NCBI RefSeq assembly: GCF_000341285.1
Contig: NW_005178445.1
Span: 98,789-162,788, forward strand
Direction: 5' to 3'
Origin: Galdieria sulphuraria
Lineage: Eukaryota > Rhodophyta > Bangiophyceae > Galdieriales > Galdieriaceae
Length of the DNA: 64,000 bases
The notes under the pieces were generated by a model, which was not told the origin of the DNA, did not search any database, and worked only from the letters and a program-made list of their open reading frames with translations. The translations under genes and the position numbers were made by a program. Numbering within the stretch: position 1 is the first letter of the stretch; the number at the start of each line of letters is the position of its first letter. Of this stretch, positions 1 to 64,000 are shown in pieces.

Positions 1-418
1 ACCTTTTCCTCTTCCTGTCATTTTCAGCCACTGCACACACACCCAAAGAAATTCAATAGATTCACAAAATACTTTTGGGTCCGAGTCAATTATAAAACCT
101 TTGGCCTAAAAAGGCGGGCTGTCCTGGCGGGTTGTATAAGATGGATAAAGATAGAATGGATTGGGTTCCTTTCAATCTGATGGTATGATATATCTTTCAT
201 CATGTGAGAATCAAATCTGTCTTTCAACTATACGTAGGTAAAGGATAATCTTTTGATTATCCATGCCATGCATGATGTGTGCATAACATCGCCATTTCAA
301 GTTTAATGGTTAGTTTGGCCGCATTACGTCAAAGTTTTCGTCGCTTAAAACTCAACGAGACACAAATTGGACAATGTTTCAGGCTCTTACATGAAAACTC
401 CAAGTAGGAAGAGTTCTT
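1..418. other. Upstream region without a convincing gene
   Basis: No long reading frame is visible. A short frame starting at an ATG near 140 runs 14 codons to a GTATGA donor-like site near 184 and could be a first exon of the TIM50-like gene that follows, but nothing confirms it. The first 60 bases are pyrimidine-rich and might be the tail of a feature lying outside the window. Confidence 0.4.
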
Positions 419-1435
419 TTGTTTGTGGAGACTGGATCTAATTCTGAAAAAGGTCAAATAGCGGCTTGGCAACACCGAATAAAAGGCATATGTTCTCTAA
501 CTTCGAGGAAAGTTCTTCTGAAAAGTTTAACCAACAAAAGCAAACTAATGGTTTGTGTATTTCTGTTATCTTTGTTTATTTTTGGTGTTACTCATCCGTA
601 TTCAAGAGCGACGACCGTTTACTTGGAGAGAGTACCTCATGTTAACGACTTCCATCGTTGGTTTATGTACAACTTGTTACTATCGTTTTGACTCTACGAA
701 GATATTTGAGGATATTGAAACGTTACTCGATAAGGTTTCCTTTCAGTTCAAGTAAGGTGAATGGTTTTTTTAGTTGATGTCCTTCAACCTTTTTTTGTCT
801 AGTCAAAAAGTGATCTCTTCTCTGAGAAGAAAGTTTCTACCAGATCCTACACAGTTGGCTCCGGATGGCTTACCTCGCCGAACACTGGTGCTTGACCTTG
901 ATGAAACTTTGGTTTATTCACAGTGGAAAGCTTCAGAGGGTTGGAAGACTCTAGTGCGCCCAGGTATGAAAAGAGAAAAATATCTTTCATCTATTATCAA
1001 CGTTGGAATGCAGGAGTAGAAACTTTCTTGGAGCAGATGAGTCATTTGTATGAGATTGTCTTATTCACTTCGTCACTACCTGAACATGTCGATCCTATCG
1101 TTCGACAAATAGATAGTGGAGGGTATATTTCTCATGTACTTTATCGAGACTGTATCAAACGTGAATATGGCTATAGTATCAAAGATTTATCTCGACTGAA
1201 TCGTGATTTGAAACGGACTATTATTGTAGATAATGAGCCTCAGTGTTTTAAATATCAACCTTTGAATGGGATTGCGGTTCCTTCCTGGAAAGGAAACGAA
1301 GATGATCGATGTCTATTTGAACTCACTTCTCTTTTGGAGTATATTGTGCGTCAAGATGTTCCAGATGTTCGAGATGTGATAGAAAAGTATTGGCGAGGTG
1401 AATTGGCTCTTTCATCAACTGAATTCGTAAGATGA
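419..1435 (+). CDS. TIM50: TIM50-like mitochondrial import subunit (HAD/FCP1-like domain)
   Basis: The product would be the inner-membrane receptor of the TIM23 complex, which hands presequence proteins to the import channel. I read four exons: 419-584, 631-734, 774-963 and 1014-1435, with introns of 46, 39 and 50 nt that restore one frame. A hydrophobic stretch (VCVFLLSLFIF) near the start would be the membrane anchor. The soluble part carries LLPDP-like KFLPDP, the HAD motif DLDETLV, RPGVETFLEQMS, GYISH and the TIM50 hallmark KDLSRLNRDL followed by IIVDN. The C-terminal stretch VPSWKGNEDDR also fits the family. The first in-frame ATG is at 548, but the open frame extends to 419 and the true first exon with a presequence may be upstream. 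Unlike many mitochondrial TIM50 proteins, the DxDxT catalytic motif is intact. A CTD-phosphatase of the SCP type is the alternative. Confidence 0.8.
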
Positions 1436-2471
1436 AGTTTTATACAACTATGATGGAGGAGGAGAGTAGAATGCATTGATTGGTTGTGGAATTCTTTGTT
1501 TCTTTGAATAGTTTTGATTTAGATTTTATGGTTTTTATTCTTATCATAAATATAACTTGGCCTTTCTTTTAGGGATGTGATTTTTGAATGGCGTGCGCAT
1601 TCTTCTTATGAATCAAACCGACACTGTAAGGACAAAAAGGGATCAACCTTGGAAGATCACTATTCATATTTAGGACTTTATTATGGTCAAATTGTTTTCG
1701 TCGCAAGGAGTTTGCCTTCATAGCGCACCCAAAATAGAAGAAAGCGATAACTTGTTTGGTTTGGTGCATGTTTTTCAACAATTTTCAAGAGAAGTCAACG
1801 GAGGAGGTTAGAGAAGTACTTATTATTTTCTTTTTATAGAAATTAGTTTGCAAAACTATTTCAGAACTACATAGATTAGTGTTTCAAGCTCCTGTCAACT
1901 TTCAAAACACTTTTACCACGAGTTTGAGTGGTAGACTGGTTAGTATTACAAAGTTGCTTAGTATAAAAGTCCAACTTTTTTTTAATAGTACGATTGGAAA
2001 GAACACGAAAAGGAAGCTATTCAAGTTGTGCTCGATAATACAAGCCCTATATGTATTATAGTAAAAGCCAGTTTGTCGCTATCGGTAAAACAAGTATTGT
2101 GACAAAAGGTTGCCGATGAACGAAAGTATTTTCGTAGGTGGACAAGTTGAACCGTTTGATGGACGATATTAAACAATGTATTCGAAAACACCACAAGCAG
2201 ACGATGCTTGAAAAGTAAGTTGAGCTGTTATATATTCCTTTACACTTTATAGTGAATAGTTGAAGGAATAATACTTTTCTCGAAGAGGTAAGCCACTCCA
2301 AGTTTTCACTCAAGATTGCCAACGTAGATGATACTTAGAATATCTCCCATTTACCCGATCAAGTTAAACAGATGGTGACTGAACTGACCACAAAAGTGAT
2401 GTCGCAGAGTGTTCAATCGGTCTTGGAGAGTTCTTAAGCGAAAGTTTTCCAATACCTGTGTAAAGTTTGTA
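1436..2471. other. Non-genic stretch with possible decayed coding tracts
   Basis: No intact gene is visible between the TIM50-like stop and LSm2. Several + strand tracts of 40-60 open codons (about 1560-1780, 1870-2060, 2100-2230 and 2350-2440) look protein-like but are broken by stops and frame changes. Intron-like segments with GT...AG ends occur around 1807-1842 and 2215-2257. They may be remnants of a dead gene or an unresolved intron-rich gene. I recognise no family. Confidence 0.3.
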
Positions 2472-2820
2472 TTATTTCGCGATCTTTTTCAGTTCTTTAT
2501 ATTCTCGTCTAGTTGCCTCTTGTAACATTTCGCAGTCTACGTCAATAGCGTACACTTGAATATACCTAATTACACTGCCTCTGATAAAAGAATTCTTCAA
2601 AGTCATCTATAAAGAACTTTCCGTTACCCTCAAAAAGTAAACCCAAAAAGAAACCTACCAACTGCGGACAAGTTTCGACGTTGAGTATTTCAATATCTTC
2701 CAACTTTATATTCAGATACTGATCGACCGAGTGTACCTTGCCTCGAATAATTACGTCATTTTTGAGTTCTACAGTCACTGTTTTGCCGATAAAGGTTTTG
2801 AAAAACGAGAAGAATAGCAT
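2472..2820 (-). CDS. LSM2: LSm2, Sm-like RNA-binding protein
   Basis: LSm2 is a subunit of the LSm1-7 ring (mRNA decay) and the LSm2-8 ring (binds the U6 snRNA 3' end). Exon 1 (2820-2659) encodes MLFFSFFKTFIGKTV, the typical LSm2 start, then the Sm1 motif with HSVDQYLNIKL. A 52-nt intron (2607-2658) follows. Exon 2 (2606-2472) encodes the Sm2 motif SFIRGSVIRYIQV and the tail EATRREYKELKK. The spliced product is 98 aa, close to the usual 95. The frame is also open upstream to another ATG at 2925, but the family start is exactly MLFF, so I chose 2820. Confidence 0.92.
2607..2658 (-). other. 52-nt intron in LSM2
   Basis: The GTAGGT donor is at 2658 and the CTTTATAG acceptor at 2607. Removing it joins two halves of a standard LSm2 protein in frame, which makes it a good reference for intron style in this genome. 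Confidence 0.88.
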
Positions 2821-4075
2821 CGAGTCTTCAAAACAACTGCTGTTTCTTCCTTCTCCTAAGAATGGCCGTCCCTCTTTTTGGAAATGATAAAAGTAATTTC
2901 GTGGCTCAAGTATTTCACTAGACATTGTCGAACTTTCTTTCCAATGACTCGGGCAACATTTTTGTGAATAAAAATTGTTTTTGATATTTTATATAGACAA
3001 ATTTACGCTTTCGATCACTTTTGCAAAGTGCTTCCCCAAGCATCGTTATGTTTGAATGAGAAAACTGGAATATATCGCTCTTTTTGTAGAGCGGTATTTG
3101 GAGATGAACTTGGTTATTTGTAAAGATTATACAATAGGAGAAATTTGGCATTTACTATTTACAACTTTAGTTTCCATAAACAGTACATTTGGTGTCAATG
3201 AAGCGAACGATTTCCTTATTATCCAATACTTTCTCAACAACTTACAGCCAGTTCTATTGGAAACCAATTGCTCGTCCAATAGATTTTAAGTTGCAAGGTA
3301 GCACTGGTTGTCAGCAAAAGGAATCACGATGAGAATATGGATCCTTTTTACAAAACACTTGGTGACATAACCTACGTCGATGTAAATCGTTGCTATGAAA
3401 TTGTATAGATACGAGTGAAGAGACAAGTTCTTCTTGGCGAGTTGCTAATTCTATGCTTTTCCTCTATCAAGAGCTGCTTATAAAGGTCTCTTCTCTTTCG
3501 ACAAATATATTTGTAATTTACCAGGAAACTTACTCCTTTGCTCAAAACCTGGTTTTAGACTTATAGCAGGAGCATCTATGAAAGAACCTTATCGTTATTT
3601 TGTTATTTTTGAAGATTCGTTGAGTTTTTTGTATATGTCGGCTTTTTAAAAATAATAATACTCGCCACGTGTGAAAGAATATTTTTAAACTAAACAAAGT
3701 TTCGTGCACAGAGATAGGAGAGTAGCTGTTAAAAAAGAGTTGAAGACTATACTCAGTTAAGTGTTGCTTCACAGAGTCATTGGATGATAAACAATTCAAA
3801 CATAGCTTGAATGTGACAACCAGAAGTTAGAACGTTTATTAAAAAAATATCTCGTTGATTTTTCTGAATGAAGGTTTTTCTACTAAAGAGCGGCGAGAGA
3901 AAAGTAATATAACAACCCATGTGTAGAGAGCCCAAATAAGGAAAAGATGAAATGGAAAAACACAACTCAGCAAGAAAACGCCCATTGGATACGATACGCA
4001 GGACGCTTGAATAAGAATAAATGATGGCCCAATCGTATTTATCTTGTCGATTGGAAGGATGCGCACCTCTGCGTC
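2821..4075. other. Intergenic stretch with unassigned short frames
   Basis: Only short frames are seen, the best being a + strand frame of 77 codons at 3056-3289 and + tracts around 3335-3417 and 3413-3563 that could be exons of a small unrecognised gene. None has a recognisable domain. AT-rich sequence and the promoter of the secreted-protein gene make up the rest. Confidence 0.3.
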
Positions 4076-4083
4076 TATAAAAG
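4076..4083 (+). promoter_or_regulatory. TATA box candidate
   Basis: TATAAAAG lies 63 bp upstream of the ATG at 4146, a spacing suited to a short 5' leader. It is a perfect match to the core TATA consensus in an otherwise GC-containing local context. Confidence 0.55.
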
Positions 4084-4145
4084 GCTCGGCATTTTTGAAG
4101 TGTCTTATACAATTCATTTTGTTACATTTGACATAGCTTTGAAAA

Positions 4146-5030
4146 ATGTTGCTGAGTAATAACAAATCTGCCATTTTTCTATCTCTTCTTTTCATAGCAT
4201 ATTGCTGTAGCTATGCTGTCTCTCTTCCTACTCCTACAGCAGCTATTCTTCCACAAGGAGAACCTAACCAAGAGGCAGCTATGCCTATATTGGACAGTTC
4301 AACATCTGCACCAAATCATCCAAAGCCAGCAAAGAAAGGTGATCTGTCTAAGGAGGATAGATTAAAGAAACTGGATGAGAAACTAGGACATGTTCTCGAA
4401 AGTCATAAGAAGAACCCGCCTAACAAGAGTAAACCTCATTTAGCTGGAGAAACTGCATTTTCTCAAACTTGGAACTTTGTGAACTCTTCTACAGCATCCC
4501 GTCTGGGTATTGCCAGATATTCTTCTTGTTCTTATCCATCCACCGTATGGTATTCAGAAAGTGGTCTTATTTATTCCATTATTGATAAAGCAGTTCGACT
4601 TGTTCTCGATGACTTTGATATACCCAGCAACTTTGTAAAAGATGCCGAGGATTTTCTCAACTGGGTAGTCTCCCAATTTCTTGACTTTTGCAATAGCCCT
4701 TATTCATTTTGCCTAGCTTCATCTGGCGATAATTCCTATTACTTGGAAGGCATTTCAACGAGTGGTTATTCTTCCTGCTATTATTTATCCTATTTTGATC
4801 TTGTGATATGCCCTGCAGTTTCTTGGACTTGGGATACATGGTATCAAGATTGGGAATGTACCTTTGAGAACCAGTTCTGTGTTGGTTACCTTGACTTGGG
4901 TGTTCGAGTATTTGACTTGGAATGGGGAGCTGGTGGTGTTATTCAAGCGCATATTGGTGAAAGTGTAGCTACTGCAGCAGAAGGAAGTGTTTTAGTGAAG
5001 AGCTTTTGTGCCAATGCATTTTATGAGTAA
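4146..5030 (+). CDS. Secreted cysteine-rich protein of unknown function
   Basis: I do not recognise this 294-aa protein. It starts with a clear signal peptide (SAIFLSLLFIAYCC, cleavage probably near VSLP), followed by a proline- and lysine-rich low-complexity linker (about residues 30-105). The remainder is a Tyr/Trp/Ser-rich globular region containing eight cysteines, enough for four disulfides, for example SSCSYP, FCNSPYSFC and WECTFENQFC. There is no C-terminal retention signal or membrane anchor, so secretion or a cell-wall location is likely. It is a single exon with a strong TATA box, which suggests high or regulated expression. In an acidophilic alga a cell-surface role is plausible, but that is inference. 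Confidence 0.75.
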   Translation: MLLSNNKSAIFLSLLFIAYCCSYAVSLPTPTAAILPQGEPNQEAAMPILDSSTSAPNHPKPAKKGDLSKEDRLKKLDEKLGHVLESHKKNPPNKSKPHLAGETAFSQTWNFVNSSTASRLGIARYSSCSYPSTVWYSESGLIYSIIDKAVRLVLDDFDIPSNFVKDAEDFLNWVVSQFLDFCNSPYSFCLASSGDNSYYLEGISTSGYSSCYYLSYFDLVICPAVSWTWDTWYQDWECTFENQFCVGYLDLGVRVFDLEWGAGGVIQAHIGESVATAAEGSVLVKSFCANAFYE

Positions 5031-5230
5031 TATGAGTTATATTGAAAAGTAAAAAAAATGTGGTTGTGGTTTGTGTTGCACCATTTAACATGATTTATAT
5101 TTCATTCATTTGACAGTATATAATAACCAAAAAAACAAACAACGAAATATCATACTACTTATGTGTAGACCACCAACGCATTGAGTATTTCTCGTGTTTT
5201 GCATTGGTTGGTTGGCTTCTCTCCAATTAT

Positions 5231-6541
5231 ATGGCAAGTGCTACATCGTATGAAGGAGACAGCGAAAATATAACCGAGACCAATATGGAAGAAAATGAAG
5301 ACAGGAACAACCGTGAAGTGGATGAAAGTGAAAGCATGGAAGATGATTCGGAAACTTCAGCTTTGCACTGGAGCGAATCGGAGTACTCTCAAGGAAACTC
5401 TCAACCCTTGAACAACGTGGGACAAACAAGATCCTGGGAAGGTTTCGAGTCCCAAGAAGAGAGAACGAAGCAAGTTGAAGTTATAGGTAAAAAGTTGGTC
5501 AAAGAAAATAGGCAAATTTATTTAGCCAAACTTCCTTCAACCGTTGGAGTGGAACCCTTTGCTTTTCAGGAATGGAAAGAAAAGAGTAGGGAACAGAATG
5601 AATCGGATTCTGGTAGAGCAGCTTTAGTAAAGATAAGGTACCGAAAGGTAGGAAATGACTGGGAGTCAAACACAAGACTGGTGAAATGGGAAGATGGCTC
5701 GTCTTCGTTATTTATTGGAAACGAATGTTTTGATGTTATTGAGCAAGATATTAGTGAAGAAAGCCAATTGTTTTTATTTCGTAGACAACCCACTGCTCAA
5801 GCAGCAGAATGTCGTATTTCTCGCAAGTTGAAAATACAACCTGCAAGTATTTCATCAGGAATACAACGCAAGTTGGGCACATATGAAAAATTTGCAAAGG
5901 AAAGAAAAGTAAAAATGGCAGAGATGGATAGAGCTCCTGAATTGGAAGAACAGAAGTTGGCACAGTTAGAACACGAAAGAGCACGAGCACAAGCCCGTTT
6001 GGAAGCTAAGAGAAGACGAAAAGAGCAACTTGTCATGGAAAATTGGAGAAGCTCTGGTGTCTCAACTGAATTTTTAGATAATGACTATTCTTCCAACGAA
6101 GAGTTTAGTGATGAAGAAGATCCTTCATTTAGTATAGCCAATGTGAAAAGTCGAATAAGTGGAAACAGAAAAAGTAACGACATGACTTTGGAAGAGACTG
6201 GTCAAGAAGAGGAGGATGCGAGTCTTTCATCAAAGGCACAAATGGAACGAGAAAATCCTTCTCGCTTGGACAAATTCAAGGATTCCGATACCCCTATAGG
6301 AACTTATCGGGAACCTTTGCGTTCCCAAGTCTCAGAGCAAAGTTCGGAGTCGGTTCCTTTATTAGATATGGAGCGTCGTCATCATAAAGTTTTTATGTTA
6401 TCCGAAGAGTCTTCAGAAGACGAGAAAAATGACGAACCGATTCATTCTAAGGAAGATGTTGAAGAAGTGGATACAAGAAATAATTTGGAAGAACAGGAAG
6501 ATAATGACGATGACCAAAAGTTTATTTACAGCAACGAATAA
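5231..6541 (+). CDS. LEO1: Leo1, PAF1 complex subunit
   Basis: Leo1 is a subunit of the PAF1 elongation complex, which travels with RNA polymerase II and promotes histone H2B ubiquitination and H3K4/K36 methylation. The 436-aa product has an acidic N-terminus, then the Leo1 core (about residues 85-220) with SNTRLVKWEDGSSSLFIGNE-type sequence, which is the family signature 'R-hydrophobic-VKW-DGS-S...GNE-FDV'. A basic coiled region rich in Arg, Lys and Glu (RARAQARLEAKRRRKEQ) follows, then a long acidic and serine-rich tail. It is a single exon. The frame is open a little upstream, but the first ATG is at 5231. Its 3' end overlaps the convergent methyltransferase gene by 20 bp. Confidence 0.88.
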   Translation: MASATSYEGDSENITETNMEENEDRNNREVDESESMEDDSETSALHWSESEYSQGNSQPLNNVGQTRSWEGFESQEERTKQVEVIGKKLVKENRQIYLAKLPSTVGVEPFAFQEWKEKSREQNESDSGRAALVKIRYRKVGNDWESNTRLVKWEDGSSSLFIGNECFDVIEQDISEESQLFLFRRQPTAQAAECRISRKLKIQPASISSGIQRKLGTYEKFAKERKVKMAEMDRAPELEEQKLAQLEHERARAQARLEAKRRRKEQLVMENWRSSGVSTEFLDNDYSSNEEFSDEEDPSFSIANVKSRISGNRKSNDMTLEETGQEEEDASLSSKAQMERENPSRLDKFKDSDTPIGTYREPLRSQVSEQSSESVPLLDMERRHHKVFMLSEESSEDEKNDEPIHSKEDVEEVDTRNNLEEQEDNDDDQKFIYSNE

Positions 6542-7517
6542 TAGCCGATTGCACGAACTGCAGAATACTAGGGCTTTTTAATATTTGAACTTGCACTTGT
6601 CGAAAACCTCTACTTTTCAATAACCATTCCAATTCTTTCTTTGTAAAAAATCGATAAGCATTCCAACGAGAAATGAGAGGTGAGTAGTTGGAAATAAATG
6701 TAGTCGCAAATACGAGAGCATCAGGCTTTAGGATTCTATACATTTCGGCTAAACCATCTTGCACTTTTGGCCAACAGTGTAAAGCAGCTCCACAGTAAAT
6801 TAAGTCTACCACATTGTCTCTCAAAGGAAGACTATCCACATTGGCTCTAATCAAAGTAAAAGGATCGCAGCCCTCCTCAAGTAACATGCGGCGATAGGCT
6901 TCCTTCAACATACTTTCTGATAAGTCTATTCCAACAATACGCGAATATTTTCTCGTTTTGGCAAGTCTTCTTGTAACATAACCTGTACCACAAGACAAAT
7001 CCACCAAAACTTCGGGTTCCTTAGGATAAGTTTGGAAGTATTCAGTAACCAACCTGACTTCTTCCTTGAGAGGATATCCCATAGTCTGAAAGTTGTTTCT
7101 CCAACCCCGCTCATATAAAAAAGACGTCACTGGGTTACGAAACAATTCTTGTTGAATGGGTCGATAACTACTTAACTTGTCCAAACATAAATTGAAGTAA
7201 CCTGCATAGGGGTCTTGAAAGAATGTTCGGTAACAATTCAAACATATAAAACTTCTATTGTTTCGAGAAACAAGACTATTTCTACAGTTCGGACAAGCAA
7301 GAAGATCAGCAAGTCTCTCTAGCGCCTCAGTATCATTAGTAATATCCATGACCCTTTGCGCAACTGGACTAGTCCTTTTGTCCGCAACTATCAGGGCAAA
7401 GGACCATTTCCTGTTCCACGTTTGGATAATACTTTTGCGACAAAGCTTATGGAATAAACTTTTATGTTGAGCACACTTGGAAACTGGAAACCCAAAAGCA
7501 ATGAAACGATCCTTCAT
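6522..7517 (-). CDS. SAM-dependent methyltransferase, plastid type with N-terminal zinc-ribbon-like segment
   Basis: The 331-aa protein combines a short zinc-ribbon-like segment (CPNCRNSLV...FICLNC, about residues 75-96) with a class I methyltransferase fold. Motif I reads VDLSCGTGYVTRR, the acidic loop after strand 2 is GIDLSESML, and there is a characteristic CGAALHCWP followed by YRILKPDALVFATTF. This combination matches the plant plastid methyltransferase group typified by uncharacterised proteins with 'GAALHCWP' motifs (ubiE/menG-like fold). The first 70 residues are basic and could be a plastid transit peptide. The substrate is unknown. The ATG at 7517 lies only 29 bp from the divergent eRF1 start. 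Confidence 0.8.
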   Translation of the reverse strand: MKDRFIAFGFPVSKCAQHKSLFHKLCRKSIIQTWNRKWSFALIVADKRTSPVAQRVMDITNDTEALERLADLLACPNCRNSLVSRNNRSFICLNCYRTFFQDPYAGYFNLCLDKLSSYRPIQQELFRNPVTSFLYERGWRNNFQTMGYPLKEEVRLVTEYFQTYPKEPEVLVDLSCGTGYVTRRLAKTRKYSRIVGIDLSESMLKEAYRRMLLEEGCDPFTLIRANVDSLPLRDNVVDLIYCGAALHCWPKVQDGLAEMYRILKPDALVFATTFISNYSPLISRWNAYRFFTKKELEWLLKSRGFRQVQVQILKSPSILQFVQSAIIRCCK

Positions 7518-7546
7518 TTAGGTGATTGAGCAATCGGCCGCTTACG

Positions 7547-8908
7547 ATGAGCGACGACACGCTTTTAGAGAAAGCTTTTGGAGGAACTGGAAGTAGTGAG
7601 TTGACTGAAAGTGATCGTGCAGTTGCAATATGGAAAATGAAAAAACTTATAAAAGGCTTGGAAGAAGCAAGAGGTAACGGTACTTCCATGATTTCTTTAA
7701 TCATACCTCCCAAGGACCAACTTTCTCGAATAACAAGAATGCTTGCTGAAGAGTATGGAACAGCCTCCAATATTAAATCTCGAGTGAATAGACTTTCTGT
7801 TTTGTCAGCAATAACTTCCACACAACAACGACTCAAACTGTACAATAGAGTTCCACCCAACGGTCTTGTAGTATATTGTGGAACTGTGGTGACGGAAGAT
7901 AATAAGGAGAAGAAGGTGAATATTAGTTTTGAACCGTTTAAGCCTATAAATACCTCCTTATATCTTTGCGACAATAAGTTCCATACTGAAGCCCTTTCAA
8001 GTCTGATGGAGTCGGAAGAGCGTTTTGGTTTCATCATCATCGATGGTGGTGGCGCACTTTTTGGAGTTGTCAGTGGAAGTACGAGAGAAATTTTGCACAA
8101 GTTTACTATCGAGTTGCCAAAGAAACACGGTAGAGGTGGTCAGTCTGCTTTACGTTTTGCTAGACTTCGTTTGGAGAAGCGAAGAAATTTTTTGAGAAGA
8201 TCTGCGGAAACCGCAGCTCAGTTGTTTATTCCAGATGGCCAAAGAGTGAATGTCACTGGTTTGGTATTAGCAGGTTCAGCAGACTTCAAAAACGAACTCA
8301 ATCAATCTGATTTGTTTGATCAGCGACTGCATGAAAAGGTCATCAAGATCGTGGATGTTTCCTATGGAGGTGAGAACGGCTTTAATCAAGCCATCGAGTT
8401 AGCAGCAGAAGCTTTGAGTAATGTGAAATTTGTGCAAGAAAAGAAGTTGATTCAAAGTTATTTCGATGAAATTTCGCAAGACACTGGTAAAGTAGTTTAT
8501 GGGGTGAAGGATACTTTGAAAGCATTAGAAATGGGTGCTGTAGAGAAGCTTATTGTTTGGGAGAATTTAGAACATACTAGGCTGTTATTTAAGAATCCTC
8601 AAACTGGAGAAGAGAGTGTACAAATTTTAACAACAGAACAGCTTAAAGATAGTCGTTTCTTTAAGGATAGTTCAACTGGAATTGAGTTGGATGTAGTTGA
8701 CCAACAGCCATTGGTCGATTGGCTAGCTGATAATTACAAGAACTATGGAGCATCTTTAGATTTTGTTTCGAATCGAAGTCAAGAAGGAAGTCAGTTTGTA
8801 CGAGGATTTGGAGGAATTGGCGGTTTGTTACGATACGTGTTGGATGTAAGTGTATTAGAAGAACCAGAAGATGAAGCTGATGAGTTGGATGACGATTGGG
8901 AACTGTAA
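7547..8908 (+). CDS. ERF1: Eukaryotic peptide chain release factor eRF1
   Basis: eRF1 recognises all three stop codons in the ribosomal A site and triggers peptidyl-tRNA hydrolysis with eRF3. The 453-aa single-exon product is full length for the family. The stop-codon-reading motifs TASNIKS and YLCDNKF are present, as is the catalytic GGQ in [15 protein letters not shown]. The C-terminal domain that binds eRF3 ends in an acidic tail ([13 protein letters not shown]). The standard TASNIKS and YxCxxxF motifs argue for a standard genetic code. The frame extends to a TTG at 7526, but the first ATG is 7547. Confidence 0.97.
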
Positions 8909-8990
8909 AATTGCAGTTTACTCAAAAGTCGTTGTCTGCTTCATTTCGCATTTGACTATATATGGATTTCGTATTCATACATAAATAAGA

Positions 8991-9046
8991 AATATATATA
9001 TATATATACATATACATACATACATATACACATATATATATATACG
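8991..9046. repeat. TA / CATA microsatellite
   Basis: A simple alternating (TA)n tract interspersed with CATA units lies in the 3' intergenic gap between eRF1 and the convergent DUF2232-like gene. It has no coding potential. Confidence 0.9.
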
Positions 9047-9171
9047 TATGATATAAAATAGGAAGGAATCTTTCATAGATACAGGAATACAAGTTCTTGG
9101 GCGTTCAATTTTGCCTAAATAATAAAGCAAAGGCTATTGGGAAAAGAAATGTGGTTATTCACTCTATTCGT

Positions 9172-10200
9172 TTAAAAGCGACGTTCATTTGATTTCTCTA
9201 GTTGGTCAATCAACTTTTGCATTCCTGGTAGTAAACTGGGTCTTCTTGACAGCAAATTCATTCGAACTGCAACAGCTGAAAGAAAGAGAGTGCAAGGAAT
9301 ATAAATGGAGATAACATGTACTAAAGAATGAACAAAGAGGAATACCAATATGGCTATCTTCACCAGCAATGAAGCGTCCAAATGAGAACGAAGAAAAGGA
9401 AACAATCGGATGAAGAGTTGCACCGATTGTTGAGTAATCAATGTCCACGTATTCTTACCAAATACAAAAGAAGTTAAACTAATTTCGAGCATGATTCCGA
9501 ACAAATAGGCAATAGTACTTGATAAGATGCAAAACAACCAATTCCACTGGCACCACATAGTATGTGTGAGAACCCCAACGGCAAGTCCTTGTGTCAACAT
9601 GTACTGCAAACAATAGAGAGGTCCAGGACGAAGCACAAAAAAACAAAATAATAAACAAAGAGCCAATCGACTATATCGAGGACCCCAACGTAAGGCAATA
9701 TACACAATAGGGATGGGTCCTGCAACACTGAAAAAGTCTTTCCAACGAGAAACCCTTGAAACAAACAACAAAGTTCGAACAGCAGCAACGCAAAGACCTG
9801 TCTCAATAACTGGCGGAGCTATGGATAAAGGAGAAGAAGCACGTTTGCCTAACTGTGTTTCATCTACATCTTCCAAAGAATAACCATCCTCAGAAGCATC
9901 TTGAAAGTAGTCGCTTTGTCCTGTAGCTCGTGCTCTTTGTTCAAATTTCCATATCAGTTGGTTCCATTGTTCTTCAACTATAGTATTTCGTAATTCACGA
10001 CGATGTAGAATCCATTCCTTCCTTTTTCTATCCACTTCTTCACCTCGCTTCCATAATCCACCATCTGATTCTACACAACCGCGAATAATAAAACGAAAGC
10101 CGAACCTTTGAGTGGAAACTCTCTTACNTTGACACTTTACAAGAGTGCAAAAGGGTACAGACAAAATACCAGAGGTTTGGAAAAAAGGACCGCCTTTCAT
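9172..10200 (-). CDS. DUF2232-like multi-pass membrane protein, probably plastid
   Basis: The C-terminal two thirds hold about six hydrophobic segments with the pattern GPIPIVYIALRWGPR, a glycine/proline loop RPGPLYCLQYMLTQG and a later segment FVFGKNTWTLI. This is the layout of the DUF2232 family of cyanobacteria and plant plastids, whose biochemical role is unknown. A hydrophilic, charged stretch of about 100 residues precedes the membrane part. I start at the in-frame ATG at 10200 (342 aa), but the frame stays open upstream to about 10260, so an additional first exon with a transit peptide is possible. One ambiguous base (10128) makes one codon unreadable. Confidence 0.65.
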   Translation of the reverse strand: MKGGPFFQTSGILSVPFCTLVKCQXKRVSTQRFGFRFIIRGCVESDGGLWKRGEEVDRKRKEWILHRRELRNTIVEEQWNQLIWKFEQRARATGQSDYFQDASEDGYSLEDVDETQLGKRASSPLSIAPPVIETGLCVAAVRTLLFVSRVSRWKDFFSVAGPIPIVYIALRWGPRYSRLALCLLFCFFVLRPGPLYCLQYMLTQGLAVGVLTHTMWCQWNWLFCILSSTIAYLFGIMLEISLTSFVFGKNTWTLITQQSVQLFIRLFPFLRSHLDASLLVKIAILVFLFVHSLVHVISIYIPCTLFLSAVAVRMNLLSRRPSLLPGMQKLIDQLEKSNERRF

Positions 10201-10456
10201 CAAAACAGGAAATAAGTCGTTATCCAATGGATCAAGATCATCATCTATTGTGAAAGAATGACAAGAATCATTTCATTCTCTTTTATTCTCCTCACGAGTC
10301 CATTGTGCTGAAAGCTATCTTTGGCTTCTCACAAAAGGACACAATCAATTCAAACCAATTCAATTAGTATCCAAACAAACTATCTGAATATTTGTGTATC
10401 GTACACTGAAACTTCAAAAGAGAGCTTACCTCTATTTTAACAAATATTCTTCAAAG

Positions 10457-13400
10457 CTATTTGCTTTCTCCTGTGTCCTCATCATCATCATCTTGTACGA
10501 CAGGATGTTCCATTTCTTCAAATTTGCCAAGTTGTCGATAGACAAAGATACCAACAAGACTTGCCATTAAAAACATCCAAAATGGTAATACTGCCAAGAC
10601 CTACAGAATATATGATATGGAACAACACTAAAAAATCGACATACTTTGAAACCCAAAAGAGCAAGAGGTGTCATTGCCAAATAGCTTACTACAGTCCAGA
10701 AGTAATAATAGATATATTTATACACTTGATACCTGTGGCATCAGCTTAGTTCACTACTGTTCCAGTAAGATAAAAAACCTCAAATACCAGACAAATGGCA
10801 TAGGATTGAGAGGATTCAAGAATACAGGACGGAAAGGCGGAGGTAAAAATGGATATTGATTGGGTTCTTGTCTTCCTCTGCCAACTGGATAAAGCTTAGC
10901 ATCGTGCTCCTCCAATACATCGAGGGATAATTTCGCATGTGCATTTAACTAAGCATTTGTTTGCTCTTATATTATAAACATTTTTCATCTTACTTACCTG
11001 TGGATAATTGGGATGTGTGAACCTTAGCCACTGAGGTTTCCTTGAGACAATGCGGCCAGTGACAAGTGCTTCCTTTAACAAAGGCTCTATATTCAACTGA
11101 CATTCAGCTATAAAAGTACCATCGGTAATGGAACCTGTCGAAGCTGAGGATACATCCCATATCTAATCAAAGTCAATTCACACAACTCATATTAGTCTTC
11201 AATAAAACCACTTACAGTCATTCGAAGTCGATAGGAAGTTTCTTCAGGAAATCCTGTTGTCCAAACCATACGGTAATTAAACTCACCACATCCATCATCA
11301 CTTCGAGGGTGAACATCGGTGTGTAAAGATGTACTATGATCTAAACCAAACTCTGCACTAACACTCAAGTCAGGAGTAGGCATCTACAAAAGTCAGAATA
11401 ACGAAACAAAATAACTATATATCTACCTCGTTGTTCACTTGTTGCGCTTTGGAGATGGGTAAAAAACATCCTTGTACTCCCCATATCACTAAACGAACTT
11501 CAAACTGTTTAGGAGGCTCTGGCATAATATTTTCTGGAACCATGTGTCTCGCAGCATCTTCTGTTAGAATATCTACAAAACATTCCAAACGACCAGTGGG
11601 AGTAGTTGAGTTAGGATTCCACAAGGAACGTATTTCGACTGGTTTTCTGGCTAGGAGTCTCCATGCCGGGTTATACCATCTAAACAAACCACAACATCAA
11701 TAATAAATAGCTTCCAATTGGACTCAGTACCTATGTGACAAGTCAATATAGGTTTCACCAATAAATTCAGATTTGCGAAGTCCTGGAATTCTCTTCGTGT
11801 CAACATTCACCTAGATATAGTTTCCGAATGAATAAAATCACAAAAGATGAAATAGATACGTACTGAATATGCAAGACGCTTATGAGAAAAGACACCCAAG
11901 TTCCAACTTTCCTTTAAACCGAATCCACCAGCAAGTGGAATATCAAACTCGGGTGCTCGGTAGTTCTTCACTTTAATTCTTAGTATAGAATAGGGTACTT
12001 TACATTTAAACTGAAATGTATCAAAGAATTTTGGATGCAATGTTCCTGAAACTGGATGACTCTTTGTGGAATACACCCTTTCTTCAGAGTGGCTGCAAGA
12101 AACCTAAGAGAGTCTTAACATACTTCATTTCAATCTCTTTCAAGTTACCTTTAAATAAGCATTCGCGTAACCCTCTATTATAGATAATGATTAGTAAAAT
12201 TTCAAAACATGAGTTTCAATACTTGCCAGAACATCTCAAGTTCCAACCATGTAAGACATATAAACGAACTACTACATTCTGTTCTCGATAGATTTCTTTC
12301 CAGCGTATTGTCTCTCCTTCCCTTTGTCGCTTTGACTCTACATCGTCTTCCAGCACTTGATGACTTAAAATCTATACGAAAATAAAAAAATGGCAACAAA
12401 TAGAACATTTCATTTACCTCAGCTTCCAATTTGAGTCTACCGTAAATAGGTTGTATATTCTTTCCTAGATAGCCAGCATTGCCATTAAATAACTTGTCCT
12501 TGTTGAAGTCTTTCACATTCCTTGCTATTGACATGGGTTTCTTTGCATGCTTTACGGTCGTTTGCACAGCTCCTTTGGCACTCTTGGATACGATACCAAT
12601 AGCTTTCTTTTGTTCTTTTGTTAGAAAGGAATCTTCAAAATTCTCCTAAAGATAATGAATAACAGTTATTTTCAAGATAATCATCATCTTACCTCTGTCG
12701 CTTTTATTATCTCTTCATGATAAATATCCGTCAAACGACCTCGAGTAAGAAAAAGTTCTGCATATCTTGCATGACAAAAATCTTCTTCAAGTTCAACAGG
12801 ACAAAAGCCACGACGGATTCTACAATGAAGAGAACTACCTAAATTTCCTACCTGAATACAGAATTTCAATACATAATTACTCCATATCAAACGGCACTTA
12901 CCTGATTTAACTCTGAAGAATCAGGATAGAAAAAACTTGGCAACTTTTCTTCTTCAATATGAAGTCTCAAAGCAAGATCCGGAACACTATTTTCATCGTC
13001 AATCAAATAAAAATTTAGAGTCAATCAACATAACCTACTATTCCACAACAATATCTTTCAGCAGAGTAACAATAATTTGTAGTCCTTCCACCAAAGACTG
13101 AAATGTATTGAATACTTGTCTAATAAACAGTGCTCGACGTCTAACATCTTCGCTTCCTCCTACTATCACAGATTCTTCCACAATGTCTTGTAGTTCTTCC
13201 CTTCCTATATAAAACGATGAGTTGATCAGAAACAATAGCATTGAATGAGTAATCGACCATCTCCTATTTGTAACATATCATATTTGGGATGTGAAATGGA
13301 TATAAAATGGCCACGAGGAACCGAGTTCCCATGTTGTGCCGAACGCCCACATTCCTGATGGACACTTTCCAAAGTTGAAGCAAAGTCGACTCCACATGAT

Positions 13401-16400
13401 TCATCTGAAAGTAACTAATCTTCACGTCAGTAACAAAGAATGAATATTGAAAGTGCTTCTAGTTTTACCTCGGAGAGAATTGAGGCATTTTCAGCATCAA
13501 TGCTACTCATGAAATATTTGCTAGATAGTCTTCGAAAATAAGATGATTGTAAAAAACTGTTCAAACGAGTTTGGGTAGACTCCGAAGCTCCTTTTCAATT
13601 ATCAATGAATACACTTCAGAACTAGGATATATAAGAATTTTCTTACGAAGTTTTTGTAAAAAGACTGCTTCATAATCATCCAATGCTAAGTCGCAAGTGC
13701 CAACTACTTCACCTCTCTCATGGTCGAATACCTGAATTTGCATTGTTGGAGTTAGAACCACATCTTGTTCAGGAAGCTCGAGTGGCAAGAATATGACATC
13801 TCGGAAGAAAACATCAAAAGAGTCACCATTAAGGCAAAAATTCGTCTAAACTACAATCAAAAAACAGAACATTCTTAAGAGTTGATTGGAATAAATACGA
13901 ACCGGTTGAGGTGAGGTTTCATAATGTTGGTCTTGACTTCCACTTTGTAGTCTCAAGGAAACAGAAGCCTTTCGTACAGTCTTGTTCTTATATTCTACAT
14001 CGAGGGCTCCAATGATCTACAAAAACTTAGTTCTAATGCCCTATTTCAACTACAATTCTTACTGAGAGTTTCAGGCATGCACGAAATCTCCTGGGTTCTA
14101 AATTAAGCACTGGTAACGATTCTTCTTGTTCTTTTGGCAGTAAATGAAATTCAGCTAATATCTCTCCAGCCATTATTTCTGGATTTACTTGAAACAAAGG
14201 ATACCACTTTCCGATAGGAAGTGTTGGCTGTGATCGTTTTACTTGTGCTCCCGATATGACGACTCGACCAAGACATTTTGATGGTTGCAATGGAGACTGT
14301 TCCAACTTTTTCTTTTTCGCTCTGGAATGTTCATATACCATAACAAACTGAATACCGCATCTTAGTTATCCTGATACACTTCAAAACCTATACTTACAAT
14401 GTCTGACAACATGCGAGTTGCAGTAACGGGTATTTGCAAAGTTACACATTCGAACCATTGTGGAAACAATGTTCCATAACAAATTGTATTCGATTGCGCT
14501 GAATATTCTCCACAACGAACGACTGGAATAGCACGTCGATCAGTACATCAACGACACATTGAAGAATAACATTACCAAAAAATGGGTTCGCTAAACCTCC
14601 TTCATCTGCTGCAGGCACTAAGGAAAGATAATAAGAAAAGTAAAATTCACTTTTTAACCACTTACAATTTCTTCCTTCTAAAATATAACATCGAAGAATA
14701 AACTCAAAGGAATTCATGGGAAGCATTGTGTCAGATGGATGAAAACTAACACTTTGAGAAGAAGACTCTACAGTCATAGAGGAAACACGATCTTCTGTTG
14801 CAGTCAATGAGAGAGATAATAATAAATTTCCAGGAACTTCGTAGAAACTGAAGAGGCTACTTGCTGCTGTGTCCAAAAGAAGCCAACGTGGATAACGCGT
14901 ACACTGGCGGACATACTTTGCCGATAACCTCAAATATGCAAAGCGGGTCCTAACCATATTGAGTTCAAACATTCTTTTCTTGTTGAATGCATACTTCTTT
15001 GTCGAATTATGACGCTTTTGATGCGCATACAAATTGACGAATAAGTCTGGAATATCAGAAAAACGACTAGGCAACTCCAAATCGGAAAATGATCCGTGGG
15101 TCCCTTGTCCGTTTTCCCATATTACTGATCGATGGTTCACTGGCTGAGGAGGAGTTTGTCTTTCCAATCAAGGTTTTTAGAATTTCATCAAGATACTCGA
15201 AAACATTCCTTACTCGCCAAAACAGAACGTTCCTAACTGAACATCAAACGATACTAAATAATGTTCAGATTCCAACGGAACTTCACAGACTTGATATATG
15301 CTATAGTCCAACTGATATCTTGAAGTATCAGGCTCTATGCATAGTTCTGGAGGAATGTACAATCTTGCAGGTGGTAAAGTTCCCAGAGAGCGTGAAGTAT
15401 GTATACTGATCTTAATAAAAGTTTGAAAAACAGTTTCATTTTCAAATATAAGAAACATACCAAAGCTCGACCTCGGAAGGAAGCATTCTTCTTTCCATAG
15501 TCTGTGGGACCTCTACTAGGACCATAAAGATTATACCATCTAGGTTCTAGTTGATAAACCTAACTGAAGATTGTATCTTATAGAGTACAGAGTCATTAGG
15601 AACTTACTCTTTCTATAAACTCATTTTCAAGATTCTCGTCACTTGTATTATCTCTTCCAAACAACAACTTATTCACTTGATTTTCCACGGATAACAATCT
15701 TTCATAAAAATGTGGTGGCTCTGCTTCTCGTTTTTCCCTTTCACGAAGAAACAAAGTCGCTTTCTTAAAACTTTCATCATCTTCCTTTTCAGGTTCAGAC
15801 GTTAAATAGTGAACCTTCACTCGTTCACGATGAGCCAGGATGTCTGAAAATCTAAAGAAAATCTAATCGCTTGATTTGCATATTTCTTAACGAGCTTACC
15901 GAAATTGTAGCCAACCTATCAGGTCTCCTTCCGAAGAATTCATACCCAAAAATGACTCCCGTGTATGATAAAGTTCTACTTTGATCAAATCCTGGGACAC
16001 TTCACCATCCACTATTGCTACTGGCACTCTAATCATCTCATTCCATTCCACCCTATCCCCATATATAGTTAACCAGTACAGTCAATTATAAGAATGATTG
16101 GAAACTTACCATCGTCCTCTTGAAGGAAAAAGCCCTCTCTTGAGAGCTTTCTTCCTTTTAACAGAACCAAAAGTGGCATTTCGAAAAACATGAGATGCTG
16201 TTTTGGTTAAATTTTTTTGCAGTTGTTTTACAACTGAGCCAGACAATGCAAATCCTGCCTTCTCAATAGATTTTAGAGATTTTTTCGTTGAAGTTGTAAC
16301 TGCCTTGTAGCCTCCATAGAAACATGTGGCAAAAGCACGAATGATATCTTCTTCTCCTATCGATAGGAATGAAATGTTTAGAATCACTCATAAGACTATC

Positions 16401-18063
16401 ATTTTGTAATACCTTTAGGAGCCATTCTCGGAAGCATTTCGGCTCGATAAACACAAATAAACAGATTCCAAGGCTCTGGAACAAGAGGAGGACGTCTCAA
16501 TACTAACTTATTCAACAACTGTCTACCACTCATCTAAACAAAGAAATCGTCAACAACAAACCACTTTCAGAATAGGAAACCAACTTCTTCAAATTCATAA
16601 TAATCATTCCTGTGCACAGGGACAGATCCTGGTGGTATAAGAGTTATACTAAGTTTGACATATCCCACTGTACTAAGACCAATAGAGCTCCGAGTTATTT
16701 TCTCAACCCTTTTTCCATATGAAGAATACAATGGAAACCATTTTTCTTTCACTCTATGATTCTTTTTTTGAAAATATAAGTCTGTCAACAATATCAAGAA
16801 TACTGATAATGCATACCGGTTGATCATAAATATATTTCAAATCCATCTCATGAACTCCAATGAGCACATTCTTCCTTATACGATTCCAGTCGAAAACTTG
16901 AACATTCAGAGCCTCTCTTTCCAACTCCCAACCCTTCAGATACGCAGAGAAATATAAAAGTCTATGAAAAACTGCATTAACAGTATTTAAAGCTCGTTGA
17001 GTTCTCAAGGTCTGGCCAAACGTTGTTATCTGAGAATAGTAAGTATAAGATCGAAAAGCTAATCAATGCAACAACAACCTGAACGTATGGGTCGGTTGTA
17101 CCACCTCGACGATGCATACTCAGCATATCTCTTACTTCGTGCACCATTATACGAAGTAAATACTCGCCATTTGGAATGGTAGAAAATAAGTCCCGACATG
17201 AGAAACTAGTGTCGGGAATAAAACTAGCTCGAGTCTCCGTATATATCGTAGCTACTCGAATGCCAGAGTCTCCTAAAACTGAAATTTCCAACTTCTTATG
17301 GCAAACCATGCTGTTTCCTCGGTGTGTATTTTCAGTATCTAAGAATATTGTTGCTTCTAGTTCCGCCTTCCCAATAACAAAATCGGAATCTTCGCTAGTT
17401 CCAATCAAGGCGGAAGGCCAAGCGGTGAACTGGTTGTTGCCTAACGTCTGTTCTTCACTGGAAGAAGTCTTCTGCAGAGAAGACGATGTCGACTCTTGGA
17501 CAGAATTTTCTGGTTCAGAGTCGAAGAATCCTTCTTCTCTCAATTTAGAAGCAACGAGGGGATCGTAATCTACAAGAGGCAAAACCTTCTCATATTCAGA
17601 ACCTTATTAAACAATAAGTGCGAATGCTAAAACAAGCTCTGTTATCTCTTACGTCTATGAAGGGCATAAATCTTTCTGACTCTCTCTGATCCACGAATAT
17701 TCAAAGTTATCTTGGTGCTTTTATATTCGTTGGTAAGTGCATCCCTTTCAAGAAGCTAAGTTCATTTTTGTGGTCCAGGAGAACCGTCTTACCATTGAAG
17801 TGGTACACTACTGGATAACTTTACTCCAAGGAACTCGACGGTCCCATCACTTTCTACTCTTCTATATCCTGTCCTTTCAACAACACCCTGAAGAAGAGAG
17901 TGGAATAACAGGAGTGAATAACTTGACTTTGAAAAACCAGTTGCTTCCCCTATACCTTATCGTCTACCCATTCTATTTTTACATTTCGAGCTTGAGGTAC
18001 AATTAAGCCTGAAACTTTTAGGATGGTAATAGTAAGCTCGAAAGGCTTTAGAGTGATGCTCAT
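10457..18063 (-). CDS. Ferlin: multi-C2-domain, C-terminally anchored membrane protein
   Basis: Ferlins are large tail-anchored proteins whose C2 domains bind phospholipid and calcium during vesicle fusion and membrane repair. This gene is split by many introns of about 45-60 nt, so exact exon borders are only partly resolved. The ATG at 18063 opens MSITLKPFELTITILK. A clear ferlin C2 follows around 16.8-17.2 kb: YLLRIMVHEVRDML, TTDPYVQ, then IRKNVLIGVHEMDLKYIYDQP. Further ferlin marks are IGETYIDLSHR (about 11735-11767), RWYNPAWRLL and GRLECFVDI with FEVRLVIWGVQG (11480-11690). The end encodes FLNPLN, a run of aromatic residues and a single membrane helix (VLAVLPFWMFLMASLVGIFVY), then a short acidic tail and TAG at 10457. 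This places the C2 domains in the cytosol. The total is roughly 2,000 residues, the usual ferlin size. Confidence 0.85.
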
Positions 18064-18200
18064 TCTGTCCTAAATAAGAACTCTTCCAATGAGCACACCA
18101 GAGAAAATGTTCCCCTTTTCCACAAAAGAAGAAATCGATTCCACTTGAGATTCTCATTAAGCTCTTTTGGAGCGTAAAGTATCGATTTTTATTTTTTAGT

Positions 18201-19412
18201 TCACTCATCCTCATCTTCGTTCGAAATGTCTACGAACTGACTTTTGGGTGACTTGCACTGCGGACAGACAAAGGAATCGCCAAAGAACTTAAACTCTCGA
18301 CCTGCTGCCGGAAATATTGTGTATCCACAATTCTGACACTGATACGCATGTGCAACACTTGCAGAAGGCTTCGAACATGACACTGACTGTTCACTAAATG
18401 TTGACGTTGAGGTCTCTTCGACACTCGCCTTTTTCTCTGAAGTTGCTCTTTCATAGTCTCTTCGTTGTACTTCTTCCAGTAAATACTGATCATACAGAGA
18501 CTGTGCTTGTTCTTCGGAAAGACCCAAAAACCTAGCCTTCTCTATTGGAGAAAAATCCTTGTCCCGACCTTCACTCTTTAACAACTGCAAAAAACAAGTT
18601 TCGGCTAGGCTGCGCTGAAGGTCACGAACTGTCTCTTTCGGATAGGGAAACAGTTGCATTATTTCAAGTTTGGACTGAAATTGTTCGGGTAAAAGACGTT
18701 CCGAGACAAACAAAAGCTTATCAAGTGCTGAAGGTCTTTCTCGAAGACGTTTTGCTGCTCGATTATATGCCATCAATAGTTGCTTATGTGACAAACCTAG
18801 CGTCTTGTAAACTGTATAAGAATCTTCTATCAGTTGGAAAGATAAAGCTCGTTCTTTCAATAGTGTCACCAGAAAATTTTCATACAAATCAACTCTACTA
18901 AATATCAATTCCCACTTGCTCTTGTATTCCTCTGCAATATCCACAAGCTCCAACTCTGTAGAACCATAACGTACCATTTCCATCCCACATCTTTCAATAA
19001 GACTATCACGTCTCTTCAATAGCTTCTTCAATCCTAAATATCCTCCAGCTGCTGCTAAAGCTATAGTAGCAGCAACTACAAGCACAGGATTGGGCTTCCA
19101 GTTTCCCGAAGGATCCATAGTAGGCTGCATTTGCTCGCTCCTCATTTCTTTTTCTGGTCTTCTCCGTTGAGGTTTCGTGACTGCAACTCTGAAGGAAGAT
19201 TGACTGTCGCTTTCTGAACTCTGCATTAAAACCTTGCAATAAAAATGAGCAAGTTTGGCAAAAGAGACTAGCAATCATACTTGAAGAACGTGTTTCGGTT
19301 GGTTTCTACAGAGACATCGACAAAAGTTCGCAGGTTTTGCAAAAGGGTGAACACTAAATGGCTTGCTTTCGAAAGGAACTTTTAAGCAACTCCAGTTGAC
19401 ACAGATAAACAT
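18201..19412 (-). CDS. Plastid-type membrane protein with C-terminal rubredoxin-like zinc site
   Basis: Two exons (19412-19281 and 19232-18201, 48-nt intron) give 387 aa. The N-terminus is basic with hydroxylated residues, like a transit peptide. One hydrophobic segment (VLVVAATIALAAAGGYLGL) follows. The middle is helical and charged, with repeats of the LGLS-type (TLGLSHKQLLMAY, FLGLSEEQAQSLY). The C-terminus has CQNCGY...FVCPQC, a two-CxxC metal site like rubredoxin, but only 20 residues separate the two knuckles, shorter than classical rubredoxin. It probably binds iron or zinc. I know no exact function. A role in plastid redox or complex assembly is inference. Confidence 0.65.
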
Positions 19413-19670
19413 AGTCTCCTTTTGAGAAAATGAAAACAAAGAGGCCGTGTATATCGTATTGGACAAGCGATTTTCACATCTTTCACAAAAGTTGGGCAGT
19501 CTGAGAGTTATTTGTATGTTTATTACAAAATGGAGATTTCCTAAAACTTAGCGAATACTTTTTATAGTTTAATAAAGCGACAAACTCCTTACGGTCTTAT
19601 CTACAAAAAACCCCGTTGAAATGGGACGACAGAACTCTTGTTTCAAGCTATACCACTCGATCCGATGCAA

Positions 19671-21464
19671 TCATCGGTCACGACTTCTCTCTTGGAACAG
19701 TTCATATTCCGACGGTACTCCAATCAACTTTCGGACACAGAAAGTCTTGTATGGAATCACGTCAGGGTAATATTCCCCATCTTCTTTCAAGCTTCGATAA
19801 GAGAAGAAACGACCAGGCCACCACAAACATCGCTGTCGTTCCTTCCATACTGACTCAACTTCAGGAGCTTCACATAAACGCAACAATTCTGCAAACCTGC
19901 GCCAAGCATGCCGGAAAGAGTTTTTCCAAAAGTCAAAATAAAATAGGAAATCGCTTGACATATTCCCTAAACAATCCAAATGATGAGCCACTGCAATAAG
20001 TAACTCTTGGACTGTGGAAAGACGCTTTTCCAAACCGATTGAAAGACATCCAAGTGCTACATCTGAAAAGGGATTGACCTCTAATAAAAGATGTTGTGCC
20101 GTAAGGACTCGTTTTCTCAAAACAGACTCCTCTGCTGGTGCATCTGCCGAAAAAAGTATTGCTTGATATGCTTCAAGACATAAAAGATAGTTTTCTAGCA
20201 GATAAGAGTCGAAGCTTCCTTCCTCTTTAATAAATTCTTCCATGCAGAAAACTGCTTCATCAACACGTCTACAGTATGCCAAAACAATAGACTTCAAAAT
20301 GACAAAAACATTAGGTGCCGCTTCATATTCTTTACAATACTCTAAACAATTCAGTGCCTTTTCAAAGTATTCTAATGCAAAATCCTTTTCTGCGGATGAG
20401 TCCTTGATAAAATCTGGCAAACAGCTCCAACTGTGAAGAAAATTGAATGGAAAGACATAACCTAAACCTATATTAAGAGCAGGATCTCCATCACCTCGAA
20501 TATCGGTCTTTATCGTCAGCTCATTATCCAAACCCAACTCTCTGTAAGCTTCAAGACAGAAGAAAGCAGCAAGTAAAATGTAAAATACAGGATATTTCGC
20601 ATAAGGAAACTGTTGAATGTGACCAGAGATATCACTAATGGCTGAAAGGTAGTCTCTCAAATACCAACGAAGAAAGACAAGTTGATTCAGTGCAGCCACT
20701 TTTCCTTGTTCCAATTCTAATAGTGAACGCTTATTGTACAATACCAAAGAGCTTGGAACTTTTCCCAAATCTTGTAAAGAAAAAGTTTTCTCGATGCTGT
20801 CGAACTGAAAGAGCCTCGAGAGTAGGCGTACAAGTTCATAAGACTGATTGTAAAACAAAGCTTTGCAGCTTAATGCAGTTAACTCCCTATGAAACCCATT
20901 TCTTTTTGAAGAGGTCTTGACTCTCCGTAAGAGCAACGGAAGAAGGCAAGAAAGAACGTTGTCTCTTCCTGTTTGCAAAAGTTCAAACGCAAGACATGCT
21001 ATTCCACTAAGATCGGTACATAGTTGTGTTCCAAGCCTTTTGTTTTGGCTTGCATGAAGAGAAATTTCGAAAGGCGAATGAAATGCCAGCAGTTTCCAGT
21101 CGGCTTCTTCTGTTTCAGGTGAAACTTCATACTCTCCTTGTTGCTGCGTTTCTTCTATTTGTTTCTCTAGGAGAAAGAATTTTTTTCTTTGCATAAGCTC
21201 TTCTATGACTATATCACTTCTTTCACGGGGAATCCCATAAATACTACAATACGTATGCAGCTCGGACCTGGTGCGTCTCTTAAGCTCTGTTTCTGAGATT
21301 TGTTCTAATGGCTTCAAATTCCATCTTCTTAGTATTTCCTTATCCTTTTCAGGCAGTTGTTCAAACCTTGTTGCGAAGGGTTTCTTCGCCCTGTGTCTCT
21401 CTAACTTTTCTCGCCATGACCTTTTAGTTTCTGCCAAGAATCTTCTTGACATTTGTTGTTCCAT
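19671..21464 (-). CDS. Helical-repeat protein, possibly TAF1A-like RNA polymerase I factor
   Basis: A single exon of 597 aa starts at the first in-frame ATG (21464). The N-terminus is very basic (SRRFLAETKRSWREKLERHRAKK). The rest is leucine-rich and helical, resembling TPR-type repeats (AYCRRVDEAVFCMEEFIKE, YLLCLEAYQAIL). Near the end it has CLWWPGRFFSY followed by a short conserved-looking tail. The WWP...FxxS pattern after a helical domain recalls TAF1A, a subunit of the SL1/core factor that recruits RNA polymerase I, but this is a weak resemblance and the call is tentative. No membrane segment or signal peptide is seen. Confidence 0.45.
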   Translation of the reverse strand: MEQQMSRRFLAETKRSWREKLERHRAKKPFATRFEQLPEKDKEILRRWNLKPLEQISETELKRRTRSELHTYCSIYGIPRERSDIVIEELMQRKKFFLLEKQIEETQQQGEYEVSPETEEADWKLLAFHSPFEISLHASQNKRLGTQLCTDLSGIACLAFELLQTGRDNVLSCLLPLLLRRVKTSSKRNGFHRELTALSCKALFYNQSYELVRLLSRLFQFDSIEKTFSLQDLGKVPSSLVLYNKRSLLELEQGKVAALNQLVFLRWYLRDYLSAISDISGHIQQFPYAKYPVFYILLAAFFCLEAYRELGLDNELTIKTDIRGDGDPALNIGLGYVFPFNFLHSWSCLPDFIKDSSAEKDFALEYFEKALNCLEYCKEYEAAPNVFVILKSIVLAYCRRVDEAVFCMEEFIKEEGSFDSYLLENYLLCLEAYQAILFSADAPAEESVLRKRVLTAQHLLLEVNPFSDVALGCLSIGLEKRLSTVQELLIAVAHHLDCLGNMSSDFLFYFDFWKNSFRHAWRRFAELLRLCEAPEVESVWKERQRCLWWPGRFFSYRSLKEDGEYYPDVIPYKTFCVRKLIGVPSEYELFQERSRDR

Positions 21465-21858
21465 AATAAAGAAGCCTATTTTGCAATCGAATGGAATATT
21501 TTCAAGAAAAGTTGCTTCTGTCAGAGCCCAGAGAAACGAGCATTTTAACAACAACGAGATAAATGGATTTTAAAAGGCGCTCATTCGAAGAATCCAGCCC
21601 TCCCTCTGGACTAAGGAATGAAGGCTTCGAAATGAAGCGACCAATCACCACCACCCCGATGGGAAAGCTGACCAGCGCCCCAAAACAGCTTCAGCCACCA
21701 AACTCGCCCCTTTACAACTTATTTGGGTTTGAGGTTGCCTTCTCGTCGAGAAAGCGTGACAACCAAGCTTCTTGCCCAAAACGACTGTTTACTGCCTTTT
21801 TTCTATTTCCCCTTTCTTCGCAATCGGAAACCTTGACAGTTCAAGCTAGTTACCGAAC

Positions 21859-24800
21859 ATGCCACCTCGAACCGAAAGGGCCGTCGAAGAAGAGAGTGTT
21901 GGCAAAGAGTACGACGTAGTATACGAGGTAATCATTCTTCTTTCAAGTGGACAAAAGCAGTTTTGTTAAACTCCACTAGGATGGTGAAATATTGCGGGAA
22001 CTGGATTTGTTCACACTGAGAGATACTAAAGGAAACTTGGTTCCGTTGGATTTATTGGACCAACCCCCTAAGAAAAGGCCAGCGCTTCAAGCAACGGGAT
22101 ATCTTTTACCTCCGGCTATCGAAAGTAAAGTTGCGAACGAAGGAACAACTTCCAACGGGGAAACTCCCCCTTTGAAGTTGCCGAAACTTCGTGTGAGACT
22201 GGCGAAAGTCACAGACTGGTGCGTCGAATATGGGGCTTATCCAGCACTGTGGATACAAACTACGGATAAATGGTATAGATTGCACAGGCCAGCTCCAGGC
22301 TACGAACCTTTTTTTGAACAGGCAGAACGTAAATTCTTGTATTGCTGTGCAGTTGTGGATATTATTGGAGCGTTCATTAGAGAAGGAAAACATGCTTCTG
22401 TTAAGAGAGTTGCCAAAGCTCTCCAAAGTAGAGAACTTTCTTTGGAATATCTATTGAATAACTCTGATTTGTTAAATTTTGTACGTGACCAACTCGAGTC
22501 TTTGGGAGATTCTTTGTTACTACAAACCGAGTTTGTGCAATACCTGAAAAATCCCATAGCTTTCTCGGAAAAGACAGAAAAGCCCAAAACTGTTGTTCAG
22601 TCGGAACAGAAGAGAAAAAGAGCTTCAGAGGAATCTCTCTCAAGTCATGTCGAGGAGTATTCTCCTTCACCACGTTTAACAAGAAGGAGGGAGAAGGAAC
22701 CTGAAGATGTTCACTTTGACGCTCATACTAGTACGTCTCATTCGAAAAAACAAATAATTCAAGACACAGATTCGGCTAATGGTTCGCACCCAAGTTGGCG
22801 AACGAGAAGAAAACGATCATTCATCAATACTGCGAAACAAGAGATTGATTCAGCTCCGTTACCCACAATAGAATTTGGCAAATATCCAAAACCAAGAAGA
22901 GGTCATCAAGTGAAGCTTTCTGATTGGAACGGAAAGGAATGTCTATCAGTTATACTGACTCTTGTAGAACTTCTTCATGTTCTGAGTGAAGATTCTTATT
23001 TCGATGAACTTTGTTTGAGTAGCAAGGTACCTAATTTGGTTTTGGATTGGAGAACTGTTGGAAGGGCAGTATTAGAACCTTGGAAGTACGATGTCTTTGG
23101 TGAACTAATTGCATGCTTAATACGGTTTCTCATGGCGGCATCAGGAATGGAAGCGAGAAGAGACTCGGTTGATTGGTTGACTTGGCAAGAGTTCATGCGT
23201 GATTATTTCTTGAAACGCCCTACAGGAAAAACGTTTCTAGAGAATGACGACGAGTTTACGTCAATTCTAGAAACTATGAGCAGAGTGGACTTTGTGGAGC
23301 TATCACAAGATACTCGCTTAGTTATAGTCGAACGTTTGGTGGACGCAGTTGTTGAGACGGAAGCCTTTCGAGACAAAATTAATGAGGCCACAGGTTATGA
23401 ACCAGAAACCAGTGGCAATGTTTTTTACGACAGTGACTATGAGTCTTTGGAAGATGATGAGTCTTCTTCTTCTAATGATGACACGTTCTTCTAGAGAACA
23501 AGAGAATGAAGTAAACCATGAAAATGGAAATATTCATGAGACCAATCAGAAGGCTCAAGAGTTAGCGAAAAAAGAGACAGTTTTAGAAAGAGTGGATTCC
23601 GTTCCTTTCCGAATTCGCGGGGTATGTGCTGGAAGAGATAGAGAAGGAGCTTTGTATTATATTTTGGGACGAGGTACCTCTTTAGCAATTTTTAGTTGTT
23701 TGGAACATCCTGTGGGTGGTGAAGAGTCTGAATGGTTTGTTGCTGAGACTAGAGATGAAATTATTGAGCTTTTAGAGAGTCTTGACAATAAGAGCGCTAT
23801 TGAGGAGAAACTTGTTGCCAATTTGCAAAACGTAGCATTGCGAGAATGGAAGCCAATGAGTGCCGAGAAGCAAATCAATGAAGGTTATGATTTTTCAGAT
23901 AGGGTATTTGGAAATTTGAATTCTGACAACTCGGAAGAAGAATATTTTTTACGTACGAATATAGAAGGACAATATCTCCCAAAGTCTCATCTTCTCATTC
24001 AGAAGGCTTTATTGTTCGCTGAACCGAAGTTGCCTTTTTGGTTGAGACAGAAGACCGAATATCTGGGCTTTCGTTCGAAAGAAGAAAGAGAATATTGGCT
24101 TCAAGATGTCGAAGAAGCCATCTCGGTTGAACAATTAAAGCAGTGCCTGATCGAGTTTTACGATATTATGTGCTATGACATGCTTGCCAGTCCTTCAGGA
24201 TCACAAGAGCTCTTGCATTTCTTTGGTATTCCTGTATCATGGTCAGAAGAACAAGCGAGACACGTCCGGCGGTCGACACAAGAAGCTAAGAATCCAACCC
24301 AATTATTCATTGCTATTCGCTCCTTTTTTTCGAATATTTTGATTCCTCTTTGCCGAGAATGTAAGGCGCAAGAAATTTCTCAGAGTCATTATTCGAAACT
24401 AAGAAAGGATCTATTACTTCCCAAAAGAAATGAAGGATATCATGGCGAAATTGATCTAGTAGAATTCGTAGCTTTCAATAGAGGTGATCCTCTTATATAC
24501 TGTCGGACAGGTCATCTTTCTCATTACTATGAGAAACTTTTGCCATTTTCCGAACTTCATATCGAAGATATTGCACCTCTCAAATCCGTACAGAGAGGTA
24601 TAGTTGAGCATATTGGTTTTTACAGAGGACCTTCCTTCTGCATTCAAGTAGTTCGACTTTTATTGATGGAAGACGCTGAGAGTGAAGAGTCATTTTTTAG
24701 GCTCGACTGTTTTTGTCGAGCAGATGCATTTCTTCCCGACTATTTGATGAAAGAAAGGATCTATTTGAAGTCCTTGGAAAGGGGTTGGTCAGAAGGAGAT

Positions 24801-26318
24801 GAATTTGAAAGCTTCTTTATTAAGGATGGTCTGTTGATTCCACGTCGTGGAGTTATCATTAAAAGCTTAGTTATCGCTCCGAATGGTTATCCAGGAAGTG
24901 AGATCATGAGAAAGAGTGATTTAGCTATTCCAACGAATCAAATATCAAACGGCATGACCTTTTTACCGCAGGATAGTTCATTTATGGAACAAGAGTCACC
25001 AATGCAACTGGATACAGTCTTGGAAGGATCACCTAAAGGTCATGAACCAATGACTGTGGACGAAAGAGAAGATCAATCTTTAGAAGAATTGATTGTGAAT
25101 AACAGTGAGAAGAAGGATGCAGGAGGAGAAGAGAATCTTTCAGAAGTTTCATTTGAAGAAGAAGAAGATAGAATTCAAAAGTTGTGGAATGCATTGGTTG
25201 GGATTGAAGAATCAGGACAAGATGACTCAAACAACGCTGGCTGGATAGAATACATGACTGTGTCTGAGGATCGTCTTGATCTTGCAGTTGATACCAATCC
25301 GGAGTCTTTTGCGTTCATCGATGATTTTTATGATCCCTACGATCAAGCATATGACTTTAGCCAGTTTCAAGCAGGAGTTGAGACACGTGCGAGGAGTCTG
25401 AGAAGTCATTCTGCATTGGAAGAGGAAGATGGTCGAGGTGAAGGTGTTGGCTCACTTCGAAAGAGAGCAGGAGAGTGGGATCCTTGGGAGAGCATTGAGG
25501 TGACTTGGATTCAACCTATTGATGCAAGTATGGAATCATTTCGATTTCTCAGTCCGTGGGAACTTTATCCTTTGAGTCAACAAGGAATGAGTTTTATTTA
25601 CCATCCACTTATATGTAGGCCACATTTGAAGGAAACCAGTAACTCAGGAATGCGCATTTCGGGTCTTGGTCGTAATAATATGAGAGGAGAACCTTTTTCA
25701 GCCCGCAAATCTGCATTTCGTATGGAAGGTTCGAGGTCTCATGATCGACGCAATACGAATTATAATGTCGTAAAGAGGAAGAGAATCGATTTGTCATCAG
25801 CATATTGTCTTGCATGTGAGCTACCTATGGAAGATGCAAGTAATCCTTTGATTGCTTGTGATGGCCCTTGTCAGAAAACTTTTCATTATGAGTGTGCTCC
25901 CGGAGACGAAAGTGAACGTCCACCAATAGAGTCTATTGAACTTTATGCTTCTGATGAAAGACCTCTTTGGCAATGCCACAACTGCACTAGTGGTGAGCAT
26001 ATTTGTTTCTCATGTGGAAGACCAGGACATATTGCTGATGTCAATGATCCTCTAAGAAAGTGCAGCTTAGGAAGTTGTGGACGTTTCTATCACAACTCTT
26101 GCGCTCAACAAGAACCATTGGCCAGACTTGCATCGGATGGAAATTGGTTTCGTTGCCCACAACATTACTGTGTTGTTTGTGAAGAATCGGGTGATTCCCG
26201 TCCAATGATCAAGTGTATCTATTGCCCAAGAGCTTGGCATGTGCAATGTGCACATGGAGAAGGTTTAGATATGATAACAATGAAGTTTGCAAGATGTCCT
26301 GCCCATAAAAGGCGTTGA
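21859..26318 (+). CDS. RFD/DDT/PHD chromatin protein (1,451 aa)
   Basis: Three exons are proposed: 21859-21927, 21980-23442 and 23495-26318. The first intron (52 nt, GTAATC...ACTAG) is clear. The second (23443-23494, 52 nt, GTCTTT donor) is needed to change frame and is weaker. Residues about 89-152 resemble the replication-foci (RFTS) domain of DNMT1-type proteins ([22 protein letters not shown]). A DDT-like helix set follows near residues 340-375. A long acidic region ends in zinc fingers from about residue 1280: [10 protein letters not shown]...[36 protein letters not shown] and [16 protein letters not shown], i.e. tandem PHD fingers of the NSD/EDM2 kind that read histone tails. There is no methyltransferase domain. 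It is likely a nuclear chromatin reader or remodeller accessory protein. Confidence 0.75.
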
Positions 26319-26326
26319 CTGTATTT

Positions 26327-27772
26327 TTACACTTCATCGTGAGAGGAATGATGAAGAATTTCAGTTGGTAGTTTGTGAAAGTGCATGTCTCCACCTACAA
26401 GTCTATCCATAAAGTTTTCTACTTGTAATGTATCGGTTGCATTGGGACATTTGGCAAATTTCATGTTACTAAAAATCGATGTCACAAAGAAAGCACGTTC
26501 AGCAACAACAGAATAACGCACCTCATTTTCCATGCTACCAGAGTTGAGTTGAAACAAACACTCGAGTCCGTACCAAATTCTTCAAGCCAACGTTTAGGAC
26601 AATGTTCCCAAGTAATTGAAGAAAATTGGAATATGGAGTCTCGGTATCTTTGTTAGGACAGTCAAGTTAATAGTCTATTGTTTCCAAGTCACCTACCTTG
26701 AAGTCAAATTCTTCCAAAAGAGCAGAGCAAATTCGTCATTAGCACAGAAAATGAAAAGAATACATATCTTCTCTTTGTGTGCAAGACAGTCTGATACGAT
26801 TTTATTCCAGTTATCGACTCCAAACTTATTCGAAACGTTCTTCATATCATCCGAGGAGGTTGCTGATGAATTCAACTTGGCTTTGCTTAAAACTTGTTTC
26901 AGAAATCCATGAATATCCTTTCTTTGCATATGTTCTAAATGAAAAGTATCTGGAAGACTAGTTGCCTTGCTATTGGGCTGAAATCCTAACAGTACAGGAT
27001 ACTTCTCAATACCATATAGTTTCATGAGCTCTGAATCTATGTCATCCTTGTGAATAATTCCGAAAATAATAGATTCTGCATAAGTTGAAGACAATGCTTT
27101 CAATAGCACAGAGGGTGCCTTCCTCATGGTTGCCAACAATACGTGAGGAAGTTCCGGTTCATTTCTCAAGAAAGGTTCTATTCCAGCACTCTTCACTTGC
27201 GCAACAAACGAAGGAATTCTTTCTTCTACAAAACTTAACAAAGACTTGCTAGTTCTGTCTCCCTGATACTCAACAGGTATTTTGTTCTTTTTGTTGGATA
27301 AACGAAACAAAAAAATTGTTGGAAAACCTCGAACTTGGTATCTAAACACATTCTCAGCGAATTGTATTGTATAAAAACTTTAACTGTCACCTTTGGGAAA
27401 GATTTGGATACTTTTCTGCGTTCACAGCACCAACTCTTACAGCGTCCTTCAATCTACTCGCAACTTTTTTGTAAACCGGCTCTAGCTGCTTGCAATAACC
27501 ACACCAAGGAGCGTAAAACTCGACTAGCCTGTTGCTTCATCAGATTACATAAAAATACTTTCTATTTCCTACCAGTTCTCCGAAGAGCCTAAAACTTCCT
27601 TTTCAAAAGTACGCTGATCTAGCTCAATAACATTTGAATAGTTATCATATGGTAAACAATGTACAAAGTAAACATAATAAACCAAAATGTATGCAGAAAT
27701 AGAAAGCCAAAAACGAAAAGAAAGCGACTTTAAGGCATGGTATTGAATAAAAGTTTGACAAGTTTCTGCCAT
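26327..27772 (-). CDS. P5/PDIA6-like protein disulfide isomerase
   Basis: The protein forms and shuffles disulfide bonds in the ER. Exon 1 (27772-27573) encodes a signal-anchor-like N-terminus and [11 protein letters not shown]. Exon 2 (27528-27391) carries [17 protein letters not shown], so the active site is CGYC. Exon 3 (27341-26697) has [12 protein letters not shown] and a second thioredoxin-like b domain with [11 protein letters not shown]. Introns are 44, 49 and 49 nt (27529-27572, 27342-27390, 26648-26696). The last part needs one further splice that I could not place. The frame that resembles P5 C-termini ([11 protein letters not shown]) ends in HDEV just 8 bp from the convergent PHD gene stop, and this resembles an ER-retention tetrapeptide. 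A single catalytic a domain distinguishes it from classical PDI. Confidence 0.82.
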
Positions 27773-27879
27773 TCTGAAAAGGATTTCTAATACTCAATAC
27801 AGTCTCGTTCTCATTTACTTTCGGATGAAAACTTGTTTAATACAATAAAGCAAATATATTCCTTTTCTACCATACAAGT

Positions 27880-28388
27880 TTATGATGTGCCAACTTGATA
27901 ACCTCTTGGCTTTCGACGAACTTGAAGAGGGTTGTCTTCTTCGTCAAAGTCCTCCTCAAATCTTGTCTTTGGCCTTTTTGCCTCTCTAGTAATATCTGAA
28001 TGCGATAAATCCCAATCATAAGAGGCCATATAGGCTGGCTTTATCATATCTCTCGTTTTGCCTGTTGCCCCTGGAACCACATGATATGGTCTAGGATATG
28101 GTATCTTATAATGAATTCCCAACTCTAAGCGAGTTCTTCCTTCAAAGAGTTTTTCTTCTATTTCCTCCTTTCCTGTGATAGTCTTATTCTGGTGAAATAG
28201 CCTATCTGCTTCTTCCCTTATATATTGTGCTTCCTCAGGTTCTTTCCCTATTCAAAGCAGTTTAGTGGAAGAAATCAAAGATGGCAAGAGCTCCTTAACA
28301 TACAATTCTTTGCCACGCGCAGTATATCTCTATAAAGTCGTAAAACTTGTCTTTTCAGGTTTTGTTGGGACATGACAGTCGTTTTCAT
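27880..28388 (-). CDS. LYR-motif protein (Complex1_LYR family)
   Basis: LYR proteins are small mitochondrial matrix factors that bind acyl carrier protein and support Fe-S transfer and respiratory complex assembly. Two exons (28388-28304 and 28247-27880, 56-nt intron) encode 150 aa. The N-terminal helix contains the LYR signature in KRQVLRLYRDILRVAK, followed by a second helix with IREEADRLFHQN and a third with IEEKLFEGRTRLELG. The basic and aromatic tail (YKIPYPRPYHVVPG) extends beyond the LYR fold. A second in-frame ATG at 28373 is an alternative start. The exact member (SDHAF1-, LYRM- or assembly-factor type) cannot be settled from sequence alone. Confidence 0.8.
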
Positions 28389-28659
28389 AACCCACAATAT
28401 GGTCAATTCATTATCAAATTTGTTGAATCCCAATATCTCTATTATACACTTAATACTGATAATTCTGAAGTTTTAGCAACTCTATAACAAAGCAGCATAT
28501 TCAATCAAATTGGTCATTCATATTCGAAAAGAAAGCGTTCTGTTTTTATAGAAACTACATTTTACGCCACAAAAACATGATGAAAACTGTTCTCCGGCAA
28601 ACTTGATAATCTTTTTTTATCATCGAAAACATTTATTCAATTGGCAAAGCAGACAGATA

Positions 28660-29823
28660 ATGATCTCCCTATCGGTATGTGACCTTCTGGACTAGCACAA
28701 AGATAAGAATAAAGTATCCTAGTTAGAGTTTCCTCATCCCGTTGAAATTGAAATAGTCAGTGAGTGGTTCATGTCTTTGGGAGCTTGTGCAGTTGAAGTT
28801 TCCAACCAAATTGTGGAAACTGATGGCCCCTGTAACACAAAAGCTGAAGAGGCAAGTCTATTGAGTTTCCTACTATCGACTGGCCAAACCTAATGAAAAA
28901 GGGTATGTTTAGTTTAGCAGTTCTTCTGGGACGAAAAGAAAAACTTTTCGTGTTTTACTTCCTTGTGATGTCTCTTCAGAGGATTTTCTGATGAGCCTTG
29001 CGTCATTTTCCGAGTGGAATCAAATCAAGGTACTGGAAAAGGCCACGGTTGAGGAAACTGACTGGGTAGAGAGAGTTCGAGAAAGTTTTATACCTATCAC
29101 TATTGGAAGGTTATACATACGTTGTCCTTGGCACTCGATTCCAGAAACTTCAACAGGAAAAGACGAGCTAGTGCATATGATTATTCATCCAGGAATGGGC
29201 TTTGGAACTGGTGAGCACCCTACCACAAGGTTGGTTATATACTCCGAGTCGTCAATGGCACTTTTACAATATCAGACTATGTTTGAGTTGGTTACAAAGA
29301 ACCGTTCAAGGGGGAGAAAAGCTGTTAGATTATGGTAGCGGTTCCGGTATATTATGTATTGCAGCGTCCCGAATGGGATGTGAACTTTGTCATGGTTGGT
29401 GTTTTGTTTCTGCATTCTTTGTTGGATAAGATATTGAATCGTTCCAAGGTGTCGAAATAGACATCGATAGCATACGTAACGCAGAAGAAAACCAAAGTCT
29501 CAATAGCATATCGAATATTTCTTTTTTCCAGCCACTGGAAGCTCCTTCATGTTGTTACGATATTATAGTATCGAATATTTTATTTCATCCTTTGGTTGAC
29601 TTGGCAGAAAAATTCTCACAGTGCTCTAGAATAGGAACGAGGATTGCGTTGTCAGGTATTTTATGTGGTCAAGCAGAGGTAGGACAATATAATTCTTGTA
29701 AATGCTTGAAACAGACAAATTTCTCTTTAGTCTCTTAAAGCTATTTATGAAGACGTTGGGTTTAAGTTTGAAGATACAATGATAGAAAACGAATGGTGTC
29801 TGATAACTGGAAAGAAAATTTAA
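28660..29823 (+). CDS. prmA: PrmA-like ribosomal protein L11 methyltransferase
   Basis: PrmA trimethylates ribosomal protein L11, and in algae it would act on an organellar or imported ribosome. Six exons give 298 aa. Introns are 28675-28722 (48), 28852-28912 (61, GC donor), 29230-29275 (46), 29389-29448 (60) and 29679-29730 (52). The N-terminal domain reads [20 protein letters not shown]. The catalytic part has [16 protein letters not shown], then SAM motif [33 protein letters not shown], and the substrate motif [13 protein letters not shown]. It ends with [10 protein letters not shown]. The prokaryote-like core with introns suggests an endosymbiotic or old bacterial origin followed by intron gain. 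No long transit peptide is visible at this start. Confidence 0.88.
28852..28912 (+). other. Probable GC-AG intron in the PrmA gene
   Basis: The only junction that restores the PrmA frame uses a donor GCAAGT after GAAGAG and an acceptor ATGTTTAG at 28912 (61 nt). GCAAGT is the standard context of rare GC-AG introns. Whole-gene length becomes divisible by three only with this choice. Confidence 0.55.
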
Positions 29824-29939
29824 CCGAACATGAGAGTAACTTGAACGTGGAATACAGTTACGACATTTGTCACGTTAACAGTCATGAGTTCTTAAAGAGT
29901 AACACTTTGTCACCTCAGCTTTCAGGTCTTTGTTAAGTT

Positions 29940-31772
29940 TCATGAGACTAACAGGCTTGATTTTTCGGTATCCACTGTATCAAAGTTGCTGATCGTTATT
30001 TCACTAAAACTCTTATCCTGTTGTACTTGAATACGGTCAATACTCTTCAGAACAAGCAACTCATAAAAATATTGTGCAGCTTGTCTTCTTCGAGAAGAAA
30101 TGCTATTGGAAGAGCTTACTTGGTGTAAAAACTCTGAAAAGGTTATCTTAGGTTGTGTAATGTTTTCTTCTGAAGATGTACCGTATTGACGAATCATATG
30201 CAGTGTTTGAATGGTTCTTGAACTTATGCTCAGTTGAGTTTGTGTCAAAGTATTCTGCTTTTTCAAATGGTATTCCTTATCTTCTTCATTATATGGTTTC
30301 GGCATATTGGATGTATTCAACGGAATTTCCGATAGACAGGAAGCATTCATTCCAGCTGACATTAGTATACTTTCATTTGTAGCTGGGAGCTGAAATGAAT
30401 CTTGTTCAAACGGTATTTGTTCTCCCCAATCGTTGTCTTGCACTGAAAAAGTTACAGAATCACGTCCGGGTGAGAATAATGGACTAGCATGGAAGGCAGC
30501 ATTGTCCGCATGTCGTAGTTGAGGAAGGCTGAGATTTCCTTGAGAGTAATATGATATCATAGGTTCGATAGTTGTGGTGTAGATTGGAGGAATGCAAGGA
30601 AGCTTGAAGCTTGGTTCAAGTATCATATGTAACCACGTCTCTGCATTTTCTTCTGGAACTCGAGATATGTGAGATTGAGGTCGGTAAACTAAGTCCTTGG
30701 TATCCGAAAGATGTCTCTTCAGTGTTTTTGCACTTATTTCAGAGTTTCTATCGATGGCAAAAATACAAGTATTGGAATCAGTTTTTCTCTTTTTGGCATT
30801 ATTTTGTTCTTGTTGGTTGATTTCCAATGGAAGAGGCGACTCTTGGAGCAATATAGAGTCTCCTCTTCCTGTTGTATTATCCAGGGGAAATGAAGTTTCA
30901 TGTCTTTGTTCGAAGTTTGGAGATGTTTCGAAAACAGAGTCCGCATCCATTTCCATAGAAAAATTCCAATCGGAATTATCTTGTTCTTTTCTGTTTCCTT
31001 GTACTCCAGAAAGTCTCTCTAATGAAATTCGACCAGAAAGACTTCCTCGACTTTCTCGACGAAGTACTTCAGGGGATTGCAAAGAAGCACGCGCCGAAAG
31101 AGGTGTTAAATTCATATTGACAGTCTCTCTATGCAGCATCTCATGATCATCCCAATGTTCCAAGGCTGCGTCTGGCATCTGATAGATAAAATCCATGTCA
31201 ACCGGAGGAAGAGTAATGTCTTCAGGTCGCGCACGAAATCGAGAAAGCGACTGAGCTGTTTCATTCCAACGAAACTCAGAAGATGACAAGGTACAAGCCA
31301 TGTCAGTGTCCATGTCCAATAGCATGTCAATATCTAGAATGCTTGAAGTTTCTGAAAACCTATCCAACTCATAGCGAGACCTTTTCGAAGATTTCTTGGA
31401 GCTTTCTTCCCGTTTTAGTTGGGACGTATCGTCAACGCCTTCCATAGTAATAGCGGAATACGGTGCAACAGTTGTTCCAGGGGCTAGATCGACAGTGTTT
31501 CCTTGAAAGACAAGCTGCAACTTATTCAAAGCTTCTCGGCTATCGATAAACAAATAATGAGCTTTCCTGGAGTAAATTCGTACTATTCCTAGAAGCAGGT
31601 TGGATGAAAGTCTCAACGCAAAAGATAACTCTGGGGACTGTAGCTGTTCACATGCAGCAACAACATCTGTGCTAAATACCTGAGTTTTGCTAAGCTTATG
31701 TTGGAGATGAGCTGCAAGCCATATCTTTCCCAAAGGTCCCTTTTTGGTTAAAATGATTGGCGAGTAAAACAT
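29940..31772 (-). CDS. RAD21: Rad21/Rec8-type cohesin kleisin
   Basis: The kleisin bridges the SMC1/SMC3 heads and closes the cohesin ring that holds sister chromatids together. The single-exon 610-aa product begins with the family hallmark MFYSPIILTKKGPLGKIWLAAHL-type N-terminal domain (kept here as FYSPIILTKKGPLGKIW) and HKLSKTQV. A long acidic, serine-rich linker holds candidate separase/phosphorylation regions. The C-terminal winged helix contains SRRRQAAQYFYELLVLKS. It could be the mitotic Rad21/Scc1 or the meiotic Rec8, and the sequence alone does not decide. The gene is convergent with PrmA (116 bp gap) and divergent from the FNR-J gene. Confidence 0.9.
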   Translation of the reverse strand: MFYSPIILTKKGPLGKIWLAAHLQHKLSKTQVFSTDVVAACEQLQSPELSFALRLSSNLLLGIVRIYSRKAHYLFIDSREALNKLQLVFQGNTVDLAPGTTVAPYSAITMEGVDDTSQLKREESSKKSSKRSRYELDRFSETSSILDIDMLLDMDTDMACTLSSSEFRWNETAQSLSRFRARPEDITLPPVDMDFIYQMPDAALEHWDDHEMLHRETVNMNLTPLSARASLQSPEVLRRESRGSLSGRISLERLSGVQGNRKEQDNSDWNFSMEMDADSVFETSPNFEQRHETSFPLDNTTGRGDSILLQESPLPLEINQQEQNNAKKRKTDSNTCIFAIDRNSEISAKTLKRHLSDTKDLVYRPQSHISRVPEENAETWLHMILEPSFKLPCIPPIYTTTIEPMISYYSQGNLSLPQLRHADNAAFHASPLFSPGRDSVTFSVQDNDWGEQIPFEQDSFQLPATNESILMSAGMNASCLSEIPLNTSNMPKPYNEEDKEYHLKKQNTLTQTQLSISSRTIQTLHMIRQYGTSSEENITQPKITFSEFLHQVSSSNSISSRRRQAAQYFYELLVLKSIDRIQVQQDKSFSEITISNFDTVDTEKSSLLVS

Positions 31773-32154
31773 GGTCTTTCACAGGATTTGTTACCAACGA
31801 GTTGAACAAACTATCAAATTCGCTTCTGAATGCCTATCATGTCCCACTTAGAAGGCGGGCTCTTGCATTTGATTGGTTTGAAGAAACCCGCTCTGAATGG
31901 ACAAACCAAGAAGAAGGGCTGGTCTTTTTTGCAAGAGGGTGCGGTTTTTCTTTGAGAAGAAAAAAACTTGTAGCCAACAACTAAATTAGATAGAACGTTT
32001 CGTTTGGTTTCTACCTGGTTGCTTATAGTGTTACTATATTCATATAGCGATAGAGATAATAGACTTTAGAAAATTCTTCATCTAAACACGTTCCTATAGA
32101 AAGAAACGTTGCAAATCCCAATTTTGTTAACTGATTCACTTTGAACACGTTCAA

Positions 32155-34002
32155 ATGCGAAGTTTTCTGGACTCCACCAGTTTTTTAGGACAAGAAAGTC
32201 CTATTCAGTCATCTTATAGTTTCTTTAGTTGCAGCAGTAGTCATTCTGCGTATTTTTGCAGAGAAAGTAAGAGGAGTCTTTTATTTTCAAGCAAGAAAAG
32301 TTGGGGAGTTGCTAGAGTTTCAAGGTTTTCTCGCGCAACTCCCTTCGCTTCTACAGCTCCAGATCAGGATGCAGCAAGTTTTCGGGAGAAAGAGCCTACT
32401 GGAACCAAGTGGAAGTTGCACTTGCCGTTGAAGTTTCTCTCTTTTCTTTTTGGTAGAGGTAACAGAATGAAGGACTTTGAAACGTGGAATTTGGAAGAAA
32501 GTGACGCGGATTTCCAAAAAGTTTTTATGAATTCGTTTTCGAGACCTGGTTTTATGAGGCCAGTCACAGAGGATGTTTCGAAAAGAATTATGCTTAGAAA
32601 TGTGGGACGAATTCGTTCCATTCGTCCTTGTAGCATTTCAGAAGATATTTTGCTCGTTACTGTTGAGAGAGAAACAGTTAATGCTAGTCAGAATTGGATG
32701 CACGAGCGACCTGGTCAGTTTGTCCAAATTAGCGGCAAGCCCTCTCATGCGAGCTGTTCATCCATGGCAGTTATTGCTTCTGCACCATTTTTTGTGGATA
32801 ATTCGAATGTAATTGAACTTGTTATCAGTAAGCAAAGTGACCCTTGCAAGCTTTCAAAGAAAATTGGAGAACAAGTTTTTCTAAGTCCCATTATGGGTCA
32901 TGGACTGGATTATGTATATCCTAGCAAGTCAGAGAGACTTTATGTTTTCGTAGATTGTCCACAAGGTATGGCAGCTGTTAGGTCTTTTTTGAAGTGGCAT
33001 CTTTTTCGAGCAATGTCCGGCACGGGAACTTATCGAACCACCCAAGTGACTGTATTTTACGAGGCTCCAAACAGTACTTTTATGGCTTTTTTGTCCGACT
33101 TTCGTGATTGGAATGTTTTTGGTGTTGAAGTAGTACCAGTTTTGGATTGCAGTTTGAAAGATTTTGTGCCCAGTTACTTGAATTCGAAGTCTTTTCATTC
33201 ATTAACAGTTTCTTCTATTTTTGCTGTTGCAAGTGATAGAACTGCAAATTTTCTACAGAGTTTACTGCTTTGTCATGGTGTAAAGTTGTCATTTATGCAG
33301 TCACTTACCCAGGAAAGGCTGGAAAGAGAGTTTACGGAATTCAAGAAGCTTGACCACTTTCAAGAGGCTGAGGATAGTTATTTGGAAATGGAAAGAGAAA
33401 TGTTTGAGGAGAAAATGTGGAATACTTGGAAGCAGCAACGGGAAGGGATGTGGTCTGAATTTGTAGAAAGGCGTCATATGAGAGAGACAAGCAGACCGTC
33501 AGCAAGCGATGAAAAAGAGTTATGGGACGATTGGTTCTCTCGAAACAGTGAAAGTTGGAAAGACAGCATTTGGGACGAACATATGTGGCAACAGTATTGG
33601 AGTACTTGGAAGGACGAACGTGAGTCATGGTTTCATTCAGGTTCGTTCAACACGAGAGACTTTGGAGGTCCTGGCAGCTACAGCAAGACAGGTTATGGAT
33701 ATCACGATCCATCTTATGCATCGGGCTGGGATACTGAGAGTTTCTCAGCCAATTCTAGTTATTCTGATGATTCTAGTTCCATTGGAAGTTTCTCATCAGA
33801 TAGTTATTTTGACCCTTATGCAATACTCGAAATTAGCAATGGTGCTTCTATAAGTGAAGTGAAGCGGGCTTATCGACAACAGGCACTTCGATGGCATCCT
33901 GACTTGAATAAGGATAATTTGGAGCTTTCAAAGAGGAGAATGCAACAAGTTATTTTGGCTTATCAAATCGTAAAGGAAGAATATAGGCATCGTTGTAGAT
34001 AG
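32155..34002 (+). CDS. Plastid FNR-like (pKIWI502-type) protein fused to a J domain
   Basis: A single exon encodes 615 aa. The first ~80 residues are Ser/Phe/Arg-rich, like a plastid transit peptide. Residues about 150-350 look like the ferredoxin-reductase fold of the plant protein pKIWI502: a FAD-binding barrel (HERPGQFVQISG, then SPIMGHGLDYV) and an NAD-type lobe (TQVTVFYEAPN, DWNVFGVEVVPVLD). Classic NADP-binding residues are poorly conserved, so reductase activity is uncertain. Residues about 400-500 are rich in Trp, Glu and Arg (MWNTWKQQREGMW, WDDWF, WQQYWSTWKDERESW). The C-terminus is a J domain (DPYAILEIS, RAYRQQALRWHPDLNK) with the HPD tripeptide that activates Hsp70. The fusion suggests a plastid co-chaperone acting with a flavoprotein-like module. 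It is a single open frame, so the fusion is not a splicing guess. Confidence 0.85.
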   Translation: MRSFLDSTSFLGQESPIQSSYSFFSCSSSHSAYFCRESKRSLLFSSKKSWGVARVSRFSRATPFASTAPDQDAASFREKEPTGTKWKLHLPLKFLSFLFGRGNRMKDFETWNLEESDADFQKVFMNSFSRPGFMRPVTEDVSKRIMLRNVGRIRSIRPCSISEDILLVTVERETVNASQNWMHERPGQFVQISGKPSHASCSSMAVIASAPFFVDNSNVIELVISKQSDPCKLSKKIGEQVFLSPIMGHGLDYVYPSKSERLYVFVDCPQGMAAVRSFLKWHLFRAMSGTGTYRTTQVTVFYEAPNSTFMAFLSDFRDWNVFGVEVVPVLDCSLKDFVPSYLNSKSFHSLTVSSIFAVASDRTANFLQSLLLCHGVKLSFMQSLTQERLEREFTEFKKLDHFQEAEDSYLEMEREMFEEKMWNTWKQQREGMWSEFVERRHMRETSRPSASDEKELWDDWFSRNSESWKDSIWDEHMWQQYWSTWKDERESWFHSGSFNTRDFGGPGSYSKTGYGYHDPSYASGWDTESFSANSSYSDDSSSIGSFSSDSYFDPYAILEISNGASISEVKRAYRQQALRWHPDLNKDNLELSKRRMQQVILAYQIVKEEYRHRCR

Positions 34003-34208
34003 TGTCGTTTGACAATGAAGAATGATCATGTGTATGTAGTCGTTATACATACATACTTATCATGATAGGGAAACGTTTATATTTGTTCAAAGACATTGGG
34101 ATGGGAAGTTTTACGGGATATATAATTGTTTGATGTGAAAATTGGGTTTCCGGTAAATAATAAATTTTTCTCGTAAGTCAAAAAGTAATCCATTCGTTCA
34201 TTGATATC

Positions 34209-37200
34209 TTATAATATACCATTGGTGTAAAATTGATATCGATCATATTGTCTTGTTCTCCAGTTATCCACACTTTCGTCAATCAAAGATAACATATGAT
34301 GAATGCATTCATTTTCCAACAAACCCAAACAAAACCTTTGTCGAAAGGATTCCAACACACTATGGCCACCATGCATACAAGGAATCTTTGTTCCTTCGAT
34401 CATGATTTCAACCAAAGTTGTTAACTTTTCGTGATGCTTTCTAGCTGCTAAGAAACCTTGCACCATCAGTTCTCGAAAATACTGAAATGCTTCACTATGA
34501 GTACCTCCCATCACATCAACAAACTCCGCAGTTAGCTTGAATGGAGCAGACTCAAAACGAATGGAACCAGGAGAGTTGCCCAACATGAAACCAAAGTCGA
34601 TATGGATGACTCGTCCTTGTGAATCCAACATAATATTTCCATTATGTCGATCTTTGATTTGAAGAAGATAGCAAACCAATGAATAACCAGCCATACTTTC
34701 TACAAAGTTTCTTTGAGCTCTTCTGAATCTTTTGCTGTCCTTTCCCCCGTAAACTCTTTCAAAATAGTCCAAAAGAGTGACAAAGTTGGGAGTTCTTTTC
34801 TTTAGGGCATGCAAGGACACAGCATCAGGCAATGTTTCAACCAAACCCGAATCAGCACTTAAACAAACCACAGTGAAAGGTCGAACCCACAATTCCAAAT
34901 CCTCTTCAACAAAGATATTCCGAAATTGTGCAATGAGCTGAACTGCTAGTTGTTCTTGACGAAGATCATCACCAGCTTTTACTATGAAGGATGCCAACTT
35001 CCAACCAGAAAAGTGACCAAAAGGAGAAGCCTAAATCGTACTATCATTTGCTTTTACAATAAAATGCTGTCGTCCACTTACTTTGCGGATTCTTTCGGCT
35101 TTCCAGTGCCAAATTTCACCATAAACAGCTAACAATGCGGCATCACGAGAAATAATAGAATCTGGATCTTCCAAATCTTCCTTTCCACTTTCTACATACT
35201 CTTCCATGTTGACTGCGGTAACAGAATTCCCATAAACTGCGTTTCGTACATGTTCCTTTTGTTTACTGCTCGGTGTCGTTGAAGATTCCACACTTCCACT
35301 TCTTGTTTCCTTTGATGAAGGAGGCGTTTCTTCACTTGACAAAGTTCTTTTCCTTGCAATATGACTTGCAATATGTGGACTTTCCATTACAGCTACAATA
35401 TCTTTGTCATCATTCTCTTCATAGTCGTCCACAAGCATATGTTCAAAAAATACATATTGACTACAACATAACATATTGGTCTCCACCACTTCAACGAATA
35501 CCAGGAAAGGAACTCTAGTTCGAGTGGGAAAAACGATAGTCTCTTCAGGAACAAAACGAAGTATACGTAGCACTCTTGAAACAGCTCTTGCAATAGGAAG
35601 ATGTAAACTGCGTAATGCTACTGCTCTTCCTTGTTGTGCAAGCCATTCCAAGGAAGGAAGCTGAGGTGGCGGCTTTAAGGGTGATGGATGTGATTCCAAA
35701 CCAGACATGCCTATGAAACAAATCATAAAAAAATCTCGATAAATGAAAATACTCACGTCTTAAGAACAGTTCATTGATACGGTCCAATCCACGCTGAATG
35801 AAACTATATCTTTTGTCCGAAGGGGCATCTCTTGCTGCTGAAGAGAGACGGACCAACTGTTTTACAAAAACAAGACCATCATTGAAATAGTCGAATCTTT
35901 CCTGTTTCGAAGCCAACATAGCTTTGAGCTCAGGAGACAGTTGATTGGTTGATTCACTTCTCGTATCAAGCACCTTATTGGGCTTCACACAAGAATCATC
36001 CACTTTTTCCATTCCAAAAGAGTTCGACACTTTTAGCTCTTCCATCCCTATCTTTTGATACTCAATAATATTGCTAACCTCCTCATCATGCGAGGTTTCA
36101 CCGATATCGATGATACCCGATGCTTTTCTACAAAGAGAAAGGGCGTCATTCATACTCAGAGCTGCTTCAAAATATTCTTCCGACAAAATGAAACCCGTCT
36201 CAAGCCAATCTTGCTTCAACAGTAAATTTCTTTCCACTCTATACAACAAGTCCTCAACAAGTTCACGCATTTGTTGTGATATTAATTCATCCAACTGTAT
36301 GTCATCCTTAACGATTGAGCTGCTTTCTTCCTCCTTCCTATCTTGAGCTCTGTTGAGGTGATTAGCCGAGCTTGGCATCTTCGGGGGCTTCGTTCGATTC
36401 CCAAAGTGGTTCATAACAGACAAATGACTCGATTTCTTTTCAGGAGTGGAACTTGATGAGGCTCCCGAAATATTCTCTTGCCGTAAATACAACTCTTCGT
36501 GTTTCTTTTCCTTGAAACGAGGAGAACTATTCAGTGAGCGACTGGCTTCAGAATGGAAAGAACCAAGACTGGATATATCACTGACTCTACTTCTGTGAAA
36601 GGGTTCCGGTTCCGAGTTTGAACGTGAACGTGTTGTGCCCTTTAGGATATCGTTTGCAGACAACGAGGGATGCAAATCCTTTGTAAGTAGTGACTCCTCG
36701 TTGTAAGGCGCTGGGAGAGACGTAGACTGGTAGTAACCGTTTACAGCAGCAGTTTCACAAAGTGTGCGCAACTGTTGAACCCTTGGAAGCCTTTCTCTAT
36801 GACAGTCTTCGCAAGCAGCTTGCAAAAACCAGTATACCTTGAAATAACTTGAGTTTGGAACTCAACAACTTCCTTGAAACTAACCTGAAGTGCAAAGTGC
36901 ATAGATTGTGCGCACTTATCCATAACAAACTTCTCAAGTGCTACAGAATCTTGAGCATGATGAACCAACAAGTTGCTAGAGATGGAGAAAGGTAAAAGAA
37001 GCTTCTTTGGTGAACTTTGGATTCAAAGCTTACCATAGCTGCGGAAGATATAATTCTAAGTCTTCGTCTGATAGTTTGTACAATTCATTACACAAATAGT
37101 CATGAACTCCTCTAGAGCTCCTATAGCGATATAAATAGGTCACCGCCATCCAGGCATCGAAAAAATCTGAGCGGAATAAACGTAATAACCAACCCATCGA

Positions 37201-37305
37201 AAGGTCACTTGAAGAGCGTCCTCTCTTCTTTTCAGTATCATTATTCCTAGACACTTGAGGCAGCTCTTTGTCGAGGTCTCGCACAATGAAAGCTGTTGGG
37301 TCCAT
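34209..37305 (-). CDS. PI4KB: Phosphatidylinositol 4-kinase beta type
   Basis: PI4K beta makes PI4P on Golgi and related membranes for vesicle traffic and lipid transfer. Five exons joined by introns of 58, 47, 46 and 51 nt (36976-37033, 36838-36884, 35711-35756, 35031-35081) give 964 aa. The helical lipid-kinase-unique domain at the N-terminus has DYLCNELYKLSDEDLELYLPQL and SMHFALQVYWFLQAACED. A long serine-rich middle holds low-complexity linker. The kinase domain has SPFGHFSGWKLASFIVKAG, catalytic loop IKDRHNGNIML and activation loop HIDFGFMLGNSPG. The C-terminus LIDESVDNWRTRQYDRYQFYTNGIL is the usual end. All key catalytic residues are present. Confidence 0.93.
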
Positions 37306-37500
37306 TTCCTCACAGTTTCAAGCCCATAAAAAGCTAGTCCCAAGATACAAAATAGTTGTTGGAAGTATTCTCTTTTCAGTTTCCAGTTTGTGTCTTTACC
37401 GATTTATGCAAGTACAGAAACGATAGCTTGGAGACCAACTTGAGTTTCGTTGGTAAAGTCAAAAGGAATCAATTCTTTGAGGAGAATCTTTCTCTATACG

Positions 37501-39026
37501 ATGTTGTCAAGATTGTGGACTTTGCAGTGTTATGAAAGGTATTCAAGTATCAAGACTTTTAGGAAACCGTATAGTATTTCCAACAATAAAGCTGCTGCTT
37601 TTGTGTTTGATATTGATGGAGTTTTGATAAGAGGGAAACAAGTACTTGATCCTGGTAGTGTTGAGTCTTGTCTCAAAAAGTCATTTCATTTACTTTTGGA
37701 TAGCTAAGAAGGCTCTGTTCGAATTGTATAAAATGTATAATAGAAAAAAGTTTCCTATAGCTTTTCTTACCAACGGAGGAGGGTGTACCGAGACAGAGAA
37801 AGCAAGGTCGGGACAGTCTGATGGGCAACCTTTTTTTAAAACAGTGCTGATGAGGAATAGGCAGCTTTCTGAGTGGTTCAATCTGCCTATCCAAAATGAT
37901 CAAATTGTTTTGAGCCATACTCCTCTGAGAGAGCTTTCTGCAAAGGTTAGGAGAGATAGAGACGTGGTTCTTTGTAACTGACTAGTTGCAAGTATAACGA
38001 AAAGGATTGGGCGGTCGTTTGTGTGGGAAGAGGGCATCCAGACTTTGTTGCTTCTAGTTATGGCTTTCGTAATGTTATTCCCATTGAGGAGATTGGGAGA
38101 CTTGAACCTAGTGTATGTGCTGAAAAGGAGTTGTAGACAAACTGATTCTCAAGACTTAGGCTACTCCTTTTTGTGACTATGAAAAAGTTTCCAAAAGGAC
38201 TAACTGGGACCAACAAGCCTTGTATAAACCAATAGGGGGTATTCTGGTAACTTGTTTTTTGTCTTGCTGTTCCAAGTACAACTATTTCCTATGTGCGTAT
38301 AGGTTATGTCCGATTCAACCGATTGGGGTCGAGATATCCAAATTATTTGTGATATTTTGCAATCGAATAGTCGTGTTGTATTTTCGACACAAGAAGAGGT
38401 TGGAAGAGAAATGGAGAAACATCATAAAAGTGTTGAATAGAGTTTGAATAGGTTCAAGTTTATTTCACCAATCCAGATTTTATATGGGCTAATGAGTTTC
38501 CTTTTCCTCGGTGAGTTTGGATACTTATTGATTCAAGGTTAAGGTATATCTTTAGTTTCGGGCAAGGTGCGTTTCGGTTAGCTTTAGAGAAAATATATCA
38601 GGAACTAGTCGGAAAACCTCTTCCATATATTCAATATGGTAAACCTTGTGCTGTACAATATCGGTAATAATAAGTGCTTTGACTGCTTTGCTTATTGAGT
38701 TCTTGTTGAATTAGTTTTATGGAAGATTTGTTAAGGAAACAGGCTATTTCGCAAGGTTACACAGATTTGGAAGTTATTTATGCGATTGGCGATAATCCTG
38801 CCGCTGATATTCGAGGTGCTAGAAATGCTGGGAAACCGTGGATTCCAATATTAGTCAAAACAGGTATAAAGGAGGTAAAATGTCTCCATTATCAAGTTTA
38901 TAGTGTTATGTAGGTTGCTTTTCTACAAATGACGGGGATAACGATCCAAACGACCCTGCAGACTATGTATTCCAAGATGTGAATGAAGCCATATCGACTT
39001 TGGTTCAAAAACTATCTTCTTCTTGA
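37501..39026 (+). CDS. CECR5-like HAD-superfamily hydrolase, mitochondrial
   Basis: The protein belongs to the CECR5/HDHD5 group of HAD phosphatases (class IIA). Ten exons separated by nine introns of 45-56 nt give 359 aa. The HAD nucleophile motif is FDIDGVLIRG, followed by FLTNGGGCTETEKA and SHTPLREL. Later exons have STDWGRDIQIICD, VYFTNPDFIW, the cap region and YIQYGKP, and motif IV GDNPAADIRGARNAG. The N-terminus (MLSRLWTLQCYERYSS) is a plausible mitochondrial presequence. The catalytic Asp pair is intact. The frame also opens slightly upstream, but 37501 is the first ATG. The physiological substrate of this family is not well established. Confidence 0.85.
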
Positions 39027-39053
39027 TAATAAAATACTTCAAGTTTTTTGTCT

Positions 39054-39940
39054 TCATTCCTGACGTTCTCTATAGTGTTCGAGCTGCTTCAAAAGTTGTG
39101 ACAACAAACCTTCACAGACGTCTAGCTGTTCGCTGTCCAACTCATATACTTTTAGTATTTCTGCATATGGACCTTCTAACTTTCCTATCGCAAGTAGCCA
39201 ATACCTTACTTCAGACTCTATTTCTAAACAACGCAGGGAGCTTGATAATAGTGAGGCACGTGTTTTAGCTAATTTGGCAAGCTCCTCTTGTTCCTCATCC
39301 TCTATTCTTCTATAATAGAGTTCATCTGCAGCAACTTTTATCAGTTCCCTAATAAGATATCTAGGAAGCAATCTAGTAGAACGGTGCAAAACCACAGAGA
39401 GACTACAAACATAAGAGAAAACAAACACAACAGACAACTCTAGACAAACCTTGGAAAGGGTCTCTTATCAGCCATGACAAGAGTTTTATCTCTCAGGTAG
39501 ATAAACAGAAAACTCTGTACTCCATAAAACTGATCTAATGAGAATCGCAACAGATATAAAGAGTGTGTATCGCTAGGATGATGTTGTATGTGATGCAAAA
39601 GTGTAAAAGTATGTGCGATTTGTTCCCAATAATATGAAGTTACCAAGTCTTCTTCATCAGGTAAGACTTGTTTGGTTTGCCACGGCAACAGGTCCATTTC
39701 TATGTTGAGAGGTGAAACTCTTCCAAATCCCTCACACTTGCGCACTATAAGTGGTTTCCAACAATGGCAAGGTATTTTTGCAAGTATATTTCTTCTTCTT
39801 GTGAAGGTTACTGGTCTAAGATCCCACCAACCTGCTACAACTTTACATATAAAGGATGCCATCAAATTGCTTATATACTTGCCAATCGTGAGACAGACGA
39901 TTCTATCTTTTGATGATTTGATGAAGCGTTCAAGTGGCAT
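39054..39940 (-). CDS. Unrecognised basic-to-acidic protein
   Basis: I do not recognise this protein. Two exons (39940-39450 and 39402-39054, 47-nt intron) give 279 aa. The first half is hydrophobic and aromatic with His-rich HHIQHHPSDTH. The second half is helical and charged (RRIEDEEQEELAKLAKTR, ending KQLEHYRERQE) and may form a coiled coil. There is no clear signal peptide or membrane segment. The stop is 27 bp from the convergent CECR5 stop. A short upstream frame ending at 39953 might be part of a longer N-terminus. Confidence 0.55.
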
Positions 39941-40735
39941 CGATGTTAAAAGTCAGTCTTTTGGCTGTAGGGCTCTTTTAAGAATTTTCGAACGCACAAG
40001 GTTGAAACTAGCAGTGCTAGTCATACAAAAACAGTGAATACACAATGCCGCAAATAAGACTATCTCAAAAGATAGTGTCACGACAGATACCTTGCAAATG
40101 GCTATGTGTTTGTGTTTCAATGTGTATGATACTTGTTTGCTAGCAAGAAACAAAAATTCCCTATTCAAGCCTTTTAGAAATCAACGACAGTACTCTATGC
40201 TGAACAAAGTTGTTGCACTGATTTGAGAAAGGATTGGATCAGAAAGGGAAAGGCCATTGAAGTACCTGAAGATAAGGAAAAGAACAAAATTTGGCTATGT
40301 TCAGAAGAAAACTCTTCCTAATATTCTCAGTAAGACAGAGGAAACAAGTCTTCTTTGTTCGAAAGTTGTAGAAATTTTTTACTACTATAAAATTCACTTG
40401 CAATAAAAAAACTTTTGGAAAATGCTATTTTGAGTCAGAAGCTTCTAGCAGAATTGCGTCTTACACAATAAACCATCCAAATGAAAAGTCATTCAGAGAG
40501 AAGGCGTTCCATAAAGGGTCGCGGAACTGTCTCTTAAAGGGACATTTTTCATCTACCTCAAAAATGCATCATTCCCAATGTTAATTAAAAATTCCAACTA
40601 TATCATGCTGAACCGTTCCTCATCCAAATCAACGTCAAGTTGCGATGCATCTATTACGAAAGGTTCAAAGACGAACGAAACCTCGCAGTTAAATATTGGT
40701 TCGTATACAACTACTTCAAAATTTCTTTGCATCTA
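39941..40735. other. Divergent intergenic region
   Basis: This 795-bp gap lies between the unknown gene and the EVH1 gene. It holds only a short minus-strand frame (39953-40168) with no recognisable domain and AT-rich sequence, probably the promoters of the two flanking genes. Confidence 0.5.
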
Positions 40736-42195
40736 ATGAGTTCTGAAGAACATTTTGTTCACCAAATTCTAGGTGAAAACTGCTCCGTTTTAGGAGCTGT
40801 AACGACAAAGTAAAAAGAATGACTTTATACAAGAACTACTCTTTACCATTTCATTAGGGCAATCTATCAGGCAGTTTGTATTGAAGATAATATCGAATGG
40901 AAAATACTTGGCAATGAAGTAGGTATAGAATACCATTTGAACTTTTATTGATTCTGTAACAGGTTGTGGTTGCCTTATCTTGGGAACATAAGAGTTGCAC
41001 CGACCAATCGAAAAGAGCTCATTTTCATGGCATACTTGTTTCCACAGGAAGAATAATTGTTGAAGAATATATCTCTGACAATTCTGTATATGAAGTTTTT
41101 TCGAACACATTTCATGCTTATAGAACAAACCAATTGCAGGTGAATTCTGTCTTTGGCATTCACTTTGCATCATCCACGGATGCACAGTACCTTGCAGAAG
41201 TCTTTGATAATGTATTGGCTCTAGAATTGCACAGAAAGACTTGGTCTGTTGACATTGTTGCAGAACAACTTTTGAATCATAATTCAGATGCCTCAGGTTC
41301 CCATTTTACAGTAACTACTTCAAAATTACACAGAGATGAAACAAACCGCAGAGCAATAGATGAATCAAATCGTCGTGATTCGTCTCGTAAACAAAGGAGA
41401 CCGCTTTCATCTTCGTCGACGGTACATTCGGAGACCTCAAATGGTACTCGACATAACTGCCATCTCGAAAAAGGGCAAATTGATTCAGTCTGCCACCCAA
41501 ATCCTGATAGAGGTCTTCTCATTGAAAGCGACTCGAATGCCTTTCTACGACATCAGCAAACGACATCAGAACACAGCTGTCAACAAGAAATGGTTTTTCC
41601 AGTATCGCAACCAACATCAAACTTTGTTGATCAAAGTGTAATAACTTCAAAAAAAGACATCTCACTGGATAGACCATTTCCTTATGAACAGAGAAATTCA
41701 GTCGGACAATTGAGTCAAATTCCTATTGATATATCTCGATGTACAGTTTCGGAAAAATATTCGTTGAGGGGTTCGAGGCAAAGTTTCCAACTACAAAAAC
41801 ACGATATTTCTTTGCTATCAACAGCATGCAAGGCACATTCTAGCATCAGCATAGCGAGTAACAATTCAAACCAAGAAATGCAAGTAAATAACTCGAAGAA
41901 TGAGTCTGACACAAAGGTGGAATGCACTAGCTGTGTTTACAGCGAGGATAGCAACTCTTTTCAACAGACCATTTCCAGTTCAACTGGCAAAAGCAATCGA
42001 GTGACACAGAAACCAGAAACCAAGCTGCCACCACAAATTGTCTACGAAAACCTTCTGGTTGAGCTAAATCTAGTCTCACACGAAAAGATTCAAGAGTGCA
42101 TTCAAAGTATCCTTAGAGAAGGGCTCTCCAACAGGTCAACAAATAATTTTTGCAGGAGTCAAAAGTTGGCAAAGATTTTACATCAAAACAAATAG
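40736..42195 (+). CDS. EVH1/WH1-domain protein (Ena/VASP/WASP-type)
   Basis: EVH1/WH1 domains bind proline-rich ligands and place actin-regulating proteins. Three exons (40736-40809, 40858-40918, 40963-42195; introns 48 and 44 nt) give 455 aa. The N-terminal 130 residues match the fold: AIYQAVCIEDNIEWKIL, then EVFSNTFHAYRT and VFGIHFASSTDAQYLAEVF, the last closely like the VASP pattern 'VYGLNF..KEDA..F'. After it comes a Ser/Thr/Asn/Gln-rich low-complexity region of about 270 residues. A C-terminal helix (VYENLLVELNLVSHEKIQECIQ) might be an oligomerisation segment. There is no visible WCA or proline-rich module. Dcp1 is another EVH1 protein, but the fit is poorer. Confidence 0.7.
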
Positions 42196-43313
42196 GCAAT
42201 TAGCTTAGAAAGCAATCTTTATCTATTATGTTGCAAATTTTCTTTGAATATTCATGTTATCAAGTTAGATAAATACTTCTTGATTTCGATGTCTAGGTCG
42301 AAACCTATTACAATGTGCTTTACTAAGAAGTTAGGATTGAATTTTTCGTTGTATCAAGACAATATCTAAGTAGGCACCCAATAATTTGTCATTGAGAACA
42401 ATTTTAAGTGCAAATACCACACAAGCAACTTTTCTTTCTTTGGGGGAAATTATTCTGAAATTAGAAGAGTGTTTCTCAATATGGGAATATTATGGATGTG
42501 ATTATATTTGTCAACGAATGAATGGCTGATGGACTTATCTATTTCCTCGCATACAAGGTGACAGTTTTTAGATTCATATCTAAAGTTTCAAAGTAGCAAA
42601 CGATGCAAACTTGATGATTTCTTTTTCTCTTACCCACTTTCTTTTAGAATGCAGTTTCTTCCACTGAGTATAATTCTAGCTTCTTTAAAGTATTGACAGC
42701 TCTTTCATTCAATCTTTGAAATCAGAGCATCAATCAAACAACATGATTCTTAGGAAAATAAATAGAAAAGAGATGGGTCATTTCGCGCATCTGTTTTCGT
42801 ATAGAGCAAGGGTGCTTCTCACGAAATGAAAACTATTGGCGAAATAAATTCATTTCGGCATCGTTATACTTGCTTCATGTCGCTGTTTTTGATGTATTGT
42901 GGAATTTTTATTGAATTTCAACTGCAAGTTTTGTCGTAGACATCTTCTTGAGGCTATACTTGCATAGATAGGAACGATAAGAATTATTCTTCTATCTATG
43001 GAGCTGGGAACAATAACAATTCTACTTCAAAGAAGGGAAAATGTTGTGAAAATAGTGTTTCTGTTTGTGAGAATCGATTGTGTTGATAGGTTCAAGGTGA
43101 TTGAAAATTGTACAGTCATTTGAGTTTGAAGCAAACCGACATCTTACAAATTACCAGCTTTGCGGTCTGGTGGTTTCAAAACCGAAGAGTTGGTTTCATG
43201 CATCTCAAAATCGATCATTAAAATATCTGTTATACTATTTTTTATGGGCGGCTCAACTACCCCGAAACATGAACAAGGTTCTCGTTTGATTTAACTATCG
43301 ACAGGAATGTGGG
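42196..43313. other. Non-genic stretch
   Basis: No supported gene. Only one short + frame (43101-43289, 62 codons, no domain) and AT-rich sequence are seen. It contains the promoter-distal flank of the EVH1 gene. Confidence 0.5.
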
Positions 43314-44087
43314 TCACAAGTACAAAGAATCTCTCTTGGCCTTGTATCTTCTATGTTTGTTTTCCACTTGAGGCAAAATAACATTTTCAATATATTCCAC
43401 GGAACAATCGAAAGGAATAAGGAGCTGCAATGCAACTAATAGAGCAAATACTGAAGGTTCCGAATTATCCAATTGATTTTCTGATACCACAATTGCACAA
43501 CCGTATTGCTTTCCTATTTCCAATCGCGTCATCAAAGCTGCCGAAAGACCTGTAAGAGCTGCTGGTGCTTCCAATATGTAAGATAACAATGGGTGGAGAG
43601 AGGAGTCTTGCTTTGATTGGGAAGACAGACAGTACCTCGTAATATTGTTCTCCTCTGGAACAATTCCCATTTTGTAGCCAGGCATAGAGTCCAACACTAT
43701 CCAACGGCCAATTAGGAACGAATCCACCAAGAGGCAACCGATGCTATGTAAGTCATAACTTTCTGAAAAATCAACCAGAAAACCCAATAAGACAAAGCCT
43801 ACGCCTTCAATTTTGGAAAGATATAGCTTGAAAACTTCCATGTCTTCTCGAAAGATGGTGGCCCATAGGAAGCTTTCATTACCTTTCTCCACAAGCACTT
43901 GAACAACTTGACAACTCAAAATAGACGCGGCAACAACTACAGTAGAAGAAGAAGGAGCATTTAGGTCCCCACTTTTCTCCAATCGAAAGGGTACTTGTCT
44001 CTGTAAACAGGCTATATCCCAAAGGTCGTCTACTTCAGCTCTGCTTGGTCGAGTCCAGGGATCCACCAAGTCCAAGTAACGATTCAT
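43314..44087 (-). CDS. Putative proteasome assembly chaperone 1-like protein
   Basis: The 257-aa single exon starts at the ATG at 44087. The protein is hydrophobic and compact, with VLVEKGNESFLWATIF, a central FVLLGFLVDFS and a C-terminal APAALTGLSAALMTRLEIG followed by GCAIVVSEN and VFALLVALQLLIPF. A glycine-containing segment with small residues before a Ser/Thr-rich loop is seen in PAC1/PSMG1 (proteasome alpha-ring assembly chaperone). The resemblance is weak, so the assignment is a guess. The reading frame itself is well supported by length and lack of stops. Confidence 0.4.
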   Translation of the reverse strand: MNRYLDLVDPWTRPSRAEVDDLWDIACLQRQVPFRLEKSGDLNAPSSSTVVVAASILSCQVVQVLVEKGNESFLWATIFREDMEVFKLYLSKIEGVGFVLLGFLVDFSESYDLHSIGCLLVDSFLIGRWIVLDSMPGYKMGIVPEENNITRYCLSSQSKQDSSLHPLLSYILEAPAALTGLSAALMTRLEIGKQYGCAIVVSENQLDNSEPSVFALLVALQLLIPFDCSVEYIENVILPQVENKHRRYKAKRDSLYL

Positions 44088-47000
44088 GATAATATAAAAT
44101 AGAGGAACGTTTTCTTCTTTAAATATTCAAGAACTTTAAACAACTCAAATACACAACATGCGGTCAACAGAATTCTGAAAGTCCTATAAAGAAATGGTCA
44201 GTTGGGATAAAGGCTCTCTCCTTTGCTTTCTCTCGCTAGATAAATGATTGCAATCTTTCAAGTGCCAGTAAACTCCTTTTCAGCGCTACATATTTTGTTA
44301 TCGAACAATATTCTAGAAATTGACCGATTCTATCTAGCTTCTTGCAACTCTTTTGGTGGTGGATATCTGATGAGTCTATTTCAAGTTCAAGAGTCTTTTA
44401 TTTTCTCATTGAACGCTAACTGTAACAAAGTTGTGAAAAGTTGAAATAAAATTATACCAATCAGTATTGTTTTTGCTCTCATCGTTCCGAGTTGGTCTGA
44501 AACTAGTACGTATTCGAGACCGTTATACCGTAACTGAACAACTATATATTATGGTAAGGGAATTATCAGGAAAAAAGAAAGTATTGCCATAGAAATAAAA
44601 AGGATATCAAAGAATACTATGAAAGGAACGTACAAGGATCAAGAAGGAGAGGCGTTTTATGCAAGCCACTATGACAAGGGTCAAACTCATAAAGAACTAG
44701 TAGTATTCTTCTTCCTCAATTGATATTCGACCGTTATGAAGCTTTGCCTCTCAGTAACCGTTAAAACAACTCTGCAGTTGAAAATATTTTCCAAATAACA
44801 GATGGAAGGGACACCATTGCTTTGTACTCGACAGCTTAACATTGTAACCTTACAGATAATGTGATAAGATTACTTGTACTTTATGTGCTACAAAAGCAAA
44901 ATACCTTTTGAAAAATTGACAAGAGTAATATCTTATTATTAACAACATGTCACTCAAACTAATTTGTCTTTATAAGCGCTAAGAATCCTTCAGGGCTTTC
45001 ATCTTCTACAGGAATCAAGGAGACTCGACAAAATAATCCATAAAAGCTATTTTGCCAAAAACTCTCACTTTCCTAACATGTTCCGCATTCTTAATGAAAA
45101 GTTATTGATTCCGGATTCGAAATGAATATACTCCTATAAAGGATATTTTGGACAAACACTATGCAACTTCCTTTTCAGAAAGAACACGACGTTATCTCAA
45201 AATGTATTTTGATCAAATGAAAAAGGCAAAAAAACTTGATGCTGCAACATCTCCTCCACTTCTCATACTTTCTATTTGTATAACACTCGTATCCATAATT
45301 GGATTTTCTCTCTCTCTCTCCCCTCTCCATCGAAGGGGTATGGATATTCCTTCGAGACTGCTTAAATAGAACATGACTCAACGGGTCTATCAATGAAATT
45401 TCCAACAGGTTCAAAAGTAGTCTTAGTTTATCCAACCATAAAGGATTGTCTCCAAAAACTTTATCAAGATCTTCACCGGCCGTGAAACCTGGGAGAATTT
45501 GAGACAGGTGGTCGAACACGCTACAACTTGACAATGAGGAAGTATCCATGACTATTCTTCTCTTATATTCTATGGTTCTGCCGCATATTTGATAGAACTA
45601 GAGACGATATTTTGGCTGTGGTCTTCATAATAAGCTCCACTATCCAATACCCAAGTAGGAACATACTGAAATTGTTTGGAAACTTTATGCAGTAAACTTG
45701 TTGCTTACAATAAACTAAATTGTCATTATATTCTGATATTCTCCAACTCCAAATGAGACCCGACTGGATGCAAAAATTTAGCAACTTCTGCTTTCACATA
45801 AAAGTCCAACATCAGGACTTGGCACTGAATAATATTTTTAGCGAAATGCCAGTCAAGTAGATACTCATTCTGATGAAGATTCAGTTTTCATAAATGTTTG
45901 CTCCTTGTCCGACAGCGATAGAGTTGTCATTAGTTTGTTGTGACTCGAATAAAAAAGGGGTCCACTGGTGTTTGTCTTGTGGGAATATATATTCCACTAT
46001 TTGATAAATGAGTTTCAAAAAAGGTTTGCAAACATTCACATGATAAGCTTCTTTGCCAAAATTATGAATGCCAGCTATTGTGGAACTCAAAACGCTGGAA
46101 CATTTCGGGAAGATGATTCAGTCCTAATGCTCTTACAATCTCCCAACTTTTATGGATGCATCTGGTACAAGACTATGCCGTAATAGAATCATTTCACCCA
46201 ATCTAGAACAGAAACACAATTGAACATAAACAATAAGAGTAAATATATTTTCAAACTAGAAAGCAAGACTAGGAGGTAATTCAAAGCGACTAATGGATGA
46301 AAACAAACTACAAATAGAACGAAGAGGAGGAATATCCAAACATCAAATTTCAATATATCATAAAGCAATCTGTAGAAAGAATAATTTGACAAATATTTCT
46401 CTTGTTTGGTGCAGACATCCTTGAACTTCTTGACCTTGTCAATTCTCCGAACAAATTTCATAAAGAAAACCAAAATGATTGGCCATGTAGAGAAAGTATC
46501 TAGAATCAGGTCCCATAGATACACCACCCAACAAAGTCTCTACAATAGAAATATGAAATTCCAACATACTGAGAAGACGTATAGCAGTGAAAGTAGTCAT
46601 TCCCTTTGATGAGGAGAAGGTCTCACTAAAGGCGAAGGTTCAGGAGGAATTCGCTCGATTCTGGTTTTCAGTTAATCCTCTAAAGGATCATCAGAACTCG
46701 AAAGAGCTTTAAGGCCTTCCCCAATTCTCTTAAAGCATAAATGACGTGCGTTAAGTAGCACCGCCTGTATAAACATGTATTTGTTTGAAGAATCACTCAT
46801 GTCCTTCTGAATGATTAGGAAAAAGAAACTTTAGAATAGGCTCATTATGATGCGTCTTATTCTGTACAAAGAACTTGACAGTCTCCTCTGAAAAGGGATC
46901 TAAAAGAAGAAAAGAAAATCTTACACGTGAAATACCGACATCTTGTTGTATTAATAGTATCTAATTTCCCTTGCGACAGCAAACATTACAAACGAGCAGA

Positions 47001-47827
47001 CTAACAAACTGCACAAGATTCTAAAAAACTTGATAAACGTCGTGGTCTTGAGTCGGTCCTTAGGTATGCATCAGTTCTTCAAACTTGGTGAATTCGTAAC
47101 AATCTAAATTTGCGATTTCGTCTCTAAAAAGATATAAATAACATTTTCGTTATTTGCAAGAGTTTCTACAGCCATTTTTTGTAGCTGTTCTTGCAAGAAA
47201 GAACTTGAGATAGCCATTCTAAACCTTTTAGACACGTGGCAATTGAATTGTAGCCAATCCACTACAAAAGGTCGTTTCAAAACAAATTCCCCTTGGTCAA
47301 TAGACAAGGGTGAACTTGACACAAGTAAAGTTCCATTAAGCGTTCAGTTCACGTTCTCCTACACTCTCTACCTTTGCAAAGCCAGGAAACGTATTATTCA
47401 AGTTCAAATAGTGCATCAAGTTCACTTTGTCGGGCAAAAAGAGAAACTTTTGGAAATTCTTATCAAACGTGCTTTTTCACTTTCATACGTTTCTGGTGCG
47501 CAACACATGTTTCGTCGCCCACCTTATATACACCTCGAAGTCCTAAGGAAAAGAGACAACAAAAACATCTAAAACTTGTGCTATTGTTGACTCTCTATTG
47601 ACGAGAGGATATTCTATACTTGCAAAGCCTATCCTTTCCAAAGAGAATCTTCTGTAACTTCGAAGACTACAGCTGTGGTAATCAATCCATTTCAGAATCT
47701 TTTCAAGTCCAATAAAAGAGTTCATGTCATACAAGGTTAAGAACCCACTTCTTTCACAAAATATTGAACTTCAAATATTTCTCTCATAACAAGTAAGCAT
47801 TCAATAACGAATAATAACATGACATTC
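44088..47827. pseudogene. Degraded or intron-rich minus-strand coding tracts, unrecognised
   Basis: Several minus-strand tracts are protein-like but do not assemble cleanly: about 47580-47725 (starts ATG, SIEYPLVNRES), 47480-47545 (DFEVYIRWATKH), 47104-47322 (FVVDWLQFNCHVSK), 46680-46800 (FKRIGEGLKALSSSDDPLED), 46189-46527 (two hydrophobic segments) and 45320-45549 (ATG at 45549, WLDKLRLLLNLLEI). Some join across plausible short introns (for example GTTTTAGATG...CCTTAG near 47550-47582), others meet stops. This may be one intron-rich gene or several decayed ones. I recognise no domain with confidence. A (TC)n tract lies at about 45307-45326. Confidence 0.3.
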
Positions 47828-49960
47828 CTAAATATTTTTGGAAAGAGATAAAACTATTTCTTGTAGGGTTGAAATGCCAATATTTCTCGAATGTGGATTA
47901 TCCACAGACTTGAAAGCGTTCCTTAAATTTGATAAAATGTCTTTGCCAATAAAGTTTTCTACATCAGCTTCAGAAAGAATAACCAATTCACAGTTGTGAG
48001 GAATCAAGAATTCTCCAACACTATCGCCAAATGAATAACAACGACTAGAATGATTCAAGTCCTCAGATACAATTGTAGCCAACTTGGTACTCATAATAAT
48101 CAACATACAATGCCATGTAGGATGACTAGTCAATACTTGATCATGAACTGGTTTTAAAAACTTGTGAGCTTCTTCCAAAATTTCATTCCATCGAATACCA
48201 CTACGACTCCATCGGCCTTTACAAGCAATACCCACCATCATCAAGTTCTTCTCATTCGTTCTTCCATGCAACTTGAATAATATATCTGGACTATGAAAAG
48301 TTGAATGAAATGGAATATATATCTTTTCAAATTCTAAAATTTCTTCCACTATCCTTTCCCATTCATCATTGCTTCCAAATGTCATTCTCTCTGTTCCTAA
48401 TACAGCTCTGGTACAATGTATAGATTTCATATAATAAGCAGCAGATTCGGAAGAAAATTGTAAATTCATTTCATTCCAAACACGAGACAATTGACCAAGA
48501 GTAGAAAACATTGAGCTGTTTGTAGGACGCCGAGAAAAATGTAAATAAAACAGTGTAGCAATAAGACCTTCCAAAATTCGACATTTCGACTCATAAAAGA
48601 ATTCAACAGATTGAGACTTGAGAGTTTGTAAAAGTAACCATTCTAAACGATCATCCTTTAAGCCTTGGTCAATATATTCAATCAGTAACTTGGGAATCAA
48701 CACTTCATAGCGTTCGTTGCGGTCTGGTTCTATAACCAATCGACGATAGAGACACATATCTGTAACTAGATCAAACAAAAACACATCAGAATTTGAGCTC
48801 ATTTGCACAGTTTCATCAAAATCAAATCGAATACGATACAAAGATAATAACCAAAGCATTCTTAACAAGCGCTTACGCTGCTCACTGAGACTTATCAGAC
48901 GAGGTAAGAATGGCGCAACACAATAATTTGTTACTAGAAAGCTATTCATTATGATCAAGAAGGTTTCCTTAGATAATAAGAAATTGTTGTTGGATGATTT
49001 ATACAGCAAAAGGTAACTGATTGCTCGAACAAGTAAACCAGGAACACCACCAGTCAATTCCAACAACAATTCTGCAAGTTCACTAGTTGAGAAGTCTTCG
49101 TGACAAAGAATTTCTGAAACCTTTGGGCTCCCAGGGAATAAAAAGGAAGAACTTTTCTCCAAATGTTCCACGATACTATGGTTCTCAAGCGGCGAAAGAG
49201 GAATAAACACTAACTGAACCCTTGAGACTGAAGCTACGTAATTATATATATTTAAGCCTTCACTTTTCCCAACAACAATAAAAAACAAGTCGGGTTCTTC
49301 ACACAACTCACGAATAATACCGAAAAAGTCGTTGTAAGGTCGAACTCTACCGCCGTGGGTTCTCTTGAAATGAAATTCGTCGAGACTTTCGTCTAGGACA
49401 CCAACTTCATCAAATGCTATAAGAAGATATTGATCCGAAGGAATGTTTAAGATTGAACGGAATTTCTGAACCACAGCATCAGTCCTAAGTTTCAGTTCCT
49501 TGAAACATTCGTCCGGGTCTGGTTGCGGAAGACCTGACTGCAAACAAGCAACCTTTATTAACAAATAGTAGACTGCCCACTCAAGGTTGCGTTTTTCTTC
49601 GGTGGGGAGAGTGGGCTTTAGCAGCCTTAGGTCGATGTAAAGCAACGAAGCCCTTTTCAGCTTCTCCAGAAAGGTTCTCCTCAAAGGGTTCCAAGCAAAA
49701 GTCGACAGGGAAGTTTCACTAAACCATCGCACCAACTCCAAATAGGTTACATAAAACGTGGTCTTGCCAGAACCGAACATGTGCGGAGCGAATGGTATGG
49801 TCAAGCGATAGTTGTTACTACTTGTTACAACCCTGAGTTGTTCTCTGTTGCTATGAAGATCATACAGTTCTTTTGTCACTCGAACAACATCTCTTTCACG
49901 ATCTACCACAACAGACTTAAAGTTGTCCACAGCTTTCCACTTTTCATCCAAGCTCGCCAT
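47828..49960 (-). CDS. Large P-loop NTPase with possible nuclease-like tail (Crinkler/RHS-like or expanded ATPase family)
   Basis: The single exon gives 710 aa from the ATG at 49960, and the frame also extends to an ATG at 50038. The P-loop is MFGSGKTTF, about 60 residues after the start. Walker B is YLLIAFDEVGVLDE and a sensor-like FIVVGKSEGLN follows. The order is NTPase, helical and winged-helix-like middle (ELTGGVPGLLVRAISYLL), then a C-terminal part with SPDILFKL and VGIACKGRWSRSG, which fits the D...xxK pattern of restriction-endonuclease folds. That architecture matches Crinkler/RHS-type proteins (NTPase plus nuclease) in many protists. An alternative is one of the large ATPase families of archaeal-like type reported as expanded in Galdieria. 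I find no transposase or terminal repeat around it. Confidence 0.6.
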   Translation of the reverse strand: MASLDEKWKAVDNFKSVVVDRERDVVRVTKELYDLHSNREQLRVVTSSNNYRLTIPFAPHMFGSGKTTFYVTYLELVRWFSETSLSTFAWNPLRRTFLEKLKRASLLYIDLRLLKPTLPTEEKRNLEWAVYYLLIKVACLQSGLPQPDPDECFKELKLRTDAVVQKFRSILNIPSDQYLLIAFDEVGVLDESLDEFHFKRTHGGRVRPYNDFFGIIRELCEEPDLFFIVVGKSEGLNIYNYVASVSRVQLVFIPLSPLENHSIVEHLEKSSSFLFPGSPKVSEILCHEDFSTSELAELLLELTGGVPGLLVRAISYLLLYKSSNNNFLLSKETFLIIMNSFLVTNYCVAPFLPRLISLSEQRKRLLRMLWLLSLYRIRFDFDETVQMSSNSDVFLFDLVTDMCLYRRLVIEPDRNERYEVLIPKLLIEYIDQGLKDDRLEWLLLQTLKSQSVEFFYESKCRILEGLIATLFYLHFSRRPTNSSMFSTLGQLSRVWNEMNLQFSSESAAYYMKSIHCTRAVLGTERMTFGSNDEWERIVEEILEFEKIYIPFHSTFHSPDILFKLHGRTNEKNLMMVGIACKGRWSRSGIRWNEILEEAHKFLKPVHDQVLTSHPTWHCMLIIMSTKLATIVSEDLNHSSRCYSFGDSVGEFLIPHNCELVILSEADVENFIGKDILSNLRNAFKSVDNPHSRNIGISTLQEIVLSLSKNI

Positions 49961-52900
49961 CGCCAAAATAAAATTGAATAACCTGTGGTTTATTTTTGAG
50001 TATAAATATAAATAAATAAACAATTGACTGTTTGCCATTCACAACAACAACAACGAAAACAGTAAAGGATACCAACCCAACTTCTTCTCTGTATCAACTG
50101 ATGACTATGGCATACCCTTTAGGGCTTGGACTGAGATGACTTGAACTATAGAAGAACGATCAATATGGCTTTTTCAACTATCAATATTCTTATTCTCGTA
50201 TGCTAATATAATGGTAACTCTCATAGGGTACAAGAAGGATTGGAAGGAAGCCAATGTTTATTTCACAAGTTTTTTATGCTCTTTGAGAGTATAAAGCTAT
50301 TAAACATGGCCCATTCTCAAATAGATAAGAAAGTTTCTTTCAGAATTTTCGAGAGTAGTCATGAGAGTTCCGAGAAATATAGATTGTTCATGAAGAATTT
50401 GTTCCATAGACGTCTCTCTCTAGATTTTCTGTATTTTATGGAACAGTTTTTACGTCACTTTTGCTTCATTTCGAAACACGGAACTAGAGTATGAACCAAG
50501 TCATTCTCTTTTGTAATCTACCCAAAAGCTCCAGTTGAAATATATTATTTAGTAGAAATGCAGAAACCCGCAAGCACAACACTCCTTTATTCTCAGCAAT
50601 CATCAAATTCCTTTCTTACGATATCATGACAACTAGCAGCTTATCACTAAAGCTACAAAAATTGATGATAGCAAAAGACAAACCAAAACAAACGTGCAAA
50701 GAAGGATCCAAAATATCTCGTGGTTTTATCAAATCTCAGAAACAACATTGACTCACACAAGTGTATCATCAATACTCAATTTCTGTAAGAGTCAATAACT
50801 CCTGTCTCTTTCTCCTCTGAAAATAGTGGCATTTGATACTGTGGATTCTGTTAAGAGGAGAAAAGATATTTTCAAGAAAAATTCAATTCAGTCGAATTGA
50901 GTCTATTCTATCTATTCTCTTCTCGTATATTGTCATTGCATAACATTTGAATCATAGTTGAATTCCCTCTCCCCAATAGCCCACTATATAGTTGAGGTGT
51001 TTTTGAAGGTAAACATGACTGTTTAGGTTTGAAGGTTTTCACTGCCTCCTCTTGAACTTTGTAGAAACCACAAATTGTGAACATAGATAAGAAAGCAAAC
51101 TATATAAAACACAAAGCTGCCTTAGGGCATGGATAACTCCAAGAGAACTCTTATTTCTTCCAATACGAAGAAAACAAAACTTTTAAAAGCTCTGCAAATT
51201 CAAGGAAAGATTTGTTCCGCTGCAGTTGTCTCCTACTCTTTTCCCACTCTCTCATCCATCAGCTCGTTGAATGAGTCATAATACAAAAGTTATTCGTGTT
51301 AGACACTAGGCAGAAGACTCTCGCGAAATATAACCTGACGGGTACGTTGGTGGAGGCTTCTCCTTAGATATTTGTAACAAGAATCAAAGACAACTCAAAG
51401 TTTTGTATAAACAAACTGTCTACATGTACAAGAAACGTTCATTTCCATTAGGGACAAGTCAAACATAAAGAAGAAAAGATAAAGTTTTATCCAAATTGCT
51501 CTAAAAAGAAGGAAAATGTCTCTTTCAACTTTGTATTATTCAGCAGAATAAAATTGTGCAGAGTCAAATTGATATTGTGATTATCCAAACTGGTAAAGGT
51601 CTTATTCTCTTAAATATACTAGATAAATTTCGTCTACTAGTGAAAAGAAAAGAATATAAACGTAGAAATAATGGAAAAATAAGAATCTTTCATCTCCTCT
51701 TGGCAAAGTAACAAAGAAGGTGAATCTTGAAATATATGTGCAAGGAGAAGCGAAAGCATCACCACTTTTACCGTTGTTATACTAGTCAAAAAGTCTCAAA
51801 AAGTTCTTTAGGTGGAGAACGAACCAATAGCCTTGAATCGTTTGAGGTTCGATCCTCCTTGACGTAAGTAGTTTATGTACGAATTTGTGTATAGACAAAA
51901 GTATTCCCAACCTTTGGTCAGTTTTTTATTATCGTCCTGTTCTCTGTATACTTTCCAATTCTAGAGTTGAATATACGATTTATTCTTCTTTATAACTCGT
52001 AATCGAACAAAGATTGCTCCTAGAGCGTAATTTGCATAGAAGGAAAGGTTCTAGTTCTCACAATGCAAGCCAAACAGAGTTAACGTCATTGAAATTAGAA
52101 AATGACAATTTTACACCTTTAAGCAGTTTTCCTAAATTTTGAGTGACCAACAAAGAAAGGTTCTCAGAACGAAAACGAGTCAAAAACTGGTTGTAGCAAA
52201 ACCGTTCTTGATTTGTTATCAAAATAGGGTCACAAGAAGTTTAAAATTTACCTTGCAGAGACAAGATTGATCAAACTCAACTCTGTTAAAAGGCTACAGT
52301 GTCGCTAGGGAGTTGAGAGGACCTTTGATACGACACTGTTCTTCTCGTTTCACAACAATACTGAGAAGTGAGATTGAATGTATCTAGCACACTTATTGTT
52401 CCAGAAACTTTTTACATATCTCCAAGTGGAATATTTTCTTTCATAAAACTCACTAGTCACTCAAAATAATATATCTCCAGTGAAAGGAGACAATACAAAG
52501 CAATCCTTCTCATAACAATCCAATTAGAAATGAACACAATGGTTTGATTGTTGGATAAAAAGGAAGGCTCAGTGAGTATTGTCAACGCTGTGGACCTGAT
52601 TCAAGTTTGCTAGTGAAACTTTTCAGACTTTAATTTCTAAAACGAATTCGTCGTTTGATTTAGTTGGACAAGTGAATTTCTATTATCTACGTTTCTTTTT
52701 TAAGCCCTTCAAATGTTTCTTTTAGAACAATCCATCGAGTCCTGAGCTCTGAGTTCCAAGTAGACTGTAGTTTCTTTTTAGTATTTACAACTTTTATTAT
52801 CTCTTTGGAATTTATATACTTTATGCAACACTTGTTTTTATTTCACTTCTGGTCTTGTATGGAAATTTGAGATTAGCGTTGTCGAGAAGAGAGCAAAGAC

Positions 52901-55679
52901 AGAGGAATTCAAGCTGTCGTTGAGTGTTGGTAGATTAATCAATTAGTTGTCTCACAAGTTTGTTTATTTCTATCGATAATTGTTTCAGAGCAGTTTTGCG
53001 TATTTATTAGCAGTTGAAAGTCCTGTAGTCTGTTGTTGAGATTCTGAGAATCAGGCTTGGGGCTATTATTTCAAAGATATTCTACAAGAACAAGAAACCA
53101 GTCAGACACTCAGTTGAGTCTTTTAGTCAGTACACAGAATAACATTCCGTATAGTAGTTTTTTGCCTTCTATATGACTCTTTTCACGATGGAAAAATCGG
53201 TCCGTAACTCTGCAACAGGCATTTCTCAGAATAGCATAGGAAAGTCTTGAGTCCATCATCGCACATTTTCAATGATTGTATTGTTGTGCTTTTAGATCAA
53301 TTCTCTATTGATACGAGTATATATTTTGAAATATCATGGATGTGGGGCTTTAGATAACGAAAGCTGAATAAACTTGTATTTTGAAAGCAAGGGAACAGTT
53401 TTTAGTTCAAAATATACTCAACTTGTTGGGAACCGTGAAATAAAGCAAGCAAAAGAGCATTGCTGAAAGTCATGGTTATGTCCACCTGGTAAAATGTTTT
53501 GACGATAGCGACTGTAGCTACTAGTCCGTTTTGAGAAACGCCTTTGTTTTTATGAATTACGGGGTTTACCGAGGGTGAAATATGTCTAAAACGATACATA
53601 AGTCGTAAGAGTGATAAAAGTGGAACTAGTATTAATGCTGTTTCTGAAAGGCATCTATTGCAAATCGTCTTTGGTCCTTATATAGTTGAAGAGGAGGGTA
53701 ACATTAGTAGTACGGTGTGAATGGGAAACAATGCGACTTGTGTGAAACAGTATTTGCCTTTTCAAGAGTGCTGCTGATCTGTTTTTTTCCCAACACACTG
53801 AAAGTCATGCTGTTGAAAGTAGTGGTAGTTGTAGCTGTCAAAAAGTGAAAAGGAAACTTCACATTTTGTGCAAACAGCTTGCGTTTGGATAGTATACAAA
53901 GTAGCTCTGAAAGAAACTCATGAAGGATGGGTTGAACTTCTACAATATTACACAAGCGCAAACATTGATGCAATCGTGTCCGACTAGAGTTTTTGGTTTG
54001 ACTCTGAAAATAAAGTCCAACTTTTGGTAGATAATTCCTAGAAAGCATACGCAGACGAACAAAGTAGTTTGCACATAGACACAAACCATAAAGCATTTTT
54101 CGATTATCGCAGCAAAATCAAACCATTCGCCACTACTCGAAATTCAACCACAGCAACAACAACAAATATGAGCCCAAGCCTACTACAGTATGGCACAGTC
54201 ATCAATTCTACAAAGAGAATGACTCCTGCTTCTATCTTTTACTCCTTTCTTCGTTGTTGGCATGAGCGGAAAAGTGCAATTGTTTTATTTACTTCGAATT
54301 GTAAAAAGACAACAACAACAACAACAACAGAAAGAAGATAGTGTATTGGTTAGTAGTACATGGAATATTAATAATAGTTTTTGTCATAAAAGTACGAATT
54401 TGACCTATTTTTTACCATAAAGGAAAATTGTATTGTTGACTCTACAAAAGAAAAAGGCATTATTTGCACACTTAAAAGCTATTCCTGCACCTCACTATCA
54501 GTAGAACTAAATACGGTCCTGATTTTGAACAACAAATAGAGTATCCAGTTGCTTTTAATGGTCGATTTTCGATTTTGCTTCTACATGTTTGAGACTAATC
54601 TTTACCTTTTGATTCTTGAAACGAACTTATTTGTTATCTCATGATAGTGTGATGAAGCAATTAGTCGTCATTTCTTTTCCGAAAACGTCGACGTACAACC
54701 TTTCAGAAGCTTTTTTCATTGGAAATCTCTATCACATAGAATCTCTTTGTCCCGTGACAGTTGTGTTGCATTTGGAGGGGTGGACAATTGATAGTCCAAG
54801 TGATCAATTCGAGATAGTTTCGTCAGTTGAATCAATTAATCTTTGACAAGTGAACTTGCAGCATCATGAAAGTGTACAACATACTGTTTCCAGTGATCTA
54901 GAATCTACTACTGATCTATCTGAACATATTGTAATGCTCTCATGTTAAAACCATCTTATGGGTATTTGTGCTCCAGAACATTTCCATCTTACATGTTCGA
55001 CCCTAAGACCAGCTTCATATGAAGTTAGTCATCTAATCGATAAGGATAGGAAAATATCTCTATTTCGTTTTTTCTCTTCTTCATCGGCGTAATTGTAGAA
55101 TGGTGAAAATCTTGTTCTTTAGAGTTGTAATATGTTCGAAAAACAATAGAATGCTCATTGTACAAGAAAAGGGATGAAGATGATAGAAAGTAGTATTCGA
55201 AGACTGCGGGATGATGTCAATTCAAAGAAAAAATCAACTAGATTGCAGTCAAAGTTCTATATAAACTATCTGCTGGGAATAGAAATTGAACTTGTCTTAG
55301 TACGAAATACTGGTTGTTTTCCCTTATTCTTATGAATTGTTATAAAAGACAAAAATTTATGTTTTACATAGTATATACTTTTCAATGAAAGAATATAGAA
55401 AGGTTAGTTGAAAGAAATTCAAGGAAAAGAAGTAAATGAATGCTTCCATGGTTTCACAGGGTTAAAATATCAGACCTATAATTTACAGATTTTGAGGTTG
55501 ATCCTCACAAAAAGCAGAATCAATTCTGTGATTTTTACACAAGTAGCAGCAAAAAACATGAATTGATAGTCATGTTCTAACTTCAGGACTTTTATTGTTA
55601 TCCTTTGATGCTTGAACTCTTTTCACAACCTTTGGTGGTTTTCATCCACCTCTTAATCTTGAACTATTACCACAATTGA

Positions 55680-55780
55680 TTCAAGTCATAAATGACAATG
55701 TATTTATGCCGTACCAATACCTTGTTCCTATTGATGAGTTGAATTTGAATCTAATTTCAGAGTGACATCCGAAACAATTC
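55680..55780 (+). repeat. Diverged repeat copy 1
   Basis: It contains AATGACAATGTATT, 18 intervening bases and TGTTCCTATTGATGAG, with further weak similarity downstream. It pairs with the segment at 57300-57420, which has the same blocks and identical spacing. Confidence 0.5.
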
Positions 55781-57299
55781 TGGTTACAGCCGTATTGAAC
55801 GAAGTAATAATCACTTACTTGCTTTAGAGTACTCTGAATCTTACCACTTCTAGTTAAATCTCAACGGGATATGGCACAATTATTTTATTAGATACGTAAG
55901 AAAAGGTCTTCTCAAACGTATCTAGAAACTGTTCACTGTTTTGTATTACTTGAATTGTGTACTGGATTCAGTGATTTACTGTTCATTGGAAAGAAAGTAA
56001 GATATTTCTTGATACTGCTCATTTAAAATGACATTTTGTGTAAGAGTTGGTCATTTGTTAATTACTAGTCGAATATCTCATCAAGATGAAATTCTGTTTC
56101 ATAAGTTTGTGAAATGTCCTCTATGGTTGATTCAACTTTTGAATTCTTAGAGATTACACTGAATTAATCGAACTCATTTAGTCCTTATCCCGAGAAAAAC
56201 GATTTTCCATATAGTATTAATAGCAGTATTATTATTAAGGATACCGAGAACTAGGGAGCTGAAGACTTGGTTTGAGAAAGATTTGGTAGTGTTTGAGTGT
56301 CCAATAATTCCTCCGTGATACTTGCACTTTATTTGCGATACCGGATATGTATTTCTTGATCGTTTCATCCTAGATAGCTTCGCGAATCGACTCAAGCCGT
56401 GAATCGCATTATACCTTTGCAGCGCCACGAATATGTTACTACTAGTTTATATATTTTGATATTAACTAGTTGTTTGTTCAGATATAAATACGTCAAACTG
56501 TACTTGATTCAATTGATTACTACTTGTCTTGAAGTGCTTTCAGTAATATCATTTCGTTCCAACCAAGCATTACTGGGTACGCTATAGTTACTTCACAGAC
56601 AAGAATCAGGAATCAGATTTCAATCTTTTTTCAAGTATTCGCATCTAAATGCGTTGATTGTTAGAAACGTTCAAAGTTGGCTATTGAAATATAGCCCTAG
56701 CAATGAATGGAGTCAATGTTCGACAAGATAACGGCACAACTCGATGCACAAAAAGTTGAATCAACGTTTCCATTCAAAATCAATTGTTTGATAGTAAGAC
56801 TAATATACGTTGTTATTTTTTAGGGGTATCTACGAGAGAGTTGGTTGAATTGTCATTATGTGGACATTGGGTTATCCAATAGAGTTTCTGTTAGATAGTG
56901 TTTGTATAAGATGGATTCTTTAAGGTAGAATTGATACTCTATTGACCACTAGTTGTCGAGTTGATAAAGACTTGGCATCTTTGCACTTGAAATCTCGCTG
57001 TTGTATGTACAGAGTCTTTATATCCGAAGCAGTGTTTTATGTGGTCTTTAGGCACCCTGTAAGCTTGATTCAGCGTCGAATTGTCCAAGATTATCTCGAT
57101 TTGCCTAAAGTATTCTAGTCCTTACTCTAAAAGGATGATTTACAGACTATTATTTGGATTACTTAAAATCAAGTCGAAGATCAATTCATGCGAGAATCAC
57201 TGCGTAAGAATCCGAATTACAGAAAAGTATCAATGTTTCCCTTGATATTTGTATGCTGTGTGCACTACTGGGCAGCCATAATTCAATTTAGGTACATCT

Positions 57300-57420
57300 G
57301 TGGATTCAATTTCATATTGAATGACAATGTGTTCCTAGAACATTGAGAACATGTTACTATTGATGAGCATAGATCAATCAGCATCCACCATTCTTGTATC
57401 TGTACGGAATTCAATTGAAC
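57300..57420 (+). repeat. Diverged repeat copy 2
   Basis: It contains AATGACAATGTGTT, 18 bases and TGTTACTATTGATGAG. The match to copy 1 in blocks and spacing indicates an old duplication and not chance. Confidence 0.5.
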
Positions 57421-59021
57421 TTTGTTTGAATCCAATGACTCCTATCAATATTGGTGTAGAACGTTCTCGCTTTACTGCCTTGGCACCAAGCTCAACTTGC
57501 GTCATAGAATCATTATTTTTTTTGATAAAGATATTATGTTAAAAGTCTATTGCTTGTTTCTATTGACTGGTCGGAGAGCAGTCATCATATTGTTATCTTA
57601 TCTTTTCAAGAAAGTCGGAATAATTACTGAACACTAAAAACTGAACTTTAATTGTAAAAAAGTATGACAGCGATAAACTATACTATTCATAGACCACAGA
57701 ATCATTTGATTTAGAACAAGATTCAACTAGGTTGTAGACGATTGGTCACAAACGAGCCGCAAAGAGAAGCAATGTAACCTTGCTGATACAAGCTACTGAA
57801 TCTCTTTTTTTATGTTGATATGTTATGTAGTACAAGATGAAGAAAATGATTCCTTTCATTTCAACTTTTATACAACTCGCTAAACAAAAGAATACAACAA
57901 TTTGCATTGGAAGAAAATGTATGATGAAAGATATAAGGTGAAAAAAGAAAGAAATGGCTTCCTAGTTCAATAGACTACAGAGATAGTGTTATGAGCCAAA
58001 AGTCTTGACTTTGATTCTATTAGAAACATCAACGATATTCTGGTCGTCATTAGTAGAAAAAGTATTCCCTACTATTACCTCATACTGGTAACAGTAGAAT
58101 ATTTTTGGTACTTTGTTTTGCTTACCCATTCTACTGATATGCATGACCTGTATTTGAACACCATAAGATAAAAAGTAGGCTGTTAAAACAAAATGGTTAA
58201 TGTAAGTGTATTTCATGACATCCCTAATCGTTACAAATTGCCCAAAGCTTCAAAGACCTGATTACTTTAGGCATTCTTTATCCTTTTCACACTCACCTTA
58301 TTCTTTTTCTTCCTTTTTTTTCTTATTAAAAATGAATATCATACAATCCTTACTGATAGAAGACAATCAAATTTCTATTCAAAAAGGCAAAGCGTAGAAT
58401 AAAGCAAGGAATACACAATCTTACTTGCAGAATCATTATTTGCATCTTTGTAGATATTATTCTCTATATAGCTGTAACTTTCTTTACCAGTTTGAAAAGT
58501 TTACACAACAACATTTATAGGAAGAACAATATTAAGTTTATGATTCAACTCGATCCCGATACTAGTATTCCATGAATAAGGATATCCTACTCATCATACT
58601 CGACGAATGGTTTTAGATTCGAACTAATCAATCTATCTTATGTCAATCAACAACTTGACCAGAAAAAAGTTGCTTGTATTTATTTCCATTGCAAAAATTA
58701 TTGAGGTCTTGGTATAAACTGGCAGAAATGATTACAAAAGCAGAATTTACTATCTGATTTGCACATTTGACGACAACAATAACAGCAACTCTTAGAAGAG
58801 ATAGGACAACACTTCTCACTACAGCATTATTCTCGAAGAGTCATAAACATAGTATTTCATCTATAGTTCCTCATTCATTTAGAATTATGATTGGTGTTTT
58901 ACGACCACTCGCTTTCCCTATATTAAAAACTCAATACATTCCTGAATTGTGGAACGGATATATTTTTCCATCTAATCGACAAGACTAGAGACAATAGGGA
59001 TATGAGCTAGTGTCCAGGAAT

Positions 59022-59085
59022 CAGTTTAAATTCAACTGATTTTAAAAGATCATAGTTTCGGCTATGTTGAATCGAGTTTAAACTG
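59022..59085. repeat. Long inverted repeat / hairpin
   Basis: The left arm CAGTTTAAATTCAAC and the right arm GTTGAATCGAGTTTAAACTG pair as CAGTTTAAA/TTTAAACTG plus ATTCAAC/GTTGAAT. A further small stem CATAG/CTATG closes a TTTCGG loop. It could be a remnant of a miniature element or a structured RNA. No flanking target duplication is evident. Confidence 0.5.
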
Positions 59086-60879
59086 TATTGAGTGGAGAAA
59101 CAAGCGACTGTGCAAAACAGGGCAATCAACCATCAAACTAGTGAATAAGCCAGGTGCTTTGCTTGAGAGAATCAGAACAATGTCGTCGGATTAAGAGCAA
59201 TTTATTTTTTCTTTAAGCACCTTTCATTCTCTTATTCACGGAGCCTTACCTATAGAATTGCACGAGTTCGTCATAAATAGAATATTATTGGTTTCTGTCA
59301 TATCATTCATGCCTAAAGACAAGCTCGATTTTAAGTTGCAGAAAGAGGGACTGTAATCTATCCTGGCCACTTTTGTATTGAACTTGGTGTCAAATAGAAC
59401 GACTTGACCTTGTCCATTTGAATTCATATTTTCTTATGAATACTGTATTTGAAGAGTACCTATTATATGCTATTCGAATTTACCCTTAGCTTTTTTTTCA
59501 CTGTTTATCATACAGCAAATCCTGTAACTTAGTTCATAAAAGCCTTGGTATCGTTGAGACTATCAAGTTCTATGGCAATGAATTGTACAGTTTTGATAGA
59601 ACCAAGTTGTCACCAATCTGTTTCATCAAGGATCGATTTGATAGTGGGACATAAATAATGCCGCAGCTAACTACAAAATCATAAACATACGAGACAATTC
59701 AACTCAACTGAAAGGAACTGTATGCTCAGCAACTTTTAGAGATCATTACCATTTTAAATAGAAGAACGCAAACATTCGGTTTATGTTGTTTGAAAGATTT
59801 GAATCCACACGACAACTTGAGAAGATTGACGAAGAAGCACTTTGATCCTAACCTTTGATTGTTAGTACTTCAAGTCATGCTGAGACATATGGTTATGTCC
59901 GTTTACTTCCTTTGGTGAAAAAAGTTGTCCCTTACCTTTGTTATATTAAGCTATTACAAAATCAAGTTAATAACCTGGTACAGCTTTTACTAGTACAGGG
60001 TGCCTTTCACAGCAGACTCTTTGTTATCTTTATGGATGAAGAATTGAGCTTGGCTTGTGTTGATTCATTGACTGATTGATTGATTGTTTTGTGTCATACT
60101 AGCCTATTTACTCATCAAGTGACAAATAATCGCACTCGGACTTGTAAAATTGACTGATTCCAGTATTTGAGGAATAGTAGTAAAACAACTCTATTCAAAA
60201 AGGTGACCTAAGAATTCACTTTAGACAGATTGTTGATTTGCGAGTCAAAGACAAGTTGTACCATAGAAAAAGATTTATACAAGGTACGTGATATAGATAG
60301 GAGTAGTTTCATTGTTCATTCTCCAGTTGAATACGGACTGGATTGGACAGTGCTAATAGAATAAAATGGGTTGTTTGAACCACACTGGGTTGTCCGTCTA
60401 TTATGAGTTTTTAGCTCATCAAGATATTTTATCGTGGCACTATAAAACTCTCTGTCCCATAAGAAGAGTCGTTATACCCTAGACTTTGGGTCATATAGTA
60501 TTTATATATCCTCAATAGTCTATTTAATACAGATTGCTTCACGACTGTAAGAATTTACTGGAAGAATTTACCCAAGTAGACTTGGCAGACGAAATACCAA
60601 CGAGTACTAGTATTCTTTCATCTAAATACACAGAGGACAATCTAGTTGATAGTTTTCTTGACAAGAATCATAACTAGAGAAAATCCCCACATTCTCTCCT
60701 CATAGTTGCAAATAACTTTCTAATACTAAACAGATCGTTGACCGAAACTCGTTTGAATCCATTGTTTCCAGAATTGACCCAATGTTGAATCATATTGCTA
60801 TACTCTAAAATGAAGATTTTGTTGTTGCCATAGGGTCTGATTCTGCATAATATGCTGAGCACCAATATACACACTTTTT

Positions 60880-61440
60880 ACTGATTTTTTCTGCTAATGG
60901 GAAAGATGGGCAATTTGGAAAGAGTGGCCAATTAGGAATGGGCCCGCGCAATTTTGACTTGAAAATTGCCATTGTGGGCTGGGGGAAGAATGGGTAAATT
61001 GGAAATGGGAGAGTGGGGAAATTGCGATGGGGGAAAGAGAGGGGGGCACCCACCCAAAGGTGATCGCGATTTGAAATTGCCATTGTGGGTGGGGGGAAGA
61101 ATGGGCCCATTTGAAAATGGGAGAGAGGGGAAATTACGATGGGGAAAATGGTTGGGGAAAGGGGCCAATTTGGGCCAACCAACCACAAAGGTGATCGTGA
61201 TTTGAAATTGCCATTGTGGCGGGCTGGGAAAGAATGGGTAAATTGGAAATGGGAAAGAATGGGAAAATTGCGATGGGGGAAAATGAGTGGGGAAAGGGGG
61301 TGAGCGAAATTGGAGAAGAGGGGCCAACCCAAAGGCGATTGTGTTGATTTGAAAATTGCCATTATGGATGCAGGGAAGAATGGGTAAATTAGAAATGGGG
61401 GCATTTGAAATTGAGGACAGTGTGCAAAGAGGACTGAGTG
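60880..61440. repeat. G-rich subtelomeric repeat block A
   Basis: The + strand is strongly G-rich with runs of 4-6 G. At least four subunits recur at about 111-148 bp spacing, each with GATTTGAAATTGCCATT followed by a GGGGAAGAATGGG-type run. Translation of either strand gives repetitive low-complexity peptide, so I do not call a gene. Confidence 0.85.
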
Positions 61441-62150
61441 TGAATTGAAAATTTTGGGAGTGTCCGTATAGGAAGGGTGTTTGAAAAATTCCAATTCGAA
61501 AAGCAAAAAAGATTGAAATTTGAACTTTAGTTATATTTTATGAGATAGAAGTAATAGAAAGTTCAATTACATACTGTTCACATACTGTTTTTATGCTTTC
61601 ATAATGCGTTTTTACTCTAAAACAATCTTCCTATTAAATTTCTAAAGAAAATATAATAACAATTTAATATAGTTAATTGAAACATTGAAAACATTATAAA
61701 AAAATTTAATCATTGACTTAATTTTCAACTATTACAATTAAATATTCAAAGTAAATATGATATAAAAACATAAAACTCAACAAAACAAAAAAAGAATTAA
61801 TTTTAAAGACTATATTTGTACATTATCCACTAAATTGACAAAAATAAATAATTTTTAGTTTAGTTTGACAATATTTACTAAAAAGACACACAACAAAAAT
61901 AAAAACAATAAGCAAAATTTGAAAGCAACCTTGACACGAAAAAATACAAACACGCAATAAACGCAAAGATTACTTTTGTTAAAAGTTAATAACAAAAAAA
62001 GTGAAAACTAACCAATAAAAAAAGAGAACATAGTCGTCGAAAGTATAGAAAGAAAGATTTTTATTCAAAGAAATACACATATTTAAAAGGATCAAGTAAA
62101 ATGGCGCAAAAAAATAATGAACGAACTGGAAAAAACAAAGAACTGCATTT
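61441..62150. repeat. AT-rich spacer of the repeat unit (copy A)
   Basis: Very AT-rich sequence (long A/T runs, no ORF of note) follows the G-rich block. Its 5' part shares CTTTAGTTATATTTTATGAGAT with the equivalent position after block B (near 62677), showing it belongs to the same repeat unit. Confidence 0.7.
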
Positions 62151-62620
62151 GGTAAATTGCCATTTGATGAGAGAATATGTATGGGGGAATGAAATGGTCG
62201 ATTGCGGGTAAAGGATGGTAGTGCAACTTTGGTTTGAAAATTGTCTTGGAGAGTGGGGATGGAGGGAAAAAAGGGGCAAATCGGAAGTGGAAGAGGGATG
62301 GGGAACAATTGTGAATTGGAAATTGCCATGGGGGAAAATGAATGGGGGGAAGAAAGGGCAAATTTGGAGAGGGGTCAACTCGAAATGTAAATGGGCAATT
62401 GTGATTTGAAAATTGCCATGGGGGAAAATGAGTGGGAGGAAGGATTGAGGCCAATTGGGAAGAAAGGGGCCAACCCAGAGGCGGATTGTGATTTTGAAAT
62501 TGCCATTATTGTTGGTGGGTGGGGAAGGATGGGTAAATTGGAAATGGGAAGGGATATTGAAAACNGTAAGGACAGTGTATGAAAAGGACAGAGTAATTTG
62601 AATTGAGGAAATTAAGAAAA
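62151..62620. repeat. G-rich repeat block B
   Basis: It begins near GGGGGAATGAAATGGTCGA (about 62180) and carries several GGGGGAAAATGAGTGGG-type elements. The same start occurs in block C at 63415 with only a few differences, so the unit length is about 1.2 kb. One ambiguous base is at 62565. It contains one AATGGGGGG run. Confidence 0.85.
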
Positions 62621-63400
62621 TACGATAAGGGTGTTTGTGAGAAATTCAAATTTTAAAAGTAGAAGAAAAAGAGTTGACCTTCAATTATATTTTATGAGAT
62701 GAAGGTAGTAGTAAGATTGACGACATACTGTTCATATAATATTTCTATATTTTAATAGTACAACCTCAGTCCAAAAAATTTTTTTTTTAAACTTAATAAA
62801 ACTATGCTAACAAAATACTATAGTTAATTAAAACATTGAAAATGTAAATAAAAAAATTTATTACCGCCTTGATTTTCAACGCTTATATGTCAATGTTTCA
62901 AAGTAAATTCTATTTCGACACAATAAATTGAATAAAGCAAAAAAAATTTATTAATAAAAAAACATAAATAATAAAGTAGCTACGTAATGGACAAGAGAAG
63001 ATAATTTTTTGTTTCAAAATAATTACTAAAAAAAGAAACCACAGATGCAAAAATAATTAACTAGAATTAATCGCAACATAAACAAAAAAAATAGAACCAT
63101 GACAATTACCAAAAAATTTAATTTTAAACAACAGTAAATTGCAAAATAGATACCAATCTATGCGAGCGATAAGACACAATTTTAAATGATACACAAAAAG
63201 AAGTTGCATTTAAGGGATTAAAGATGTCCAAAAAAAAATAAGTAGGATACAGTTTAGAAATAAAAATAATAGAAATAAACCGAGAAAACCAAAAATTGCA
63301 ATAACTTTACTTTTTCAAAAGTAGAGTAATTGTGTAATGTCACGAAGGTCAATTTTCTTTTGTTATGGTTATTAAGTTTTATTAAGTTATATTAGGGTTT
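62621..63400. repeat. AT-rich spacer of the repeat unit (copy B)
   Basis: AT-rich, gene-free sequence between G-rich blocks B and C. It is longer than spacer A and less similar to it in the middle, so spacers evolve faster than G-rich blocks. Confidence 0.65.
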
Positions 63401-64000
63401 ATTAAGTTTTATGGGGGAACGAAATGGTCGATTGCGGGTAAAGGATGATAGTGCAACTTTGGTTTGAAAATTGTCTTGGAGGGAATGGGGAAAAAAGGGG
63501 CCAATTGAAAGTGGAAGAGGGATGGGGGTCAATTGTGAATTGGAAAATGTGCATGGGGGAAAATGAGTGAGGGGAAGAATGGGGGCCAAATTGGAAATGG
63601 GGCAACTCGAAATGTAGATGGGCAATTGTGATTTGAAAAATGCCATGGGGTAAAATGAGTGGGAGGGGAGGAAGGATTGGGGCCAAATTGGAAATGGGTC
63701 AATTCGAAATGTGGATAGGCAATTGTGATTTTGAAATTGCCATGGGGAAAATGAGTGGGAGGAAAGATTGGGGCCAATTGCAATTGGGAAGAAAGGGGGC
63801 CAACCCAGAGGCAGATTGTGATTTTGAAATTGCCATTATTGTTGGTGGGTGGGGAAGGATGGGTAAATTGGAAATGAAAAGGGGCGTTGAAAACTGTAAG
63901 GGCAGTGTCAGTGTCTGAAAAGGACAGGGTGGTTTGAATTGAGGCATTTGGGAAAATACGAGAAGGGTGTTTGTGAGAAATTCAAATTTTAAAAGTAGAA
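63401..64000. repeat. G-rich repeat block C (continues beyond the window)
   Basis: This is a third copy of the G-rich block. The segment from GGCCAACCCAGAGGC onward to AAAAGGACAG is nearly identical to the one in block B (by eye over about 150 bp). The array runs off the right edge. Confidence 0.85.

Follow-up and report, generated by a model that had tools for sequence, protein, structure and literature searches.

A locus in the 64,000-nucleotide stretch of Galdieria sulphuraria DNA analyzed here (the window) raises the question of whether one gene joins a relative of the plastid protein FNRL/pKIWI502 to a J domain and, if so, what such a protein might do. From its N to its C terminus, the predicted protein has a Ser-rich N-terminal region, an FNR-like region, a Trp-rich linker, a Ser/Gly/Tyr-rich segment, and a J domain (Table 1).

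Table 1 Features of the fusion gene, in window positions
Feature	Residues	Positions	Strand	Remark
Whole gene		32155..34002	+	One frame without interruption in the genome; 615 codons and a stop codon
Likely plastid transit peptide	~1-70	32155..32364	+	Suggested by composition
FNRL/pKIWI502-like region	141-392	32575..33330	+	Profile matches locally at 154-331; by alignment, part of the FAD half is retained and the NAD(P)H motifs are missing
Trp/charged linker	393-495	33331..33639	+	Predicted helices
Ser/Gly/Tyr-rich segment	496-552	33640..33810	+	Low confidence, probably disordered
J domain	553-609	33811..33981	+	PF00226
AATAAA, possible polyadenylation signal		34159..34164	+	

An in-frame TAA at 32128 lies upstream of the ATG, and none of the 8 codons between the two is a start codon. 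The gene has a neighbor on each side that delimits it, a Rad21/Rec8-like frame upstream (29940-31772) and a PI3/PI4-kinase domain downstream (34209-34997), both on the minus strand. Elsewhere in the window, overlapping plus-strand frames at 21992-26318 carry a DNMT1 replication-foci domain and NSD-type PHD fingers and are possibly one intron-split chromatin gene, and a 736-amino-acid frame on the minus strand (47828-50038) had no Pfam match at E ≤ 0.001.

The initial annotation described the fusion as one uninterrupted frame, and this was upheld: all 615 codons are open, and 0 of 20,000 base shuffles of the 160-codon inter-domain stretch were stop-free in that frame. When the measure was trained on six other ORFs of the window, synonymous codon usage supported coding in the N-terminal part (z 3.0), the FNR-like part (z 5.9), and the J domain (z 3.5); the two linkers gave no informative signal (Trp-rich, z 0.4; Ser-rich, z 1.7). 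The silence of this signal in the linker is what one might expect if two adjoining genes, one for a degenerate FNRL and the other for a J protein, were being read together, or if the gene model or assembly were at fault. However, the inter-domain codons are open, no stop ends the FNR-like part, and the linker is predicted to be helical, all of which make such a reading very improbable. The fusion of an FNRL-like part with a J domain is real at the level of the sequence.

The kinship of the FNR-like part was examined in several ways. First, hhalign of a profile of two FNRLs (A1) against the window protein gave a probability of 97.9% and an E value of 4.7e-13 over 159 columns, spanning residues 154-331. 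In scripted control runs, whose settings differed slightly from those of the main run, the real segment scored 79.1, compared to at most 23.1 for 60 shuffles and at most 22.1 for 15 segments of other window ORFs. Second, BLASTP to pKIWI502 gave 28% over 155 columns, with an E value of 1e-13 for that single comparison. When the genome was searched in six frames with this pKIWI502 sequence, the window gene ranked best (1.2e-9), followed by a match on contig C20 (2.7e-5), which we take from its look to be an ordinary FNR, and then by three pieces on contig C46 (3.7e-5 to 4.7e-4). Third, BLASTP between the window protein and the organism's own FNRL, encoded on C46, gave a weak alignment, with 34.3 bits and 18% identity, that lay in part over the N-termini, and the script score of the FNR-like segment against this FNRL was 33.5, compared to at most 24.6 for 200 shuffles. 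The hhalign match, together with its shuffle and unrelated-segment controls, bears out the pKIWI502-like relationship first proposed for this protein; by these comparisons the relationship is real but remote.

The distance is apparent from the family searches. The FNR-like part alone had no Pfam match at E ≤ 10, and its single NCBIfam match, to ATP synthase gamma (E 0.13), was at chance level. No related sequence was found for it among 177,635 PDB sequences, where the three matches up to E 10 were all to phosphotransferase enzyme I (best E 1.2). A three-member profile consisting of the two FNRLs and the window protein (A2) reached FNR-family structures, with 51 sequences at E ≤ 0.001. This signal may be carried mostly by the two FNRLs rather than by the window protein; at E ≤ 1, Pfam detected NAD_binding_1 in two of the three members, FAD_binding_6 in one of the three, and no family in the window protein. 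A single-sequence AlphaFold model of the FNR-like part had a mean pLDDT of 37.5, too low to use. Of the ferredoxin-reductase fold that the initial annotation assigned, therefore, the sequence relationship stood and the model did not confirm the fold itself. Two contig scans for cyanobacterial FNRL homologues gave 24 and 22 pattern matches, none of which was confirmed.

A conventional FNRL lies at C46:94067-95233 (L020 1568-2734), where six inferred exons with GT-AG borders encode a protein of 306 residues that, over 234 columns, is 41% identical to kiwi pKIWI502. This protein keeps GSGISP and CGVKGM, ends in ILTNF followed by a stop, and is without a J domain. The organism therefore has another FNRL besides the window gene, which is a divergent relative. 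Homologues lacking the J domain, which had been named in advance as speaking against a fusion, are represented only by this paralogue. About 0.9 kb from it is C46:96133-96270 (L020 3634-3771), the one place in the genome that Fer4_13 matched at E ≤ 1; the frame there (L020 3607-4410) continues by eye into a metallo-beta-lactamase-like stretch (HVPGHTRGS, TGDH).

What does the FNR-like part retain of the enzyme? In the FNR family, the GSGISP and CGxKxM motifs bind NAD(P)H. The two FNRLs are identical at 92 columns, which we split at the MGKG motif. Up to this motif, in the FAD half, 14 of 32 such residues are retained by the window protein, with 1 gap, and the PGQFVQI, IAS, and MGHG stretches are kept; the STA found ahead of the conserved Cys in both FNRLs is missing, leaving a three-residue gap. 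In the NAD(P)H half, after the motif, 10 of 60 are kept with 5 gaps, or 5 of 28 by hand count when only the locally supported part, to residue 331, is considered. GSGISP aligns to PQGMAA, none of the fixed C, G, K, and M of the CGxKxM stretch is kept, and WTGxxG falls in an alignment gap. Placement past residue 331 rests on the global alignment and is uncertain, and because the local alignment gives no homology support there, CGxKxM may be absent through replacement of the sequence instead of mutation. In sum, the window protein shares with FNRL/pKIWI502 an FNR-like sequence, alignable by profile, and a probable plastid location, but it lacks GSGISP, CGxKxM, and the C-terminal ILxNF end and carries a linker and a J domain. 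The alignment shows no retained NAD(P)H motif, whereas the FNRL-like FAD half could still bind flavin.

These residues bear on three alternative readings. The protein might still work as an NADPH oxidoreductase of the FNRL type, to which a J domain has been added, as its sequence kinship would suggest, since Arabidopsis FNRL (At1g15140) is described as a plastid NADPH-dependent oxidoreductase in an excerpt of PMC11500984; but with the NAD(P)H motifs gone and an intact FNRL already in the genome, this reading is scarcely credible. The FNR-like part might instead be a flavin-dependent redox switch, binding FAD and being reduced by a donor other than NAD(P)H, with the state of the flavin controlling exposure of the J domain. 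The retained stretches and the 14 FNRL-identical residues of the FAD half are in keeping with such a switch, as is the precedent of the J-ferredoxin proteins CDJ3-5, which pair a redox module with a J domain in the plastid (PMC9407819, in excerpt), but the missing STA stretch and the lost NAD(P)H motifs make it an unlikely, if not negligible, alternative. Finally, the gene could be species-limited or decaying. Decay under weak constraint would account for the low identity and lost motifs of the FNR-like part, but it is improbable for a gene with 615 fully open codons, an intact HPD, and codon bias in the FNR-like part itself. The suggestion of a "flavin-binding or redox-sensing" module is thereby weakened on the NAD(P)H side, where the motifs are replaced; on the FAD side, flavin may or may not be bound. 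Given the loss of the NAD(P)H motifs, the module would more likely be a reductase-derived docking element (a pseudo-reductase) than an NADPH-driven redox sensor.

The J-domain family PF00226 matched residues 553-609 with 47 bits against a cut-off of 27.8 (E 2.9e-12), and the HPD tripeptide, already claimed to be intact, was read at residues 581-583 (33895-33903, plus strand). No other Pfam family, Fer4 included, was detected in the 615-residue protein at E ≤ 10, and the DnaJ zinc-finger and C-terminal domains are absent; 13 NCBIfam matches, each under its cut-off, covered the J part only. Since no further Pfam family is present, the protein is classed as a class C (type III) J-domain protein, a class whose members, like this one, share only the J domain with DnaJ. 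Counted exon by exon, PF00226 had 35 matches at E ≤ 0.001 from 36 candidates across the genome; J proteins are therefore common, and this gene is one of many. A J protein on contig C29 (L007) was set aside, as its match was weak (29% over residues 410-611) and it is a different protein with, by eye, its own N-terminus. A scan of viral contigs gave three pattern matches, two of which were confirmed, both for the J domain only.

Between the two domains, the Trp/charged linker was found as described in the initial annotation, and the genome held no second copy of it at E ≤ 1. A single-sequence AlphaFold model of residues 393-615 (mean pLDDT 52.8) predicted helices at 394-443, 450-472, and 475-494, with pLDDT values of 47-73 by ten-residue block, mostly 60-73. 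Residues 496-562 were under 50, with no long helices up to 553, and the J-domain helices reached only about 42-60.

The closest precedents are the DnaJ-Fer proteins (CDJ3, CDJ4, CDJ5/DJC76, DJC77, DJC82), plastid proteins in which a J domain is likewise combined with an electron-transfer module of the ferredoxin/FNR side. In the green lineage, such J-ferredoxin proteins act with plastid HSP70B, according to excerpts of PMC9407819 and PMC3564930. In them, the J domain is followed by a ferredoxin-type Fe-S domain (PMC3564930, in excerpt), whereas in the window protein it is preceded by an FNR-like module and Fer4 is absent. The survey excerpted from PMC3564930 did not detect CDJ3-5 in Rhodophyta, noting scarce data. 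A J-plus-ferredoxin gene was sought in the present genome and rejected: the Fer4_13 match on C46 had no J match there, and Fer4_15 gave none, both counts being lower bounds as exons were read singly. On these grounds, the window gene would belong to this general kind of fusion but be distinct from those proteins. Among the open-license matches listed (title and start of abstract), we found no described class C member with an FNRL-like module, and no description of this fusion.

The setting is consistent with a plastid role. The first 70 residues contain 23 Ser/Thr, 9 basic, and 4 acidic residues, a composition that makes plastid targeting plausible, as had been claimed. The genome (12.0 Mb, 102 contigs) has PBS_linker_poly in 5 places, 4 of them on contig C36. 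This contig has 158,315 bases, a GC content of 28% in the 9 kb measured, and apcE-like, phycobiliprotein, chlB-like, and DnaK genes (L056, L057), and the 18 kb that was read showed no tRNA. By its gene content C36 looks like the plastid genome, and the phycobilisome genes and this plastid-like contig agree with the red algal plastid setting assumed at the outset. The DnaK on C36 exceeds the cut-offs of two NCBIfam equivalogs and is the likely partner of the window J protein.

Taken as a whole, the evidence probably describes a class C J co-chaperone of the plastid. The nuclear gene would encode a protein imported into the plastid, whose N-terminal module derives from the FNRL family, has lost NAD(P)H binding, and would serve as a pseudo-reductase for docking or client recognition. 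By way of the Trp-rich helices and flexible tether, the C-terminal J domain would reach the plastid-encoded DnaK and so stimulate it. As a first guess, the client may be the intact FNRL or FNR, or a complex on the ferredoxin side. A more speculative version, which we consider unlikely but not negligible, is that this is the red algae's own electron-transfer-linked J protein, convergent with green J-ferredoxin, in which the pseudo-FNRL senses flavin or binds FNRL/ferredoxin partners and thereby directs plastid DnaK.

J proteins determine the targets of Hsp70, and little on those of red algal plastids was found in the open-license literature searched. If the co-chaperone reading is true, the fusion would represent a second route from parts of photosynthetic electron transfer to chaperone adaptors and would provide a concrete protein for tests with the plastid-encoded DnaK.
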